This document shows positions 1 to 63,365 of a stretch of 63,365 bases of DNA, in pieces (the first letter of the stretch is position 1; each line of letters opens with the position of its first letter). The notes beneath the pieces are model-generated. The model ran no database searches. It saw only the letters and a program-made list of their open reading frames with translations, and had not been told where the DNA came from. The translations under genes were made by a program, and so were the position numbers. Source of the DNA: Spirochaetes bacterium ADurb.Bin215 (GTDB lineage: Bacteria; Spirochaetota; Spirochaetia; Treponematales; Treponemataceae); contig MWCL01000005.1 in the NCBI GenBank assembly GCA_002070025.1, positions 1 to 63,365 on the forward strand. The letters run 5' to 3'.

Positions 1-735
1 TACGGGGTCTTCGGATTTGAATATTCCCGAACCGACAAAGACTGTTTCTGCACCGAGGTGCATCATGAGCGCGGCATCTGCCGGTGTCGCGACGCCGCCT
101 GCGGCGAAGTTCGGAACCGGCAGCTTGCCGAGTTTTCTTGTTTCAAGCACGAGATCGTATGGAGCTTGCAACTCTTTCGCTGCGGTCATCAATTCCGCTT
201 CGTCCATGTTTTGTATGCGGCGGATATCTGCCATGAGCTGGCGCATGTGGCGCACTGCTTCAACTACGTTTCCTGTACCGGCTTCGCCCTTGGTACGCAT
301 CATGGCCGCGCCTTCGCCGATGCGGCGGAGGGCTTCGCCAAGATTCCGGCATCCGCAAACAAAGGGCACCTTGAACTGGTGCTTGTTGATATGATAGGCC
401 TCGTCCGCCGGGGTGAGCACTTCGCTTTCGTCGATAAAGTCGATGGAAAGCGCTTCAAGAATCTGAGCTTCCACAAAATGACCGATACGACATTTTGCCA
501 TGACCGGAATGGAAACGCTTTCTTGAATTTTCTTGATCATTTCCGGATCGGACATGCGGGATACTCCGCCATCCCTGCGGATATCCGAGGGGATCCGTTC
601 GAGGGCCATAACGGCCGCTGCTCCGGCGTCTTCAGCGATCTTTGCCTGGTCGGCATTGGTGACATCCATTATCACGCCGCCCTTGAGCATTTCCGCCAAT
701 CCGATTTTTACCTTGAATGCGTCATTGGTATTCAT
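1..735 (-). CDS. pdxS: Pyridoxal 5'-phosphate synthase lyase subunit PdxS (3' end outside window)
   Basis: PdxS condenses ribose 5-phosphate, glyceraldehyde 3-phosphate and ammonia (from PdxT) into pyridoxal phosphate in the cytosol. The frame is open from the ATG at 735 to the window edge, giving 245 residues of the usual ~290. Family motifs are clear: [20 protein letters not shown] near residue 19, [33 protein letters not shown], and the phosphate-binding segment [18 protein letters not shown] near residue 210. A good ribosome site (AAAGGAG) precedes the ATG. It lies 17 bp behind the MocR-type regulator on the same strand, so the two are probably co-transcribed. PdxT would be expected just beyond the left edge. 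The missing C-terminus is due only to the window boundary. Confidence 0.97.
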
Positions 736-752
736 GAGGTTCTCCTTTTATT

Positions 753-2249
753 CTAAAAATCGCCCAGGCCGGTCAATCCGTTTTCGGACGGCGGTCGGGA
801 AAGATAGTGTTTAACAGTTTTCGCCAGACGCTCGATACCGGTTTCAATAATTTCGGGCGCGAGAGATCCGTAGCACAACCGGAACGACGACACGAAACGG
901 TTGTTGATGTCCTGCAGCGGACCCGGCAGGAACGCGACACCGTTGTCAATGCCGCGGAGAAACAGTGCCACGCTGGAGTACGGCGCGGGCAGGGTAACCC
1001 AGAGCTGAAATCCTCCCTGCGGGCGGGTCCAGGTAACGCCGTCCGGCATATGCCGGGCAAGTGCCGAAAGCGTCCGGTCCCGCCGTTCGCGGTAGAGGGC
1101 CGAGACCTTATGCCTGTGGGATTCGTATTCGGTATCGAGGAATTCCCGTGCGATTCCCTGGATGAGCGGCGGACATCCGAGGTCCATCGTCTTCTTGATT
1201 CTGGTCAGGGTCCTGATACGTTCTTCCGAGCTGATAATCCAACCGACCCGTAAACCGGCAATGAACGATTTGGAGAGTGAACCCATTACTGCTACCCGTT
1301 CGGGGCCCGGTTCGTCCAGAAAAGAATGCGGAACGCCGTCTTCTTCAAAATGAAGATCGTGAAAAACCTCGTCGGAGAGAATGAGTGCGTGGTTTTGGCG
1401 TGCCCAGTCCGTGACCGCCTTGCGACGTTCGGAACTGCAGTCGGTACCCATGGGATTGTGAAGAATGGGACAGAGGTAGAATACGGCGTCCTGATCATCG
1501 CCGGAGGCGAAGCGGTCCGGAAGCGGCCCGTCCTGGTCACGGGTAACGGTTTCAATTGGTACATTGAACGCGCTAAATGCGTTGGTACCGCCCGTATAGC
1601 ATGGTGTTTCGCAGAGCACCCGGTTGCCGTTTTCGGCGGTTTGCTGTGCTATGAGTGCGGTTGCCTGCTGAGAGCCGTTCGTTACCAGAATCTGTTCGGG
1701 TGAAATTACAAGTCCACGCCGTGAATATTGACGCGCGATCGCTTTTCGAAGCGAAAGAATTCCTTTGGGATCACCATAATCCCAGTATCCTTCCTCTCCA
1801 TGGGCGAGCGCCTGTTTTGTCATGCGTGCGAGAATATCCTGTTCAACACTGTCCAGATTGCCTACGCCCCGGGTAAACGCGATTACCGAAGGCTTTTGTG
1901 CAAGAGACAGCATCTCCAGGAGACTGGCCTGCACGTTTTGCGCGAGACGGCGGGCCGCCTTGCCGGATGATTCTTGACGGAACGGGGTTGCGGACGGCTT
2001 CCCGGCGGAGCGGTCGGGATTTTCACCGACAAACGTACCCCGTCCAACATGGGTATAAATGAGATTCTCGTCAACAAGATCGGAAAGCGCCCGGCGTATT
2101 GTGGCCGGTGTTACCCCCCGCTCAGCCGCGAGCGCGGTAACCGCAGGTAGCCGGTCGCCGGGTGCCAGGGCGCCTGATGCGATTGATTCGCGGAGATCTT
2201 CACGAATTTGAATGTACAACGGTGTTGTACCTGACTTGTCGATAATCAT
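753..2249 (-). CDS. MocR/PdxR-type transcriptional regulator (GntR HTH + class I aminotransferase domain)
   Basis: This 498-residue protein has a GntR winged-helix at residues ~1-70 (IRRALSDLVDENLIYTHVG is the recognition/wing region). A fold-type I aminotransferase domain follows from ~110, with the SDEVFHDL and GSLSKSFIAGLRVGW motifs; the lysine of SLSKS is the expected PLP-binding residue. MocR proteins use bound PLP to sense the cofactor, and the PdxR subgroup activates pdxST. Its position directly before pdxS supports that role. Unlike the usual PdxR arrangement, which is divergent from pdxST, here it is upstream on the same strand, so it may control its own message as well. The start codon lies 6 bp after a TATTAC -10 box, implying a leaderless transcript. 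The assignment to the PdxR subgroup is inferred from context. Confidence 0.9.
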   Translation of the reverse strand: MIIDKSGTTPLYIQIREDLRESIASGALAPGDRLPAVTALAAERGVTPATIRRALSDLVDENLIYTHVGRGTFVGENPDRSAGKPSATPFRQESSGKAARRLAQNVQASLLEMLSLAQKPSVIAFTRGVGNLDSVEQDILARMTKQALAHGEEGYWDYGDPKGILSLRKAIARQYSRRGLVISPEQILVTNGSQQATALIAQQTAENGNRVLCETPCYTGGTNAFSAFNVPIETVTRDQDGPLPDRFASGDDQDAVFYLCPILHNPMGTDCSSERRKAVTDWARQNHALILSDEVFHDLHFEEDGVPHSFLDEPGPERVAVMGSLSKSFIAGLRVGWIISSEERIRTLTRIKKTMDLGCPPLIQGIAREFLDTEYESHRHKVSALYRERRDRTLSALARHMPDGVTWTRPQGGFQLWVTLPAPYSSVALFLRGIDNGVAFLPGPLQDINNRFVSSFRLCYGSLAPEIIETGIERLAKTVKHYLSRPPSENGLTGLGDF

Positions 2250-2276
2250 GGTAGAGTAATACTGTATTAATACAGT
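2250..2276 (-). promoter_or_regulatory. Promoter and probable operator of the MocR-type regulator
   Basis: A perfect 16-bp palindrome, ACTGTATTAATACAGT, lies at 2261-2276. It overlaps the spacer upstream of a -10 box (TATTAC, 2261-2256 on the minus strand) that ends 6 bp before the regulator's ATG at 2249. A dimeric MocR protein bound here would block or reshape its own promoter. The -35 region is weak. The palindrome also lies 36-51 bp upstream of the divergent oxidoreductase promoter, so it could influence both. That it is the MocR operator is inference. Confidence 0.6.
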
Positions 2277-2311
2277 GTTGCTTTTTGGTCAAGAGGAACG
2301 CGTTTTTCCGG

Positions 2312-2340
2312 TTGATTTGCCCGCCAAACTCATTTATAGT
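2312..2340 (+). promoter_or_regulatory. Promoter of the FMN oxidoreductase gene (leaderless)
   Basis: TTGATT (2312-2317), a 17-bp spacer and TATAGT (2335-2340) form a good sigma-70-type promoter. The -10 box ends 6 bp before the ATG at 2347, so transcription should begin at or next to the start codon. No ribosome-binding site is present. This decides the start at 2347 over an upstream in-frame GTG at 2275. Confidence 0.75.
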
Positions 2341-2346
2341 CACCAC

Positions 2347-3219
2347 ATGGCTGAACTACAGGGACCAAAGTGTCACTTTTGCGACGTATGCGACGGGCAT
2401 GGCTGTGTTGGCGAACTTCCGGGAATGGGCGGGGTATACGGCAACGCCAATTTTATCGAGAATTGTGCGGCCTGGAAGGAATTTCCGCAGGATGGCGGGC
2501 CGGTTGTTGCGCCGGCTCTGCGCCTCGCGCCCATTACCGGGGCCATTCAAAATGTCGGGTATCCGGATGAACGCAGGTTCTACCATGATCTCATTGCAGC
2601 TGCCCGCTCGGCAGACCTGGCTCTGTCAATCGGCGATGGATATCCGGATGAAAAACTCCGGTACGGTATTGAGGCGCTTGAAACCGCAGGTGAAAAGGGC
2701 GCGGTCTTTATCAAGCCGTATGAGAATAGCAAAATTCTCGAGCGGGTAGAATGGGCCCGTTCGGTAAGCGAAATAGTTGGTGTTGATATTGATTCCTACG
2801 CGATCGTAACCATGCGGAACCTCGTCAATCTGCAGCAAAAGTCGGCTTCCCAGCTTGCGGAAGTACGACGTGCCGCGGGCGTTCCCTTCGCTATCAAGGG
2901 CGTTTTCCGCAAAGAAGATATTGAACTTGTACGGGAAGTACAGCCTGATATCGTGGTTGTTTCCAATCATGGCGGACGTGTGGAAACCGACCGGGGATCC
3001 ACTGCGGCCTTTTTGGCGCATTACGGCAAGGAACTTGCCGGTCTGTGCGGTGAACTTTGGGTAGACGGTGGAATACGTAATTGCCGCGATGTACTGGCTG
3101 CCGGCCGTCTTGGCGCCAAAACGGTCATGATAGCCCGGCCGGTTATCACCGCCCTGTTGGCAGGCGGTGTTTCCGGGGTGCGGTCACGATTGGCCGGATT
3201 TTTTCAACAAAATTGGTAG
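2347..3219 (+). CDS. FMN-dependent alpha-hydroxy-acid oxidoreductase family protein with N-terminal Cys cluster
   Basis: This 290-residue protein resembles the C-terminal half of the lactate/glycolate oxidase TIM barrel. PFAIKGVF near residue 180 carries the FMN-contacting lysine, VVSNHGGR has the catalytic His-Gly-Gly-Arg signature, and LWVDGGIRNCRDVLAAGRLGA is the phosphate-binding end of the barrel. The N-terminus has four cysteines spaced C-x2-C-x2-C-x4-C (KCHFCDVCDGHGC), then ELPGMGG. That arrangement is typical of an uncharacterised branch in Clostridia and spirochaetes and may bind a metal or Fe-S centre. The substrate is unknown. The last codons (FQQNW-stop) come from a copy of the dispersed 21-bp repeat, so the C-terminal tail is probably not ancestral. 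Confidence 0.8.
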   Translation: MAELQGPKCHFCDVCDGHGCVGELPGMGGVYGNANFIENCAAWKEFPQDGGPVVAPALRLAPITGAIQNVGYPDERRFYHDLIAAARSADLALSIGDGYPDEKLRYGIEALETAGEKGAVFIKPYENSKILERVEWARSVSEIVGVDIDSYAIVTMRNLVNLQQKSASQLAEVRRAAGVPFAIKGVFRKEDIELVREVQPDIVVVSNHGGRVETDRGSTAAFLAHYGKELAGLCGELWVDGGIRNCRDVLAAGRLGAKTVMIARPVITALLAGGVSGVRSRLAGFFQQNW

Positions 3220-3223
3220 CAGT
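3203..3223 (+). repeat. Dispersed 21-bp repeat, copy 1 (R orientation)
   Basis: This copy reads TTCAACAAAATTGGTAGCAG plus T and differs from the copy at 27583 at two central bases. It overlaps the stop codon of the FMN oxidoreductase and fills the gap to the convergent LiaF-like gene. See the findings for the whole family. Confidence 0.75.
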
Positions 3224-3226
3224 CAC

Positions 3227-3922
3227 TTACTGAACCGAAACACCGCCAAAGGTAGCCGTTCCGCGGATGATAATCGTATGCGCCGCGGGATCCTGCGATG
3301 AAACGAACTTGGATTCCATGCCGCCCAGGACTGGAACGACATGTGAAACCAGTTTGACGTTTTTCGGCAGGAAGATGTCGATTCCGCCGAAAAGGGCTGA
3401 AACCAGAATGACGGCATCTCCATTCAGCGTTACATTCCGCAAGTCCGCGGTAACGGCGCCGAAGGTTGCGGTGTAGGACGCACCGGTGAACACCTCATTT
3501 CCATAGTTTACATCCTGACCGGCGAAAAATGCGGTGTACTGATGTCGTGTCGCGTCGCCGGTACCCTGTTCTTTTCCGTCTGTTCCGGTTCCACAGGATT
3601 TACAGGTAATCGATTTTCCGAATAAAAGCTGGACACCCACGGCAATAAGAACGATCGGGAATATGAGCCGCCAGCTTATGTATACCGGAAATATTTCCTG
3701 CGCGTTCATGAGCAGGATTACACCTACGGCAAGCATGATCATGTTGCCCGCGTTCACACCGCTTTGCGCCATGGAAAACAGGGCCGGTGCGATGATGAAG
3801 ATTGTCCACCAGCCGGCAAGGCTGATGTCAAAATCAAAGAACCCGAGCAGAACGCCGCCGATTATGATTCCGGCACCGAGGAACAGCAGTCCGACAACGA
3901 TCGTCGCAAAATCCCGTTTCAT
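3227..3922 (-). CDS. LiaF-like membrane protein
   Basis: This 231-residue protein has three or four membrane segments in its first ~100 residues (for example VGLLFLGAGIIIGGVLLGFF and IVLIAVGVQLLF). A soluble C-terminal beta domain follows, matching the LiaF C-terminal family: TATFGAVTADLRN and ILVSALFGGIDIFLPKNVKL are characteristic. In Firmicutes, LiaF restrains a cell-envelope stress two-component system; related proteins in other phyla have no assigned role. There is no liaRS pair nearby. It lies 14 bp downstream of the broken chemoreceptor and is probably in its transcript. The start was set at 3922 because GGGGAG lies 7 bp upstream; a further in-frame ATG exists at 3937. Confidence 0.75.
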   Translation of the reverse strand: MKRDFATIVVGLLFLGAGIIIGGVLLGFFDFDISLAGWWTIFIIAPALFSMAQSGVNAGNMIMLAVGVILLMNAQEIFPVYISWRLIFPIVLIAVGVQLLFGKSITCKSCGTGTDGKEQGTGDATRHQYTAFFAGQDVNYGNEVFTGASYTATFGAVTADLRNVTLNGDAVILVSALFGGIDIFLPKNVKLVSHVVPVLGGMESKFVSSQDPAAHTIIIRGTATFGGVSVQ

Positions 3923-3936
3923 GTTGTATCTCCCCA

Positions 3937-5844
3937 TTACAGAATAAACCGTCCGACCTGTGTGGATACGGATTTGAAAATTTCACTGTTGTACTTCTTG
4001 AGCTCAGCCACTTCTTCGAAGGTCGCGTTCATGGCAAGCGTGTCTCCCATGATCGCATCCATTTCCCGGCGTACGCGCTCCGAGCATTCTTTCAGATCGG
4101 TAATCGCCTGGTTAAGCCGGGATGAGTCATCTGCAAGCTCCTGCGCCGCGGCATTAACGAGTTCCGTGGTTTGTTTCATTTCGGAAAGTGTCTGCGCCAC
4201 CTGATCAGACCCGATGCGCTGTTCTTCCATGGCGGAGCTTGTTTCCCTTTCCATGTCGGTAACGGTGGTAATGAGACCAAGTACATTATCAAAGCCCGAC
4301 GATGCGTCGCGGGAAGCGGCGACCGCGTTTTCTATGGCGGTCCGGACTTCTTACAGTTGATTGTTTACAATGGATGACTGTTTTGAGCTTTTTTCGGCGA
4401 GCGAGCGTATCTCGTCGGCAACGACCGCGAATCCGGAACCGGCGCTTCCGGCATGGGCCGCTTCAATTGCCGCATTCATGGCGAGGAGATTCGTTTGGGC
4501 GGCGATTGACGAGATAACCTTGTTTGCGTCCATGAGCATGGTGGACGATTCCACAACATGCTCGATGAGCGTGTTTGACTCCTCAATTTTGCCCTTACCC
4601 AGATTGGCCGCGGCAAGCAGGTCCTGACAGGCCGAATTGATTCGTTGAACATTTCCGGTGACCGACTGGATGTTGGCGATCATTTGTTCAATACCGGCGC
4701 TCGAGTTGTTTACGCTACCAGTCTGCTGGCTAACTGCGGCATGAAGATCGGCAATCCGCGCGGTTATCTTCTGGACTGCTGTCGTGGAATCTCCCGTTGT
4801 GGCGGTTTGGTCTTCAATTACCGTTTCCGCGTTCTTTACCGCGCTGTTTATTTCCCGTATTTTCTCGGCTGCCTCGAACATGGATGCCGTAAGACCGGAA
4901 TCGTTTTCCTTGAGGGTTGAACATCCCCGGCTTATTTCCGTAATCATGGTTTGCAGGGTTTCGATATACAGATTGAGGCTTTCCGTGATGCGACCGGTTT
5001 CGTCGAAATTGAGAATGGCGACTTTCCGGTTGAGATCCGCGGAATCGCTCGAGGCGAGGCGGAGGATCTGTTCGTCCAGGATGGTGAACTGGATGGTGTC
5101 CTGCTTTTTGGAAAGCCAGCTGATGTAGAAAACGAGGGCTTCAAAGAGTATGCCGACAAGGACAAAGGCGGTAAGGAGTGACGAAGGTCCCTGAAGATCG
5201 GGAGCACGGATAAAGAAGAACCATGAAACGAAGGCAAGATGCGTTATCAGGATTAACCCGGTTGCCATGGGAATGATGATCTCCTTTTTTTCAATGAACC
5301 GGTCTCGTTCGTGTTTATTCAAACTGGTGATATTGAGGAGTTGTTTGGGTTCCTTGAGGTATGAATCGATGATGAACGCGTTAATGAGAGAGCCGGCGAA
5401 AGATTCGGTGAGTTTGATGGCCAATACCCAGGAAAAGGGCAGTCCGGAGGGCATTGCTTTGCCGTTCAAGAAGTAGAAGAGAATAATCGCAAAAATCCAC
5501 AACACACTGTTATAGATGATCAGCGACCAGGGAAGACGAACGGCAATGAGACGGGCCCGACGCGAATTTTTTGGTTCACGGCGGTCCTCGGCCGTTTCAA
5601 GCTCTCGCCAGAGGGGTTTCAGGTACGCCCGTATCAAAAATCCGGTTCCGGTGCAGATTACGAGAACAAACACAAGAAGTTTGGGATTCAGCGCCAAAAG
5701 GACGCGTCCGCCAAAATCCACATTCCTGCTCGGGTTATACATTTGTGAAAAGAACTCGCTTACCAGCAGGGTGCCGATCTGTACAATGAAAAAAGACGCA
5801 ACCGCGCGGCGGTTAATCTTCCGGGCTAATGGTGATAGTTTCAT
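3937..5844 (-). pseudogene. Methyl-accepting chemotaxis protein interrupted by an in-frame TAA
   Basis: The start at 5844 is set by AGGAAGAG just upstream. Six hydrophobic segments fill the first ~250 residues and there is no obvious periplasmic sensor. A linker and a chemoreceptor signalling domain follow. The CheA/CheW-contact tip is intact ([20 protein letters not shown], then [14 protein letters not shown]). At 4351-4353 a TAA ends the first 497 codons (VNNQL-stop). The same frame then continues open for 137 more codons (EVRTAIENAV onward to VSTQVGRFIL), and these form the returning helix of the coiled-coil hairpin. One base change, for example from a lysine AAA, would restore a 635-residue receptor. 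A real nonsense mutation and a sequencing error cannot be told apart here. Confidence 0.85.
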
Positions 5845-5930
5845 GACTCTTCCTTTGTTTCCGGATACTCTGAGTATACACTCCCATTGCGGATTTCTCC
5901 ACAATTATACCTGGCACATGAGCCTTTCTC

Positions 5931-7814
5931 TTAGCATAAATTTGACAAGTATTCCCATCTCCGGTATTTTTCTTCAATTTCCGCGCTTATCCGGGTAAGA
6001 TCAGATGAAATTTCGGCAAGGACTCGGTGGTCCGATTCGCCGCTTGAAAGACGTGCCTCCAGCGCGTCTTTTTCCGCTTCCATCGTCAGTATTTCCTCTT
6101 CGATGAAATCAAACTCCTTTTGTTCCTTGAAACTGCGCTTTTTGGGCTTCTCTGAACGGGATTTCACGGGTACCGGTTTGGCCGTGTCTGCCGGTTCAAC
6201 GGGTTTCCGGTTATCGGACAAGAACGCAAGGTATTCCGAACAGCTTCCGGCAAAACCGGATATGGATCCATCGGATCCAAGGACGAACAGGGACTCAACC
6301 GTCCTGTCCATGAAGTAGCGGTCATGGGACACAACGACGAGGCAGCCGGCAAAACTGGAAAGAAAATCCTCCAGGACGCTCATGGTGTAAATGTCAAAAT
6401 CGTTTGTTGGTTCGTCCAGAACGAGAAAGTTGGGATTTTCCATGAGCAGACGAACGAGATAGACCCGTTTGCGCTCTCCGCCCGAGAGAGTGGCGAGCGG
6501 AACATACTGCGCCGGTCCGATTATCCCGAACCGTTCCAGAAGGCGGGACGCCGAAAGAATAGTGCCGTCGGCCATGGTGATGACGCTTGCCTTTTCGCTG
6601 ATGTATTCAAGGACCGTTCCCCCGGTATCGCTTAAGGCCGGGTTTTGCATGAAATAGCCGAAGACGGTATTGTCGCCCCGGGCTACCCTGCCGGAGGAAC
6701 AGGGGATTGTTTCGGTCAGAAGGTTCAACAAGGTCGTCTTTCCGGTTCCGTTATTGCCGAATATTCCGATGCGTTCTCCCTTGCGGAAGCGGTAGGTAAA
6801 TCCTGAAATAACCGGTTCGGGGTTTCCGTCGTAGACCTTGGTTATGTTTTCCGCTTCAAGAATTTTTCCCCCGAGCCGGCGTCCGGTCACCGCGAAACTG
6901 AACGCGTCTTCCTCGGGTAGTTTTTCGCGGTTGATCATGCGGTGAACCGCGTCCACACGGGCGCGGGCCTTGGTACCGCGGGCCTGGGGTCCGCGCAGAA
7001 GCCATTCCCGTTCCTTTCTGAGTACCGACTCGATTCTGGTTTCTGTATTCGCGGCAATTTCTTCAGCCAGAGCCTTCTTTTCCAGATATACCGAGAAATT
7101 GCCTTCGTAACGGGTGAGTGCGGCGTTTGATAGTTCATAGATTCCGGTACACACTGAATCGAGGAAGTAGCGGTCGTGAGTAACCATGAAGACCGCGCGG
7201 TCGGTGGACACAAGATAGTCCTCCAGCCATTTGATAGTAACGAGATCAAGATGGTTTGTCGGCTCGTCGAGGAGCAGGATGCGGGTATCTTCGACCAGCA
7301 CCTGGGCAAGGGCGACTTTCTTGACCAGTCCGCCGGAAAGGGATGCCATGGGGAGGTCCATGTCCGTGATCCCCAAGGTTGTGAGAACCGAGCGAATCCG
7401 CTGTTCGTACAGCCACAGGTCCCGGAGGTCCATTTCGCGGGTTGCCGCGTCCAGCCGGTCGTGGGCTCCGGCAGACGCTTTGCCCGTCGCGATCTCGTGA
7501 CAAGCCTGTTCATAATCGTTGATAATCCGGAGGGATTCGCCGCCGGATTTGAAGATATGTTTCTGAATGGTGTCTTCGGAGGAAAAAACCGGTGTTTGCG
7601 GCAACCACGAGATGCCGGCGTTTTTATTCACCGTGACCGTGCCGCCATCAACGGGGAGCGCTCCCGCGATACAGGAAAGGAGGGTGCTTTTCCCGCACCC
7701 GTTGCGGCCGATCAGGGCGATCTTGTCGCCCTCGTCGAGTCCGAAGCTGATATCCGAAAAAAGCGGTGCCGTGCGCCCGTGCCGGGTAAGCCGGCTTGCA
7801 GAAAGAAGGTTCAT
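5931..7814 (-). CDS. uup: ABC-F family ATPase, Uup type
   Basis: This 627-residue protein has two ATP-binding cassettes in tandem and no membrane segments. The first Walker A is GRNGCGKST at ~36-44 and the second GNNGTGKTT. Signatures are MASLSGGLVKK and TLSGGERKRVYL, and Walker B/DEPTN occurs twice (LLLDEPTNHLDL, LVLDEPTNDFDI). A charged C-terminal coiled coil of ~75 residues (from KSRSEKPKKRSFKEQKEFD) matches the Uup DNA-binding tail rather than EttA or antibiotic-resistance ABC-F proteins. Uup proteins act in the cytosol on ribosomes and branched DNA and limit precise transposon excision. The start at 7814 is 6 bp after a TATACT box, so the transcript looks leaderless; upstream in-frame starts lack that support. 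It is divergent from nth. Confidence 0.9.
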   Translation of the reverse strand: MNLLSASRLTRHGRTAPLFSDISFGLDEGDKIALIGRNGCGKSTLLSCIAGALPVDGGTVTVNKNAGISWLPQTPVFSSEDTIQKHIFKSGGESLRIINDYEQACHEIATGKASAGAHDRLDAATREMDLRDLWLYEQRIRSVLTTLGITDMDLPMASLSGGLVKKVALAQVLVEDTRILLLDEPTNHLDLVTIKWLEDYLVSTDRAVFMVTHDRYFLDSVCTGIYELSNAALTRYEGNFSVYLEKKALAEEIAANTETRIESVLRKEREWLLRGPQARGTKARARVDAVHRMINREKLPEEDAFSFAVTGRRLGGKILEAENITKVYDGNPEPVISGFTYRFRKGERIGIFGNNGTGKTTLLNLLTETIPCSSGRVARGDNTVFGYFMQNPALSDTGGTVLEYISEKASVITMADGTILSASRLLERFGIIGPAQYVPLATLSGGERKRVYLVRLLMENPNFLVLDEPTNDFDIYTMSVLEDFLSSFAGCLVVVSHDRYFMDRTVESLFVLGSDGSISGFAGSCSEYLAFLSDNRKPVEPADTAKPVPVKSRSEKPKKRSFKEQKEFDFIEEEILTMEAEKDALEARLSSGESDHRVLAEISSDLTRISAEIEEKYRRWEYLSNLC

Positions 7815-7826
7815 GCAGGGAGTATA
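7815..7826 (-). promoter_or_regulatory. -10 box of uup (leaderless)
   Basis: On the minus strand a consensus-like TATACT occupies 7826-7821 and ends 6 bp before the uup ATG at 7814. No clear -35 box and no ribosome site are visible. It faces the nth promoter within 55 bp. Confidence 0.6.
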
Positions 7827-7833
7827 GCAGGTC

Positions 7834-7862
7834 TTGCCCCGGTTGCGGAACATGGCTACACT
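7834..7862 (+). promoter_or_regulatory. Promoter of nth (leaderless)
   Basis: TTGCCC (7834-7839), a 17-bp spacer and TACACT (7857-7862) lie 7 bp before the ATG at 7870. No ribosome-binding site is present. This supports the start at 7870 over in-frame ATGs further upstream. Confidence 0.6.
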
Positions 7863-7869
7863 TGTTTCC

Positions 7870-8508
7870 ATGAAGCTGCTTGACGAGGCAACCGCCGCTG
7901 AAATTTTCCCCCTGCTTTCCCGAACAATCACCAATCCGGACACCGAACTGAAGAGCGTGAACACCTATACCCTGCTCGTCGCGGTTGTCCTTTCAGCGCA
8001 AATGACGGACAAGGGTGTTAACCGGGCAACCGAAGCGCTCTTTCGTGTGGCGGATACGCCGGAAAAGATGCTCGCGCTGGGAGAAGAGGGGCTTCGGGAG
8101 CATATCAAGTCGGTAAACCTGTATCCGACCAAGGCCCGGCACATCATCGCCCTGAGCCGCCGCCTGGCAGACGAATTCGGTGGGGAGGTTCCCGATTCCC
8201 GCGAAGCCCTCGAGAGTCTTCCGGGGGTGGGCAGGAAAACGGCGAGCGTCATCCTGAATGTGGCTTTTTCCCGCCCGACCCTGCCGGTGGACACCCATCT
8301 GCTCCGTCTCGCGTTCCGCCTGGGTCTGAGCGACAAAAAAACGCCCCGCGGTGTTGAAGACGATGTGTTGCGCCTTATTCCGGATCGGTACGCGAAGGAC
8401 GCGCATCACCTGTTGCTCCTTCATGGCCGGTATGTGTGTACCGCGCGGAAACCGCAGTGCGAGACCTGTGTCCTTGCCGGCCTCTGCCCGAAAAACGGTG
8501 TGGAGTGA
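7870..8508 (+). CDS. nth: Endonuclease III (DNA glycosylase/AP lyase)
   Basis: Endonuclease III removes oxidised pyrimidines and nicks the abasic site. The 212-residue protein has VLSAQMTDKGVN near residue 40 and a helix-hairpin-helix LPGVGRKTASVILNVAF at ~115, with the catalytic Lys in GRKTA. LPVDTHLLRLAFRLGL follows with the catalytic Asp. The C-terminal Fe4S4 loop C-x6-C-x2-C-x5-C (CTARKPQCETCVLAGLC) ends the protein. All expected catalytic and cluster residues are present. It converges on the adenine methylase gene with a 13-bp gap. Confidence 0.96.
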   Translation: MKLLDEATAAEIFPLLSRTITNPDTELKSVNTYTLLVAVVLSAQMTDKGVNRATEALFRVADTPEKMLALGEEGLREHIKSVNLYPTKARHIIALSRRLADEFGGEVPDSREALESLPGVGRKTASVILNVAFSRPTLPVDTHLLRLAFRLGLSDKKTPRGVEDDVLRLIPDRYAKDAHHLLLLHGRYVCTARKPQCETCVLAGLCPKNGVE

Positions 8509-8521
8509 GGGTCGGAGTTGT

Positions 8522-9637
8522 TCAGGGTTTCTTTTCAAGAATGTAGAGAAATTCGGTTACCCGTAGATCCCGGTTCCGGAGATTCCGGCTTCCGCGAAAA
8601 GTATTGTAACTGACGGATCGGGTCGTAACTCTGCCGTGCGCGGAAAGGATGCGCTCCATGGTATCCCGGGAAATGAAGCCTTCGGAATTGAACGAGACCA
8701 GGACATGACGGGCCCGGATGGTCGCCACCAGGTCCTCGAGCGCATCGGCCGCCGCTTTTTTTCGGTTGTACTGTGAACGCTGCCAGGCCGACGGTATCCC
8801 CGATACCCGGGACATCCGTTCCGGTTCAGTATACTTCACGAGAAGGTTCAACATGAAATAGTTTGATCCGTAGGGATGCTGATTATACGGCGGGTCGAGA
8901 TAGGCAATATCAACCGTCGGAGCCGTGCGGCAAATTTCGTTAGCGTCACCGCGGAGGATGATCGATTCAACAGGAAAGGTGCTGGTTACCGGGCGGGGCA
9001 GACTGATGTCCCCGCGGATGCGGGAAAGGGCGTCGCCCTTTTTACCGCCGAACGTGCCGATCCCGGTATCCCTGTTCTTGTAAAAACCCTTGAAAACGCC
9101 CGCGGTATTCGCGTGAACCGACGCTTCAGAAAGAAGGGGCGCGAGTAAAAGCGGCTGCCACGCGGGATCAACACGCGCGATGGCTTGCCGGGCTGTGTCG
9201 AGAAACCGGGCGTTGCGGTTGGTGTAAAATACGCGCTCCCCCGGTTGTATTGCGCCGTCATCGCGTGGAGCATAGTGCATCGCAATAATTCCAGACTCAA
9301 GCGGACCGGTATCCAGCCGGTCACTGATGTCCCGATGGGCCGCGATAAAACGCGGATCATCAACTGCTTCCGCGGGACCGAGATAACAGCGGTTGATAAC
9401 CTCAGCGTACGGTTCAAGATCATTCGCGACGATGAGTCCCGCGTATTTCCGGGCAAAACGGGATACGATCCCCGATCCGGAAAACACGTCGAAAAACCGA
9501 ACACGCCGCCGGTCGGTATCCTGGAGAATTTCGTCGAAGGCCTGGCCGATAAGCGGCAACAGCGCCCGCTTGTTCCCCAGGCAGGTTATGAGTTGATCGG
9601 AAAGAAATCGGGGGTCTTCGGCGATATCCTGATGCAT
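8522..9637 (-). CDS. D12-class N6-adenine DNA methyltransferase
   Basis: This 371-residue protein has the two signature motifs of adenine methylases. FFDVFSGSGIVSRF (~55-70) is SAM-binding motif I; DIAYLDPPYNQHPYGSNYFM is motif IV with the DPPY catalytic tetrad. LITCLGNKRALL near the N-terminus is the usual D12/Dam-type opening. A long insert lies between the motifs (target recognition). Recognition sequence is unknown. No restriction endonuclease lies next to it, so it looks like an orphan methylase or one whose partner is elsewhere. The start at 9637 is 9 bp after TATAGT; the frame extends upstream to another ATG at 9727, but that would run over the promoter and divergent gene region. Confidence 0.85.
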   Translation of the reverse strand: MHQDIAEDPRFLSDQLITCLGNKRALLPLIGQAFDEILQDTDRRRVRFFDVFSGSGIVSRFARKYAGLIVANDLEPYAEVINRCYLGPAEAVDDPRFIAAHRDISDRLDTGPLESGIIAMHYAPRDDGAIQPGERVFYTNRNARFLDTARQAIARVDPAWQPLLLAPLLSEASVHANTAGVFKGFYKNRDTGIGTFGGKKGDALSRIRGDISLPRPVTSTFPVESIILRGDANEICRTAPTVDIAYLDPPYNQHPYGSNYFMLNLLVKYTEPERMSRVSGIPSAWQRSQYNRKKAAADALEDLVATIRARHVLVSFNSEGFISRDTMERILSAHGRVTTRSVSYNTFRGSRNLRNRDLRVTEFLYILEKKP

Positions 9638-9688
9638 ACCGATATGACTATAGCCGAAAAATGGCGGGAATAACAGTGGCGAATTGGC

Positions 9689-9717
9689 TTGACGCTTTTT
9701 GTTAGCCAGAGTAAACT
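9689..9717 (+). promoter_or_regulatory. Promoter of the FeoB-associated small gene
   Basis: TTGACG (9689-9694), a 17-bp spacer and TAAACT (9712-9717) precede a 5' leader of ~16 nt with the ribosome site GGGAGG. No Fur-box palindrome is evident. Confidence 0.6.
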
Positions 9718-9740
9718 TAAAGCACACCAGGGAGGTGCAT

Positions 9741-9872
9741 ATGGCAACAATAATCAGCGGAATTGTCCTGTTCCTGCTTGTAGCGGGAACGATAGTCTAT
9801 ATGATCAAAGGCGGAAAAAAGGATTCGGATGGCTGCTCGGGCTCCTGCCGCGGCTGTTCGGGGTGTCATTGA
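9741..9872 (+). CDS. FeoB-associated Cys-rich membrane protein (43 residues)
   Basis: GGGAGG lies 7 bp before the ATG. The product has one membrane helix (IISGIVLFLLVAGTIVYMI), a lysine-rich junction (KGGKKDSDG) and a cysteine tail CSGSCRGCSGC. This matches the FeoB-associated Cys-rich membrane protein family (Pfam PF12669), usually encoded beside the ferrous-iron transporter feoB and thought to assist it. Here it stands alone: feoA and feoB are not in the window. Transcription ends at, or runs into, the strong 23-bp inverted repeat directly after the stop codon. Confidence 0.85.
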   Translation: MATIISGIVLFLLVAGTIVYMIKGGKKDSDGCSGSCRGCSGCH

Positions 9873-9874
9873 TT

Positions 9875-9923
9875 TACTGCTATCAAAATTGTTGAAAAAG
9901 TTTCAACAATTTTGATAGCAGTA
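9875..9923. repeat. Perfect 23-bp inverted repeat: copies 2 (L) and 3 (R) of the dispersed repeat
   Basis: Arms at 9875-9897 and 9901-9923 are perfectly complementary with a 3-nt loop (AAG). Each arm is a copy of the 21-bp repeat seen at four other places (L copy 9876-9896, R copy 9902-9922). It fills the gap between convergent genes and begins 3 bp after the small membrane protein's stop. It would form a very stable hairpin in RNA from either strand, but no T-run follows on the plus strand, so it is not a standard intrinsic terminator. Confidence 0.85.
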
Positions 9924-9925
9924 CC

Positions 9926-11326
9926 TTACGCATGCGCCTCGCCGCGTAAATGCTCCCCGGTCATGTTCTTTACCCATCGTTCCGTGCGGAGCTGCCAGGC
10001 GGCAATCCCCACCTTCACGAAATCTGTAATCTTTACGAGCGCGTACAGCGCTATCGGCCCCAGGTTGGTCAGGACGGCGAGTATGAAAATCGCCGGCAAA
10101 AACAGGAATATGTTGACGCTGACGTCCACCCAGACGCCCATGACGGCGTCGCCCCCGGCGCGTGCGGTGGCGAATTGCGCGTTGAGGTACGACCACAGGG
10201 GCATGTAGACGGCGATTACCCACAGCATGTTCCGGGTAATGAGCTGGGCTCCCGGCGAAAGATTGCCGAACACAATCGGTATGAGGAGAACGGAAAAAGA
10301 TTCAATCATGGCGACAACCGTTCCGGCAACGATGGCGCCCGAGCGGAGCCATCGGGCTTCGTGTCGGGCCTGGTCAAGTTCGTTCTTTCCGAGTGTTCCG
10401 CCGACAATAACGCCGATGGACGTATGAAGGCCCTGGAATACGAGGAAGAAAATATTGGCGATGGCCCATCCTGCCGCCATACCCGAGATTATTTCCGCTC
10501 CGCCGCGTCCGTTGAATACGGCGGTCATGGCTGTTTCCGTGAGTACCCAGGACATTTCGGACAGTGCGATGAATCCGGATTTTTGCAGGATGATGACGAA
10601 TACCCGCATGTTTACCCGGTACAGTTCCCGCAACCGTACATAAAACGGCGGTTTTGTCCGGTTGATATAGATGATGAAGACGATCATCTCGTAGGCGCGC
10701 GCGATAACCGTGGCAAGCGCGGCTCCGCGTACTTCAAGTCGCGGGGCACCCAGGTTTCCATAGATGAACGCCCAGTTCAAAAACGTGTTCACGAGCGCGG
10801 CTGAAACGGAAATGTAGAGCGGGGCGTGTACTTTCCCGATCTCGCGAAGGGATGATCCGATCACGATGGAGAGGGTCATCGGAACGAAGGTGAAGAGGAT
10901 GATGGATATGTAGGCGCGTCCCTGTTCAAGAACGGCTTCCCGTTGGCTGTTGGTGTTTACGAGCAGGGTAAGTATCTGACGGGGAAGGAATATCGCGAGT
11001 CCGGTAACTATCGCCGTCATGAAAAGTCCCGCGTGGAATTTGAAGAGAAAGGCCTGTTTCATGCCTTCACGGTCGTTTGCGCCGTTGAACTGGCTCATGA
11101 AAATGGCGCCGGCGGACGAAAGGGTCATGAGTGCGATCATGAAGACAAACAGTACCTGATTGGAGACATTGACACCGCTCATCTTCACGTCTCCAAGACC
11201 GGAGACCATGAAGTTGTCAACAAGAGAAACAAGATTCTGTACGAGTGCCTGGAGCATCACGGGAACGGCAATGGCGAGCGCCTTGCGGTAAAAACCGGGA
11301 GAGCCCCAATACGTCTTCAAAGTCAT
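9926..11326 (-). CDS. MATE family multidrug/metabolite exporter
   Basis: This 466-residue protein is almost entirely hydrophobic, with about 12 predicted membrane helices. It has typical MATE openings: LAIAVPVMLQALVQNLVSLVDNFMVSGLGD, and the repeat-two counterpart starting near FVIILQKSGFIALSEMSWVLTETAMTAVF. MATE proteins in the inner membrane export cations or drugs in exchange for Na+ or H+; the substrate here is unknown. The start at 11326 lies 7 bp after a TATAGT box, suggesting a leaderless message. It is downstream of carB on the same strand with 57 bp between, so it has its own promoter. Confidence 0.92.
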   Translation of the reverse strand: MTLKTYWGSPGFYRKALAIAVPVMLQALVQNLVSLVDNFMVSGLGDVKMSGVNVSNQVLFVFMIALMTLSSAGAIFMSQFNGANDREGMKQAFLFKFHAGLFMTAIVTGLAIFLPRQILTLLVNTNSQREAVLEQGRAYISIILFTFVPMTLSIVIGSSLREIGKVHAPLYISVSAALVNTFLNWAFIYGNLGAPRLEVRGAALATVIARAYEMIVFIIYINRTKPPFYVRLRELYRVNMRVFVIILQKSGFIALSEMSWVLTETAMTAVFNGRGGAEIISGMAAGWAIANIFFLVFQGLHTSIGVIVGGTLGKNELDQARHEARWLRSGAIVAGTVVAMIESFSVLLIPIVFGNLSPGAQLITRNMLWVIAVYMPLWSYLNAQFATARAGGDAVMGVWVDVSVNIFLFLPAIFILAVLTNLGPIALYALVKITDFVKVGIAAWQLRTERWVKNMTGEHLRGEAHA

Positions 11327-11339
11327 AGGGCGAACTATA
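11327..11339 (-). promoter_or_regulatory. -10 box of the MATE exporter gene (leaderless)
   Basis: TATAGT on the minus strand (11339-11334) ends 7 bp before the ATG at 11326. A CTGGCA hexamer 18 bp further upstream is a possible -35. There is no ribosome site. Confidence 0.55.
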
Positions 11340-11383
11340 GCGGATTACAGACCCTTGTGCCAGCGAATTTCCGCGATTTTCAG

Positions 11384-14300
11384 CTAACGGAAATACTCTT
11401 CCCTGCTTTTCAGTTCAAGTCCGCGGCTCTTGTACCATTCCAGCGAATCGGTAAACTGTTTTGCCAGTTTGATGTTGGTAATGAGCGGTATTCCGTAATC
11501 TATGGCAAGCCGGCGGACACTGTAATCGTTTTTCAGTTCGGTTTCCCGGTTGTTCTTCGGGATGTTGATAACGAGATCTATTTCACCGTTGCGGAGCGCG
11601 TCGGCGATGTTCGGTGTCTTGTTTTCAAGCGGCCACGCCAGTGCTTCGGCGGGAATACCGTTGTTCTGCAAGAACCGGGCGGTGCCTCCTGATGCCGCGA
11701 GGGTATAGCCCATGGCAAGGAGCTTGCGCGCGCTTTCAACAAAGTCAACCTTGTTCTCGAGTGGTCCGGTAGAAAGAAGGATTTTTTTCTCGGGAATGGT
11801 GAGCCCGGTCGAGAGAAGCGCCTTGAGGAACGCGTCCCGGACGCCGCGTCCAAGACAGCCAACTTCTCCGGTACTGGTCATTTCAACGCCGGCCACGGGG
11901 TCGGTTCCCTTGAGGCGCGCGTAACTGAATTGGGCCGCCCGAACGCCAACGTAATCAATATCCATGGTGCTGCCGTCCAGTTTCTCCGGTTCAAGAGCGA
12001 GTTGCGCCCTGACCGCGATATCCACGAAGTTGGTCCGGAATACGCGCGAGCAAAAGGGCATGGTCCTTCCCGCGCGGATGGAGCAGTCTATAACCTGAAG
12101 ATTCGTGCTCTTCGCGAGAAAGCGTATGGAAAACGGTCCGGTTATCATGAGTTCCCGCGCAATGGTTCCGGCGGTTTTTTTCACCGCGCGCGCGGTAGTC
12201 AGATAGATTCGTTGCGCCGGCAGAACAACGGTTGCGTCTCCGGAGTGGATCCCGGCGTTTTCTATATGTTCTCCGATCGCGTATACCAGAATTTCTCCCC
12301 GGTCCGCAACGGCGTCTATTTCTATTTCCTTGGAATTCTCGACATACGGGGAAAGGGTAACGGCATGATCTTCGGTGAGGTGGTAAATTCCGTTGAGTGT
12401 TTTTTTGAGACTTGCCGCATCCCAGGCAATCGCCGCGCTGACTCCGCGCCCCCGGGCTTTCGGTTCAATGAATACCGGGTACCCCAACCGGAGCGCTGCT
12501 GCCGAGGCGGTTTCAAAATCCGGGGCTTCAACCCAGTCGGGATGTTTTATGTCGAGTCCGTCCAGAAGCGTAACGAACTTGTTCCGGTCGTTTACACGCT
12601 CCACGTTTTCCGCCGCGGTTCCAAAGACCGTAATTCCTTTGCGGGAAAGGGGCAGGGCAAGGGCCGAGGTGAGCGATCCGCCATACGAAAGCATGATCCC
12701 TTCCGGTTTTTCCGTTTCCATGATGTCCAGAATCCGCTCCTGGCTGATTTCTTCTACATACACGCGATCGGCAGTTTCGGGATCGGACGACAGGGACTCC
12801 GGATTACAATTGACGAGGATGGCGATCTTTCCGTTTTTCTTGAGCGATTTCGCGGCGCTTACGGTACACCAGTCATACTCAACGCTTGAACCGATGTGAT
12901 AGGGTCCGGAACCGGGAAGAAGGATACCCTTTTCAAGCGGGGCGGTGTCATCGGTCGCGCCGTTATACGTCATGTACACAACGTTGCTGGTGTTTTTCCC
13001 CATGCCCGCCCTGCTGTCAAGCTGTTTTACCACCGGGCGTACCAGCAACTCTTTCCGGAGTGCGCGGACCTGTTCTTCACGCAGGCTGGAACACAGTCCT
13101 ATCTGGCGATCGGAGTATCCCGCCTGTTTGGCCTTGCGCATGAGGTCTGCAGGAACGGGACCTTCAAGGGACCGGAGGTTTGTCTCTATATCCAGAATTT
13201 CCTTCAGAGCCGTGAGGTAGAGGCGGTCAATTTTTGTGTATTTGTAAATACGATCCACGGACCAACCGTCGGCAAGTGCGGAATATACGGCAAAGAGGCG
13301 CAAGTGATCCGGATTTCTGAGCGCTTCCTTGATGTCCTTGAAGGTGAAGGGATGGCCGGCAAGACCGGGTATGTCATTCCCCGTCATTCTGAGCGCTTTT
13401 TGCAGTGCTTCGCAGAATGTTTTTCCTACTGCCATGGCCTGTCCAACCGATTTCATGACCGAACCGAGCTGGCGGTCCTCCGGTGCGAATTTCCAGGGAT
13501 CCCAGCGGGGAACTTTTACCATGAGGTAGTCAAAAACCGGTTCACAGCATACATGTCCGCATCCCGCGGGAAGATGCTCGATTTCCGAAAGGGAAAAGCC
13601 GAGCGCGACATACGCGGCAATATGGCCGAGCTGATAACCGCTTGCCCGGGACGCGAGGGCCGTGCTTCTCGAAAAGGACGTGTTCGCTTCAATAATGCGG
13701 AAGGCGGCTGAATCCGGGTCTTTCGCGAAACGAAGGTTCGCCTCGCCGATTACGTTCAACGCGCGAACCGCGGCGAAGGCGGCGCGGCGAAGCTCCTGCA
13801 GTTCGCTGTCGGTGAGCGTTTGTGCCGGGATCACAATCGGCGAGTCTCCGGTATGAATGCCTACCGGGTCAAGGTTTTCCATGGAACAGACAACAATACA
13901 GTTGTCCATTGCGTCCCGGAGTACCTCCAGTTCGATTTCTTTCCATCCGCCGAGCCATTCTTCAATGGTAACCCGGTCCGCACGTTCAGTCCGGTCGGAA
14001 AAAAACGAGAGGAGTTCACTGTCATTTCTGCATACGGCCGGGGCATTGTCGTTAAGTGTTGCGTCGGTGCGGACCATGACGGGATAGCCGGTTTTGGCGG
14101 TAACGGCCAGGGCGCCTTCCGGTGTAGTTACCGTAACCGATTCGGGTACGGGAATTCGGGATTCCTGCATTGTCCCGATAAAGGTTTCCCTGCACAGGGT
14201 GGTCTTCATTGTCTCAATCGGTGTACCGAGAATTTGTATGTTGTATTTTTCCAGTATTCCGGTTCGCTCAAGTTCAAGCGCGCAGTAGTAGGCCGTTTTT

Positions 14301-14581
14301 CCTCCCAGACAGATGACCAGGGAGTCCGGTTTTTCTTTCTCGATTACCCCGGTAACAAATTCCGGCGTAACGGGAAGAAAATAGGTGGCGTCTGCGATTC
14401 CTTCCGAGGTTTGTACTGCCGTCATGTTCGGATTCACGAGTATGGTTTTGATCTTGCGTGCCGAGAACGCCCGGATTGCCTGATAGCCGGCATAGTCAAA
14501 TTCTCCCGCCTGGCCTATTTTTTGTCCGCCTGATCCGAGAAAGAGTACGGTCATTGGTGTTGAAATCCGGTATTTATTCAT
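11384..14581 (-). CDS. carB: Carbamoyl-phosphate synthase large subunit, diverged
   Basis: At 1065 residues this is full length, with the expected order: carboxyphosphate half (~10-400), oligomerisation domain (~400-545), carbamoyl-phosphate half (~550-930) and a C-terminal MGS-like allosteric domain (~935-1065). VGIHTGDSPIVIPAQTLTD and ENAGIHSGDATVVLPAQ are conserved. Several ATP-grasp residues are not. The Gly-rich loop of the first half is TDATLNDN (172-179). The Mg-binding Gln is Arg in both halves (R284, R820). In the second half the loop Arg is Glu706, and the usual Glu...Asn pair of IEVNPRAART is Asp832...Ser834 (IDCSIRAGRT). It overlaps carA by 4 bp (ATGA), so translation is coupled. 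Function as a true CPS is uncertain. Confidence 0.85.
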   Translation of the reverse strand: MNKYRISTPMTVLFLGSGGQKIGQAGEFDYAGYQAIRAFSARKIKTILVNPNMTAVQTSEGIADATYFLPVTPEFVTGVIEKEKPDSLVICLGGKTAYYCALELERTGILEKYNIQILGTPIETMKTTLCRETFIGTMQESRIPVPESVTVTTPEGALAVTAKTGYPVMVRTDATLNDNAPAVCRNDSELLSFFSDRTERADRVTIEEWLGGWKEIELEVLRDAMDNCIVVCSMENLDPVGIHTGDSPIVIPAQTLTDSELQELRRAAFAAVRALNVIGEANLRFAKDPDSAAFRIIEANTSFSRSTALASRASGYQLGHIAAYVALGFSLSEIEHLPAGCGHVCCEPVFDYLMVKVPRWDPWKFAPEDRQLGSVMKSVGQAMAVGKTFCEALQKALRMTGNDIPGLAGHPFTFKDIKEALRNPDHLRLFAVYSALADGWSVDRIYKYTKIDRLYLTALKEILDIETNLRSLEGPVPADLMRKAKQAGYSDRQIGLCSSLREEQVRALRKELLVRPVVKQLDSRAGMGKNTSNVVYMTYNGATDDTAPLEKGILLPGSGPYHIGSSVEYDWCTVSAAKSLKKNGKIAILVNCNPESLSSDPETADRVYVEEISQERILDIMETEKPEGIMLSYGGSLTSALALPLSRKGITVFGTAAENVERVNDRNKFVTLLDGLDIKHPDWVEAPDFETASAAALRLGYPVFIEPKARGRGVSAAIAWDAASLKKTLNGIYHLTEDHAVTLSPYVENSKEIEIDAVADRGEILVYAIGEHIENAGIHSGDATVVLPAQRIYLTTARAVKKTAGTIARELMITGPFSIRFLAKSTNLQVIDCSIRAGRTMPFCSRVFRTNFVDIAVRAQLALEPEKLDGSTMDIDYVGVRAAQFSYARLKGTDPVAGVEMTSTGEVGCLGRGVRDAFLKALLSTGLTIPEKKILLSTGPLENKVDFVESARKLLAMGYTLAASGGTARFLQNNGIPAEALAWPLENKTPNIADALRNGEIDLVINIPKNNRETELKNDYSVRRLAIDYGIPLITNIKLAKQFTDSLEWYKSRGLELKSREEYFR

Positions 14582-15675
14582 TCGCTCAGCCCTCCGTTGC
14601 GTACCAGGGATACAAAAGATTCATGGAGGAAGGCGGTATCATCCGGGCCGGGATTTCCTTCGGGATTGAAGAATACACCACTAATGAGTCCCTTTTTCGC
14701 CGCGAACCCTTCAAGACTGTTGTCGGCATTATTCAAGAAGGTTGGATACCAGCCGACGGGAAGCGAGTCATCCCTGATGCCGTATCCATGGTTCTGCGCG
14801 GTAATATAACATCGGCCGTTTTCCAGATTGATGCAGGGAACACTCGTGCTTCGGTGTCCGCACGCCATCCGGTACGGGGTCGCTCCGGCTGCGAGCGCCA
14901 GAATTACCGCACCCTGACCGGTTGCGAAAACCGGTGTGTCGCGCGCAAGCGCCTTGCGCAGTACGGCACAAGTTTTTTCACAGGTGGTGGGATCCCCCGG
15001 ACCGCCCGCGATAAAAATGCCGTCATAATTTCCCGCGGAATAGTCATAACTGTACGGTACCCTGAGGACGGTGATGTCCGGGGCAAGGAGCGCGCGGATG
15101 ACCGAGTTGCGGGTTCCGCAGTCCACGAGTATTATTTTTCGTTTTCCCGTTCCATAGGAGACCGGGCTTTTAACTGACACATGACTGCTCTGGTTATGAC
15201 CCTGGGCCGCGGCAAATGAAACATCTCGATTCTCGCCAACCAGAATTTTTGCCCGCATGGTTCCGCGCATCATAACCCGCTGAACAAGCGCGCGGGTGTC
15301 CACACCGTATATGCCCGGAATTTGTTGCGTTTTGAGCCAACGGGGAAAGGTTTTTTTGGCCTGGTAATGAAAGACTTCCGTCGGAACCAGAGACGTTATC
15401 AACCCGGCGGCCTGGCAAGCGGGAGATTCTTGAAAACGTTCAAGATTGAATTCGTCCATTTCGTTCGGAGGGGCTCCGGTTGCACCGGTCAGCGGCTGGG
15501 GAAGGAGAACAATGGTCCCCCGTACTGCGGGATCGGTGAGAAGCCTGACCGGATCGGGCTGGCCGGTAAAAACCGTCAGTTCTCCCGCGGCAGATTTCTC
15601 GTGTCCAAAAGCGTAGCCTTCAAATTCGGTCCCGTCTTCAAGCAGAATTCGCGCGTTCTTTTTTCGTTGCGGCAC
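14578..15675 (-). CDS. carA: Carbamoyl-phosphate synthase small subunit with lost glutaminase triad
   Basis: This 365-residue protein keeps the CarA N-terminal domain (ARILLEDGTEFEG; IPGIYGVDTRAL at ~120) and the class I amidotransferase fold (IFIAGGPGDP at ~222). The nucleophile elbow normally written G-x-C-x-G reads FATGQG (250-255), so the catalytic Cys is Gly253. The catalytic His of the HPE motif is Asn337 (FFNPEG), while Glu339 remains. Glutamine hydrolysis should therefore be impossible, and ammonia would have to be used directly if the enzyme works. The start is GTG at 15675, set by AGGAG upstream. It overlaps carB by 4 bp. The loss is seen directly in the sequence; the ammonia-dependent interpretation is inference. 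Confidence 0.85.
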   Translation of the reverse strand: MPQRKKNARILLEDGTEFEGYAFGHEKSAAGELTVFTGQPDPVRLLTDPAVRGTIVLLPQPLTGATGAPPNEMDEFNLERFQESPACQAAGLITSLVPTEVFHYQAKKTFPRWLKTQQIPGIYGVDTRALVQRVMMRGTMRAKILVGENRDVSFAAAQGHNQSSHVSVKSPVSYGTGKRKIILVDCGTRNSVIRALLAPDITVLRVPYSYDYSAGNYDGIFIAGGPGDPTTCEKTCAVLRKALARDTPVFATGQGAVILALAAGATPYRMACGHRSTSVPCINLENGRCYITAQNHGYGIRDDSLPVGWYPTFLNNADNSLEGFAAKKGLISGVFFNPEGNPGPDDTAFLHESFVSLVRNGGLSE

Positions 15676-15713
15676 ACCTGTACTCCTGTGATTTGTTTCC
15701 CGGTATGTACGTA

Positions 15714-15742
15714 ATGATAGTGTTCGATGTACGGTTTTTCAA
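15714..15742 (-). promoter_or_regulatory. Promoter of carAB
   Basis: On the minus strand TTGAAA (15742-15737), a 17-bp spacer and TATCAT (15719-15714) lie ~40 bp before the GTG start. A 5' leader with an AGGAG site follows, so this operon is of the leadered type. No arginine or pyrimidine operator is obvious. Confidence 0.65.
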
Positions 15743-15751
15743 GAAAAGTGA

Positions 15752-17074
15752 CTAAAAGGTTTTGATGAAAACTCGGGAACGCCGTTTTGGATCCCATTTT
15801 TCCTGCCGTTCACGGGGCAACTGGCCGGTTTCCGCTGATTTGAAGCCGAATTTTTCAAACCAGTCGCCGGTTTGTGTAGTAAGGACAAAAACTGACGAAA
15901 ATCCGGCGCTTTTCCCCCGTTGAAGGAGAAGGTCCATGAGCCGGGGTCCGATTCCCATGTGCGCATAGGCTTCATCCACCGCAAGGCCGGCAATTTCTCC
16001 CACGTTTTCGGGATAAGAATGGAGAGCCGCACAGGCCCGGATGCCCCCGTCAATCTCGAAAACAACAAATTCATGGGCTTTTTGCTCTAGTTCTTCGCTG
16101 GTCCTTGGAAGCAGTATGCCTTTTTCCACAAAGGGATTCATGAGGGAAAGGATCGCGGGAATGTCTTCGCGGGTCATGGCGCGGAACGTTCCGTAGTTGT
16201 TTACATAGATCATGGTTCCGGATCCGAGATCCGAGAATATTTCCGCCGGGATTACGCCGTCAATGTCCGCGTCGAGAATATGCGCTCTCGTTACCCCGCC
16301 CAGACAGGCTGTGCGAGCCTGGAGCAACAGGTCCGTGAGTTTATCAACCGGAAGGGTCGGGCTTCCGCTATCACGGTTCAGTTCGAGAAATTCGTCGATG
16401 CTTTCCACGGAGAGTGCCGCAAGCCGTCCCTCCGGGGAGAGCGACGCGGACTCGGGAATGGTGAAGTCGTCTATCGATATGGTATTTCCTGAACCGAGGA
16501 AGAAAAGCTTCCCGGCTTTGAGCGCGGTGGCGGTCGCGACCGCGAGTTCGGTAGACGATATATTGTAGGGTTTGCCGGTGCTCGTCCAACCGATACAGGG
16601 GATGATGGGAATAAAACCGTCTTCGAGAGCCGTGAGAAGGGAGTCGAGCTGGATTTTGTCAACAAAGCCGGCACTTCCGAAATCGGTTCCGTCAAGCACG
16701 CCGCGGCCGCGGGCGCGTACCCAGTTCCCGATTACGGCCGTCAACCCCTCGGCGGAAAGGCGGGTCATGATCCGGTTGGACACATCGAACGCTGCCATCT
16801 TGATGAAATTCATCCCCTCGTCCGAGGTGATGCGGATGGTGTTCTCAATTTTCCAGGCGATACCGTATGAGTCCAGAACCCTGCTTATGTGTTCATGGGC
16901 TCCGGGGATGAGCACAATGCGTATGCCGGTTTCGTGCAAAAGGGCAAGATCGTGGATGTGGCTCGAAAAAAGCGGGGAATCAACCACATCGTCGTCCATG
17001 CGGATTACGATGGTGCTGCCCTTGAACTTGCGGATGTAGCGGATAACATCCCGGATCCCTTCTGTGTGCATCAT
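15752..17074 (-). CDS. argA: N-acetylglutamate synthase (amino-acid kinase + GNAT domains)
   Basis: This 440-residue protein has an amino-acid kinase-like domain (~1-280) fused to a C-terminal GNAT acetyltransferase domain (~295-440), the classic ArgA layout. Visible features include GIRIVLIPGAHEHI, the GFIPIIPCIGW segment of the kinase fold, and the GNAT acetyl-CoA site EIAGLAVDEAYAHMGIGPRLM. It acetylates glutamate as the first step of arginine synthesis. It lies upstream of carAB on the same strand with its own promoter, linking N-acetylglutamate and carbamoyl phosphate production. The start at 17074 is 6 bp after the -10 box; an overlapping second ATG at 17071 is possible. Confidence 0.9.
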   Translation of the reverse strand: MMHTEGIRDVIRYIRKFKGSTIVIRMDDDVVDSPLFSSHIHDLALLHETGIRIVLIPGAHEHISRVLDSYGIAWKIENTIRITSDEGMNFIKMAAFDVSNRIMTRLSAEGLTAVIGNWVRARGRGVLDGTDFGSAGFVDKIQLDSLLTALEDGFIPIIPCIGWTSTGKPYNISSTELAVATATALKAGKLFFLGSGNTISIDDFTIPESASLSPEGRLAALSVESIDEFLELNRDSGSPTLPVDKLTDLLLQARTACLGGVTRAHILDADIDGVIPAEIFSDLGSGTMIYVNNYGTFRAMTREDIPAILSLMNPFVEKGILLPRTSEELEQKAHEFVVFEIDGGIRACAALHSYPENVGEIAGLAVDEAYAHMGIGPRLMDLLLQRGKSAGFSSVFVLTTQTGDWFEKFGFKSAETGQLPRERQEKWDPKRRSRVFIKTF

Positions 17075-17080
17075 GCAGGT

Positions 17081-17109
17081 ATGGTACGGCAGGAATTGGA
17101 CGGCGTCAA
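17081..17109 (-). promoter_or_regulatory. Promoter of argA (leaderless)
   Basis: On the minus strand TTGACG (17109-17104), a 17-bp spacer and TACCAT (17086-17081) end 6 bp before the ATG at 17074. There is no ribosome site. It is back-to-back with the his promoter, with only 17 bp between the two -35 boxes. Confidence 0.7.
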
Positions 17110-17126
17110 CCGGGGCGATTGTACGG

Positions 17127-17155
17127 TTGACACGGTACCGGCTTTGTGGTTTACT
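17127..17155 (+). promoter_or_regulatory. his operon promoter
   Basis: A consensus -35 TTGACA (17127-17132) is followed by a 17-bp spacer and TTTACT (17150-17155), with an extended -10 TG one base upstream. Transcription should start near 17162, only about 4 nt before the leader-peptide ATG at 17166. Confidence 0.8.
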
Positions 17156-17165
17156 TTTTTACATC

Positions 17166-17225
17166 ATGAAAGGAACCCGGATACATCATCATCACCATTT
17201 TCTCGTGTTCTCGATTCCGGGTTGA
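17166..17225 (+). CDS. hisL: His leader peptide with five consecutive His codons
   Basis: A 19-residue frame encodes MKGTRIHHHHHFLVFSIPG. The five histidine codons (CAT CAT CAT CAC CAT) are at 17184-17198 and the stop at 17223-17225. It lies between a strong promoter and an intrinsic terminator, upstream of hisG. This is the arrangement of a translation-controlled attenuator: when charged tRNA-His is scarce the ribosome stalls at the His run and the downstream terminator fails to form. No ribosome-binding site is visible and the predicted 5' leader is ~4 nt, so translation probably starts on a nearly leaderless mRNA. Confidence 0.93.
   Translation: MKGTRIHHHHHFLVFSIPG
17174..17223 (+). promoter_or_regulatory. 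his attenuator segments 1 and 2
   Basis: Segment 1 (17174-17181, AACCCGGA) is perfectly complementary to segment 2 (17216-17223, TCCGGGTT). Segment 2 overlaps the leader stop codon, and its GGGTT can also pair with AACCC (17260-17264) in the 5' arm of the terminator, or its CCGGG with CCCGG at 17264-17268. A ribosome stalled on the His codons would free segment 2; one that finishes translation would cover it. The alternative pairing is only ~5 bp, so folding should be checked. Confidence 0.7.
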
Positions 17226-17253
17226 ATTTGGTGTGTTTGCTCAAGTAATTGTG

Positions 17254-17287
17254 CCGCCGAACCCCCGGGTTACGGCGGTTTTTTTTT
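17254..17287 (+). terminator. his attenuator terminator
   Basis: CCGCCG-AACC (17254-17263) pairs with GGTT-(A)-CGGCGG (17268-17278) around a 4-nt loop. Nine consecutive T residues (17279-17287) follow. It is a strong intrinsic terminator placed 29 bp after the leader stop and 76 bp before hisG. Confidence 0.9.
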
Positions 17288-17363
17288 GCGGGGAACGAAC
17301 GCGGGGTACCGTTAGCGCCTGCGGGTTCCGATACTGTACTAGTAGAGTTCTGGAGGAATTGTA

Positions 17364-18218
17364 ATGGAAAAATTGAAAGTGCTTTTGCCCAAGGGGCGTA
17401 TTTACGAAAATGTGTCTGCCATGTTTGGCGAGGCGGGAATCAAGATTACCCTGCCGGACCGTGCGTACCGCCCCACCGTCAACCAGGACGACCTTGAAGC
17501 GAAAGTCATGAAACCGCAGAATATCGGAAAGCTTCTGGAACTTGGCGCCCACGACGTGGGCTTTACCGGCGTGGACTGGATAGAAGAAACCGGCGCCGAG
17601 GTTGTCGAGATTCTTGATCTCGGGTTTGACCGGGTGCGGATTGTCGCCGCGGTTCCGAACGAGATTGACGATGTGCAGCTCCGAACGAAGCGCATGATTG
17701 TCGCGACTGAATACGTGAACATCTCGGAAACCTGGCTCAAGAAACAGAACATCAATTCCCTCGTGGTTCGCACCCATGGCGCCACCGAGGTCTTTCCGCC
17801 GGACGACGCCGACATGATTATCGACAACACGTCCACGGGACGGACGCTGCAGGAAAACGGTCTTCGCATTGTGGACACCATCATGGAGAGCTCCACCCGC
17901 ATGTTCGCCTCGAAAGAAGCGATGGCGGACCCCGACAAGGCGCGGAAAATCGGCGAGCTCAAGATGCTTTTCGAGGCAGTGCTTGCCGCGCGGAACCGTG
18001 TCATGCTTGAAATGAACGTGTCCAAGGCCCGCTTCTCCGACCTGGTGAGCGGAATTCCGGCGATGAAAAGCCCGACTGTCGCCCCCCTCTACGGCGACGA
18101 CGGCTATGCAGTCAAAATTGTAGTGCGCAAGAGCGAAGTGCCCACCCTCATGCCCCGTCTCAAACAGCTCGGCGCGACCGACATTCTTGAATACGAACTG
18201 AGGAAGGTAATGCCATGA
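17364..18218 (+). CDS. hisG: ATP phosphoribosyltransferase HisG, long form
   Basis: HisG joins ATP and PRPP in the first and feedback-regulated step of histidine synthesis. At 284 residues it is the long form that needs no HisZ. The catalytic part opens with KVLLPKGRI and has DVGFTGVDWIEE; the PRPP loop is DNTSTGRTLQENGL near residue 154. The C-terminal ~75 residues (SPTVAPLYGDDGYAVKIVV) are the ferredoxin-like histidine-binding domain. GGAGG lies upstream of the ATG. It overlaps hisB by 4 bp. Confidence 0.96.
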   Translation: MEKLKVLLPKGRIYENVSAMFGEAGIKITLPDRAYRPTVNQDDLEAKVMKPQNIGKLLELGAHDVGFTGVDWIEETGAEVVEILDLGFDRVRIVAAVPNEIDDVQLRTKRMIVATEYVNISETWLKKQNINSLVVRTHGATEVFPPDDADMIIDNTSTGRTLQENGLRIVDTIMESSTRMFASKEAMADPDKARKIGELKMLFEAVLAARNRVMLEMNVSKARFSDLVSGIPAMKSPTVAPLYGDDGYAVKIVVRKSEVPTLMPRLKQLGATDILEYELRKVMP

Positions 18219-18844
18219 GCGGAAGAACGGCACAGGTTCAGCGGAAAACCGGAGAAACGGTCATCGATCTCACCCTGAATCTTGACGGTACCGGGATCTG
18301 CTCGGTTGACTGTCCGCTGGGTTTCCTCGAACACATGCTCACCTCTTTTTGCAAGCACGGATTGTTTGACCTTGCCGGGTCCCTCTCCGGAGACCTCCAT
18401 GTGGATCAGCACCATCTGGTGGAAGACACCGGTATCGTGCTCGGTCAGGCCTTCGACAAGGCGCTCGGTACCCGGGCGGGCATAACCCGCTCCGGCTGTT
18501 TTCTCTATCCCATGGATGAAACGCTTGCCCGCGCGGCGGTCGATTTCGGCGGACGCCCCTGGCTCGAGTGCTCCCTTGACCTGAGCGGTACGGCGCTTGT
18601 CGCCACGGACGCGTCCGGAAACAGTATTCCCGCGTTCCAGACCGACACGGTGGACGATTTCTGGCAGGGATTTGCCACGGGCGCGAAGTGCAACCTTCAT
18701 CTGGACATTCTCCGGGGCCGGAGCGACCACCACAAGATAGAGGCGGCGTTCAAGGCCGCGGCCCGGGCGATCCGCCAGGCGGTCACCATTGATCCCCGCC
18801 TCGGCGGCACGGTTCCCAGTACCAAGGGAACCCTTACAGACTGA
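18215..18844 (+). CDS. hisB: Imidazoleglycerol-phosphate dehydratase
   Basis: This 209-residue, single-domain HisB has no phosphatase part. The metal-binding His motifs are intact: FLEHMLTSFCKHG (~34-46), DQHHLVEDTGIVLGQA (~65-80), and DILRGRSDHHKIEAAFKA near the C-terminus. It dehydrates imidazoleglycerol phosphate to imidazole acetol phosphate. The ATG overlaps the hisG stop (ATGA), so translation is coupled. The separate histidinol-phosphatase step must be encoded elsewhere. Confidence 0.96.
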   Translation: MSGRTAQVQRKTGETVIDLTLNLDGTGICSVDCPLGFLEHMLTSFCKHGLFDLAGSLSGDLHVDQHHLVEDTGIVLGQAFDKALGTRAGITRSGCFLYPMDETLARAAVDFGGRPWLECSLDLSGTALVATDASGNSIPAFQTDTVDDFWQGFATGAKCNLHLDILRGRSDHHKIEAAFKAAARAIRQAVTIDPRLGGTVPSTKGTLTD

Positions 18845-18860
18845 CAACAAGGACAGTATA

Positions 18861-20147
18861 ATGATAATTTCTTCCATTGATTTGAAAGACGGCAAGGTGG
18901 TTCAACTCCGCCAGGGAAAAGACCTGGTGCTCGAACGGGACAATCCCGACGAGCTCATTGCCGAGTTTAACCGTTACGGTGAAGTGGCGATCATTGATCT
19001 CGACGCGGCGCTCCGGAACACGGCGCCGGACGGAAGTACCGCGAACTCGGCAATTCTGAAGCGTCTGCTCCGCCGCGGAAACGTGCGCGTGGGCGGCGGA
19101 ATCCGGAGCGCGAAAACCGCCCGGGAGCTTGTTTCCCTGGGCGCGGAAAAGGTCATCGTGGGATCCGCCGCGTTTACCCTGCCCGACGGTTCCGCCGGTG
19201 TGAATACCGAGTTCCTCTCCCAGTTTGCCGAAGCGGTCGGGAAGGAACATGTGATCGTGTCGGTGGATGCCCGTGAGGGGAAGATCTCCGTAAAGGGCTG
19301 GACCGAAAGCGCCGGTATCGATGTAATCGAAGGCGCGAAGGCTGTTGAACCGTACTGTTCCGAGCTCCTGTTTACCTGCGTTGAGCGGGAAGGCACCATG
19401 ACGGGGATCGATCTCGAGCTCGTCAAGAAACTTCGCGCGGCCGTACGCTGCCGCCTGGTCGTTGCCGGCGGGGTGTCCACGCTCGAAGAAGTGGTCGCGC
19501 TCGAAAAGCTCGGCTGCGATGTTCAGCTCGGCATGGCCCTGTATACTGGCGCCGTCTCACCCGCGGACGGCTTTGTTGAATGTCTCGACTGGAACAAGCA
19601 GGAGATGATGCCGGTGATCGCGCAGAGCGTGACCGGCGAAGTGCTCATGATGGGCTACGCAAACCGGGAAGCGCTCAAGACCACGTTTGCCCGCGGCCTG
19701 CTCACCTTCTGGAGCCGCAGCCGGAACGAGTTGTGGACCAAGGGCGAAACTTCCGGCAATACGCTCGAAGTGATCAAGCTCCGCATGGACTGCGACCGCG
19801 ACACCATTCTCGCTACCGTTCGCCCCGCGGGCCCAGCCTGCCATACCGGCGCATGGAGTTGTTTTTCCACGGTGGCCGACCGGCCGTACAGTCTGGACTA
19901 TCTTTCATCCGTTATCGCCGATCGATTCGCGAATCCCAAACCGGGTTCCTACACGGCAACCCTGAACGGAGAGCGGGTTCGGGAAAAAGTGATGGAAGAA
20001 GCCGAGGAGCTCACCGAGGCGGAAGACCGCGACGAAGTTATCTGGGAAACCGCCGATCTTCTCTATTTTGTAAACGTGCTCATGAACCGTGAAGGCGTGT
20101 CCTGGAAGGACGTTCTGGACGAGCTTGACCGCCGCCACAAGAAGTAA
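18861..20147 (+). CDS. hisA-hisIE: Trifunctional HisA-HisI-HisE fusion
   Basis: The 428-residue protein joins three enzymes. Residues ~1-235 are a HisA TIM barrel with catalytic Asp residues in SSIDLKDGKVVQL and VSVDAREGKISVKGW. Residues ~240-340 are HisI (phosphoribosyl-AMP cyclohydrolase), with the metal motif MDCDRDTILATVR and ACHTGAWSCF. The last ~85 residues are HisE (pyrophosphohydrolase), with REKVMEEAEELTEA and VIWETADLLYFVNVLM. They catalyse steps 2, 3 and 4 of the pathway. HisIE fusions are common, but adding HisA at the front is unusual; no hisF or hisH is adjacent. The ATG at 18861 follows AAGGACA; an earlier in-frame start at 18789 lies inside hisB. Confidence 0.93.
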   Translation: MIISSIDLKDGKVVQLRQGKDLVLERDNPDELIAEFNRYGEVAIIDLDAALRNTAPDGSTANSAILKRLLRRGNVRVGGGIRSAKTARELVSLGAEKVIVGSAAFTLPDGSAGVNTEFLSQFAEAVGKEHVIVSVDAREGKISVKGWTESAGIDVIEGAKAVEPYCSELLFTCVEREGTMTGIDLELVKKLRAAVRCRLVVAGGVSTLEEVVALEKLGCDVQLGMALYTGAVSPADGFVECLDWNKQEMMPVIAQSVTGEVLMMGYANREALKTTFARGLLTFWSRSRNELWTKGETSGNTLEVIKLRMDCDRDTILATVRPAGPACHTGAWSCFSTVADRPYSLDYLSSVIADRFANPKPGSYTATLNGERVREKVMEEAEELTEAEDRDEVIWETADLLYFVNVLMNREGVSWKDVLDELDRRHKK

Positions 20148-20184
20148 CCAGTTCCCGCAAAAGCGATCACCGCAAGGAGGAACC

Positions 20185-21522
20185 ATGACCAACCCGATTA
20201 TTCCGCGATATACCGCGAATACCGTACCGGAGTCTTTTTTTTCCGTACGCCGGCTCGACGACGCCCTGGGTGTCGCCGCGGGCATTCTTGCCGCGGTACG
20301 CGAACGCGGCGATACGGCCGTGCGGCACTACGCGTCGCAGTTTGACCGGGCTAACCCGTCCCGGCTTGAAGTATCCTCCGACGATGTACGCGCCGCCGAA
20401 GAAACCCTGAAAAATGAAAATCCCGAACTGTACCAGGCGCTCCGCCATTCGCGGGATCTCGCCATGCAGTTCGCGCTCCGTCAAAAAGAGTCGTTCGATA
20501 CCTTTGAAACCGAACTGGTTCCCGGGATCATTACCGGACAAAAGACCCTGCCGGTGGAACGTGCCGGAGTCTATGTGCCCGGCGGCCGCTTCCCGCTTTT
20601 CTCGAGCGTGATCATGGGCGTGACCCCGGCGAAGGCCGCCGGCTGTGATTCGGTTATTTTCTGTTCCCCGCCGGTTCCGCATCCGTCCGGAAATCCTGAT
20701 TCCCCGTACTGTGATCCCCGGATACTCGCGGTTGCCTCTCTCTGTGGTGTAGACCGGGTATTCGCCGCCGGCGGCGCGCAGGCGATAGCCGCCATGGCCT
20801 ACGGAACGGAAAGCGTTCCTGCCGTCAATGTGGTTGTGGGTCCGGGAAACAAGTTCGTTACCGCCGCGAAACGGCTGGTATTCGGCGAAGTGGGTATCGA
20901 CATACCGGCAGGCCCGTCGGAGGTGCTGATCATCGCCGACGATTCGGCGAATCCCGCCTGGGTCGCCGCGGACATGCTCGCCCAGGCCGAACACGATGTG
21001 GACGCGCAGGCCGTGCTTCTCACCACTTCCGCGGCGCTCGCGGACGCGGTTACCGCCGAGCTCGAGATTCAGCTCGGGGATCTCCCCGGAGACGCTCCGG
21101 CGCGGAAGAGTCTTGCCGGAAACAGCGCGGTTATTATTGTTGAAACACTGGAGCAGGCGGTGAACATTGCCAACCGCAAAGCGCCGGAGCACCTTGAGCT
21201 TGCGCTTGAGGCCGGCGGTGAGCGGGAACGTCTGGTGAAGGAATTGCGGAATTACGGATCGCTGTTTATCGGTCACGGATCGGCGGAAATTCTCGGGGAT
21301 TATGCGGCCGGTCTTAACCATACCCTGCCGACTTCCGGAGCCGCCCGATTCACCGGCGGTCTTTCGGTACGGCACTTCCTGAAAACGGTTACCACATTGC
21401 GTACGGGGGAAGCCGGAAGCGACCGCTCCGGATGGGAAGCCTCGCTTGCAGCGGCGGAACAGCTCGCGCTTGCCGAGGGATTAACCTTCCACGCGCGCGC
21501 CGCACGCTGTCGGATGGACTAA
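20185..21522 (+). CDS. hisD: Histidinol dehydrogenase
   Basis: HisD oxidises histidinol to histidine in the last two steps, with NAD+ and Zn. The 445-residue protein has the full set of motifs: GVYVPGGRFPLFSSVIMGV (~130), AGGAQAIAAMAYGTESVP (~195), VVGPGNKFVTAAKRLVFG, IDIPAGPSEVLII, AQAEHDVDAQA with metal ligands, and NHTLPTSGAARFTGGLSVRHF near the C-terminus. AAGGAGG precedes the ATG at 20185. It is the last gene of the his transcript and its stop overlaps the convergent acyltransferase gene by 4 bp. Confidence 0.97.
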   Translation: MTNPIIPRYTANTVPESFFSVRRLDDALGVAAGILAAVRERGDTAVRHYASQFDRANPSRLEVSSDDVRAAEETLKNENPELYQALRHSRDLAMQFALRQKESFDTFETELVPGIITGQKTLPVERAGVYVPGGRFPLFSSVIMGVTPAKAAGCDSVIFCSPPVPHPSGNPDSPYCDPRILAVASLCGVDRVFAAGGAQAIAAMAYGTESVPAVNVVVGPGNKFVTAAKRLVFGEVGIDIPAGPSEVLIIADDSANPAWVAADMLAQAEHDVDAQAVLLTTSAALADAVTAELEIQLGDLPGDAPARKSLAGNSAVIIVETLEQAVNIANRKAPEHLELALEAGGERERLVKELRNYGSLFIGHGSAEILGDYAAGLNHTLPTSGAARFTGGLSVRHFLKTVTTLRTGEAGSDRSGWEASLAAAEQLALAEGLTFHARAARCRMD

Positions 21523-22406
21523 TTGAGACGCCCTACCTCGTTTTCCTCGTGCATTTTTTCCAGCTGGTGCATGACATAGTCTACCACCAGCTGCTTTTTA
21601 TCTTCAGTGTCACTGCCGCCCCATTCAACCGCTTCGTCGCGGAACGCGCGGCAGTCGTAGACCGGGCTTGCGGTCATGATGATGCGGTCGGGACAGACCA
21701 CGTCGCTGATCATGTTTTCGGGCGTATCGGAGAACCTGAGGCAATTGCCGTTTATGGAGACCAGCATCATGACATCTGAAATGCGGATGTAGGAGTTGAT
21801 TTCCCGTACTCCGCGCTTTGTTTCGGGTTTCCCGGGACGGTACCGGGTTCCTGCGGGGAATACGAGTACCGCATTTCCTTCCTTGCGGATGCGGTCCAGA
21901 GCCCGCATGGACGCGAGATTGATGACCCGGCTCCGCTGTTCTTCGCGCTTGTAGGTTTCAGGATCCTTGATGGACGCGAGGGATCGGCTCGGGTAAATGA
22001 TGATGCGGGAATACGCTTCCGCGAAGGCAGAAACGAGGGGATCGTCTTCGTTCAGTTTCATCCCCGCGACAGCGATGATCCGTTTTGAGAGCTCTTCACC
22101 GACGGGTCCGGCCTTTCCCAGCAGGTACATGATGCCGGGCAGATCAAAGTTGCTGTAGTGCTCCATGAGGATGATGCCGCGCTTGCCGTTTTTTATTTTG
22201 TCGAGAAAATCGGCAGCATGGTCAAGATTGCGGAATTCCGATTCCTTCGTCATGTTTTCCCCGCAAAGCTTGTCCATTATTGCACGGATGCCGGTATTCG
22301 CCGGCTGGAATACGTTTTCTTCGGTAATGCGGTTCTCAGCCCGTGACAGACGTTTGAGCTCCGGAAACAGGTGCTGATATCGGTTGAACAATGAATTGGG
22401 ATCCAT
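21519..22406 (-). CDS. PlsC/PlsB-like acyltransferase family protein
   Basis: This 295-residue protein has the glycerolipid acyltransferase block 1 motif H-x4-D (LMEHYSNFDLPG, near residue 85) and a block 3-like NAVLVFPAGTRYRPGK. A role in acylating glycerol 3-phosphate or lysophosphatidate is likely, but no membrane helices are obvious and the exact substrate is unknown. The start at 22406 follows AAGGAGT. Its 3' end overlaps hisD by 4 bp. It is 41 bp downstream of the HAD phosphatase on the same strand. Confidence 0.75.
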   Translation of the reverse strand: MDPNSLFNRYQHLFPELKRLSRAENRITEENVFQPANTGIRAIMDKLCGENMTKESEFRNLDHAADFLDKIKNGKRGIILMEHYSNFDLPGIMYLLGKAGPVGEELSKRIIAVAGMKLNEDDPLVSAFAEAYSRIIIYPSRSLASIKDPETYKREEQRSRVINLASMRALDRIRKEGNAVLVFPAGTRYRPGKPETKRGVREINSYIRISDVMMLVSINGNCLRFSDTPENMISDVVCPDRIIMTASPVYDCRAFRDEAVEWGGSDTEDKKQLVVDYVMHQLEKMHEENEVGRLN

Positions 22407-22447
22407 GACAGACTCCTTGAAAAAAATTGATCCGGAAATCACGGATA

Positions 22448-23110
22448 CTATTGTACAAAACCGGCATGTGTTGCAAGCCAGTCTTTCAGTTCATAAATTG
22501 AGTGGATGTGACCGAATCCTTCGGTCTGCGCCAGAGTTGAATGCCTGTTGTGTTCATCAACAATGACCGCCCGGCCTCCTATGGCCTGATACCCCCGTAC
22601 ATATTTCGGGTGATCATCCACAAAAAGGGTTTCTTCCACGGTTTTGTTCACTTCATTCAGTGTGTTGCGGAAACAGTCCGGATGAGGCTTTCCCTTGCCC
22701 TCGTGAAACGTGAGGTCAAACACGCCGAGAAAAATATCCGTGATATTGAAAAAATCCAGCACCCGGGTCGCGTGAGACATGGGTGCGTTTGTGAGCAATG
22801 TCATGGGAAATCCCAGGGAGAGAAGGTACGGGCGGAGGTTTTCGTCAAACTGGAGTTCTTCAATTTCACTTTCAGGATGAACCGCGTTGAAGTAGTTTTC
22901 CTGATCAACAAGACCATGCCGCGCCTTCAGCCATTCAAGGGTAGTGCCGAAATTTGGAACATTTTGCGCGCGAAGCGCGATGGCTTCCTCGAGGGGAACG
23001 CCGAGAAAATCCGCCACAAACCGCTGCATGCGGCTGTTTATGCCGGCGTCCATTTTACCGGACGCCGGATACAGCGTGTTGTCCATATCAAGTAGCAAAT
23101 GCTGAATCAT
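22448..23110 (-). CDS. HAD-superfamily hydrolase, pyrimidine 5'-nucleotidase type
   Basis: The 220-residue protein opens with HLLLDMDNTLYP, the DxDxT nucleophile motif. Motif II is MTLLTNAP, and the acid pair of motif IV is LFVDDHPKYVRGY, with lysine in GKGKPHPDCF. Helical cap residues ~15-75 place it in subfamily IA; the DNTLYPASGKMDAGI opening matches the Sdt1/pyrimidine 5'-nucleotidase group. It probably dephosphorylates nucleotides or small sugar phosphates in the cytosol. The start is 7 bp after TATCCT, so the message is probably leaderless. Confidence 0.85.
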   Translation of the reverse strand: MIQHLLLDMDNTLYPASGKMDAGINSRMQRFVADFLGVPLEEAIALRAQNVPNFGTTLEWLKARHGLVDQENYFNAVHPESEIEELQFDENLRPYLLSLGFPMTLLTNAPMSHATRVLDFFNITDIFLGVFDLTFHEGKGKPHPDCFRNTLNEVNKTVEETLFVDDHPKYVRGYQAIGGRAVIVDEHNRHSTLAQTEGFGHIHSIYELKDWLATHAGFVQ

Positions 23111-23142
23111 GGTCGCAAGGATACCATAAATCGGCCAAAAGG

Positions 23143-26100
23143 TCAGTTGGCCGGAAATGCCTCCCCGGCATGAACTGTCGCCCTGATTTCGGAGATCCGG
23201 CCGCTCCGTGAGAACAGTGTATCGGATTCCTCACGGGTAAGCCCGGTTCCCTTTCTCGTTACCGTCTTTCCATCCATTACGATTTCGATCGATTCTTCAC
23301 TCCTGTTGGCGGCCTTCCGGTATGTGAAGGGAACACCGCACCAGGTGAATTCCAGGGTGCCGTCGTCGCGGAATTCCGCCGGGTCGAGGATGGGACAGCG
23401 CAGGGAAAGAATGCCGTCTTCCACCGTAAGGCCGAGTTCAGTCCAGCGGGTTATGACCTCTTCCTTGACCTGACCGGTCATGCCGGGTTGTTTCGCTCCC
23501 TGACCTGCCGGGGTATGGGAATAGGGGTCGGTAGGGAAGGCACCGTATACCTGCGGCGTCTTGTTGAACCCGATGCCCTTGCGGATGTCGTAGTAACAGG
23601 TCGTGAGTTTCTTCTTCAATTCGGGATTTTCTTCCCGGCTGCACTGCTCCTGAACCGCAAGAAGCAGTTTTGAAACCATGTGCCAGTAGATGCTTCCCAG
23701 TCCTTCATACGCATAAAAGGTTCCCGACCTGCCGGTAAAACTCCGGTGATCAAAAACCCGTTCATAGAGCTCGTGAATTTCGCGGACTGTTTTTTCGTCA
23801 AGGTTTTTTCCCTGTTCCGGATTTTTCCGGATTGTATCGAACAGTTCGTCCATGACCCGCGCGTTGCGGAAGCCGGGGTTGAAATGACACAGGCCGTCTT
23901 CGTCCTTCCTGACAATGCGGCTGTCCCCTTCCCGGATCATTTTCGCAAGGAGCGGGATTTTTTCAGCTTCGGCGGCAAAGAATGTATTCTTTTCGCAAAA
24001 ATGAGGCAGTTCTTTGTCCGGGTAGAGGATGTACGAGTACTGGTCTTCCCGGAAAAGCCGGCTCTTCTTCAGTACCGCGCAGAGATCCACCACTTCCTGC
24101 GAATCGAGTTTACCGGATGAGAGAACGGCAACCTGACCCTCGAGCATTTCGGTAAGATTGTGTACCTGCATCGCGCCGGACGCGTCGACCTCAAGGGTAT
24201 TGTATGAGTGATAGAGACCATCGTCGCGCCGGTTTTTCTCGATTGCGTCTTCAGTGTGTTTCAGGAATGCTTCAAATCCGGAAAGGACCGCGTCTTTTGG
24301 CAGCGCAATGCTTTCCGTGTTGTAGCCGGCGCGATACACCTCGTTCCGCTGTGTTTCAAAGAGGAGCCCTGCCCTGTCCACAAACGCGCGCCGGGATTTC
24401 CCCTCCAGAAGGGATCCCGGTTCGCTGGTACGGTAGAGTTCGGCGAGGTCGAGGAAGAACTGTGCGGTTTCCCGGGGAACGGAAAAGAATACAAGCGGAC
24501 TTTCGCGGTACAGTTGGAGAAGAAATACGAGTGTCCTCCGGATGTAGTAGAGAGTTACCATGGAAAGACCGTATCCGGCGAGGGCGTTGTTTGCGTCGTT
24601 CCATTCCGGCCGCTGGGTATTGAGCCAGATACCGCCTCCGGGAACGAAGTTCGCCATTTTCGCCGAGAGAATGGTCAGGAACTTGGTTGTTGCTGACACC
24701 AGTGAAACCGCCCCCGACGCATCCCGGAGCAGGCGGGCGTCGGAACCGTATTCTGCGACATCTTTCATTATTTTTTCATGCAGCGTGTCGTCGAAAATAA
24801 TCGTTGAACGGGGATCTTTCACGATATCCGCGTACGGTTTGATGCGGTAGGGAACATTCGCCGTGGAATGACAGGCCCGATCAAGACTCTGCAGAAGGGC
24901 TTCCCGTTCAAACCGGTATTGAACCTCAAGCAGTTTCGTAAGATAGATAACCTGATGATCTCCCCAGTAGCCGATATTTGACCAGGGATTGTCCAGTTCC
25001 TTGATCTCCCAGTCTATGCCCTCCCGGGTAATGCGGTAGGGATTGAATCCGTCCGCGGTCATGGCGTTGAGGAATTTCGCGACCATATTGGAGATTGAAC
25101 GCGGGTAGGACAGGGCGAGCGCTTCCCAGTTCTGGAAGATATCCCGCCAGTTTCCCTGATAGTTGAGCTTTTGCGATCCGTCGGGGTTTTTCAGATCAAT
25201 GGAGAACCGGTTCCAGGGACGGCTTGGATCTCCGTGACGGCGTGAAAAGGTGAGGGGAAGATACTCCATGCGGAGGCGTTCCGCCTGGACGGAGCCGGAT
25301 TTCCGGATAACCGCTTCAAGTTCGTCCGCGGTTATTTTTTCACCGGCCCCTGCGAGGGTTTTTTCCAGATCGACTGCAACGGCCCTGTTTCGTTCCCGGG
25401 CAAAAGCCAGGAAGTCCTTCGTCGGGATGAGGCCGTTGTCCGCGAAAATACCGCCGCGCATTATGTTGAACATCACGTTTGCCTTGTGGTGAACGCATAC
25501 CGCTGTGTCCGCGGTATGCTGGTCGCCGTCCGCGGCCGCGATGTACTCGTCTAGAAGACGGCACTGAGCGGTAATATCCTGCTCAAGATCGCGGACAATC
25601 GCCGACCGGTTTCGAAGGGCTTTGTCCAGCGCCATGAGCCGGGTATGATCGAGAGACGTATCAAACACCTGGAACCAGTTTCGTTCGGCTTCGCTCCGGT
25701 TTTCGGCGAGTGTAATCAGGGTGTACATGGCAGGACGTTCGCCCTTTACCACGGAAACATCCGGGATTGCCCGTCCGGTCCGGAAGCATTCCGGACTTGC
25801 GGGTGAGAGGTGGACTGGATCCAAGCCGGAGAACCAGGCCGCGTTCGCGTACAAACCTTCGCTCGGTTCAGCCTTGTCCGTGATAATGGACGTGACCGAA
25901 AATACCGCGAGGGCGGATTGCTGTATCAGATCGGTTTTCTTATAAGCGTCGAGGAGAACGCTGTTGGCATTCTGGAAGTCGGCCGTTACACAGGCGGGAA
26001 GAATGTTTCTGCAGCCGTCGAGAATTTCCATCTTCCGCTTCCGTGTTCCTCCGTCAATTACACGGCTTTCTTTTACCAGACCGTATTTGTCGCTCGAAGT

Positions 26101-26544
26101 CCATCCGTACTGGAACGTAACGTCAAGATCCTTGTTTACTTCTTCAAAAACCACACGGGAGCCGCTGGTGTTTTTATAGAGATTCCTCTGAATCGTCCAT
26201 AATCCGTTAGCCGTGTCCGCGAAGGGTTCCCAAAGGTAAATTTTCCCGTCCTGGTATACCCGAAGCGCTGTATACGAGCCGGTGTTGTAGCGGTTGTCCG
26301 ATACCTTGTCCGCCGTGCAGTACGGGAATACCGCGTTGTCGCAATTTATTCGTCCCGCGGTAATACCGCCGTTTGACCATAAATAGTTCCAGACATCCGA
26401 AGAACTGACAATAGTCATAAAAAACGGCGGAATCGCGTCGTATGAGGAAATGCGGTACCACATTTCTCCCCGGAATGTACAAAATTCTCCTGAAGGTTCA
26501 CCGGGCGCTGTTTCCCGGAACTGGTCCATGGTAATTCCCTTCAT
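23143..26544 (-). CDS. Very large uncharacterised protein, possibly a carbohydrate-active (alpha/alpha)6 enzyme
   Basis: I do not recognise this 1133-residue protein with certainty. It has no signal peptide or membrane segment. The middle is rich in aromatic residues typical of (alpha/alpha)6-barrel glycosidases and phosphorylases: NYQGNWRDIFQNWEALALSY near 475, NPWSNIGYWGDHQVIYLTKL near 535 and RPEWNDANNALAGYGLSMV near 650. The N-terminal ~280 residues look beta-rich (YTALRVYQDGKIYLWEPF), like the beta-sandwich that precedes such barrels. Glycoside hydrolase/phosphorylase clans including GH94 are candidates, but no catalytic pair can be assigned. AAGGAG precedes the ATG. It is monocistronic, from a good promoter at 26575-26603. 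A cytosolic sugar phosphorylase role is a guess. Confidence 0.5.
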   Translation of the reverse strand: MKGITMDQFRETAPGEPSGEFCTFRGEMWYRISSYDAIPPFFMTIVSSSDVWNYLWSNGGITAGRINCDNAVFPYCTADKVSDNRYNTGSYTALRVYQDGKIYLWEPFADTANGLWTIQRNLYKNTSGSRVVFEEVNKDLDVTFQYGWTSSDKYGLVKESRVIDGGTRKRKMEILDGCRNILPACVTADFQNANSVLLDAYKKTDLIQQSALAVFSVTSIITDKAEPSEGLYANAAWFSGLDPVHLSPASPECFRTGRAIPDVSVVKGERPAMYTLITLAENRSEAERNWFQVFDTSLDHTRLMALDKALRNRSAIVRDLEQDITAQCRLLDEYIAAADGDQHTADTAVCVHHKANVMFNIMRGGIFADNGLIPTKDFLAFARERNRAVAVDLEKTLAGAGEKITADELEAVIRKSGSVQAERLRMEYLPLTFSRRHGDPSRPWNRFSIDLKNPDGSQKLNYQGNWRDIFQNWEALALSYPRSISNMVAKFLNAMTADGFNPYRITREGIDWEIKELDNPWSNIGYWGDHQVIYLTKLLEVQYRFEREALLQSLDRACHSTANVPYRIKPYADIVKDPRSTIIFDDTLHEKIMKDVAEYGSDARLLRDASGAVSLVSATTKFLTILSAKMANFVPGGGIWLNTQRPEWNDANNALAGYGLSMVTLYYIRRTLVFLLQLYRESPLVFFSVPRETAQFFLDLAELYRTSEPGSLLEGKSRRAFVDRAGLLFETQRNEVYRAGYNTESIALPKDAVLSGFEAFLKHTEDAIEKNRRDDGLYHSYNTLEVDASGAMQVHNLTEMLEGQVAVLSSGKLDSQEVVDLCAVLKKSRLFREDQYSYILYPDKELPHFCEKNTFFAAEAEKIPLLAKMIREGDSRIVRKDEDGLCHFNPGFRNARVMDELFDTIRKNPEQGKNLDEKTVREIHELYERVFDHRSFTGRSGTFYAYEGLGSIYWHMVSKLLLAVQEQCSREENPELKKKLTTCYYDIRKGIGFNKTPQVYGAFPTDPYSHTPAGQGAKQPGMTGQVKEEVITRWTELGLTVEDGILSLRCPILDPAEFRDDGTLEFTWCGVPFTYRKAANRSEESIEIVMDGKTVTRKGTGLTREESDTLFSRSGRISEIRATVHAGEAFPAN

Positions 26545-26574
26545 GCGTGTCTCCTTGCTTTGATCTATGCTATC

Positions 26575-26603
26575 ATCCTAGAATCAAATGTTGTTTCAGT
26601 CAA
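26575..26603 (-). promoter_or_regulatory. Promoter of the 1133-residue protein gene
   Basis: On the minus strand TTGACT (26603-26598), a 17-bp spacer and TAGGAT (26580-26575) are followed by a ~24-nt leader containing AAGGAG. Confidence 0.65.
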
Positions 26604-26635
26604 CAAAAGAAAGCGAAAATTCGGGAAAAAGCACC

Positions 26636-26654
26636 ACTGCTATCAAAATTGTTG
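26636..26654 (-). repeat. Dispersed 21-bp repeat, copy 4 (L orientation)
   Basis: ACTGCTATCAAAATTGTTG starts the repeat one base beyond the pdxA stop codon. The last two bases of the consensus differ. Together with the inverted copy at 27583 it brackets pdxA. Confidence 0.8.
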
Positions 26655-26655
26655 G

Positions 26656-27540
26656 CTAACGGTACTTTGCCGCGACCCGTATCGCTTCTATCATGCTCAG
26701 CGGATTGGCTGTACCGGTTCCTGCTATATCAAACGCGGTGCCGTGATCAACGCTTGTCCGCAAAAATGGAAGCTGAAGGGTCAGGGAAATAGTGCGAGCA
26801 AAATCGAGTGTTTTACAGGCGATGTGCCCCTGGTCGTGATACAGGGAAAGAACCGCGTCGAATTTTCCGATTTTTGCCAGGTGGAACACTGAATCCGCAC
26901 TAACCGGCCCGACGGCACGGACGCCATCACGCTTCGCACGTTCAATTGCGGGAGGGATGCAGTCTTCCTCGTCGCCGAACATGCCGTGTTCACCGCCATG
27001 AGGATTGAGTGCGGCAACGGCGATGAGGGGTTCCCCTGTGCCGAGCTGGCTTTTCATGGCGGCACTACAGCGGACGAGGTAGTCATACACCCGTTCTTCG
27101 GTAACCATGTCGCAGGCACGGTGCAGCGGTACATGGCGGGTTAGAAAAAAGACCCTGAGGGACAGAGTTTCAAACATGGTGAGGGGGTCAGCCGCTCCGG
27201 TGAGTCCTGCAAGAATTTCGGTATGCCCGATATACGGGACGCCCGCGGCTTTGAGACTTTCCTTGTTGATTGGAGCGGTGGCTATGGCATCTATGGCGCC
27301 GCTTTTCGCCGCGCGGACCGCTTCTTCAATCGCCTTGAACGCGAGTTCTCCTCCCCGCGCGCTGACCTTGCCGACCGGTATTCCAAGACGGTGGATTTCA
27401 TCCGGATCGGTAATTCCGAATACCACGGGTTCACAACTATCCAGAACGTCCGCATTTGTTATGGCTGCCCGGACTATTTCGGGCCCGATTCCCGCGGGAT
27501 CTCCCGCGGTAATGCCTATTCGGGGTTTTTTACTGCTCAT
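26656..27540 (-). CDS. pdxA: PdxA/PdxA2-family 4-phosphate dehydrogenase
   Basis: This family oxidises 4-hydroxythreonine 4-phosphate (PdxA) or D-threonate/D-erythronate 4-phosphate (PdxA2). The 294-residue protein has GITAGDPAGIGPEI at the start, metal-binding histidines in YIGHTEIL, LNPHGGEHGMFG and LYHDQGHIACK, and LPFLRTSVDHGTAFDIAGTG at the end. It is shorter than the usual ~330. The window also encodes PdxS, whose route makes PLP without PdxA, so a PdxA2-like catabolic role is more likely than vitamin B6 synthesis; this is inference. The start lies 7 bp after TATACT. The gene is flanked by inverted copies of the 21-bp repeat. Confidence 0.85.
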   Translation of the reverse strand: MSSKKPRIGITAGDPAGIGPEIVRAAITNADVLDSCEPVVFGITDPDEIHRLGIPVGKVSARGGELAFKAIEEAVRAAKSGAIDAIATAPINKESLKAAGVPYIGHTEILAGLTGAADPLTMFETLSLRVFFLTRHVPLHRACDMVTEERVYDYLVRCSAAMKSQLGTGEPLIAVAALNPHGGEHGMFGDEEDCIPPAIERAKRDGVRAVGPVSADSVFHLAKIGKFDAVLSLYHDQGHIACKTLDFARTISLTLQLPFLRTSVDHGTAFDIAGTGTANPLSMIEAIRVAAKYR

Positions 27541-27577
27541 GTTCTTTAGTATATCGTATTACGGATCACCGCTCCAA
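27541..27577 (-). promoter_or_regulatory. Promoter of pdxA (leaderless)
   Basis: TATACT on the minus strand (27553-27548) ends 7 bp before the ATG at 27540. TTGGAG (27577-27572) is a possible -35 with an 18-bp spacer. The repeat copy lies just upstream. Confidence 0.55.
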
Positions 27578-27582
27578 TATTC

Positions 27583-27603
27583 TTCAACAATTTTGGTAGC
27601 AGT
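27583..27603 (+). repeat. Dispersed 21-bp repeat, copy 5 (R orientation)
   Basis: TTCAACAATTTTGGTAGCAG plus T lies between the divergent pdxA and acyl-CoA ligase promoters, about 10 bp upstream of the latter's -35 box. Confidence 0.8.
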
Positions 27604-27612
27604 GTATAAATG

Positions 27613-27641
27613 TTGCGCAAAATGACATGTCATGATATTTT
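27613..27641 (+). promoter_or_regulatory. Promoter of the first acyl-CoA ligase gene (leaderless)
   Basis: TTGCGC (27613-27618), a 17-bp spacer and TATTTT (27636-27641) end 6 bp before the ATG at 27648. There is no ribosome site. Confidence 0.6.
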
Positions 27642-27647
27642 GTAAAC

Positions 27648-29555
27648 ATGGATCAAACCGTACCCAAGCTCCTTAAACGGATTGCTGAAACCCATCCCGC
27701 GCTTCCTGCGCAATACTCCCGCAACGAAGCGGGCGGCTTCGACGAAATTTCGTATTCGGCGTTGTATTCTCACGTGCTTAATTGCGCTGCAGGTTTGCTG
27801 TCTCTTGGCCATGCGCGCGGGGATCATGTCGGTATCATTTCAGACAACCGCAAGGAATGGTTTCAGACAAGTCTGGCGGTCATGGCACTCGGAGCGGCCG
27901 ATGTTCCCCGGGGAAGCGACGCCACGAGCCGGGACGTTGTATATATTCTCTCATTTTCTGAGTGTCGTACCGTGTTCCTCGAAAACGAGGCACAGGCGGT
28001 CAAGATTCTCGAGAACCGCAAGGAATTGCCGGATCTTGAAACCGTGGTTTTCTATGATTCCGTCTCACCGGAAATGATCAAGGCGCTGAAAAATGCGAAG
28101 ATCGCGGTGTATTTCTTTGACGAAATAATGGCCCGCGGAATCGAGTTCCGTTCTGATAATGAGGGCGCGGTTGAAAGAGAGCTGGAAGCAGGGACCGAAG
28201 ACGAGGTCGCGACCATCATTTTCACTTCGGGAACAACAGGTGAACCGAAAGGGGTTATCCTTACGCACGGGAATTTCCTTTGTCAGCTTCCTTCCCTGCG
28301 TGAGCGGATTCCCCTCAACCCGGGCGACCGGGCCCTCTGTGTTCTTCCCGTTTGGCATTCGTTTGAACGTATGTGCGAGTATGTCATTCTTGACCGCGCG
28401 GGCGGCATCATTTACTCAAAGCCTATCGGCAGCATACTGCTTGCGGACTTTGTTACCATGAATCCGACGCTCATGCCGTCGGTTCCCCGCATTTGGGAAT
28501 CGGTCTATGACGGTATTTACCGGGCAATGCGCAAAAAGGGCGGGGTTTCTCTCGTTCTTTTCTCCTTCTTTGTCTCCGTCGCGATCGCGTATGGGCGGTG
28601 TTCACGGTCGGTATTGGGCAACAAGCCGGTATTTTCCCGGGTTCGGCGCTGGACTGATGCGTTTCTCTGCGTGATTCCCTGGCTGCTGTTATTTCCTCTT
28701 CGCGCGCTGGGAGATCTGCTGGTTTTCAAAAAAATTCGAGCCAAGCTGGGAACGCGGTTCATTGAGGGCGTCTCCGGGGGCGGCGCCCTGCCTCCGAATA
28801 TTGACGAGTTCTTCTGGTCCGTAGGTGTCCGGGTTTTTGAGGGGTACGGCTTGACCGAGACAGCCCCGGTTGTCGCAGTACGTCCGTTTACCAAACCGGT
28901 ATTCGGAACGATTGGAACACCTCTTGACTGTTGTGAAGTACGGATTGTTGACACCGAAGGTCGGGAGCTTCCCCCGGGGCAAAAAGGATGTGTGCTTGTC
29001 CGGGGTAAAAACGTGATGAAGGGGTATTACCGGAAGCAGGAGCTGACGGACAAGGTTCTCTCGCCGGACGGCTGGTTCAATACCGGGGATATCGGGTTAA
29101 AAACCCTGAACGGCGAGATTATTCTCCGTGGTCGCATGAAGGATACCATTGTTCTGCGCGGCGGCGAAAACATTGAGCCGGTTCCGATCGAGATGAAGCT
29201 CAATGAATCACGGTATATTTCTACTTCGGTGGTTCTTGGTCAGGATCAGCGCTACCTTGGTGCCCTGATTGTGGTTAACCGTGACGAGTTGCTCGCCTGG
29301 GCGGCGGAAAACGCACTGGACACGGCCGACTTCTCGCGTCTCCTGGAGGAGCCGCAGGTTCTCAAGCTGTATGAAGGTGAGATTAACGAGTTGATCTGCG
29401 GAAAAAACGGATTCAGGCTTTTTGAACGGATCAACCGGTTTGAACTGCTCGAAAAACCGTTCGAACAGGGCGTTGAACTTTCTGCAAAACAGGAAATAAT
29501 GCGCTACAAGCTCGAGGAAATTTATACCAGACAGATCAGGAAGCTTTTTTCCTGA
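27648..29555 (+). CDS. Long-chain acyl-CoA synthetase (AMP-binding)
   Basis: This 635-residue enzyme activates fatty acids through an acyl-adenylate to acyl-CoA. The P-loop-like motif is IIFTSGTTGEPKGVILTH (~190). The A5 motif is FEGYGLTETAPVVAV, and the A7/A8 region is GWFNTGDIGL...LRGRMKDTIVLRGGENIEPVPIE. A hydrophobic stretch at ~295-350 (LFSFFVSVAIAYG, IPWLLLFPLRAL) suggests membrane association, as in other long-chain enzymes. It is one of two such ligases in the window; the other is at 49088. Exogenous fatty acid use would fit a spirochaete, but the substrate is inferred. Confidence 0.92.
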   Translation: MDQTVPKLLKRIAETHPALPAQYSRNEAGGFDEISYSALYSHVLNCAAGLLSLGHARGDHVGIISDNRKEWFQTSLAVMALGAADVPRGSDATSRDVVYILSFSECRTVFLENEAQAVKILENRKELPDLETVVFYDSVSPEMIKALKNAKIAVYFFDEIMARGIEFRSDNEGAVERELEAGTEDEVATIIFTSGTTGEPKGVILTHGNFLCQLPSLRERIPLNPGDRALCVLPVWHSFERMCEYVILDRAGGIIYSKPIGSILLADFVTMNPTLMPSVPRIWESVYDGIYRAMRKKGGVSLVLFSFFVSVAIAYGRCSRSVLGNKPVFSRVRRWTDAFLCVIPWLLLFPLRALGDLLVFKKIRAKLGTRFIEGVSGGGALPPNIDEFFWSVGVRVFEGYGLTETAPVVAVRPFTKPVFGTIGTPLDCCEVRIVDTEGRELPPGQKGCVLVRGKNVMKGYYRKQELTDKVLSPDGWFNTGDIGLKTLNGEIILRGRMKDTIVLRGGENIEPVPIEMKLNESRYISTSVVLGQDQRYLGALIVVNRDELLAWAAENALDTADFSRLLEEPQVLKLYEGEINELICGKNGFRLFERINRFELLEKPFEQGVELSAKQEIMRYKLEEIYTRQIRKLFS

Positions 29556-29562
29556 GGACGGG

Positions 29563-29946
29563 TCAAACCGGAGCTTTTTCACCCTGAAGAGTTTCATTTA
29601 CGGTGTCGATGAGCTCTTCAACGGTGAACGGTTTCGGTAATATGGATAGTACTCCGAATTGATGGGCAAGAACCTTGAAGGTGGACTTGCTCATGTCTGT
29701 TTTGCCGGAGGTAAGGATTATCGCCAGATTCGGGAATTTTGCGTGCAGTTCCAGAATCAGGTCCATCCCGCCCTGTCCGGGCAGAATGATGTCTATGATC
29801 GCCAGGTCAATAACGTCCGAATCAAGGATTTTCTTGGAATTCTCGGCGGAGGATGCGAGCTTCACCGAATGATTCTCGGATTCCAGAACGGTCTGGATGA
29901 GTTCCGCTATCGAATGATCGTCTTCAACTACTAAAATTCTTGCCAT
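29563..29946 (-). CDS. Single-domain response regulator (CheY-like)
   Basis: The 127-residue protein is a lone receiver domain. It has the acidic pocket VVEDD (residues 6-10), a phospho-acceptor Asp in LAIIDIILPGQGG, Thr/Ser in ILTSGKTD and the conserved Lys in SILPKPFTVEEL. It has no output domain, so it must act by binding a partner such as a motor, kinase or phosphodonor protein. GGAG lies 9 bp before the ATG. An in-frame TTG 15 bp upstream is disfavoured. It is downstream of and probably co-transcribed with the SlyX-like gene. Confidence 0.93.
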   Translation of the reverse strand: MARILVVEDDHSIAELIQTVLESENHSVKLASSAENSKKILDSDVIDLAIIDIILPGQGGMDLILELHAKFPNLAIILTSGKTDMSKSTFKVLAHQFGVLSILPKPFTVEELIDTVNETLQGEKAPV

Positions 29947-29963
29947 ATGCTGTTTCTCCAAAA

Positions 29964-30170
29964 TCAGTAATGAGGGGGCCGTTGATCGGGCATTTCCTGG
30001 ATTGATTCTTCCACATCGACAATTTTTGACCGGAGTGCTTTGTTCTCCGCGGTTAACCGGTCAAGTGTTCCGGTATGTTCAACGACAATAGCCTGGAGGC
30101 GGGTTACATAGTCTTCCACGTAGGCGAGTTTTGTTTCCAGTGCAACAAGTCGTTCGGTTTGATCGTCCAT
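29964..30170 (-). CDS. SlyX-like small coiled-coil protein
   Basis: The 68-residue protein is a nearly continuous coiled coil (ERLVALETKLAYVEDYVTRL, then ENKALRSKIVDVEES) ending in PDQRPPHY, the proline-histidine tail typical of the SlyX family. SlyX has no known biochemical function. The ATG is 7 bp after TATACT, implying a leaderless transcript. It sits 17 bp before the CheY-like gene. Confidence 0.8.
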   Translation of the reverse strand: MDDQTERLVALETKLAYVEDYVTRLQAIVVEHTGTLDRLTAENKALRSKIVDVEESIQEMPDQRPPHY

Positions 30171-30183
30171 GGCTATGAGTATA
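30171..30183 (-). promoter_or_regulatory. -10 box of the slyX-cheY-like unit (leaderless)
   Basis: TATACT on the minus strand (30183-30178) ends 7 bp before the ATG at 30170. The -35 is not clear. The rest of the gap to 30311 is markedly AT-rich, and I see no further structure there. Confidence 0.5.
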
Positions 30184-30311
30184 GCACACGTTTGGACATT
30201 TTGGTGGTATGAGGCCGTTATTTCTTAATTAAATATAAAATAGTATGTATGAAAAAGTCGATCAAATAAACAATGTATTCTTGTTAAAACATGATACAAT
30301 AATGACATTAA

Positions 30312-31961
30312 ATGGCACTTAAGTTTTGTAAAAATAGTACATATCGGTTGAACTCTTTTCGTACTCCGGCATTCTGTCTGGTGCTACTACTTCTTTGTTC
30401 GGCAGTTTCAGGGGAAACTGTACTTGCCGTCGGCTGTGACAAGGATTATCCACCCTTTTCGGTGGCAGTTGGCGAAGAAGTAACGGGCTTTGACGCGGAT
30501 TTCATTCACCATCTGGCTCGGGCCGCGGACTTTACGCCTGAATTTGTTCCGTGTTCCTGGGCTTCAGTGCTGCAGTCGCTTGAGAATGGCGACCTCGATC
30601 TGGTAACCGCCATTATCCATACCGATCAGCGAAGTGAGAAATATGATTTTACCATTCCCTATATCACCGATTATTACACGCTGTTCAGCCGGGAAGATTC
30701 CGGTATAACGGTACCTGAGGATACCGATGGCAAAGTTTTGGCGATTTTGCGCGACGATGCGGCCCTTGAACGCTTCATTATTCCCGGCGGCCTCGACAAG
30801 CAGCTCATTTTAACTGAAACCTACACGGAAGCAATGCAGCTTGTTCAACAGGGATCTGCCGATTATACACTGGCTCCCTATTCTCTTGGGAAGAAAATAA
30901 TCAACGAACAAACCGTTCCCGCGGTCCGGGCGACCGGGCGGAATCTTTTTCCGATATCGTATCGGCTTGCAGTCAAAAAGGGTGACGATGCACTGTTGTT
31001 TCGTCTGAATGACGCAATTGTTGTGCTTTCGCGCAATGGTGTATTGTCCGAGCTGCAAAAAAAATGGTTCCCGGGAACGCCTGAGAACTTGCCGGCAAAT
31101 CATCCGGCTCGTCGGTTGTTTGCCAGGATTTTCGTAAATATTTTCGGTGCCATGGTTCTTGTGGGCGTATCGTATCTGTCCAGTCGTCTGGTGTTGCTCC
31201 GGCAGATGCGGAAACTCCGTGATGAGCGGGATAGTCTGTATGCTGTTATCGACACCGTACCGGTTGGTCTGCGTTGGCACAATCTGGTAACCGGTGATTT
31301 TAGCGAGAATCGTTTTTGGCGCGAGGCATGTGCCCGCATGAGAAATTATCGTGCTGATGAAACCAATAATCCCGAAGTACAACATTTTATCGGTTCTGAC
31401 GGTGGTGAGAACTGGGTCCGCTTCCGGAGAACGTCGGTCCTGTCCGAAAAAGGTACTGTGCCGCTAAACGTATTCATGATGGAAGACATTACCGATATTC
31501 GCCTGCTCGAAGATACTTTGGGGAAACTCGCAGATGAACGTACGCAGGAAACCGCCCGCTTGCTTGTTGAAAGCATGGCGGATCCGGATACCGGGCTTTT
31601 TTCTTCGGATTTTCTTGCCAAACGACTGCGTGTGTTCTTGTCCGGGGTTGAAACACCACAGATACCTTTTACCATGGTCTGCTTCTCGGTTTCTCTGGGA
31701 GATTTCGGTGCTGACACAAAATTCACGGCTGCCGCGGTCGTTCGGGAGGCTGTGCGACGGATTGATTATCCGGGATATTCGCGTTCCGGACGTCTCGTTA
31801 TTCTTTTACCGGAATCGGATCATGCTATCGGTGAAAACTGTGCCGCTCGAATTTGTACCGGGTTTGAAGCTGCACATTTAATCCATGGTGAACTTGAATA
31901 CCGGATATTGACTTTCCCGGGAACGGAGAGCGAAACCTTGCTACAGAGTATTGACTCATGA
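30312..31961 (+). CDS. Membrane sensor: SBP_bac_3 domain + TM + PAS-like + degenerate GGDEF-like domain
   Basis: The 549-residue protein starts with a signal peptide (FCLVLLLLCSAVSG). An amino-acid-binding-type periplasmic domain covers ~40-260 (ILAVGCDKDYPPFSV-like opening, GFDADFIHHLARA, DLVTAIIHTDQRSEKYDFTIPY). A membrane helix follows at ~270-295 (IFGAMVLVGVSYLSS), then a PAS-like region and a C-terminal diguanylate-cyclase-like fold (~410-549). The fold keeps DPDTGLFSSDFLAKRL and RLVILLPESDHA, but the GG[DE]EF loop is replaced by YSRSGRL, so it cannot make c-di-GMP and is probably a binding or dimerisation module. It overlaps the histidine kinase gene by 4 bp, and the two presumably act together. 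Confidence 0.8.
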   Translation: MALKFCKNSTYRLNSFRTPAFCLVLLLLCSAVSGETVLAVGCDKDYPPFSVAVGEEVTGFDADFIHHLARAADFTPEFVPCSWASVLQSLENGDLDLVTAIIHTDQRSEKYDFTIPYITDYYTLFSREDSGITVPEDTDGKVLAILRDDAALERFIIPGGLDKQLILTETYTEAMQLVQQGSADYTLAPYSLGKKIINEQTVPAVRATGRNLFPISYRLAVKKGDDALLFRLNDAIVVLSRNGVLSELQKKWFPGTPENLPANHPARRLFARIFVNIFGAMVLVGVSYLSSRLVLLRQMRKLRDERDSLYAVIDTVPVGLRWHNLVTGDFSENRFWREACARMRNYRADETNNPEVQHFIGSDGGENWVRFRRTSVLSEKGTVPLNVFMMEDITDIRLLEDTLGKLADERTQETARLLVESMADPDTGLFSSDFLAKRLRVFLSGVETPQIPFTMVCFSVSLGDFGADTKFTAAAVVREAVRRIDYPGYSRSGRLVILLPESDHAIGENCAARICTGFEAAHLIHGELEYRILTFPGTESETLLQSIDS

Positions 31962-34540
31962 TACACAACGATAATCAACAAACAACACAGCTGGCATTTC
32001 TGGGGAAACTCGCGATCACGGTTTTTCTTGCGACCGCAGCCCTTTTTGTTGTTTCCCTCAGGGATTATGCGGAGAAGCCCTATGAAGAACAACCTGTTTC
32101 GGTTGTGTACTCATGGTTTCCGTCCGGAGTTGAAGCCACATCACAGCTTCTTGTATCCGGAAACGCACCGTGGGAACGTTTGCCTTCAGATGGTATAATG
32201 GTATCTGATTCTTTTGCCTATGTACGGCTTGAACTAAGAAACCAGAGTCAAACCGACCGGGAAGTAATACTGTACAACAATGTACGGAATTACCGAACAT
32301 CATTACTCAAGCCGCTGGAACAGGGCGCCGTTTTGCTGGCACGGCACGGAGATAACGTCCCGATAAGTGAAAGCCCGCTCCGGCATTACAAGGCATCGTT
32401 CCCGGTCATTGTGCCCGCCGATTCGCAGATCGTGTACATTCTGGAATATTATGGAGTGCGCGGAATCAAGATTGATCTTGATGTTCTTGGAATTGATCTC
32501 TGGCTTTCACAGCATCTGTATGAGCGGAGTCTCATGTCTTTTGCTGTTGGGGGTCTAATAATCCTCATTCTTCTGAACTTGATTCTTTCTATTCTGGTTG
32601 GCAACCGCTATTTTTTCAGTACGGCGCTTTTTCTCTTTACGCTGTGCTTTTTTTACATGCGTCAAAGCCGGTTGCTCATGCTGGTAATCGATCCTCTGAC
32701 ATACGCTGACTGGTTGTATCCGGTCTCTATCAGCATAAACTGTCTTGGAGCGCTGTATTTTTTCCGGTCGCTTATTCCAACCGATTATTCAGGATGGGAA
32801 AAAAAAGCCATTGAAGTCCTGATGGGTGTATCGGTTATTCTAGGGATTATTTCCCTTTTTTATAAGCCCTATGATGTTGGCGACATTCTCAACGCGTTCT
32901 CGGTATTGATTCTTCCCCTGTTGTTCTATTACACCGCAAAGGCCGCTTTCCGCCAGGACTATATGCCGCTCATGGTAGTGCTGTCCTTTATTCCCTGGAT
33001 TATTCTCATGGTAATCGATGTTATCAAGGCGCAATTTACTCAGCGTCAAACCAATTCCGAGGATTTCAAGCTCTGGGTCGGACTTCTTACTTCATTGGTG
33101 TTGTTGCTGGTAACCCGGTTGTACACCTATGCCCGTTTCGTTTCCCCGGATGTTCCGGTAGTGGTTGCTCCCGATCCCGCTGCTGCAGCCACGGTCCGTC
33201 AGAGTATGATCCAGGAGAACTGCAACGAGCGCTTTTTTTACCGGTTTCACCAACCACTGGACAGCATAATCGCATCGGCAAGGATTATGGAGAAAGAATA
33301 TGCGGATCCGGGAATCATGGCTGTCGCGCAGATCATTATCGGAGAGGCGGAAACAATAAAACATGTCGGGCGGACAATGCTCCAGGTGCCCGTACTGCAG
33401 GAGTTGTTCGATCACGAAGCCTTTTCATACGGAAGCCATGCCGGAGCAACGTCGCCGGTAGTACGTATATTTGACTTCGACAAGCAACAAGCCGCGCGTA
33501 TGGCAAACATGCTTTGCGCGGATTCTTTTGACGCCGAACCGGAGATTGACCGGTACCGTCTGTTGGCGGATATATCGGATGGTCGCGTAGATGTTCTTGT
33601 CATTGACGCAGCGACATGCGGAGAAGCCGGCTTTACCCTCTGTCGGCTTATCCGGGACAAACACAGCATGTTTCAGTTCCCTATCCTCCTCATAGCTGAC
33701 TACTATGAGCAGACCATGCTCAAGCGCGGTTACGCAGTCGGTGTCAATGACTTTTTGACCCGGCCCTACGACGGTACCGAACTGACTGCACGTATTCGTT
33801 CCCTGCTCCGTCTTCGGGAAATTGACCGGATGAATCGGGACCTGGAACAGTCGGAAAAGGAAAAGAACGCCTTTCTCTATTTTCTCACGCATAATGTTAA
33901 TACACCGTTGACGGTCCTCATGAATCTCATCCGCGAACTTGCAGCGGTACCCTCAAATAAAAAAGAAGCGGCCAAAATCGGAGAGATGGAAGACTGTGTC
34001 CAGGAAATAAATGATATAGTCCAGAATGTTCTCATTTCGTTTCGTCTTACAGACGGACGTCAGACCCTCTGGCTTGAACCGGTGGAGTTGTCAGAAGAAC
34101 TGGAGCGAACTGTTCGTGAAATTTCGAAGCGTGCGGAGCAGAAGAAGCAGTCGATTTCCGTCAACAAACCCGGGAATGTCCCCCGGATACTCGCCGATAG
34201 AACGTCTGTACGGGGCATTTTGTATAACCTGATAGACAATGCGGTCAAATTTACTCCGTCCGGAGGGGCGGTTACGATCAGCGTCAGCGGAGAGCACGAC
34301 GTCCGGATAACTGTTTGTGATACCGGACCCGGTATCCCGTTGGAAGACCGGACGCGCCTCTTTCAGCGGTTTGAGCGCCTTTCCCCGCGGCCCACGGGCG
34401 GTGAAGCATCGACCGGTCTTGGACTGCACGTTTCCCGTGAACTGGCGGTAATGAACGGCGGATCGCTTGAATATGGAGCCGATAGTCCGGGCGCCTGTTT
34501 TGTGCTTACCCTGAAACGGTATTATGGAGGCGAGGTGTGA
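31958..34540 (+). CDS. 7TM-DISM sensor histidine kinase with internal receiver-like domain
   Basis: The 860-residue protein has an N-terminal helix, an extracytoplasmic 7TMR-DISM domain (~40-190), seven membrane helices (~195-400), a receiver-like domain (~485-615) and a C-terminal kinase core. The His box is FLTHNVNTPLTVLMNLI; Asn follows the His where Glu or Asp is usual. The ATPase has the N box YNLIDNAVKFTPSG, G1 DTGPGIP and G2 STGLGLHVSREL, so it looks active. The receiver keeps an acceptor Asp (VLVIDAATC), but the conserved Lys is Arg (DFLTRPYDG). The order receiver-before-kinase is less common than the reverse. It is translationally coupled to genes on both sides. Confidence 0.88.
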   Translation: MIHNDNQQTTQLAFLGKLAITVFLATAALFVVSLRDYAEKPYEEQPVSVVYSWFPSGVEATSQLLVSGNAPWERLPSDGIMVSDSFAYVRLELRNQSQTDREVILYNNVRNYRTSLLKPLEQGAVLLARHGDNVPISESPLRHYKASFPVIVPADSQIVYILEYYGVRGIKIDLDVLGIDLWLSQHLYERSLMSFAVGGLIILILLNLILSILVGNRYFFSTALFLFTLCFFYMRQSRLLMLVIDPLTYADWLYPVSISINCLGALYFFRSLIPTDYSGWEKKAIEVLMGVSVILGIISLFYKPYDVGDILNAFSVLILPLLFYYTAKAAFRQDYMPLMVVLSFIPWIILMVIDVIKAQFTQRQTNSEDFKLWVGLLTSLVLLLVTRLYTYARFVSPDVPVVVAPDPAAAATVRQSMIQENCNERFFYRFHQPLDSIIASARIMEKEYADPGIMAVAQIIIGEAETIKHVGRTMLQVPVLQELFDHEAFSYGSHAGATSPVVRIFDFDKQQAARMANMLCADSFDAEPEIDRYRLLADISDGRVDVLVIDAATCGEAGFTLCRLIRDKHSMFQFPILLIADYYEQTMLKRGYAVGVNDFLTRPYDGTELTARIRSLLRLREIDRMNRDLEQSEKEKNAFLYFLTHNVNTPLTVLMNLIRELAAVPSNKKEAAKIGEMEDCVQEINDIVQNVLISFRLTDGRQTLWLEPVELSEELERTVREISKRAEQKKQSISVNKPGNVPRILADRTSVRGILYNLIDNAVKFTPSGGAVTISVSGEHDVRITVCDTGPGIPLEDRTRLFQRFERLSPRPTGGEASTGLGLHVSRELAVMNGGSLEYGADSPGACFVLTLKRYYGGEV

Positions 34541-35715
34541 AACGCCGGAGAACGTATGTACTCGTACAGCTGCTTCTGATAGGGCTTTGTTTTGTCGCAC
34601 TGCTGTTTTCCATGTTCCGGGAACGGGTTATTGTCCAGCATGTCATTCAGCGGTACGAGTTGCCGTATCTTGGCACTACATTGCTTAGAACAATAGACGG
34701 ACCAACAGGGGATGATCTTGCCCTGGAGCTCCGTACGTTCGAGGATTCAAGCCGTGTGCGTGTCTATGTCTTTGATCCTGACGGTTTTCTGGTATATCCC
34801 GAAACCGTCAGCGAAACCGTTTCGCAGAGGATCATGACCGCTCGCATTAAAATACTGGACAAGGGATATGGCCCGTTGTATGAACCGTCAGGGCACAGTG
34901 TTCCATTGCTCTGGGGTATTTTGGACAGGAAATCGGGCAATACGGTTATCATGACCTTCTCCCGCATGCGACTTCTCGATATGTACCGGCAGGAATCCCG
35001 CCGTCTGACGGCTATATTTTTTACCCTGTTTGTTTTGCTTGCGGTCGGAGCCTTTCTGATTGTCCGATATGTTTTCCGGGCCATGGAGCGAGAACTACAA
35101 TGGAACCGGGAACGTTTTACGCGCCTGCAAGCGGTTGCCGAAGCGCAGTTTTCCCTGGTAAAAAAAGCGCAGTCCCTCATGAACCGCTGCGGCACGGCGC
35201 TCCGGGAAGGGAACTCGCCTGACCCCGTTGCGGAAGATTTATGCGGATATAGTTCCTTCCTTGGGAAAACAGGGACAGCATTGATTCCGGTTCGTGATCC
35301 CGACGGGAATGCCGTCAGTCCTGAACCGGTTCATCTCCATACTCTTTGCACACAGGTGCAGACTCTGGTTGCCGATGATTTTTCTGCGGCGGGGATTGTT
35401 CTTTCCCTTGGCGAGCATGACGCCGACTTGTATGTACGCGGACAGGAAAGTCTCCTGCTCGTAGCGTTGGAGGATTTACTGTATAAATTGCTGCCCGCGA
35501 TTGGACGGGATGCAAAAGCAGGAATGACCATATCGGGAAACAAAGAGCTGGCAATGCTGAAAATTAACGTGCCGGTTAAAGAACACGCTGCCTGTCCTGC
35601 AGGATTCTTCCTTTCGGGGTTTCTATTTGAACTGCTCGGTGTCGAGATCAGTTATATGATAAAGGATCACATGGAACTGATCATTACCGTACAATTTCAG
35701 GGTTCGGGAGTATAG
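34537..35715 (+). CDS. Membrane sensor protein with degenerate histidine-kinase-like C-terminus
   Basis: The 392-residue protein starts at a GTG overlapping the kinase stop, with GGAGG upstream. It has a TM helix at ~8-27, a periplasmic region (~28-158) and a second helix at ~159-180 (IFFTLFVLLAVGAFLIV). A helical linker and a C-terminal alpha/beta domain follow. That domain resembles a HATPase lobe in layout (VALEDLLYKLLPAIGRDAKAG), but the N-box Asn, G1 and G2 glycines and any phospho-His box are missing, so catalysis is unlikely. It may be an adaptor for the neighbouring kinase. Its 3' end overlaps the convergent response regulator by 19 bp. Confidence 0.6.
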   Translation: MKRRRTYVLVQLLLIGLCFVALLFSMFRERVIVQHVIQRYELPYLGTTLLRTIDGPTGDDLALELRTFEDSSRVRVYVFDPDGFLVYPETVSETVSQRIMTARIKILDKGYGPLYEPSGHSVPLLWGILDRKSGNTVIMTFSRMRLLDMYRQESRRLTAIFFTLFVLLAVGAFLIVRYVFRAMERELQWNRERFTRLQAVAEAQFSLVKKAQSLMNRCGTALREGNSPDPVAEDLCGYSSFLGKTGTALIPVRDPDGNAVSPEPVHLHTLCTQVQTLVADDFSAAGIVLSLGEHDADLYVRGQESLLLVALEDLLYKLLPAIGRDAKAGMTISGNKELAMLKINVPVKEHAACPAGFFLSGFLFELLGVEISYMIKDHMELIITVQFQGSGV

Positions 35716-36407
35716 CGGTAGCCTGCGTTGCGTACGGTCTTGATAAACTTCGGCTGATCCGGGTTGTCTTCAACAAGCGCGCGGAGCTGGCGTATATGGA
35801 CGTACAGGCTGTTCTCGTTTACCTCTTCGGCCGGGTCCCAAACCTGTGAAAACAGAACCGAATTGGAAAGTACCAAACCGGGATTTTTGATAAAATAGAG
35901 AAACAGCGAAAACAATTTTTTTCTCAGAACAACAGGTGTTTCGTTTTTGGTAACCCGCATGGTTCCCAGATTCAGGGTGAACGGACCGCTTGTTATGGTT
36001 TCATCGAGCGGCGTTCCCGGTCTGTTCGCGGCGGCGGCTTTTTTCAGCATGCGTTGAACCCGTGCAAGAAGCTCATCAATATAGAACGGTTTGGTAATAT
36101 AGTCGTCACAGCCGGTTGAGAAACCGGTCAGCTTTGACTCATGACTGGTTATGGACGATACAATGATAACCGGCAGGAATTCATCCTGTCTGCGTATGGT
36201 TTTCAGAATTTCCAGACCGTTCATGTCGCCAAGATTGAGATCGAGTAAAACAAGATCGACATACTCATTTTTGAGTACATCGAACGCCTTTTCTCCCGAA
36301 GGAGCTTCCAGGGCGGTATACCCGGCGTTTTCCAGATTCTCCGCGATATAGGTTCGCAGTTTTGTGCTGTCTTCAGCGACAAGTATTTTTTTTTCGGCCA
36401 TGGACAT
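35697..36407 (-). CDS. OmpR/PhoB-family response regulator
   Basis: The 236-residue protein has a receiver domain (acid pair AEDS, phospho-acceptor Asp in LVLLDLNLGDMNG, Lys in DDYITKPFYIDEL). A winged-helix DNA-binding domain (~140-236) follows, with SNSVLFSQVWDP, SLYVHIRQLRALVEDNP and IKTVRNAGYRYTPEP. It is the obvious output partner for the convergent kinase operon, although it is transcribed separately. GGGGAG lies 9 bp before the ATG at 36407; a second in-frame ATG is 6 bp downstream. Confidence 0.94.
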   Translation of the reverse strand: MSMAEKKILVAEDSTKLRTYIAENLENAGYTALEAPSGEKAFDVLKNEYVDLVLLDLNLGDMNGLEILKTIRRQDEFLPVIIVSSITSHESKLTGFSTGCDDYITKPFYIDELLARVQRMLKKAAAANRPGTPLDETITSGPFTLNLGTMRVTKNETPVVLRKKLFSLFLYFIKNPGLVLSNSVLFSQVWDPAEEVNENSLYVHIRQLRALVEDNPDQPKFIKTVRNAGYRYTPEP

Positions 36408-36456
36408 AAGTATAACTCCCCTGCATTAATTTCCGCTTAACCGGACAAGACAATTC

Positions 36457-36485
36457 TGGACAGTTTGAATGCATGCCCCTATACT
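36457..36485 (+). promoter_or_regulatory. Promoter of the membrane-protein/M20 peptidase operon
   Basis: TGGACA (36457-36462), a 17-bp spacer and TATACT (36480-36485) precede a ~12-nt leader with the ribosome site CAGGAG. Confidence 0.65.
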
Positions 36486-36504
36486 GCTCATACAGGAGTA
36501 TGGT

Positions 36505-37233
36505 ATGCAAGGTTTTCAGAACGGACCGTTTCTCTTTCTTCTCGGCGGTCTTGTCGGGGTATTTGTCATATCCCAATCGGTTTTTTTTCTCGTTAAAGCA
36601 ACAGCACGGAGCCGTGAGCTCGGAATTGGGCGGGAGATCGTACGGAAAACGATTCTTTCTTCCGCGATATTTTCCGTTCTTCCGTCAGTTTCAATCCTGT
36701 TGGGGCTCATTACGCTATCGTATGCGCTTGGACTGCCCCTGCCGTGGATCAGGCTCAGTGTTCTTGGAGCGGTTACCTATGAGCTTCCCGCCGCGACGGC
36801 CGCGATGCAAACACTCGGGGCGAGTATAACAGAACCCGTTACCGATACGCAAGTTTTTTCTGCAGTAGCCTGGGTCATGACCCTTGGCTGTATCGCTCCA
36901 TTGTTCATAATTCCCCTGTTTCTGAAGAAAATTCAGAGTGGTGTGCTTTCCATACAGAAAAAGGATAACCGGTGGGGACAGATTTTCATGTCGGCGCTCT
37001 TTATCGGAATGATTTCGGCCTTTCTCGGAATGGGTATTTCCGGGGGAATTCTTCCCATAATGGTGCTTCTTTCCTCGGCGCTTCTCATGGGTATTTGCGC
37101 GGTGCTTATTACAGTATGCAAATGGACCTGGCTGGAAAACTTTGCCCTGCCGGTCAGTATGCTCGGCGCCATGGCGCTTGCCGTATGGTACGCGCAGATA
37201 TTGCCGCCGGGAATGCTTCCGGCAGGATTTTGA
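36505..37233 (+). CDS. DUF5058-family integral membrane protein
   Basis: The 242-residue protein has about seven membrane helices and a SVSILLGLITLSYALGLPLPWIRLS signature region. It matches the uncharacterised DUF5058 family as I know it from Clostridia. The ATG at 36505 follows CAGGAG. It lies 12 bp before a second membrane protein that overlaps an M20 peptidase, so the three probably form one system, for example uptake of a peptide or amide conjugate followed by hydrolysis. That role is inference. Confidence 0.7.
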   Translation: MQGFQNGPFLFLLGGLVGVFVISQSVFFLVKATARSRELGIGREIVRKTILSSAIFSVLPSVSILLGLITLSYALGLPLPWIRLSVLGAVTYELPAATAAMQTLGASITEPVTDTQVFSAVAWVMTLGCIAPLFIIPLFLKKIQSGVLSIQKKDNRWGQIFMSALFIGMISAFLGMGISGGILPIMVLLSSALLMGICAVLITVCKWTWLENFALPVSMLGAMALAVWYAQILPPGMLPAGF

Positions 37234-37245
37234 GGAGTAGCGTTA

Positions 37246-37899
37246 ATGAAGAACTTTCAAACTGACATACATGTCTGGGGCCGCGTCTGGATGTTGTCCG
37301 CCCTCGCGGTCATGGTCGCCGTTCCTGTTGCGATCAGCATCCGTTTCGGCGCATGGCCGGGTTTCATGCCTGTTTTCCGCGGTCTACTCGCGGTGGCCCC
37401 GGTCTACTGGACCGTAACCGCCATTGAAGTGTTGACCTATGCGCCAATGCTCGGCTCGGGCGGTACGTATCTGGCCTTTGTTACCGGCAACATAACCAAT
37501 CTCAAAGCACCTGCCGCCATTTCGGCCATGCAGACTGCCAGCGTGAAGCCGGGCACCGAAGAAGGCGAGATACTGTCTACCATAGCAATCGCAGTTACAT
37601 CCATTGTAACGACCCTCATATTGGCTTCGGGCGTGCTTCTCTTCAGTTTCCTTGCGCCGGTTTTACAGAATCCGGTTCTTCTTCCGGCGTTCAAGATGAT
37701 TCTCCCCGCGCTCTTTGGCGCACTCGGGGTTGTGTTTATCGCACGGAACTGGAAGATCTCGGTGGCTCCGCTCGTCGCCATGATCATTCTTTTCATTTGT
37801 GTTCCGGCGCTCGCGACGGCGGTGAGCATTCTGGTACCGGTGAGCGCGCTTATCGCAATTGCCGGCGCTCGTATCCTCTACAATCGGGGCCTGGTATGA
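37246..37899 (+). CDS. Integral membrane protein, partner of the DUF5058 protein
   Basis: The 217-residue protein has about six membrane helices. GSGGTYLAFVTGNITNLKAPAA near residue 70 contains conserved-looking small and polar residues that could line a pore. I recognise no named family. It sits between the DUF5058 gene and the M20 peptidase, overlapping the latter by 4 bp, so equal production of all three is likely. The two membrane proteins have similar lengths and may form a heteromeric transporter. Confidence 0.65.
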   Translation: MKNFQTDIHVWGRVWMLSALAVMVAVPVAISIRFGAWPGFMPVFRGLLAVAPVYWTVTAIEVLTYAPMLGSGGTYLAFVTGNITNLKAPAAISAMQTASVKPGTEEGEILSTIAIAVTSIVTTLILASGVLLFSFLAPVLQNPVLLPAFKMILPALFGALGVVFIARNWKISVAPLVAMIILFICVPALATAVSILVPVSALIAIAGARILYNRGLV

Positions 37900-39335
37900 G
37901 TCCTGCCCTGGTTGTTGTCGGCGTTTTCGTCCTCTTTATCGCGGTCCTTATCATTCGGGTGCTGCTGTTCCGTCCCGGCGACGCGGATATCGTGACTATG
38001 AGCTCGCATGAATTCGACCGGGACACCGTATCCGGTCATCTATCCCGCATGATCCGGATTCCGACCGTTTCGTCCCGCGATCCGGGACAGGTTGATTCCG
38101 CCAGATTTGATGAATTCCGTGCCCTGCTGGGAGACCTCTATCCAACAATTACCGCTCAATGTGAACGCACGCTGATAGGTGAAACCGGTGTGGTGTATCG
38201 TTGGAAGGGCCGTTCTCCGGACGATGCTACGGTGCTCATGGCGCATTACGATGTAGTTGCCGCCGATTCTGCAGAATGGGACAAGCCTCCCTTTTCCGGC
38301 GAAATTGATGAAGATGGCGTACTGTGGGGGCGCGGGGCAATTGATACCAAGATTACCCTGTGCGCCATCCTTGAAGCGGCGGAAATGCGGATGCGAAACG
38401 GGTTTGTCCCGGAACATGATGTATACCTTTCCTTTTCCGGCGATGAAGAGATCATGGGACCAAGCGCTCCGGCTATCGTTGCCTGGATGGAAGAAAAAAG
38501 CATCCATCCGGCATTGGTGCTTGATGAGGGCGGGGCCGTTGTTACCGGGGTTTTCCCGGGTGTCAAAAAGCCTTGCGCGGTTGTCGGCATTACCGAAAAA
38601 GGTGTGCTCGATATCGAGTTTTCCGCACGTGCCGCCGGCGGTCATTCATCGGCTCCCGCGCTTCGGCAACCGGTAGTTGACCTTGCAAAGGCAATTGAGA
38701 AAATTTCACGAAAACCCTTTCCGCTCCGGTTAACGCCCGCGGCAGCGAAGATGTTCAACACTCTGGGCCGTCATTCATCGTTTGCGTTCCGGCTTCTTTT
38801 TGCCAACCTCTGGTGTTTTTTACCGCTCTTCAAACTGGTATGCAAACTGTCCGGCGGGGAACTGGCCGCGCTCATGCGGACAACCTGCTGCTTCACCGTG
38901 CTTGAAGGGGCGCCCCAATACAATGTGATGCCTCCCGTTGCCCGTTCCGGTGCGAACCTGCGGCTGCTCCCCGGTGATACGGCGGTTACAGCCCGTGATC
39001 GTCTTGAGAAAATTGTCCGGAAAACCGGAGTTACCCTTCGTACCGTATATGCCTATGATCCTTCCCCTGTCGCCGATCTTGACGGGTATGCGTGGAAACG
39101 TGTTCATGATGCCGTTGCGTCAACCTGGCCGGATGCAATAGTCTCTCCGTATCTCATGGTTGCCTGCACCGACTCGCGGCATTTTTGCCGTGTATCGCCC
39201 ACTGTTCTCAAGTTCTCCGCCATGGCGCTCACCAAAGAGGAGCGTGCAAGCATGCATGCGAAGAACGAGCGTATACCGGTGGACAAGATTGTTACGGCTT
39301 GTCAGTTCTTCTGGCGGATACTGGAAACCGCGTAG
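37896..39335 (+). CDS. M20-family metallopeptidase, membrane-anchored
   Basis: The 479-residue protein has one N-terminal membrane helix (LVVVGVFVLFIAVLIIRVLLF). An M20 catalytic domain follows with VLMAHYDVVAADSAEWDKPP (first His and Asp), WGRGAIDTK (bridging Asp) and LSFSGDEEIMGPSAP (general base Glu and metal Glu). The lid domain holds AAGGHSSAP. The layout resembles PM20D1/carboxypeptidase S-type enzymes that cut or form N-acyl amino acids. ATGA couples it to the preceding membrane protein. A strong terminator follows 40 bp after the stop. Confidence 0.88.
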   Translation: MSPALVVVGVFVLFIAVLIIRVLLFRPGDADIVTMSSHEFDRDTVSGHLSRMIRIPTVSSRDPGQVDSARFDEFRALLGDLYPTITAQCERTLIGETGVVYRWKGRSPDDATVLMAHYDVVAADSAEWDKPPFSGEIDEDGVLWGRGAIDTKITLCAILEAAEMRMRNGFVPEHDVYLSFSGDEEIMGPSAPAIVAWMEEKSIHPALVLDEGGAVVTGVFPGVKKPCAVVGITEKGVLDIEFSARAAGGHSSAPALRQPVVDLAKAIEKISRKPFPLRLTPAAAKMFNTLGRHSSFAFRLLFANLWCFLPLFKLVCKLSGGELAALMRTTCCFTVLEGAPQYNVMPPVARSGANLRLLPGDTAVTARDRLEKIVRKTGVTLRTVYAYDPSPVADLDGYAWKRVHDAVASTWPDAIVSPYLMVACTDSRHFCRVSPTVLKFSAMALTKEERASMHAKNERIPVDKIVTACQFFWRILETA

Positions 39336-39342
39336 TAAAATT

Positions 39343-39363
39343 ACTGCTACCAAAATTGTTGAA
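39343..39363 (-). repeat. Dispersed 21-bp repeat, copy 6 (L orientation)
   Basis: ACTGCTACCAAAATTGTTGA plus A lies 7 bp after the M20 peptidase stop codon and 10 bp before a terminator hairpin. Confidence 0.8.
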
Positions 39364-39373
39364 AAAAATAAAA

Positions 39374-39406
39374 GAAACCGCGCCGGGTTGGCGCGGTTTC
39401 TTTTTG
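39374..39406. terminator. Bidirectional intrinsic terminator
   Basis: An 11-bp perfect stem (GAAACCGCGCC, 39374-39384, with GGCGCGGTTTC, 39390-39400) encloses a GGGTT loop. T-tracts lie on both sides: TTTTT after 39400 on the plus strand, and the complement of AAAAAAATAAAA on the minus strand. It serves the convergent M20 operon and sigma-factor operon. Confidence 0.9.
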
Positions 39407-39419
39407 CAGCATGATTCGG

Positions 39420-39797
39420 TTATTGCGACGAACCAGTTTCAGACGGATCATCTCCTGTTCCAGCGTTTTCGTTTTCCATGACCGTATGGATGTGACGCCG
39501 GAGTTGTGTCTTTCGCCGGTGTTCAGTCCGGCTGTGGCTGCCGCCAAACCCCTTGAAAAAGATGAAGCTGAGCAGGAAGAGTCCCCAGGCTTGCCAGTAG
39601 CTTATCGTCTTCAGTCCGAAAATATCCGGCATGAGCGCGTTCCACAGACTCATGATAAGCAATCCGAATAAACCAATCAGGGCGATTCCCGCTGCCGCGA
39701 AGATGATTCCGAGTACGATCTTGACGCCAATCGGTCGTCTGCTCCACCACTGATCGGGATCACAGTCTTGCCGATGATGTCCGTTTCTTTCAATCAT
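39420..39797 (-). CDS. Small membrane protein coupled to the ECF sigma factor
   Basis: The 125-residue protein has two central membrane helices (IVLGIIFAAAGIALIGLFGLLI and WQAWGLFLLSFIFFKGFGG) separated by MSLWNALMPDIFGLKTISYW. A charged N-terminus and a basic C-terminal tail flank them. Similar small proteins accompany ECF sigma factors in Bacteroidetes and elsewhere as I recall, and could anchor or restrain the sigma factor. It lacks the HxxxCxxC zinc motif of classic anti-sigma factors. GGAGGT precedes the ATG at 39797; it lies 19 bp after the sigma gene. Confidence 0.7.
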   Translation of the reverse strand: MIERNGHHRQDCDPDQWWSRRPIGVKIVLGIIFAAAGIALIGLFGLLIMSLWNALMPDIFGLKTISYWQAWGLFLLSFIFFKGFGGSHSRTEHRRKTQLRRHIHTVMENENAGTGDDPSETGSSQ

Positions 39798-39816
39798 TAT
39801 AAACCTCCATACGTGC

Positions 39817-40374
39817 TTATTCTTCCATCCAGCGCCTGAGCGAAATGCCGAGCGCGGATACTGCGGCACGTTTTCGTGCCGTCAGTGTATTGATACTGAT
39901 TCCGGTTTGATCGGAAATCTCCCGGAATGTCCTGTTATCGAAAACCTGATACCGGATAACGTCCCGCTGCTTTTTGGGGAGCGCGGCTATGGCGCTGTAG
40001 AGTGCGTCGATTACCGCGTCCTGAACATACTCGTCCAGCGGGTTCAGGCAAGCGCTGTCGATTATTTCCTGGATGACTTCGTCCGCAACACCGGTTTCAC
40101 CGGCATTTTTCCGGACCCGGTCATGTCGCCACCAGTCGATGATCCTTCTGGTCAGCAGGGTTTGAAGCCAGCCGCCAAGATTGCGGATTTCGGGCAGTAG
40201 CGGAATCTTGTCCAGGGCTTCAGCATATAAATCCTGCAGGATATCTTCAGCTTCTTCCAGGGTCCGTCCGGCTGCCCGCACACGGGCAAAAAGTGACGGG
40301 CGGTCCTGAATGTAGCTTTCTTCGAGGCGGCTGGCTGCTGTCGGTTCCGTTGTCGTTGGTATCATGGTTTTCAT
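39817..40374 (-). CDS. ECF-type RNA polymerase sigma factor
   Basis: The 185-residue protein has region 2 (RTLEEAEDILQDLYAEAL and NLGGWLQTLLTRRIIDWWRH) and region 4 (LPKKQRDVIRYQVFDNRTFREISDQTGISINTLTARKRAAVSAL) of group 4 sigma-70 factors. The target promoters are unknown. It is followed by a small two-helix membrane protein that may control it. The frame has ATGs at 40374 and 40365; neither has a strong ribosome site. Confidence 0.92.
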   Translation of the reverse strand: MKTMIPTTTEPTAASRLEESYIQDRPSLFARVRAAGRTLEEAEDILQDLYAEALDKIPLLPEIRNLGGWLQTLLTRRIIDWWRHDRVRKNAGETGVADEVIQEIIDSACLNPLDEYVQDAVIDALYSAIAALPKKQRDVIRYQVFDNRTFREISDQTGISINTLTARKRAAVSALGISLRRWMEE

Positions 40375-40413
40375 ACTCTATGACGGACCAGACCCGGGTT
40401 TTGGTGAAAAAAA

Positions 40414-42069
40414 TCAGGTGTTTTGAGCGGCCTGGAGCGCTTCTTCAAGTGTTCCGCAAATGTTCTCCTTGCCGATCTCGTCCATGAAGCCGCATTTGAT
40501 GAGCGCGAGAAGGGGTTGGGTATGTACGCCGGAAAGGATGAGGCGGGTGCCATCACGTTGTGTCCGTGTGTAAATGCTTTCAATTGCCCTGATCGCTGTA
40601 GCATCTATCGAAAGGACTTTCCGCATTCTCAGGATCATGACCCGTGGCTTTTTATCCAGAGATGCGATTGTGTCCTTGAAGCGGTCCGCCGCGCCGAAGA
40701 AGAATGGGCCGTTTACTTCAAAGACCTGAATGTCATCAGGAATTGATGAGAGTATTTTCTGTACGCCATCTTCCGCGGTCGATTCATCCGAAGAGTAGCG
40801 GGAGAGATATTGCATGGTGGTAGCTTCGCTTACCCGGCGCATGAAAAGGAATACAGCCAGAAGAACGCCAATTCCTATCGCGACGGTAAGGTCGAGAAAA
40901 ACAGTGAGGAGAAAGGTCGCGAGCATGACGGCGACATCGCTTTTCGGGTTCTTGAACATTCGGGTAAAGAGGCGCAGTTCGCTCATATTATAGGCGACAA
41001 CCATGAGGACTGCCGCGATGGTCGAGAGGGGGATGAGTGATGCCCATTTTCCGAAGAAGAGCAGGATAAGGAATATGGTGAGCGCATGGATTATGCCGGC
41101 CACCGGTGTGCTGCCACCATTTTTTATGTTGGTCGCGGTACGGGCGATTGCCCCGGTTGCCGGGATGCCGCCAAAAAGCGGGGACAAGCAGTTCGCAATT
41201 CCCTGTGCAACGAGTTCCATGTTTGAGCGGTGTTTTGTTCCCTTCATGCCGTCTGCCACAACGGCGGAAAGGAGCGATTCAATCCCCGCAAGAAACGCGA
41301 TGGTGAGTGCCGGAAAGAAAAGTGTTCGTAACAGATCGAGGGAAAGGTGAGGAATTGGCGCAAGGCGGATTGCGCCGCTTATGGTACCGTATCGCGCTTC
41401 TATGGTTTCAACGGGAAGGTTGAGCAAGCGTACCGCAAGCGTGCATACAATGATCGCGATAAACGAACCGGGAACTTTCCGGTTTATTTTTGGCCAGAGA
41501 AGAATGATGCAAATCGATAGGGCAAAAATGAGAACCGCCCACGGATTGATCGAACTGATATGTCCGGCGTACGCGGTAATCTTGTGAACAAATTCCTGGG
41601 GAACTGTATCCATAGCCAGACCCAGTCCGTCACGGATTTGTCCGCTGGCGATTATTACCGCGATACCGGTGGTAAATCCTACCGTAACCGGGTAGGGGAT
41701 GTATTGAATGATTACACCAAGTTTAAGCATGCCCATAAGGATAAGCAGTAGTCCAGCCATGAATGTTGCGATGGCAAGGCCGCTGTATCCATGTTGTGCG
41801 ACAATCCCGGAAATGATGATGATAAAAGCGCCGGTTGGTCCGCCGATCTGGAACCGGCTTCCGCTGAAGATGGAAATGGCAAGTCCGGCGACTACCGCGG
41901 TGGTAATGCCCTGTGCAGGGTTTACGTCTGAGGCGATGGCAAATGCAATGGCGAGCGGGATCGCGACAATGCCAACCAGAATGCCGGCGGAAAGGTCAGA
42001 AACGAATTGTTTGAGGGTGTATCCCTCCCGGAGAACGGATACGAGTTGGGGTTCATAGTGTTTGTTCAT
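40414..42069 (-). CDS. SulP-family anion transporter with STAS domain
   Basis: The 551-residue protein has ~11-12 membrane helices. SulP signatures include LSAGILVGIVAIPLAIAFAIAS near residue 27, RFQIGGPTGAFIIIISGIVA near 72 and the SLLSAVVADGMKGTKHRSNMEL segment. A cytosolic STAS domain (~430-551, RVMILRMRKVLSIDATAIRAIE) ends it. Members carry sulfate, bicarbonate or dicarboxylates; the substrate cannot be read from sequence. A link with the nearby gamma carbonic anhydrase-like gene (16 kb away) would be speculative. AAGGAA precedes the ATG. Confidence 0.93.
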   Translation of the reverse strand: MNKHYEPQLVSVLREGYTLKQFVSDLSAGILVGIVAIPLAIAFAIASDVNPAQGITTAVVAGLAISIFSGSRFQIGGPTGAFIIIISGIVAQHGYSGLAIATFMAGLLLILMGMLKLGVIIQYIPYPVTVGFTTGIAVIIASGQIRDGLGLAMDTVPQEFVHKITAYAGHISSINPWAVLIFALSICIILLWPKINRKVPGSFIAIIVCTLAVRLLNLPVETIEARYGTISGAIRLAPIPHLSLDLLRTLFFPALTIAFLAGIESLLSAVVADGMKGTKHRSNMELVAQGIANCLSPLFGGIPATGAIARTATNIKNGGSTPVAGIIHALTIFLILLFFGKWASLIPLSTIAAVLMVVAYNMSELRLFTRMFKNPKSDVAVMLATFLLTVFLDLTVAIGIGVLLAVFLFMRRVSEATTMQYLSRYSSDESTAEDGVQKILSSIPDDIQVFEVNGPFFFGAADRFKDTIASLDKKPRVMILRMRKVLSIDATAIRAIESIYTRTQRDGTRLILSGVHTQPLLALIKCGFMDEIGKENICGTLEEALQAAQNT

Positions 42070-42123
42070 GAAATATTCCTTTTAATAATGCTATTCCTTT
42101 TTTCGGACTGTGAGAAGGGGGTA

Positions 42124-42161
42124 TAAAAAAACGCCCCCCCGGGTGAGACCACACAGGGGGC
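42124..42161 (-). terminator. Terminator of the hnd operon
   Basis: Read on the minus strand, GCCCCC (42161-42156) pairs with GGGGGC (42138-42133) and a run of seven T follows (complement of 42124-42130). It lies 22 bp past the hndD stop codon. Confidence 0.8.
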
Positions 42162-42182
42162 ATAGTTGATACACTGTAACTG

Positions 42183-43925
42183 TTACTTGTACAGCGGGCG
42201 CTCTACATAGTGTGTGTGCAGGTACTTGTGCGGTTTTTCCGAATTCGGCTTTCCGAGGAAGTCGTCGTACAGCTTGATAATGTTGGGGTTCTTGTGGGAA
42301 ACACGAACCACGGACTTTTCATCGTCACTGTAGAGACCTGCCGCGCGCTTGGCACGGATTTCGTCGGTAGCACCGTAGGGTTGTCCGCCGCCGCCGACAC
42401 AACCGCCGCGGCACGCCATGACTTCAATGAAGTGGTAGGGCGGCTCCTTCTTCTCGGCGATTGCCGAGCGAACCGCTTCGAGAACCGGTTCCACATTTCC
42501 CATCTGGTGTACCACCGCGATGCGGACCTCGGTGCCGTTTACGTCAACCTTCGCTTCCTTCACGTCCTTGAGGCCGCGGGCGGGAGTAAAGTTGATGTCG
42601 GCAAGCTCGTTTCCGGTAAGCACCGCGTATGCGGTCCGGAGAGCCGCTTCCATAACACCGCCGGTCGCGCCGAAGATAGTACCGGCGCCGGTGTACGGGC
42701 CGAGCGGATTGTCCGCTTCTTCATCTTCAAGCTGGTTGAAGTCGAATCCGGACTGCTTGATGAGGCGCGCGAGTTCGCGGGTGGTAAGTACCGAGTCAAC
42801 GTCGGAATAACCGGACGAGTTCATGGTTTCATCCCGTCGGCGTTCATACTTCTTCGCGGTACAGGGCATGATGGATACGGAGAAAATCTTCGCGGGGTCA
42901 ATACCAGCCTGTTTTGCCCAGTACGTCTTGATCATGGCGCCCATCATCTGCTGGGGGCTCTTTGCGGTGGACACATTGGGTAAAAGGTCGTGGCAGTTCT
43001 TTTCCGCGTAGTCCACCCATGCCGGACAGCAGGAGGTGAACAGGGGAATGGCTCCCTTGCCTTCGGTCAGGCGTGCGATGAACTCATAGCCTTCTTCCAT
43101 GATGGTGAGGTCCGCGGAGAAGTTGGTATCGAATACGTAGTTGAATCCAATGCGGCGGAGGGCGGCGTAAATCTTCTTGGTGGAAATGTCGCCGGGCTCC
43201 ATACCGAACTCTTCACCGAGAGCAACACGAACCGCCGGGGCAATCTGCACCGCGGTAACGGTGTCGGGATCGGCGAGCCGGTCCCAGAGCTTGCGCATGG
43301 AGTGATCTTCGTAAATGGCACCGACAGGGCAGTGCGCAGCGCACTGGCCGCAACGTATACAGGGTGAATCTGCGAGCTCGGTGAGCGCGGCCGGTCCGAT
43401 AACGGTCTTGCCGCCGCGTCCCTGGTATTCGATCGCGTTAACTTTCTGCATCTGCTGGCATACTTCAACGCAGCGGCCACAGTTGATACACTTGTTCCGG
43501 TCAAACACGATGGCGTGGTTGGAGTTGTCCAGCGGGCGGTCGATAATGAAATGTTCGAACCGGATCTGGCGCAACCCGAATTCCGCCGCGAGCGACTGGA
43601 GCTCACACTGGCCGTTCCGGGTACAGGTGAGACATTCCTGGGGATGGTTTGAAAGAATGAGTTCCAGCACGGTTCGGCGCGCTTTTACAATCTCGGGGTC
43701 ATGGGTAATGACGCTCATGCCCTCGGTTACCTTGGTGCAGCACGCGCGAAGCATACGCGCGGTGCCTTCCTGGCGTACGATACAAATACCGCAGGATGCC
43801 CACGCGGGAAGATCGGAGTTGTAGCAAAGCGAGGGAATCTTGATGTTGAGCATCTTTGCAGCGGCAAGGATGGTCGTTCCGTCCGGTACCTGTATCGGTT
43901 TTCCGTTTATCTTGACATTGATCAT
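42183..43925 (-). CDS. hndD: [FeFe] hydrogenase catalytic subunit HndD/HydA
   Basis: HndD reduces protons to H2. The 580-residue protein has an N-terminal [2Fe-2S] domain (SLCYNSDLPAWASCGICIV), a His/Cys-ligated cluster (HPQECLTCTRNGQCELQ) and two [4Fe-4S] clusters (CINCGRCVEVC and CIRCGQCAAHCPVGA). The H-cluster motifs L1 FTSCCPAW, L2 MPCTAKKYE and L3 EVMACRGGCVGGGGQP are all intact, and a small-subunit-like C-terminal tail follows. The start at 43925 is set by AAGGAG; an in-frame extension to 44006 overlaps the upstream gene. It is the last gene of the operon. Confidence 0.97.
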   Translation of the reverse strand: MINVKINGKPIQVPDGTTILAAAKMLNIKIPSLCYNSDLPAWASCGICIVRQEGTARMLRACCTKVTEGMSVITHDPEIVKARRTVLELILSNHPQECLTCTRNGQCELQSLAAEFGLRQIRFEHFIIDRPLDNSNHAIVFDRNKCINCGRCVEVCQQMQKVNAIEYQGRGGKTVIGPAALTELADSPCIRCGQCAAHCPVGAIYEDHSMRKLWDRLADPDTVTAVQIAPAVRVALGEEFGMEPGDISTKKIYAALRRIGFNYVFDTNFSADLTIMEEGYEFIARLTEGKGAIPLFTSCCPAWVDYAEKNCHDLLPNVSTAKSPQQMMGAMIKTYWAKQAGIDPAKIFSVSIMPCTAKKYERRRDETMNSSGYSDVDSVLTTRELARLIKQSGFDFNQLEDEEADNPLGPYTGAGTIFGATGGVMEAALRTAYAVLTGNELADINFTPARGLKDVKEAKVDVNGTEVRIAVVHQMGNVEPVLEAVRSAIAEKKEPPYHFIEVMACRGGCVGGGGQPYGATDEIRAKRAAGLYSDDEKSVVRVSHKNPNIIKLYDDFLGKPNSEKPHKYLHTHYVERPLYK

Positions 43926-43945
43926 GGTGTTACTCCTTGAATACC

Positions 43946-45727
43946 TTATACCTTTTCCACGGCGCCAAACTTGCAGACATTGAAGCACTCTCCGCACTTC
44001 AGACATGCTGCCTGGTCAATAACGTGCTTGGTCTTCCGCTCGCCGGTAATACAGTTCGCCGGGCATTTGCGGGCGCACGCGCCGCATCCGATACATTTGT
44101 CGTTAATCATGTAGGTGGTCAGTTCACGGCATTTTCCTACCGGGCACTTGTGATCGGTTATGTGTGCTACATATTCCGCTTCGAATTTCTTGATCGTGGA
44201 GAGGGTCGGGTTGGGAGCTGAAGCGCCAAGCTGACACAGGGACGATTTCTGCATCGCGAAACCGATTTCCTTGATCTTTTCGAGGTCGGCCAGTTCGCCC
44301 TTACCCTTTGAAATCTTGTCGAGCAGAGAGTGAATCTGGCGGGTTCCGATACGGCACGGTGAACACTTTCCGCAGGATTCGTCAACACAGAACTCCATGT
44401 AGAACTTGGAAACGTCGACAACACAGTCGTCTTCGTCCATAACGATCATACCGCCCGAGCCCATCATTGAGCCGAGGCTCTGGAGTGCCTTGAAGTCGAT
44501 GGGGGTGTCGAGCGCTTCTTCGGTGATGATACCGCCGGAAGGACCGCCAGTCTGTACACCCTTGAACTTCTTGTTGTCCTTGATGCCGCCGCCGATTTCG
44601 AAGATGATTTCACGCAGGGTTGTTCCCATGGGAACTTCTACAAGGCCGGAGTTGCGAACCTTTCCGGTAAGCGCGAATACCTTGGTGCCCTTGGAGTCTT
44701 CTGTTCCGATTTTGCTGAACCAGGAGGCTCCCTTGTTCAGGATTACCGGAACGTTCGCCCAGGTTTCAACATTATTGATAACAGTAGGCTTTCCCCAGAG
44801 ACCGGATTGGGCCGGGAAGGGGGGCTTCGGCGTGGGCATTCCCCGCTGACCTTCGATGGAGCGGAGGAGCGCGGTTTCTTCACCGCAGACAAAGGCACCG
44901 GCGCCGAGGCGGATTTCAATGTCGAAGTCGAATCCGGACCCGAGGATGTCCTTGCCGAGAAGACCGGCTTCGCGGGCCTGTTTCATGGCTATCTTGAGGC
45001 GGTCAATGGCGAGGGGATATTCCGCGCGGATGTACACAAAGCCCTGGTTCGCGCCGATCGCCTTTCCGCAGATGGTCATGGCTTCGAGCACGGAGTGGGG
45101 GTCTCCCTCGATGGTTGAACGGTCCATGTAGGCACCGGGATCGCCTTCGTCGGCGTTACAGACGACGAATTTCTGGTCGCTCTCTGTTTTCATGGCCCCT
45201 TCCCACTTGAGACCGGTGGGGAATCCGGCACCGCCGCGTCCGCGGAGGCCCGCTGCCTTGAGTTCGTCAATGATCTGCTGGGGGGTCAGGTCGAAGAGCG
45301 CTTTTTCGAGTGCCATGTACCCGTCGCGGGCAATGTATTCGTTCAGGTCTTCGGGATTGATAACACCGCAGTTGCGCAGAACAATGCGGAGCTGTTTTTG
45401 GTAAAATTCAATTTCTTCAACGGTTTCGGCACTCTTCTTTTCTTTGTTGTAGAGAAGACGGGTAACTTCACGCCCCTTGACGATATGTTCGTTGATGATG
45501 TCTTTGGCGTCTTCGGGTTTTACTTCAACATAAAAGGAATCTTCGGGAAGAATCTTGACGATCGGTCCCTTCTCACAAAAACCGAAACAGCCGGTCTTTA
45601 CGATCTGAACTTTATCCAGAACTCCGGCGGCTTTTGCTTCAGCAACCAGATTGTTGTAAATTCCGCCCGCGTTGCTGGATTCACAGCCCGTTCCGCCGCA
45701 GACCAGAATGTAGTGATTGTATGCCAT
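43946..45727 (-). CDS. hndC: NAD(P)-reducing hydrogenase flavoprotein subunit HndC (NuoF-like)
   Basis: The 593-residue protein has a thioredoxin-like [2Fe-2S] N-terminus (CGGTGCESSNAGG, with C-x3-C near FGFCEKGP). The NuoF core has the FMN/NADH-binding GLRGRGGAGFPTGLKW and CNADEGDPGAYMDRS, and a [4Fe-4S] site ESCGKCSPCRIGTRQ. Two further ferredoxin clusters close it (CIGCGACARKCPANC and CLKCGECFNVCKFGA). It carries electrons from NAD(P)H, and in bifurcating enzymes from ferredoxin as well, to HndD. It lies between hndB and hndD with gaps of 11 and 20 bp. Confidence 0.97.
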   Translation of the reverse strand: MAYNHYILVCGGTGCESSNAGGIYNNLVAEAKAAGVLDKVQIVKTGCFGFCEKGPIVKILPEDSFYVEVKPEDAKDIINEHIVKGREVTRLLYNKEKKSAETVEEIEFYQKQLRIVLRNCGVINPEDLNEYIARDGYMALEKALFDLTPQQIIDELKAAGLRGRGGAGFPTGLKWEGAMKTESDQKFVVCNADEGDPGAYMDRSTIEGDPHSVLEAMTICGKAIGANQGFVYIRAEYPLAIDRLKIAMKQAREAGLLGKDILGSGFDFDIEIRLGAGAFVCGEETALLRSIEGQRGMPTPKPPFPAQSGLWGKPTVINNVETWANVPVILNKGASWFSKIGTEDSKGTKVFALTGKVRNSGLVEVPMGTTLREIIFEIGGGIKDNKKFKGVQTGGPSGGIITEEALDTPIDFKALQSLGSMMGSGGMIVMDEDDCVVDVSKFYMEFCVDESCGKCSPCRIGTRQIHSLLDKISKGKGELADLEKIKEIGFAMQKSSLCQLGASAPNPTLSTIKKFEAEYVAHITDHKCPVGKCRELTTYMINDKCIGCGACARKCPANCITGERKTKHVIDQAACLKCGECFNVCKFGAVEKV

Positions 45728-45738
45728 GCGTAGTCTCC

Positions 45739-46134
45739 TTACTTCTTGAGGATATCAACCGCCGGGCGGTCAAGTATCCGGTCGTTGAGCAGCTCTTTTT
45801 TCAACAGGTGCTTCTCGACAATTTCCTTGGCGACCACGGCGTCAACCTTGCCGTAAATAATGTTGGGCATGTCGGCCATCACGATTTCCACGGTGGGTTC
45901 GTTCTGACACATTCCCATGCATCCGGTCTGACGGATAATGACGTCGCCGCCCATGTTCTTTTCGTCCAGCTCCTTTACAAACGCGTCGAGGGTAGCTTTC
46001 GCTCCCGCCGCGATTCCGCAGGTGCCCATTCCGACGATGACCTGGGCGATCTTGTCGTCGGTTTCGCGCTTCTTGATCTGCTGCTGTGTTTCGTTGCGCA
46101 GCTTGCGCAGGTCCTCAAGGGACATCTTAGCCAT
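45739..46134 (-). CDS. hndB: HndB-type [2Fe-2S] thioredoxin-like subunit
   Basis: The 131-residue protein has a coiled N-terminus and a thioredoxin-like [2Fe-2S] fold with VGMGTCGIAAGA (first Cys) and TGCMGMCQNEP (C-x3-C). Length and motifs match HndB of four-subunit NADP-reducing hydrogenases. It shuttles electrons within the complex. Its start overlaps the upstream ATPase gene by 8 bp, so that protein and HndB are translated together. Confidence 0.93.
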   Translation of the reverse strand: MAKMSLEDLRKLRNETQQQIKKRETDDKIAQVIVGMGTCGIAAGAKATLDAFVKELDEKNMGGDVIIRQTGCMGMCQNEPTVEIVMADMPNIIYGKVDAVVAKEIVEKHLLKKELLNDRILDRPAVDILKK

Positions 46135-46702
46135 AGTATTCCTCCATCAAGCTTTCCAGATACCGGCCGAGCAGCGCGAGAGAGCCTGCGTCCGTAAAGG
46201 ACCCTGCCTCTCCGAGGCCCAGTGCATCCAGCAATTCCGACCGCCGTATCGTTTCGGACCACCGTTTTCCGCCGCGTTCGGCTGAAAAAACGATTTCCAT
46301 TTCGTAGGTTCCTTCAAAGGTCAGAACATGCCGGAAGAATCCGGTGACATCGCCGACAGGCGGCGTGTCGATATTTGCCAAATCAAAACAGGCGGTAACG
46401 GTTGTCCCCGTTGTTCCGGTATGTTTTGACTCAATATTCCATGATCCGCCGGTAGATTCGGCGGTCTGGATTAAAAACGGTAGCCCGAGTCCCACTTTTC
46501 GTCCGGGATGCTTGATCCCGTCGGTCCAGAATGGATCGGTTGCCTGCGCCAGCTGATCAGGACTCATGCCTCGTCCGTTATCCCTGATTGTCAGGGTAAT
46601 GGACCGGTCTGTTTCCTCAAGCGCTACCGCGATATGGTCAGCTCCAGCTTCGACCGCGTTCTGGGTCAAGTCGCTGAACAGATCGCACAGGGTGTAATGC
46701 AT
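46127..46702 (-). CDS. HATPase_c (RsbW/sensor-kinase-like) protein inside the hydrogenase operon
   Basis: The 191-residue protein is a GHKL ATPase without a phospho-acceptor domain. The N box is LFSDLTQNAVEAGADHI, G1 is DNGRGMSPDQL and G2 is GRKVGLGLPFLIQTAESTGG. After the ATPase domain a ~70-residue C-terminal part (DVTGFFRHVLTFEGTYEME) is of unknown role. It sits between hndA and hndB, 4 bp after hndA and overlapping hndB by 8 bp. Similar genes recur in [FeFe] hydrogenase clusters of Clostridia as I recall, which suggests a conserved regulatory or assembly part. What it phosphorylates or binds is unknown. Confidence 0.85.
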   Translation of the reverse strand: MHYTLCDLFSDLTQNAVEAGADHIAVALEETDRSITLTIRDNGRGMSPDQLAQATDPFWTDGIKHPGRKVGLGLPFLIQTAESTGGSWNIESKHTGTTGTTVTACFDLANIDTPPVGDVTGFFRHVLTFEGTYEMEIVFSAERGGKRWSETIRRSELLDALGLGEAGSFTDAGSLALLGRYLESLMEEYYG

Positions 46703-46706
46703 ACCG

Positions 46707-47183
46707 TCAGGTAGTCTGGTATTTGGCGATTATGCCTTCTATTTCGTCGCGGGTCAGCTTTCCGTACACTTCTCCGTTTACCGAGAGAACGGGAGCGAGT
46801 CCGCAGCAGCCGATGCAACGTACGGGTTCGAGAGAGAACTGGCCGTCCTGCGAGGTAACTTCACCGTCACCCAGTTTGAGGATGGATTTCGCCTCGTCAA
46901 AGAGATCCTGCGACCCCTTGAGGTAGCAAGCCGTTCCGAGACATACCGAAATGGTATTTTTTCCCGGTTTGACGGTCTTGAAAAAATGATAAAACGTCAT
47001 TGTTCCGTATACACGGGCCAATGGTGTTCCGGTTCGTTTGGCTACTTCGTCTGCAGCCTCTCTGGAAATAAATCCCTGCTCTTCCTGGACACGATGCAGA
47101 ATCATGATCAGATTGCCGGGCTTTGTCTTCCACTCTTCGATGAAAGCATCGAGTTCTTTTGAGAACCCACACGCTGTTGCCAT
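46707..47183 (-). CDS. hndA: NuoE-like [2Fe-2S] subunit HndA
   Basis: The 158-residue protein has the NuoE fold: helical N-terminus (LIMILHRVQEEQGFISREAADEVA, VYGTMTFYHFF) and a thioredoxin-like [2Fe-2S] domain with cluster cysteines in CLGTACYLKG and CIGCCGLAP. It passes electrons in the Hnd complex. It is the first gene of the operon; the ATG at 47183 is preferred over an in-frame TTG 15 bp upstream. The ribosome site (GGGGG at -13) is poor. Confidence 0.95.
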   Translation of the reverse strand: MATACGFSKELDAFIEEWKTKPGNLIMILHRVQEEQGFISREAADEVAKRTGTPLARVYGTMTFYHFFKTVKPGKNTISVCLGTACYLKGSQDLFDEAKSILKLGDGEVTSQDGQFSLEPVRCIGCCGLAPVLSVNGEVYGKLTRDEIEGIIAKYQTT

Positions 47184-47240
47184 AAGGAAAACCCCCAAAA
47201 AAATAATACGATAAAAGTTTATCTATAAAACTGTGACCGT

Positions 47241-47269
47241 ATTCTACTATCTAATGGAAATAAATTCAA
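47241..47269 (-). promoter_or_regulatory. Promoter of the hnd operon
   Basis: On the minus strand TTGAAT (47269-47264), a 17-bp spacer and TAGAAT (47246-47241) precede a ~50-nt AT-rich leader. I looked for a Rex-type palindrome around it and found none. Confidence 0.7.
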
Positions 47270-47276
47270 TCCGTCC

Positions 47277-47987
47277 TTACCAGGATACAGTCAGGTTTAA
47301 GGGCTCCCGGAGGGTTAACAGCAGATCAAGCGGGATGGCGGCGGTTACGGTGGAGCCCTCGTTCTCAAGCGGGATCGTGTCGCTGTCCGGCCCGGTAAGC
47401 CGGACGGAATGAACCGGTCGGGGCGCTCGTACTTGAACAGTGCATGTGGACGAGGTCATCTCTTCCGCGGCACGTTCGCCGTACGCCGCTGCGAGAATGT
47501 CCCGGTATTCCTCCCGTTCAAGGGCTTCCCCGGTCAATACCGGCGCCATGAGAAGTTCCAGAAGGTCCCGGGTTTCCGGGGGCAGGTTCCCCATGATGGC
47601 TGATACCGATTCGGGAGAAAGGGAGAGGGTGATTCCCGGTGTGGACGGGGACGGGAACAACGCACCGCCGGGAATTCTCCCGGTACTGGCTGTCCTTCCG
47701 GTCAACGACAATCCGTCTCCGGACGGAAATGAAAGGGTTTCGATATCAATACCCATGGCGGAAATCCCGCCACTGACGGCGGTACGGTCATACAACGGGC
47801 CGCTCGCGTCTCCGGCCCCGGCAAAGCGGCGCATGAGTGCGGATCCGGCTGGCGAAGGGTTCGACGAGAACGCGATATCAGACGAATAATCATCGTGTAC
47901 GCTGATTATCAGAGCCGGCGAACAGGAGGCCAAAACCAGGGTGCCGGCCAGTAAAAGTAGCGGATACAGTGAATTTGGTCGGATCAT
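47277..47987 (-). CDS. Uncharacterised lipoprotein
   Basis: The 236-residue protein has a lipoprotein signal (LLLLAGTLVLASCSP; Cys at ~22). The mature part is rich in Ser, Gly and Pro and has no recognised domain. Its C-terminus (VQVRAPRPVHSVRLTGPDSD, then LREPLNLTVSW) looks beta-rich. It lies 10 bp downstream of the C40 peptidase gene with an AGGGAG ribosome site, so the two envelope proteins are probably made together. Confidence 0.75.
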   Translation of the reverse strand: MIRPNSLYPLLLLAGTLVLASCSPALIISVHDDYSSDIAFSSNPSPAGSALMRRFAGAGDASGPLYDRTAVSGGISAMGIDIETLSFPSGDGLSLTGRTASTGRIPGGALFPSPSTPGITLSLSPESVSAIMGNLPPETRDLLELLMAPVLTGEALEREEYRDILAAAYGERAAEEMTSSTCTVQVRAPRPVHSVRLTGPDSDTIPLENEGSTVTAAIPLDLLLTLREPLNLTVSW

Positions 47988-47997
47988 GCGGTGCTCC

Positions 47998-48990
47998 CTA
48001 AAAATCGAAACTCAGTGTAATTCCGGTATTAAAACGGAATCCAAGCCCGAAGGTTTCACCGGGAAACCAGGAATATTCCGCACTCTGGTAAAAATGGAGG
48101 TTTTGTCCCAGAAGTACCGCCGGTTTTGAGGTCCATGAACCGCCGATGATGCCGGGAAACTGAAGTTCCCGGTCAAGATCGCTATCCGCGCGCACATGAT
48201 ACTGCGTACCAATGAAAAACCGGAAGCCAGACGGCATGGCAAGCGAGGCGATGAGCGGAAAACTGACGGAGCCGGTGCGGCGGTCCCAGGCGAATCCTGC
48301 TCCGAGACCCGGGTACACACTCATGTTCTTGACCCAGCTGACTTCGGCGAAGGCTTCACCGCCGCGGATGGGGTATTCTCCCGGTATAAAATCCCACAGG
48401 ATACCGGCCGTAGTGTTGAGGCGAACTCCGATCGTTCCGGAAAACGGATGGGCGGGCGGTTCAGTGTTGGCGGCGGTCGTACCGGAATCTTCCGGCCGCG
48501 GCCAGGAGGTTCCCGGTTCGGTATCGAGTATGCTTCCGGCAAACCGGTACGTCCGGTTCCAGTAGGATTCCGAAAGTTCTGAGATGATGACGCCGGTATT
48601 CGGTCCGTCGGACGCGGCATGGATAAAGCGGTTGTTTCCGAGATAAATTCCTACATGGGAAATTCTGCCGGTTGTGTTGAAAAACAGGAGATCACCCGGT
48701 TCCCGGGACGCGTCGGGTACATGTTTTGCCCGATCCGAGAGCGTTTGAACCGTTCTAGGTATGGAAAGCCCCGGGCCGTCAATCGCCGCACGAAATACCA
48801 GGCCGGAACAGTCCATTCCCCGGAGTGTTGAGCCGCCCGATCGGTACGGTACGCCGAGGTATTTTCTGGCTTCTGCAATAAACGCTGATCGGGGCGAATC
48901 TCCTGGTGTATCAGGAATGACCTGCGCGGACAGTAACGGCGGGAAAAAAAGTGCAAAGGCAATTATAGCCGGGTATATATGGTGTTTCAT
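47998..48990 (-). CDS. NlpC/P60 (C40) peptidase with C-terminal beta-barrel-like domain
   Basis: The 330-residue protein has a signal peptide (IIAFALFFPPLLSAQ). The C40 domain (~30-165) has catalytic Cys in GMDCSGLVFRAAI, His in ISHVGIYLGNNRF and the third polar residue near FIHAAS. After a Pro-rich linker, ~150 residues alternate in a beta-strand pattern and end in aromatic-terminated SFDF, like an outer-membrane barrel. It probably cuts peptidoglycan stem peptides while tethered to or inserted in the outer membrane. The ATG at 48990 is 6 bp after a GATAGT -10-like box; an upstream in-frame TTG at 49014 is possible. Confidence 0.8.
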   Translation of the reverse strand: MKHHIYPAIIAFALFFPPLLSAQVIPDTPGDSPRSAFIAEARKYLGVPYRSGGSTLRGMDCSGLVFRAAIDGPGLSIPRTVQTLSDRAKHVPDASREPGDLLFFNTTGRISHVGIYLGNNRFIHAASDGPNTGVIISELSESYWNRTYRFAGSILDTEPGTSWPRPEDSGTTAANTEPPAHPFSGTIGVRLNTTAGILWDFIPGEYPIRGGEAFAEVSWVKNMSVYPGLGAGFAWDRRTGSVSFPLIASLAMPSGFRFFIGTQYHVRADSDLDRELQFPGIIGGSWTSKPAVLLGQNLHFYQSAEYSWFPGETFGLGFRFNTGITLSFDF

Positions 48991-49002
48991 GATTTTACTA
49001 TC
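48991..49002 (-). promoter_or_regulatory. -10 box of the C40 peptidase gene (leaderless)
   Basis: GATAGT on the minus strand (49002-48997) ends 6 bp before the ATG at 48990. The -35 is unclear. Confidence 0.4.
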
Positions 49003-49087
49003 GGTCAGATGCAACCTCTTCCTTGAATAGGGTGTCTGTATATACTAACGCACCACTGTTTTTAATCCAAGATACGGCGAGGTCACT

Positions 49088-50824
49088 ATGAAAGAAACAA
49101 AACTGACAAAACAAACCCCCTGGGCTTTTCTTGATGCCTGGAGAGGGACCGCTTTTAACGGCGAATGGCCTACGTTACCGGAAATGTTCAGGATCAGCGT
49201 TGAACGGTTTGGTGACCGACCCTGTTTGACCATGTTTGAGCCGGACAGGATTTCATTGACCTATCGGGAAACCCTGGAAAAAGTAGAGAAACTCGCAGCC
49301 TGGCTCCATTCCAGCGGTGTCCGCAAGGGGGATCATGTTGCCGTATCCGGGAAAAACTCACCGGAATGGGCTGTTGCCTACCTGGGGACCCTGTTTGCCG
49401 GAGCCGTTGTCGTTCCCATTGATTATGCGCTTCATGATGATGAAATAGAAAACCTGCTCAAGGCCGCCGAACCCAAGGTCTTTTTTGTTGACGAGGAACG
49501 CTATGAAACGTTTTCCGCGAAGAAGAATGTGGGGAAGGTGTATTCCCTGAGTCCCAAATACAAGAAAAATTATGTGTATTCGCTCGAAACGGACAAAAAA
49601 GCGGCAATAACCCCTGCGGAGGAGCAGGATCTTGCCGCCATACTGTTTACGTCCGGAACAACCGGAAACCCCAAGGGGGTCATGCTGAGCCACCGGAACC
49701 TTGTTTCCGACTGCTACATTGCCCAGACAAATCTGGACATCTTTGAAACGGATGTTTTTTACGCCCTCTTGCCGATTCATCATTCCTACACCATGCTTGC
49801 CGTTTTTATTGAAGCGCTGTCCGTCGGTGCGGAAATTGTATTCGCGAAGAGCATGGCTGTATCCCGGATGCTTCGGGAGCTTCGGGAAGGAAAAATTACC
49901 ATGCTTCTTGGCGTGCCGCTCCTGTTCAACAAGCTCCTTGCCGGGATTCTCAAGGGAATACGGGAAAAGGGTCTTGTGGTGTATGGAATCATGAAGATTC
50001 TGATGGGCATCTCGTATCTGATAAAGAAAATTACGGGAAAAAATCCCGGAAAGAAAATCTTCCACGCGGTTCTGGAAAAGGCCAGCATAGCAACCCTCCG
50101 CATCGCCATATCCGGCGGCGGTCCCCTTGCTGCAAGCGTCTTCAGGGTTTATAACGAGCTTGGTATAGATTTTATCCAGGGCTACGGGCTCACCGAGACT
50201 TCGCCGATTATCGCGTTGAATCCCAGGGAGCATTTTAAAGTAGCAAGTGTCGGCAAGCATTTTGCGCCGTACATGGAAATGACAATTCTGGATCCTGATT
50301 CGAAAGGTGTCGGTGAGGTGTGTGTAAAAGGTCCCATGGTCATGCAGGGCTATTACCGCATGCCTGAAGAAACCGCCGAGGTCTTTACCGAAGACGGCTG
50401 GTTCCGTACCGGCGATCTCGGCTGGATTGATGCTGAAAATTACCTGTACCTCTGCGGCCGTGCCAAGAACATGATCGTTACCGACGGTGGAAAAAATGTA
50501 TATCCGGAAGAGATCGAGAATGCGTTTCAGCTGTATTACAACGATATTGAACAGATAACCGTGCGCGGGTATGTTGCCGGCAAGGGCGACAAAAACGAGC
50601 GTATTGAAGCGCTGGTGTATCCCGCAGAGGAACTTTTCAAGAAATACAACGTGATGCGCGGTACCAATGAAGCGGTTGATCCGGTGTATCAGGCCGTTGA
50701 GGATATCGTGAGCCGGGTGAACAAGACTCTTCAACCGTATCAGCGCATTTCGCGCATTACGATCCTGGACGATCCGCTTGAAATGACCACAACCCGCAAG
50801 GTGAAAAGAACGTACAACAATTAA
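49088..50824 (+). CDS. AMP-binding acyl-CoA synthetase
   Basis: The 578-residue enzyme has AAILFTSGTTGNPKGVMLSHRN (~180) as its ATP motif (20 residues of it shown in part: ILFTSGTTGNPKGVMLSH), FIQGYGLTETSPII, and GWFRTGDLGWIDAENYLYL with GRAKNMIVTDGGKNVYPEEIE. The adenylation Lys lies in TTTRKVKRTYNN at the extreme C-terminus. It activates fatty or other carboxylic acids as CoA esters. The sequence is clearly different from the ligase at 27648, so the two probably use different substrates. GAGGT precedes the ATG. Its 3' end overlaps the convergent PHP gene by 4 bp. Confidence 0.92.
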   Translation: MKETKLTKQTPWAFLDAWRGTAFNGEWPTLPEMFRISVERFGDRPCLTMFEPDRISLTYRETLEKVEKLAAWLHSSGVRKGDHVAVSGKNSPEWAVAYLGTLFAGAVVVPIDYALHDDEIENLLKAAEPKVFFVDEERYETFSAKKNVGKVYSLSPKYKKNYVYSLETDKKAAITPAEEQDLAAILFTSGTTGNPKGVMLSHRNLVSDCYIAQTNLDIFETDVFYALLPIHHSYTMLAVFIEALSVGAEIVFAKSMAVSRMLRELREGKITMLLGVPLLFNKLLAGILKGIREKGLVVYGIMKILMGISYLIKKITGKNPGKKIFHAVLEKASIATLRIAISGGGPLAASVFRVYNELGIDFIQGYGLTETSPIIALNPREHFKVASVGKHFAPYMEMTILDPDSKGVGEVCVKGPMVMQGYYRMPEETAEVFTEDGWFRTGDLGWIDAENYLYLCGRAKNMIVTDGGKNVYPEEIENAFQLYYNDIEQITVRGYVAGKGDKNERIEALVYPAEELFKKYNVMRGTNEAVDPVYQAVEDIVSRVNKTLQPYQRISRITILDDPLEMTTTRKVKRTYNN

Positions 50825-51564
50825 GCGCGCGGGCGGCGGGATAACGCTGCCCGGATTGCTTCAATGTCTGCCCTGCCGGTTTTGTCGCACAGGGGCGTAT
50901 CGTTCATGTCGAGCTGGAAGGCGCGCCGTCCGATATGCTCGGGGTAGTGTGCGTCGCTCGACGTGATGAGCGGATACCCGCGGGTATCAAGAGCCGGATC
51001 GGCGCCGGGGCTGCCCGGCATGCTGACTACTTCCAGTGCGTCCCAGGGACCGTCCACTATAAGACCGAGCTGACTGGTGAGCGAAAAACTCGGCCGGTCA
51101 ACGTGGGCGGGTATTACCAATCCTCCGAGTTCACGCGCTCGCGCGGCAAGGGTTTCGAGTGAGAGGTTGGCACTCGTAACCAGATATTTGTCCACCTCTC
51201 CGAGAATGTTTTCCTCGTCGTCAACAAAAACCTGGTCTCCCATTTTTTCCGGAATATTCATGACGGGCGGCATGGCGGCATAGAGTTCGTCCGAAAGGAT
51301 GCGGGCTGTTTCAGCGTCCGCGAACAGGCAGAGAATGTGGCATTCTTCCCGGCTCTGGGCTTCAATGCCGAACAGAGGGGTAATATCTGCTTCCCGGCAG
51401 GCCTGGCCGAAGGCGGGTGCGTTCAGGGATGAGTTGTGGTCGGTAATCGCCGCAAGGTCGACACCCCGGGCGGTAAGACCCGCCGCAATCGCGCGGGGAG
51501 ACATGGAAAGATCTCCGCAGGGTGACAAACAGGAGTGCAGATGAAAATCAGCGAGGATGATCAT
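50821..51564 (-). CDS. PHP-domain metal-dependent phosphoesterase
   Basis: The 247-residue protein has the PHP motifs DFHLHSCLSPCGD (I), AAITDHNSS (II), FGIEAQSREECHILCLF (III, with Glu and His) and a late SSDAHYPEHIG. It resembles the TrpH/YciV group that hydrolyses nucleotide or 3',5'-bisphosphate substrates. It is the last gene of a three-gene operon: its ATG shares one base with the stop of the DRTGG gene (TGATG). Such PHP genes recur beside [FeFe] hydrogenase regulators in Clostridia as I recall; the physiological substrate is unknown. Confidence 0.88.
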   Translation of the reverse strand: MIILADFHLHSCLSPCGDLSMSPRAIAAGLTARGVDLAAITDHNSSLNAPAFGQACREADITPLFGIEAQSREECHILCLFADAETARILSDELYAAMPPVMNIPEKMGDQVFVDDEENILGEVDKYLVTSANLSLETLAARARELGGLVIPAHVDRPSFSLTSQLGLIVDGPWDALEVVSMPGSPGADPALDTRGYPLITSSDAHYPEHIGRRAFQLDMNDTPLCDKTGRADIEAIRAALSRRPRA

Positions 51565-51893
51565 CAGACCAGAACCGGATAGAGTTTCCCTGAAACGGTG
51601 AACTGGTTTTCCGCGGTTACGAACAGGGCGATGCCTTCTTCGCGGGCGGCCTTGATCATGTCGTCCGGAATGGTGCGGTTGTTGCAGATGATTACCGCGT
51701 TAAGGTCTTTCAGGGTCCCTACGGCAACGGTATTCTTGTGTGCCTGAATGGTAATGAGAACGCCGTTTTCCAGGGCATTCGCCATTGCGTCGCTGAGAAG
51801 GTCCGAAGTATAGCCGCCCGAAATTTCCCGGTCTTCATACCGGTCCTGTACACAGGTTGCGCCGAGGAATGCAGCGAGTTCGCTTGTTTTCAT
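51564..51893 (-). CDS. DRTGG-domain protein
   Basis: The 109-residue protein is a single DRTGG-type domain (DREISGGYTSDLLSDAMANA, then GVLITIQAHKNTVAVGTLKD and AVIICNNRTIPDDMIKAARE). These domains occur alone or fused to CBS domains and phosphotransacetylase and are thought to bind a ligand; none is known. It is coupled to the genes on both sides (4-bp overlap upstream, 1-bp downstream), so it probably forms a complex with the CBS/ATPase protein. Confidence 0.85.
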   Translation of the reverse strand: MKTSELAAFLGATCVQDRYEDREISGGYTSDLLSDAMANALENGVLITIQAHKNTVAVGTLKDLNAVIICNNRTIPDDMIKAAREEGIALFVTAENQFTVSGKLYPVLV

Positions 51894-52822
51894 GGTTTGT
51901 CCTTGAGATTGAATGATACCAGAACCCGCGTTCCCGTACCGGGCGCGGATTCTATGAAAAAGTCGTCCGACACGCGTTTGGTATTCGGGAGACCCATGCC
52001 CGCGCCGAAGCCGAGTGAGCGAACCCGGTCGTTCGCGGTTGAAAATCCTTCGGTGAGCGCCTTTTCAACATCCGGGATGCCCGGTCCGTCATCCGCAGCC
52101 TCTATTTCCAGCCGTCCGGCATGTATTCTGTAGCGCATTACCCCGCCGACCGAGTGAACCACCTGGTTTATTTCCAGCTCATAGCTCGCGATGGCGATCC
52201 GACGGGTTATACCCGGGTCGATCCCGGCGTTCTTGAGAGCGCGCTTGATTGCGGTGGAGGCCTGACCGGCAAGTTCGAAATTGAACGGCTCGGTACGGAA
52301 TTCCATGTCGGTTTCGAGAATAGCCGCGGGATCCCGGAGCTCGTTCGTTGCCGGAGCGGTCTGTTCAAGCCGTTCTACCTCCCGGTTCAGGGCGACGAGC
52401 AGGGTGGAGATGACATCCGAGGCGGTTACGATACCGGTAAGGCGTGCTTCGCGGTTGAGAACGGGAAAGCGGCCGAAGGAATACTTGTTGAAGTAGGATA
52501 CACAAAAGGAAAGGGACATGGATTCCTGTAACACTATGACCTTTTGCGACATGTGCTTTTCTGCCGGGTCGTCTATCCATCCGTTGTCCAGGGCATTCAC
52601 GATATCGTCCATTGACACGATACCCACCAGATTTCCGGAATCTCCTGAAACGGGAATGCCGGTTATCCGCTGTTTTTTCATGAGCTGCTGAATGCTGCGA
52701 AGGGAATCCGATGGACGGGCAGTGATTACCGGAGCGGTCATTACATCTTTAACCTTGAGCGTAAACAGCAGTTCAAGGACCGCTTCAGGGGAATTATCCT
52801 GGTTAATCGGGATTGCAAGCAT
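51890..52822 (-). CDS. CBS-pair protein fused to an RsbW-like ATPase domain
   Basis: The 310-residue protein has a tandem CBS module (~20-145: VKDVMTAPVITARPSDSL, GIPVSGDSGNLVGIVSMDD and FPVLNREARLTGIVTASDV). An anti-sigma/RsbW-type GHKL ATPase follows (~170-305: ASYELEINQVVHSVGG, EAADDGPGIPDVEKAL and GFGAGMGLPNTKRV). CBS pairs usually bind adenosine nucleotides, so ATPase or kinase activity could respond to energy charge. It opens the operon with the DRTGG and PHP genes. The ATG is 7 bp after TATACT, suggesting a leaderless message. A link with hydrogenase control is inferred from distance and from a second GHKL protein in the hnd operon. Confidence 0.88.
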   Translation of the reverse strand: MLAIPINQDNSPEAVLELLFTLKVKDVMTAPVITARPSDSLRSIQQLMKKQRITGIPVSGDSGNLVGIVSMDDIVNALDNGWIDDPAEKHMSQKVIVLQESMSLSFCVSYFNKYSFGRFPVLNREARLTGIVTASDVISTLLVALNREVERLEQTAPATNELRDPAAILETDMEFRTEPFNFELAGQASTAIKRALKNAGIDPGITRRIAIASYELEINQVVHSVGGVMRYRIHAGRLEIEAADDGPGIPDVEKALTEGFSTANDRVRSLGFGAGMGLPNTKRVSDDFFIESAPGTGTRVLVSFNLKDKP

Positions 52823-52835
52823 GAAGTACAGTATA
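52823..52835 (-). promoter_or_regulatory. -10 box of the CBS/DRTGG/PHP operon (leaderless)
   Basis: TATACT on the minus strand (52835-52830) ends 7 bp before the ATG at 52822. TTGTTT 18 bp further upstream is a possible -35. Confidence 0.55.
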
Positions 52836-52877
52836 GCTCATTCGGTGCGGGTAAAACAACAGCGGACGCACCCGGAC

Positions 52878-53693
52878 CTATAAAACGTTCTTTTCCAGAA
52901 AGTCTGCTATCCCGTCATCATCATTCGTCCGGTCGGTTATGAATTTCGCGAGGTCGAGAATTTCCTTCCGGCTGTTTATCATGGCTACGCTCAGGCCCGC
53001 GTAGCGGATCATGGATTCGTCGTTCATGCTGTCCCCGAATGCCATCACGTCTTCCGCAGAAAACCCGAGAAAGGTTTCGGCAATTTCCTGCAGGGCTTCG
53101 CCTTTCCCCGCGTTCAGGGGGAGTACTTCCATGAAAAAGGGTTTGCTTACGAATACGGTTGCCCGGTCCCTGAACAGCACCTTGAATTCGGCTTCCACCG
53201 GGGTTACGAACTCGGGGTGGCCCGGTATGACGAGTTTGTATACACCCCGCCGGATGACTTCTTCAAAGTCGTCCGGAACGACGGGTTTCAGTCCGGAAAG
53301 ACGGAAATCGCGCTCGGAATACTCGGTTTCGCGGGATACATGGATGGTGGTGTCGTCGTATATATGACAGGAGAGCCCCGCCGCGACCGTGAGACGGAAT
53401 GCTTCGATCGCGATGTCTTCGGGAAGAAATCGTTCGTACACGAGCTCACGGGTATCGGAAATGAGTATCTGTGAGCCGTTGTTGGCCACAATATAGCTTT
53501 TCCGGTTGTCTATACCGATGCGCTTTGCGTACGGGTACATGGCTTCGGGGGCGCGCCCGGATGCAAGCGCGACCAGAATTCCCCGGCTCATGCACTGTTG
53601 TAACACATCCACGGTGTGATCCGAAATGGTGAGGTCGTGTTTCAGGAGGGTATCGTCCAGATCCATGGCAATAATGCGCGGTTTCAGCTTCAT
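52878..53693 (-). CDS. Cof-type HAD hydrolase
   Basis: The 271-residue protein has the HAD motifs MDLDDTLL (nucleophile Asp), LASGRAPEAM, and GDSMNDESMIRYAG, with an alpha/beta C2 cap between. This is the Cof/YbiV-like IIB subfamily that dephosphorylates sugar phosphates and cofactors such as PLP or FMN precursors. The substrate is not readable. The start at 53693 is 6 bp after TATAGT. It diverges from the chemoreceptor gene. Confidence 0.92.
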   Translation of the reverse strand: MKLKPRIIAMDLDDTLLKHDLTISDHTVDVLQQCMSRGILVALASGRAPEAMYPYAKRIGIDNRKSYIVANNGSQILISDTRELVYERFLPEDIAIEAFRLTVAAGLSCHIYDDTTIHVSRETEYSERDFRLSGLKPVVPDDFEEVIRRGVYKLVIPGHPEFVTPVEAEFKVLFRDRATVFVSKPFFMEVLPLNAGKGEALQEIAETFLGFSAEDVMAFGDSMNDESMIRYAGLSVAMINSRKEILDLAKFITDRTNDDDGIADFLEKNVL

Positions 53694-53705
53694 TGCGTTA
53701 CTATA
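53694..53705 (-). promoter_or_regulatory. -10 box of the Cof-type HAD gene (leaderless)
   Basis: TATAGT on the minus strand (53705-53700) ends 6 bp before the ATG at 53693. No good -35 is seen. Confidence 0.5.
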
Positions 53706-53746
53706 CAGAATTTGAACTTTTGGAGAAAGAGGTCGATGTTATAGTA

Positions 53747-55921
53747 ATGATTATTGTATTGACCGTTTTAACTGGTGTTACCCTTTTTTCCCTTGCTGCT
53801 GCTGTGTTTTCGTTCCGCAAGTACCGGCACGTTCGTCAATTGCAGGCCGACGTGTACGGCCCTTTGTACAAGACGGTGCGGCGTCTTTCGCGGAGCCTTT
53901 CCATGTTCGCCTCGGGAGACTTGCGGGTTCGCACGCACGTTGCCGAAGAAGCGGTCCAGAGTCCCCTGAGTCAGTCGCTTTCCGGCCTTCTTGCGTCCGC
54001 CGTTTCGGACATGAATTCGGTAACCGATGTGCCGTCGAGCCGTATCTGTTTTTCCGGTGCGAACAGCTACCAGGAAGGTAAAGTCGCCGGGCAGCGTATT
54101 GCTGCCTTTCTCGGCGGAACCGGCACGGTTGCCTGCATCATTCCGTATTATAACCAGATAAACCATGTGCTCCGCATGAAGGGTTGCTTCGACTATCTTG
54201 CCGAGCAGCACAAGAATATTCAGCTTCTCGGAGTGTACGAAGGAGCGGGGAACCGCGAGGTAACTATCGAAAAGGTCAAAGAGCTGTTGGATGAACACAA
54301 GAAGATTGATCTGATCTACATAACCGACGGCCATACACCGCCGAGCGTGGTGGAAACCCTTGTAGCCCAGGACCGGGGAACAACCCGTGTTGTCGCGTTC
54401 GACGCAATGAAGGAAAATGTTGAACTGCTCAAGCAGGGCCGCATTGTATGCCTCGTTGAGCAGAATTCTTTTGCCCAGGCGTACAACGCGCTGGTCCACC
54501 TCTACAATACCCTCGAGGCGGGATGGCAGCCCTTGACGGCGAAACTCTTCATGAAGCCGATCGCGATAGACAAGGACAATTACCGGACGTACTGGGACGA
54601 TGAAAAAGAAACCCGGATCATGATGGAAGACGAACAGGCGCAGCTTGCCGAACCGGAACCGAACCGGAGCGGAAGACACTACCGGCTTGGTCTCATCATG
54701 CCGCTTTCCATCGGATTCTTTGAAGGACTAGGCCGCGGGGCCGAGGCGGCGAAGAAAAAACTCGCCGGATATGGCGTAGACGTTGAAATAGTTGACGCGT
54801 TCGATGATTGGGCGAATTTTGGACAGGCGTCTGTGTTCAATCCGGTCATAGACCGCTTTGTGGAAGCCGGATATGACGGATTTTCAACCGTGGTTGTTGA
54901 CCCGGCCATTGTGTCGACCATAAACCGCGTGGTTTCCTCCGGAATGCGCGTTACGACGTTCAATACCGAACCGTCCAGCTTCCGGGAAATCATTCAAACC
55001 ATGATCGAGAATATCAAACGTCTTGCCGATTCAAGCCAGACCCTTGCCGCCGCCGCGGAAGAATCCTCCCGGGCGACAACGCAAATAGGCGGAGCAATCA
55101 GCGGGATCAAACAGGACATAACCGAAGAAAAAAAGCGTGTGGAAGCCAGCGACCGTGAACTCAATAGCCTGAACAGCATGATAGAGGAAATGCAGCACTC
55201 CCTTTCCGAATACGGCCGGTTGGTTGACCAGCTGAACGGGGAGACTGACCGCGGCTCACAGCTGGTTGAGCAGATGTTCGGGGAAACAAAGAGTTTGCGG
55301 GATCTCATGACCCGGATTGAAAATGAACTGCAGGCGTTCAGCGAGCGTCTCAAACGGGTACAGGAATTCGCCGGGGTGATTGAACAGCTCGCGGAAAACA
55401 CCAATGTTCTCGCCATCAATGCGTCCATCCAGGCAGCCCGCGCCGGAACCGCCGGCAAAGCGTTTGCCGTGGTCGCCGGAGAAGTGCGTACCCTTGCTGA
55501 AAACTCCGGGCACACGGCCGAGGATATTCACCGTATTGTTGACGAAATTACGGGAAGCATGAGCGGCATACTTGCGGAAAGCACCACCGGCGCTACGCAT
55601 GTGGCGGAAACGTATCAGCGAGCGCAAAATACCCGACAGGCATTCGAGTCCATTTCTTCGGTGGTTGAAGAAGCAAATGCCGCTATCGGCAAGATTGAAC
55701 AGGCGGTCGAAGGAATTCTGGCTACGGGAAGAGTGGTCAAGGAAAACATGGATGTTATTGACCGCATGAGCGACACGAGTGTAAGCCGGCTCGACGAAAT
55801 TTCGGTGTCGATTTCCGAACTGAGTGTTCAGGGATCCCATCTTTCCACAACGGCGAACGAGCTGCGTGAAATGGCCGCGAACCAGGAAGTGGTTTTTGAC
55901 CAGCTTTCAGTGCGGGATTAA
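53747..55921 (+). CDS. Chemoreceptor with a permuted sugar-binding-protein domain
   Basis: The 724-residue protein has one N-terminal membrane helix (IIVLTVLTGVTLFSLAAAVF) followed by FRKYRHVRQ. By the positive-inside rule this places the rest in the cytosol. Residues ~85-290 resemble the C-lobe of ribose/LacI-type binding proteins (ANSYQEGKVAGQRIAAFLGG, KIDLIYITDGHTPPS and VVAFDAMKENVELLKQGRIV). Residues ~315-430 resemble the N-lobe (YRLGLIMPLSIGFFEGLGRG, VEAGYDGFSTVVVDPAIV and GMRVTTFNTEPSS), so the lobes are in reverse order. A methyl-accepting signalling domain follows (LAENTNVLAINASIQAARAG, FAVVAGEVRTLAE). The start is uncertain; an in-frame TTG exists at 53693. Confidence 0.8.
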   Translation: MIIVLTVLTGVTLFSLAAAVFSFRKYRHVRQLQADVYGPLYKTVRRLSRSLSMFASGDLRVRTHVAEEAVQSPLSQSLSGLLASAVSDMNSVTDVPSSRICFSGANSYQEGKVAGQRIAAFLGGTGTVACIIPYYNQINHVLRMKGCFDYLAEQHKNIQLLGVYEGAGNREVTIEKVKELLDEHKKIDLIYITDGHTPPSVVETLVAQDRGTTRVVAFDAMKENVELLKQGRIVCLVEQNSFAQAYNALVHLYNTLEAGWQPLTAKLFMKPIAIDKDNYRTYWDDEKETRIMMEDEQAQLAEPEPNRSGRHYRLGLIMPLSIGFFEGLGRGAEAAKKKLAGYGVDVEIVDAFDDWANFGQASVFNPVIDRFVEAGYDGFSTVVVDPAIVSTINRVVSSGMRVTTFNTEPSSFREIIQTMIENIKRLADSSQTLAAAAEESSRATTQIGGAISGIKQDITEEKKRVEASDRELNSLNSMIEEMQHSLSEYGRLVDQLNGETDRGSQLVEQMFGETKSLRDLMTRIENELQAFSERLKRVQEFAGVIEQLAENTNVLAINASIQAARAGTAGKAFAVVAGEVRTLAENSGHTAEDIHRIVDEITGSMSGILAESTTGATHVAETYQRAQNTRQAFESISSVVEEANAAIGKIEQAVEGILATGRVVKENMDVIDRMSDTSVSRLDEISVSISELSVQGSHLSTTANELREMAANQEVVFDQLSVRD

Positions 55922-55938
55922 CCGGCTGACGCGGGTTT

Positions 55939-57003
55939 TCAGGAGCGATCGACCGGAATCGCCCGGCGGATGATGCCGCCGCCGACAACAAGTTCGTCCC
56001 GGTAAAACACGACGCTTTGCCCGGGAGCCACCGCTCGCTGTGGTTTATCAAACAGGACTTCTACGGAGCCATCCGGGAGGATGCGTACAACGGCGGGCTG
56101 CTCTTTCTGGTTGTAGCGTATTTTCGCTGCTACCGGCAAGGGTTCCCGGGGTGTGTCAAAAGGGATGAAATTCACCTCGTTCGCGATGAGCCCTCCGGAG
56201 AGCAGATCGTTGTTTTCCCCGAGGGTGACCGTGTTGTTTACAGCGTCTTTGGCGACAACATACATCGGTTTGCCGAAACCCACGCCGATTCCCCGGCGCT
56301 GACCGATGGTGTACCGGGTTACTCCCTGATGAGTTCCTATCTGTTCTCCGTCAACGGAAAGATACGGCCCCGGCCGGACCTTTCCCGGCGCCGCGCGATC
56401 GATGAATCCCTGATAGTCCCCGTCCGGAATAAAACAGATGTCCTGGCTTTCCTTTGCTTTTGCACTGGCAAAACCGTTTTCAACCGCAATCCTGCGGACC
56501 GTGGCCTTGTCCAGGCTCCCCAGCGGAAACCGGGCATGCGCGAGCTGATTCCGGGAAAGACTGTAGAGTACGTAGCTTTGATCCTTTGCCGGATCAATGC
56601 CTTTAAGGAGCCGGTACCGCCCGGATTCGTCATCCCGGTCCAGACGGGCGTAATGGCCCGTCGCGACCGCGTCAAATCCCTGTTCAAGAGCATAGTCCAC
56701 CAGGATACCGAATTTGATGCGCCGGTTGCACACCACACAGGGATTGGGTGTTTCCCCGGCGAGGTACGTTTCCACAAAGGGAGAAATAACCCGCTCGAAA
56801 AAAGCGGAATGGGCATTGTAGGCCCGGTGTTCAATACCGAGCCGGTCACACACCGCCTTTGCGTTTTTGACCGGAGTTTCTGTATCGGATATACAAAAGA
56901 GGTCCAGGGTTACGCCGGTAACCTCATGGCCCTCGTCGAGAAGCAGTTTTGTCGCGACGGAACTGTCTACACCGCCGCTCATGGCTGAAAGTATTTTTGC
57001 CAT
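55939..57003 (-). CDS. mnmA: tRNA-specific 2-thiouridylase MnmA
   Basis: MnmA thiolates U34 of tRNA Lys, Glu and Gln. The 354-residue protein has the PP-loop SAMSGGVDSSVATKLL at ~6-21, the first catalytic Cys in NPCVVCNRRIKFG and the second in KESQDICFIPDGDY. TRYTIGQRRGIGVG and a C-terminal beta-barrel (QRAVAPGQSVVFY) complete it. AAAGGA precedes the ATG at 57003; the in-frame extension to 57078 lies inside the upstream methyltransferase gene. It is one base downstream of that gene, in the gamma carbonic anhydrase-methyltransferase-mnmA unit. Confidence 0.96.
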   Translation of the reverse strand: MAKILSAMSGGVDSSVATKLLLDEGHEVTGVTLDLFCISDTETPVKNAKAVCDRLGIEHRAYNAHSAFFERVISPFVETYLAGETPNPCVVCNRRIKFGILVDYALEQGFDAVATGHYARLDRDDESGRYRLLKGIDPAKDQSYVLYSLSRNQLAHARFPLGSLDKATVRRIAVENGFASAKAKESQDICFIPDGDYQGFIDRAAPGKVRPGPYLSVDGEQIGTHQGVTRYTIGQRRGIGVGFGKPMYVVAKDAVNNTVTLGENNDLLSGGLIANEVNFIPFDTPREPLPVAAKIRYNQKEQPAVVRILPDGSVEVLFDKPQRAVAPGQSVVFYRDELVVGGGIIRRAIPVDRS

Positions 57004-57004
57004 A

Positions 57005-58288
57005 TCAATCCTTTCCGCCGGGCGTGCCGGGAAACAGTTCCCGTTCCAGTGCGGGTGAAACACCGAAAAAGGTTGCAAGCGTGCGGTACGAGTCTGACGG
57101 TCCGGTTCCGGGGCTCTTTCCCCGTACCGCCCGGATAAGAATATTTTTCGGGGTGTGGCTCATGTCGATAAACTCGACAAGCTGCACCGTATAGACGGCG
57201 CTCTCCAGCAGTTCGGCCCGGAGGGTGTCGGTAAGGAGGGCGGAAAAACGCTCGCGGATGAGCCCGTTGCGGAGCAATGGTTCAAGCGCATTTGCGGGAC
57301 CGGTCTTCGCGGATCCGGCGGATATCTGCGCATTCAGTTCATGCTGACAGCAGGGAACGGCGAAAATGACCGGGGCGCCCCACTGAACAGCGCGGGCAAG
57401 GGCGTAATCCGTTGCGGTGTCGCAGGCATGGAGCGAGACAACCATGTCGATGGACTCTTCCCTGGCGTACCGGGCAATGTCTCCCACCATGAACGAGAGG
57501 CCTGAGTACTCATACGTCCGTGCAAGGGTATTGCAGTGGTCTATAACATCTTCTTTCAAATCGAGACCGGTAATGAGTACGGGGAGGTTTTCAATGGTGT
57601 GGAGATAGTAATACAACGCGAAGGTCAGGTACGACTTTCCACAGCCGAAGTCCACAATGCGAAGCGGTTCCCCTTCTTTTTCCCGGGCGCGTTCGCGGAG
57701 CCGGGGCAGGATGTCCGCAACAAATTCAAGAAACCGGTTTATCTGCCGGTATTTGGGATACATGGACTTGTACACGGTGCCTTCCGCGTTCATGACGCCG
57801 AGATCCATCAGGAATGGTACCGGAGTACCTTCCGGGATGATGCGCCGCTTGAAACGGTCATGGCCGGTGTCGTTCTGCGCGGCTGCAGCTGCCGTATCTG
57901 CCGCGGCGTGCTTTTCGGTGGTAATCAGGGTGAGCGTACCCTTTTTGTTGGCAAGAACCGTGGCCGTTCCCGCGGGGCCGGTAAAATCTCCCCGGGAAAA
58001 GATGCCGGAAAAGCATGCTTCCAGAAACGCCGCGCAATCGCCGGCCGGAATGTTCCGGTGAAAAGTTTTTTGTCCGATAAAGAACTCTGCCTGGATGACC
58101 GTGTCCGGGAGCATGCGCAGTTTGACCCTTCGGGCGTATGCGGCAAGCGCTTCAGGCGCCGCGTTCGGCGAGGGTATCGTGCCGACGGTCCCGCTTCGTT
58201 TGAGGGGCGCGGAAACGGTTCCGGTCGAGAAAGCAGTTTGTTGTAGTGCCGCGGCAAGGGTTGCCGCGGAATCGGGGTGTGTGGTCAT
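57005..58288 (-). CDS. Class I SAM methyltransferase (Methyltransf_32-like)
   Basis: The 427-residue protein has an N-terminal accessory region (~1-190) and a Rossmann methyltransferase domain. Motif I is RIVDFGCGKSYLTFALYYYL at ~210, followed by ITGLDLKEDVIDHC. DMVVSLHACDTATDYAL and FAVPCCQHELNAQ are characteristic of the Methyltransf_32/METTL25-like family (Pfam PF13679), several members of which modify RNA or protein. The target here is unknown; adjacency to mnmA hints at RNA. No ribosome site is clear and the gap from the upstream gene is only 9 bp. Confidence 0.8.
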   Translation of the reverse strand: MTTHPDSAATLAAALQQTAFSTGTVSAPLKRSGTVGTIPSPNAAPEALAAYARRVKLRMLPDTVIQAEFFIGQKTFHRNIPAGDCAAFLEACFSGIFSRGDFTGPAGTATVLANKKGTLTLITTEKHAAADTAAAAAQNDTGHDRFKRRIIPEGTPVPFLMDLGVMNAEGTVYKSMYPKYRQINRFLEFVADILPRLRERAREKEGEPLRIVDFGCGKSYLTFALYYYLHTIENLPVLITGLDLKEDVIDHCNTLARTYEYSGLSFMVGDIARYAREESIDMVVSLHACDTATDYALARAVQWGAPVIFAVPCCQHELNAQISAGSAKTGPANALEPLLRNGLIRERFSALLTDTLRAELLESAVYTVQLVEFIDMSHTPKNILIRAVRGKSPGTGPSDSYRTLATFFGVSPALERELFPGTPGGKD

Positions 58289-58297
58289 TGGCGGGTG

Positions 58298-58825
58298 TTA
58301 AACGGTCTCGGCGTCCTGATAGTCGTTCTTTGCAGTCCGCGCGGATTCGGTGTACTTCCGGGCGATGTCCCGGTTTTTCTCGATCTCCTCCGGTGTGAGC
58401 TTCCGTACCGCTTTTGCCGGATTGCCGAAGATCATGGATCCCGGGGGAAACTTTTTTCCGGACGTGACGAGCGAACCGGCGCCGACGACGCAGTTTTCAC
58501 CGATTACGGCACCGCGCAGGATGATCGCGCCCATTCCCACAAGGGTGTTGTCGCCGATCGTGGCGGAGTGGATTACCGCGCAGTGTCCAACGGTTACACC
58601 GGAGCCGATAACGCAAGGAGTATCCTCGTCGCAATGAACAACGGCTCCGTCCTGGATATTGGTATTTTTTCCGATCTGGATGGGCGCAATATCGCCCCGA
58701 ACCGACGCGGAAAACCAGACGGAAGCGCTTTCGTCCAGCGTAACTCTTCCGGCGACTTCTGCCGTTCCGGCTACGAATACTGATTCGTGAATGACCGGAA
58801 TATCACTCTTTATTCGGTGTACCAT
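58298..58825 (-). CDS. Gamma carbonic anhydrase-like (YrdA-type) hexapeptide protein
   Basis: The 175-residue protein is a left-handed beta-helix with repeating hexapeptides (VFVAGTAEVAGRVTLDESAS, IGKNTNIQDGAVVH, VTVGHCAVIHSATIGDNTLV and GAVIGENCVVGAGSLV). The three zinc-ligand histidines are in AVVHCD, VGHCAVIH and the following turn. A short C-terminal helix packs against the barrel. Family members bind zinc but many lack proven carbonic anhydrase activity. The ATG is 6 bp after TATTCT (leaderless type), and the promoter lies within the end of the ABC ATPase gene. Confidence 0.9.
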   Translation of the reverse strand: MVHRIKSDIPVIHESVFVAGTAEVAGRVTLDESASVWFSASVRGDIAPIQIGKNTNIQDGAVVHCDEDTPCVIGSGVTVGHCAVIHSATIGDNTLVGMGAIILRGAVIGENCVVGAGSLVTSGKKFPPGSMIFGNPAKAVRKLTPEEIEKNRDIARKYTESARTAKNDYQDAETV

Positions 58826-58859
58826 GCTGTCAGAATATCAGATTTACCGGGATTGTGAA
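58826..58859 (-). promoter_or_regulatory. Promoter of the gamma carbonic anhydrase-mnmA unit (leaderless)
   Basis: On the minus strand TTCACA (58859-58854), a 16-bp spacer and TATTCT (58837-58832) end 6 bp before the ATG at 58825. Confidence 0.6.
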
Positions 58860-59653
58860 AGATCACGGAGCGCTTCGCGTACATTCATGCGGTACACACG
58901 GTTAACCGCGTCGCCGGAAAGAACAGCGTCGGGATCGCCTGAATCGGCGATGGTTCCTTCATCCATGAGGACGAGGGTGTCCGAAAACCGCCGCGCGAGA
59001 AGAAGATCGTGAAAGACTCCGATTACCGCCAGGGGTTCTCCGCGCTGTATCCCTGCTGCCGTCCGGTCGAGAATGTCGAGCTGGTAGTGAATATCCAGAT
59101 GATTGGTGGGCTCATCAAGGAGGAGAATCGCCGGGGCCTGGGCGAAGGCTCGCGCGAGATACACCCGCTGCAGCTGCCCGCCGGAAAGCTCCGTGATGGG
59201 ACGGTCGGCAAGGCTGGTAAGGCCGCAGTCGGCGAGTGCCTTGCGGACCTTTTCCCGGTCTTCCGCGGTGGACGAGCGTTTCCACCCGGTGCCCTGGCGG
59301 GCATAGCGGCCCAAAAGAACTGTTTCACCAACCGTATACGGGAAAACCGGGGAAGAAAGCTGTGAAAGAAGGGCCACTTCACGCGCTGCCTGCCGCGCCG
59401 TGAGCGCGGAGCGTTCCACCGGGTCGCCTGCGTGCGGATAATCCGGATCGACCGGACAAATACGGACGCTTCCCCGGTAGGGAAGTATGCCCGCCAGAAC
59501 CCGGAGGAGAGTTGTTTTTCCGCAGCCGTTCGGACCGATGATGCCGAGCCGTTCTCCCCGGTGCACGGTAAGCGAAACGCCGCGGAGTACGTCGGTTTTT
59601 CCGGAATAGCCGGCGCGGCAATCCGTTATACTGACAAGGATCTGCCCGTTCAT
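58844..59653 (-). CDS. ABC importer ATPase (BtuD/FhuC/FepC type)
   Basis: The 269-residue protein has Walker A GPNGCGKTTLL (~40), a Q-loop LLSQLS, signature LSGGQLQRVYLARAF, Walker B ILLLDEPTNHLD and a switch His in GVFHDLLLARR. It powers the upstream permease. The start overlaps the permease stop by 4 bp. The best-known partners carry cobalamin, haem or iron chelates; nothing in the ATPase narrows this. Confidence 0.93.
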   Translation of the reverse strand: MNGQILVSITDCRAGYSGKTDVLRGVSLTVHRGERLGIIGPNGCGKTTLLRVLAGILPYRGSVRICPVDPDYPHAGDPVERSALTARQAAREVALLSQLSSPVFPYTVGETVLLGRYARQGTGWKRSSTAEDREKVRKALADCGLTSLADRPITELSGGQLQRVYLARAFAQAPAILLLDEPTNHLDIHYQLDILDRTAAGIQRGEPLAVIGVFHDLLLARRFSDTLVLMDEGTIADSGDPDAVLSGDAVNRVYRMNVREALRDLSQSR

Positions 59654-60678
59654 GCGCCGCTCCTTCGGGAACTCAGGTAAATATGCGCGAAAACGGGCGC
59701 TCCCATAAGGGCGGTAACCGCGCCGATGGGAAGTTCCGCCGGCGGATACACTGTCCGGCAGAACAAGTCGGCAAGCACCATGAAGGATCCGCCGAATAAA
59801 AAGGAAAAGGGGATCAGGGTGCGGTGAGAGGGTCCCCAGAGTCGCCGGACGATGTGGGGAATGGCCAGGTCTACAAAGCCGATTACCCCGGTAAAGGCGA
59901 TTGTACAGCCGGTAAGCACGGAGGCCAGGATTACCAGCGTATTCTTTGTTTTATGTACCGGAACACCGAGCGCCGCCGCGTCGTCGCCGCCGAAGGTGAG
60001 GATGTCCAGTTCGCGTCGGTAGCGGAAAATCGCCAGGGTCCCCGCCGCGGTGAGGGGAAGTAACAGGTATACCGGCGTCATGCCGCGAAGGGCGAAGCTT
60101 CCCAGCTGCCAGGACAGGATATTTTTCAGTCCGTCGGCGGAAAGTGCGGAAAACAGGGTAAGGATCGCGTTCAGAAAAAGGGAAAGAATCATTCCCGAGA
60201 GGATGATGGTGTTGTTGCGGAGCGAGGGATCAATGGCGCGGGAAAAGCGGAGCAGGAGAAAGACCGTGAGGATGCTCGCGGCGAATCCGGCTGCGGGAAC
60301 GGTGAGCATGCCGTGGAGCGCTCCGGACAAGCCGAAAAGGATCACCGAACCCGCGCCGAGAGAGGCGCCCGAGGAAACTCCGAGTGTGAAGGACGACGCG
60401 AGCGGGTTTTTCAGGACCGACTGCATGACCGCTCCGCTTACCGACAGTGCGGCCCCCGCAATAAAGGCGAGCAGTACGCGGGGGAGACGGAGGTCGGCGA
60501 CGATGGCGATGCGGTAGCCGGGGATTTCCGGGTCCATCTGAATACCGGTGAAGCGGGAAACGAGAATGCTGACGGTCTCGATTGGCGAGACAGCAACCGA
60601 GCCGATCGCTACAGCGGCGATGATTATTACAAGAGACGCGGCGGCGCTGATCAGAAGGAACACACTCCGGTTGCTCAT
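59650..60678 (-). CDS. FecCD/BtuC-family ABC permease
   Basis: The 342-residue protein has nine or ten membrane helices and the family motifs LRLPRVLLAFIAGAALSVSGAVMQ, NPLASSFTLGVSSGASLGA and IGFVDLAIPHIVRRLWGPSHR, the last being the ATPase-coupling loop. It forms a dimeric channel for a chelated metal or cobalamin. It overlaps both neighbours by 4 bp, so the three genes are one translationally coupled operon. Confidence 0.95.
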   Translation of the reverse strand: MSNRSVFLLISAAASLVIIIAAVAIGSVAVSPIETVSILVSRFTGIQMDPEIPGYRIAIVADLRLPRVLLAFIAGAALSVSGAVMQSVLKNPLASSFTLGVSSGASLGAGSVILFGLSGALHGMLTVPAAGFAASILTVFLLLRFSRAIDPSLRNNTIILSGMILSLFLNAILTLFSALSADGLKNILSWQLGSFALRGMTPVYLLLPLTAAGTLAIFRYRRELDILTFGGDDAAALGVPVHKTKNTLVILASVLTGCTIAFTGVIGFVDLAIPHIVRRLWGPSHRTLIPFSFLFGGSFMVLADLFCRTVYPPAELPIGAVTALMGAPVFAHIYLSSRRSGA

Positions 60679-61598
60679 TTTTCTTCTCCGGTGAACACGT
60701 CCGGATGCAAAATCCGGGCAATTTCTTCAAGCGCACGGATAACCGACGGTGCGGGTTGTGAACTTGCCCCGTGATCTATCGCATACACGTGCCGTTCCCT
60801 GACTGCCTTGAGCGCATCCCAGCCGGGACGTGAGACGATTTCCGCTGCGGCTCCAGCATCCGGTACATTGGTAAGAATTATTTCCGGATCCCGGGCCAGG
60901 ATTTGCTCCGCGTGAACGGCGATCCAGCCGTACTCCCCGGCGAAAATGTTTTTTCCGCCGGCGGCGCACACCAGTTCGTCCAGATATACTCCGCTGCCGA
61001 AACTGTAAAGTTTTGACCCCGCGCCTATTTCAAAGTATACCCGCTTTCTCTTATCTTCCGGAATTGTTGCTACAATCCGGGAAATCCGCCGGAGCGTGGC
61101 GTCCATGGCTCCGACCAGGGATTCGCCGGACTCCGGCGCGCCGCAGGCTTCGGCAATGAAACGGACATCGCGCCTGATCGCGTCGAGACTTTCGCTGACC
61201 GGAATGTAGTGTACGGCCATGCCACGTTCGGAAAACGGTTTGAATGGATCCCGGCCGGTTGCGTCGCGGGTCATTGACGAAACGAAGATGATGTCCGGTT
61301 CGAGCGCCATGACGCGTTCCGCGTCGGGGTTGATCATGTCGAATACGGCAAGACCGTCGGGAACCCCCTGGAGGGGCGCCGACCACCGGTCAATGCCGAC
61401 AAGGGATTCGGTGAGGGAAAGATCATGCAAGATTGACGTTGCCGCCGGAGACAGCGAAACGATGCGGAGCGTATCCCGGACTGTCCGGGACTCCTTCCGG
61501 GGCGAACAGCCCGCCATGAGTACGGCGGCGGCAAGCACGGCCAGTACCGGTATGAGCCTCACGGGGATGGCGGGAAAACCGCGGCAAGATCTGTTCAT
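60675..61598 (-). CDS. ABC substrate-binding lipoprotein (BtuF/FecB type)
   Basis: The 307-residue protein starts with a lipoprotein signal (VLAVLAAAVLMAGCSPR; lipidated Cys at ~30). The helical-backbone-type binding fold has RIVSLSPAATSILHDLSLTE, GIDRW, ALEPDIIFVSSMTRD and a late GWDALKAVRERHVYAID. It captures cobalamin, haem or a ferric chelate at the outer face of the inner membrane. The start at 61598 is 6 bp after TATAGT; a longer in-frame reading to 61763 overlaps the divergent gene and has no support. No cobalamin riboswitch fits in the 87-bp gap upstream. Confidence 0.9.
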   Translation of the reverse strand: MNRSCRGFPAIPVRLIPVLAVLAAAVLMAGCSPRKESRTVRDTLRIVSLSPAATSILHDLSLTESLVGIDRWSAPLQGVPDGLAVFDMINPDAERVMALEPDIIFVSSMTRDATGRDPFKPFSERGMAVHYIPVSESLDAIRRDVRFIAEACGAPESGESLVGAMDATLRRISRIVATIPEDKRKRVYFEIGAGSKLYSFGSGVYLDELVCAAGGKNIFAGEYGWIAVHAEQILARDPEIILTNVPDAGAAAEIVSRPGWDALKAVRERHVYAIDHGASSQPAPSVIRALEEIARILHPDVFTGEEK

Positions 61599-61633
61599 GA
61601 AACCACTATACCGGTGGAGCGGCGGCAGGACAA
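61599..61633 (-). promoter_or_regulatory. Promoter of the btuF-like operon (leaderless)
   Basis: On the minus strand TTGTCC (61633-61628), a 17-bp spacer and TATAGT (61610-61605) end 6 bp before the ATG at 61598. Confidence 0.7.
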
Positions 61634-61647
61634 GGCTGATGTGTGAA

Positions 61648-61676
61648 TTGAAAACATGCGGGATCCGGAGTATACT
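61648..61676 (+). promoter_or_regulatory. Promoter of the metallophosphoesterase pair
   Basis: TTGAAA (61648-61653), a 17-bp spacer and TATACT (61671-61676) end 9 bp before the ATG at 61686, giving a leader of about 3 nt. It faces the btuF-like promoter. Confidence 0.75.
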
Positions 61677-61685
61677 CATTGCCAG

Positions 61686-62390
61686 ATGACCTTCGTGCTG
61701 GCTTCGGATATACACGCAAACCTCCCCGCTCTGGAAGCTTTTTATGCCTACCTCGAAGGTCACGGCCTTGCCGGCTTTCCGAGGATATATCTGGGCGACT
61801 ATGTGAGCCTCGGTCCGTATCCCGGTGAAACCGTCGCCCGTCTGTCCGCCGACACCTCGTCAGTATTTCTTCGGGGCAATCATGACCGCTATGTCATTGA
61901 CGACGCGTTGCTTCAGGCAAACCCCTATTTTTCCGAACCCGGTGCCATGGATCATGTCCGGTGGACGCATGACCAGCTAACACCGGAAAATCATGCCTGG
62001 CTCGCGTCCCTGAAACCCGTACATCGGTTTCAGGCGGACGGATGGAACGTCGTCGTTACTCACGGGAATCCTGATACGGACGAGATGACCCTGTCCGTGG
62101 ACCGTGCCGAAGAAGGGACCGTGTACCTGTGCGGACACACCCATGTTCCCCGCAACGAAACCCTGCATGGTTCCCGGATTTTGAACCCGGGAAGTCTCGG
62201 CAAACCGCTGGACGGAGACAACCGTGCCTCGTTCGGACTAGTCCGGCTCGGACCGGGATTCGCTGAATTCGAGGTTATCCGCATACCCTACAACATTGAA
62301 CAAACCATAGCTGCGCTCGAGGACCGGAAGGTTCCCTGGCGCGCGGGCATTATTGAAAGTCTCAGAACGGCGGCCTATTCACATGAGTAA
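61686..62390 (+). CDS. Calcineurin-like metallophosphoesterase (YfcE/DeaD type)
   Basis: The 234-residue protein has VLASDIHANLPAL (metal Asp/His), IYLGDYVSLGPYP, RGNHDRYV, VVVTHGNPD and LCGHTHVPRN, the full two-metal phosphoesterase set. ILNPGSLGKPLDGDN near the end is the usual family signature. It probably cleaves a small phosphodiester or nucleotide; the substrate is unknown. It overlaps the next gene by 8 bp. Confidence 0.9.
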   Translation: MTFVLASDIHANLPALEAFYAYLEGHGLAGFPRIYLGDYVSLGPYPGETVARLSADTSSVFLRGNHDRYVIDDALLQANPYFSEPGAMDHVRWTHDQLTPENHAWLASLKPVHRFQADGWNVVVTHGNPDTDEMTLSVDRAEEGTVYLCGHTHVPRNETLHGSRILNPGSLGKPLDGDNRASFGLVRLGPGFAEFEVIRIPYNIEQTIAALEDRKVPWRAGIIESLRTAAYSHE

Positions 62391-63207
62391 CACACAGATT
62401 CGCATTTTCCTCGGAGGGGACGTTTTTGGTCCCGTCGGGCTTCGTTGCGCGGAAACAATTCTTCCTTCCTTTTTACGTGACGCTTCGATCGATTTTTGCG
62501 TTCTGAATGGAGAAAACGCGACGGGCGGTACCGGTATATCCGGACCCGATGCCCTGCGTCTGCTTGCCGCCGGAGCCGACGTAATCACCGGCGGGAACCA
62601 CAGCTTCGAAAAACGCGACTATTGGCCGGCGCTCGCGGAAATGCCGCAGCTGCTTCGTCCGGCCAATTTCCCGCCGCCGATTGAAGAATACGACAATGCG
62701 CCTCCCGGACGCGGATCGGGCGTTTTTGAAAAGAACGGTATTCGGTATGCCGTGTTGAACGTACAGGGTCGGGAAGAAATGACCCCGCTCGACTGTCCGT
62801 TCCGGGCGGCAGACACCGCTGTTTCCACGTGGAACGCCGAAGAAAAACCGCCGGTAATCCTGATCGACTTTCACGCGGAATCGACTCGTGAAAAAGAAGC
62901 TCTCGCCCTGTATCTCGCGGGGCGGGTTGCTGCCGTGGCCGGAACGCACACCCATGTGCAAACCGCCGATGAACGGATCCTGGACGGCGGTACCGCGTTT
63001 GTTACCGACCTCGGCATGACCGGACCGATCCGTTCCGTAATCGGGGTGGATCCCGAATCGGCCATCAAACGGAACATCACCCAGGTTCTCTACCGGATGG
63101 AACTGCCGGAGACCCCGGGAGCCCTCCGGGGCCTTGTGGTTACCGTTGATCCAGAAAGCCGCCGGGCGATATCCGTCGAGCGGATAGAAATACCGGAAAA
63201 AGCCTGA
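62383..63207 (+). CDS. YmdB-family metallophosphoesterase
   Basis: The 274-residue protein matches the YmdB/TIGR00282 family, which hydrolyses 2',3'-cyclic nucleotides and in Bacillus affects biofilm and motility decisions. Metal-binding motifs are LGGDVFGPVG, VLNGENATGGTGI, GGNHSFEKRDY, IDFHAESTREK and GTHTHVQTADE. VTDLGMTGP is the C-terminal signature. The ATG at 62383 lies inside the end of the preceding phosphoesterase gene, so two phosphoesterases are translated together. Confidence 0.93.
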   Translation: MSNTQIRIFLGGDVFGPVGLRCAETILPSFLRDASIDFCVLNGENATGGTGISGPDALRLLAAGADVITGGNHSFEKRDYWPALAEMPQLLRPANFPPPIEEYDNAPPGRGSGVFEKNGIRYAVLNVQGREEMTPLDCPFRAADTAVSTWNAEEKPPVILIDFHAESTREKEALALYLAGRVAAVAGTHTHVQTADERILDGGTAFVTDLGMTGPIRSVIGVDPESAIKRNITQVLYRMELPETPGALRGLVVTVDPESRRAISVERIEIPEKA

Positions 63208-63262
63208 TTTTCTCCCGCTTTGCGCTACACTTGCCTTGTTTTCCATAGGTAAGGAGGCATTC

Positions 63263-63365
63263 ATGCATGTCAGATTATTTCGCGTACCGGTTACGCTGTT
63301 GGCGGCCGTACTCTGTATCATGATGACGGGAATTTCCTGCGATTCCTCGGGCGGAGACTCGACCG
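63263..63365 (+). CDS. Probable lipoprotein (5' end only)
   Basis: AAGGAGG lies 6 bp before the ATG. The frame is open to the window edge (34 codons). The start MHVRLFRVPVTLLAAVLCIM leads into MTGISCDSSGGDS, a lipoprotein signal with the lipid Cys at ~26. Nothing can be said of its function. Confidence 0.75.
   Translation, partial: MHVRLFRVPVTLLAAVLCIMMTGISCDSSGGDST

Follow-up and report, generated by a model that had tools for sequence, protein, structure and literature searches.

The his operon in the window (the whole stretch of 63,365 nucleotides of spirochaete DNA that was analysed) is very probably controlled by a ribosome-mediated transcription attenuator carried on a leaderless transcript. 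In silico, this assignment is supported by the elements themselves, their conservation, mutually exclusive folds, the absence of a Shine-Dalgarno sequence and a fixed distance from the -10 box to the ATG; the actual 5' end, the translation of the leader and its response to histidine are what we infer. Every element claimed in the initial annotation (promoter, 19-codon frame, five His codons, pairings and T9 terminator, in order before hisG) is present base for base, and the locus reads as follows.

17127-17155, + strand: sigma-70-type promoter (-35 TTGACA at 17127-17132, 17-nt spacer, -10 TTTACT at 17150-17155)
17166-17225, + strand: hisL-like leader peptide ORF, MKGTRIHHHHHFLVFSIPG then stop, 19 codons (ATG at 17166, TGA at 17223-17225)
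17174-17181, + strand: segment 1 (in this genome), AACCCGGA, exact complement of 17216-17223 (TCCGGGTT)
17187-17190, + strand: His-codon segment CATC, able to pair with GGTG at 17230-17233 (RNAalifold consensus, 12 sequences)
17216-17233, + strand: segment 2, TCCGGGTT-GAATT-TGGTG, across the stop codon (folds with and without a ribosome mask; invariant positions in alignment A1)
17255-17267, + strand: segment 3 (fold with a ribosome on the His codons, -14.9 kcal/mol)
17253-17287, + strand: intrinsic terminator, stem 17253-17263 with 17268-17279, T9 at 17279-17287 (-17.4 kcal/mol)
17364-18218, + strand: hisG, ATP phosphoribosyltransferase, first gene of the operon (PF01634, PF08029, TIGR00070)
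18215-18844, + strand: hisB (Pfam and NCBIfam)
18861-20147, + strand: hisA-hisIE fusion (Pfam and NCBIfam)
20089-21522, + strand: hisD, as ORF (Pfam and NCBIfam)

The -10 box is a 4/6 match, and a transcription start near 17162, as predicted at ~7 nt after this box, gives a 5' UTR of 4 nt, the same value as first proposed. The short leader ORF, with its five consecutive His codons at 17184-17198 and no Shine-Dalgarno sequence, stands directly upstream of the his operon, and the intrinsic terminator lies between it and the first gene, hisG, whose ATG (17364) is preceded by a Shine-Dalgarno GGAGG. Segment 2 can pair with either segment 1 or segment 3, the latter overlapping the 5' arm and loop of the terminator; it spans the stop codon (17223-17225), in agreement with the earlier placement of the stop on this segment, and in the window fold 17227-17233 would lie under a ribosome positioned at the stop codon. 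The competing pairing that had been noted was found, and the predicted antiterminator can now be specified as 17227-17233 with 17255-17261 plus 17218-17221 with 17264-17267. The folding energy of the whole leader is unremarkable taken alone (z -1.5). The N-acetylglutamate synthase gene (15752-17074, minus strand) runs divergently upstream of the leader, and the hisA-hisIE product is a single 428-residue protein in which HisA is joined to HisI-HisE (PF00977, PF01502, PF01503).

In the mechanism that we propose, RNA polymerase would initiate about 4 nt before the leader ATG, and a ribosome would load at the 5' end without a Shine-Dalgarno sequence and trail the polymerase. When His-tRNA is scarce, this ribosome would stall on the five His codons and mask both segment 1 and the His codons, which form the upstream partner, leaving segment 2 around the stop codon to pair with the terminator 5' arm; the resulting antitermination would permit read-through into hisG-hisB-hisA/IE-hisD. 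When histidine is ample, the ribosome would reach the stop codon, its footprint would lie over segment 2, and the terminator would fold and stop transcription at the T9 tract.

Conservation of the leader in two orders of Spirochaetia

Among named records, the nearest hisG genes belong to Spirochaetales, Treponema and Brucepastera, which places the genome in the Spirochaetota and agrees with the spirochaete origin first suggested; the pattern scan covered 393 genomes of the phylum. A promoter, His-run leader and terminator precede the single hisG in 11/11 other genomes of the genus, so that the His run is kept in all 12 members; the conservation check proposed with the initial annotation was run and passed. 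In alignment A1, which comprises 12 sequences (the window, ten genus members and Brucepastera), gaps within the leader frame are all multiples of three, and this pattern ends directly after the stop codon, as expected of a translated leader followed by untranslated RNA. Genus leader peptides before hisG mostly end in Pro-Gly-stop in this alignment, which probably reflects the conservation of CCGGGTTGA in segment 2, but Pro-Gly may also slow termination.

Beyond the genus, leaders of this kind occur in Breznakiella, Brucepastera, several termite and rumen Treponema, and others, and 35 loci, genus included, pass a stricter filter that demands a terminator-like hairpin before the T run. At about eight further loci, the His run in this position is shorter; runs that are short or broken (HSQHH, HLHRH, YHH) stand upstream of hisG at L025, L028, L030, L043, L064, L065, L080 and L087, as if, judging by their sequences, the attenuator were decaying in some Treponema. 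The leader is absent from many host-associated Treponema. Seven genomes of one family in another order of the same class, which we take to be Sphaerochaetaceae, also carry His leaders (e.g., MKKTLALHHHHHISES and MNRTIAKAHHHHLLRMQP) with about 6 nt from -10 box to ATG, a T tract and a more distant hisG. A His-like match in another class (G116) yielded no leader by the scan used. The locus, initially judged unusual for a probable spirochaete, is not an isolated one: His leaders of the leaderless type are frequent upstream of hisG in two of the class's orders.

Alternative pairings and the position of the ribosome

The 8-bp pairing of 17174-17181 with 17216-17223, described initially as the stem of segments 1 and 2, is present in the window as an exact complement, and an 8-bp run of this kind appeared in 63/5000 shuffles (1.3%). 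It is absent from the relatives and thus specific to this genome; most of them pair the His codons with GGTG instead. Unprompted, the RNAalifold consensus of 12 sequences joins CATC of the His codons to GGTG just past the stop codon (columns 34-37 with 83-86), a pairing present in most of the sequences, and also recovers the terminator; single folds of most relatives contain a similar pairing of His codons with a GGTGGTG-like element. In these models, the conserved form of the 1:2 pairing is that of CATC with the GGTG just after the stop codon.

The terminator shows compensatory changes within the genus by RNAalifold, and pairing is far stronger between its own arms than between swapped ones (P 2e-4 in the genus, 6e-11 overall; these and all P values below overstate the evidence, because the loci share ancestry). 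The corresponding segment-swap test of the 2:3 pairing gave no weakening within the genus (P 0.59), where the arms are too conserved to covary, and weak support in the termite clade (P 0.013) and the overall set (P 0.014).

To represent the nascent RNA, folds were computed with the RNA cut before the terminator 3' arm and a ribosome footprint imposed, 12 nt from the first base of the A-site codon. The mean probability that the terminator 5' arm is paired upstream is 0.78-0.81 with the ribosome on the His codons vs 0.29 with the ribosome on the stop codon (Wilcoxon P 3e-10, with the same caveat on ancestry); when the stretch between leader and terminator is shuffled, these values become 0.56 and 0.41. 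Across the 35 loci, computed folds with a ribosome on the His codons contain an antiterminator that shares the terminator 5' arm. In free nascent RNA, blocking of the terminator arm is still favoured at many loci, and the 8-bp stem, a putative protector, is specific to the window. The window alone yields 0.86 (His) and 0.41 (stop), with an antiterminator of unexceptional strength (z -1.0; 20/100 shuffles are as stable). Of two controls from E. coli, trpL behaves alike (0.62 and 0.00), while hisL shows no discrimination between His and stop positions in this simple nascent-fold test, because its leader is longer and forms multiple hairpins. Folding with and without masking of the leader, as the initial annotation had advised, thus gave mutually exclusive folds and an effect of ribosome position across loci; as modeled, the attenuator logic appears convincing from the set of related loci, not from the window by itself. 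Full-equilibrium folding with ribosome masks was uninformative, as the terminator wins in most loci at any ribosome position; antitermination could thus only arise kinetically, which is also the assumption made for known attenuators. Overall, the comparative tests (His run, in-frame gaps, terminators and folds) support the attenuator reading.

Leaderless layout, a second leader and rival explanations

We predict a leaderless leader mRNA, from start sites that are themselves sequence predictions, because the -10 box and ATG are 6-10 nt apart and a Shine-Dalgarno sequence is absent. The start codon lies 6-10 nt past the -10 box in 34/34 hisG loci with a detectable promoter, and a gap of 6 nt places the ATG at or adjoining the expected transcription start. 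The longest Shine-Dalgarno-like match is 0-4 bases before the leader vs 4-6 before hisG. By sequence, these loci have the layout of leaderless mRNA, with a start codon at or only a few nt from the predicted transcription start and no Shine-Dalgarno sequence; the comparison agrees with the near-leaderless mRNA without a ribosome site that had been predicted, and the promoter-ATG spacing common to the relatives speaks against a transcription start downstream of 17225, which the initial annotation had named as contrary evidence. A strict leaderless pattern (TTGACA-N16-18-TNNANT-N5-9-ATG) matches 16 times in the window's own genome (G000) vs once for the reversed pattern used as control, most of the 16 standing before ordinary genes, and a looser pattern matches 118 vs 46 times in the same genome. 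A second pattern match in this genome (C45) was rejected as a leader, as it encodes a 455-residue protein. The N-acetylglutamate synthase gene also looks leaderless (minus strand, 17069-17109: TTGACG, 17 nt, TACCAT, 6 nt, ATGATG).

Among the leaderless matches is one before an ilvB-type acetolactate synthase gene, which has a leader, MNAIFGLATVLVLLVVVVHKKRMRLSQA, and a T9 terminator upstream (G000:C13:23425-23462, minus strand, L178/L179). Leaders of this type, with long Val/Leu runs and a terminator, occur in 11/11 genus genomes in which the gene was found (11 of the 12 genus genomes) and have their start codon 6-8 nt past the -10 box; with a ribosome at the run, the terminator arm is blocked with a probability of 0.72, against 0.15 with the ribosome at the stop (0.58 and 0.32 after shuffling). 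The promoter-leader-terminator scan of the genus returned no leaderless attenuators before trpE and homoserine dehydrogenase; a weak seven-codon match before the homoserine dehydrogenase gene was set aside, as it has no fitting codon run. At L223 (G149:C6:200-1700), a near-leaderless leader, MFMKTVGFKQHHHHSHAAPSRTF, stands upstream of an apparent sodium:solute symporter (named by eye), with a terminator that is not clear-cut; its sequence suggests a possible histidine transporter under similar control.

We weigh three other explanations of the his locus. That it is a his attenuator on a transcript that is not leaderless, starting further upstream with a normal 5' UTR and a leader translated by another route, seems improbable to us: the transcription start is a prediction, and the -10 box of the window is the 4/6 match TTTACT, but the -35/-10/ATG spacing is shared by all 34 loci, with about 6 nt between -10 box and ATG in the other-order family, the leader lacks the Shine-Dalgarno sequence that hisG has, and the spacing is enriched genome-wide (16 matches vs 1 reversed). 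Less likely still is a plain intrinsic terminator that constitutively lowers basal his expression, the His-rich ORF being translated without control of read-through. The dominance of the terminator at equilibrium in nearly every state and the nonsignificant shuffle test of the window alone would fit such an element; on the other hand, it leaves unaccounted for the His codons kept before hisG across two orders, the Val/Leu codons at the matching place before ilvB, and an effect of ribosome position across loci that exceeds that of shuffles.

Ownership of the terminator by another histidine sensor, a T-box or a protein repressor, is hardly credible here, even though in other phyla his genes are under the control of his T-boxes and of the repressor HisR (PMC9413887). 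Scanning the window with Rfam at gathering score and at E <= 10 returned no useful family and no riboswitch or T-box; no family, T-box included, reaches its gathering score, and there is no convincing sub-threshold match at 17100-17400. His_leader (RF00514) itself scores 15.7 bits vs a gathering score of 49 (E 2.7), below threshold. Moreover, the stretch from start to terminator is about 120 nt, half of which is the leader ORF.

Under the preferred reading, a ribosome-mediated attenuator on a leaderless transcript, two operons with a common leaderless layout, one kept across two orders, constitute a natural system for studying the coupling of leaderless initiation to transcription within about 120 nt. 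The histidine and branched-chain pathways, and one possible histidine transporter, also gain a regulatory annotation in spirochaetes, where amino-acid control is little known. It is possible, though less likely than not, that leaderless leader peptides are a general amino-acid attenuator design of Spirochaetia (for his and ilvB at least), in which switching requires, besides charged tRNA, leaderless initiation as the 5' end emerges; if so, it would respond to conditions that alter leaderless initiation.

Relation to known attenuators

Most descriptions of ribosome-mediated attenuation come from Proteobacteria, Actinobacteria and some Firmicutes. Our searches of open-access papers found no report of spirochaete leader-peptide attenuators or of Treponema leaderless starts. 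As of 2010, Proteobacteria and Actinobacteria were regarded as the only groups with reports of leader-peptide attenuation (PMC2965389), and leaderless genes have been predicted for 6/18 spirochaete genomes (PMC3160421). Attenuators with His leaders are known from Proteobacteria, and comparative work has placed others in the Bacillus cereus group, Eubacteriales and Erysipelotrichales, with 3-5 His codons and a terminator and antiterminator before his operons, as in the spirochaete loci; these belong to Firmicutes, and the accessible text makes no mention of spirochaetes or leaderless leaders (PMC9413887).

The spirochaete leader shares with E. coli hisL (Rfam RF00514) a His run in a short ORF, alternative folds, a T-tract terminator with hisG next, and a GTGGTG segment further downstream with which the His codons can pair. 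It differs in its lack of a Shine-Dalgarno sequence, its practically absent 5' UTR, its shorter and simpler fold and its phylum, and it is not recognised by the RF00514 model. The transcript of Corynebacterium glutamicum ilvBNC also opens with a leader ORF: transcription starts one nucleotide from the leader start codon and attenuation depends on translation (PMC11857589); that system responds to branched-chain amino acids in Actinobacteria, and the spirochaete ilvB leader is its nearer match. Sinorhizobium meliloti trpLE(G) likewise has a leaderless attenuator, with a transcript that starts with the ATG of the leader peptide (PMC7298713), but it concerns tryptophan in Alphaproteobacteria, and its terminated RNA and peptide act in trans too. 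We rank the his-leader design as a variant and not a new kind, because His attenuators and leader ORFs at the 5' end are already established, leaderless attenuators being known from C. glutamicum ilvBNC and S. meliloti trp; among spirochaetes, this variant is broadly conserved.
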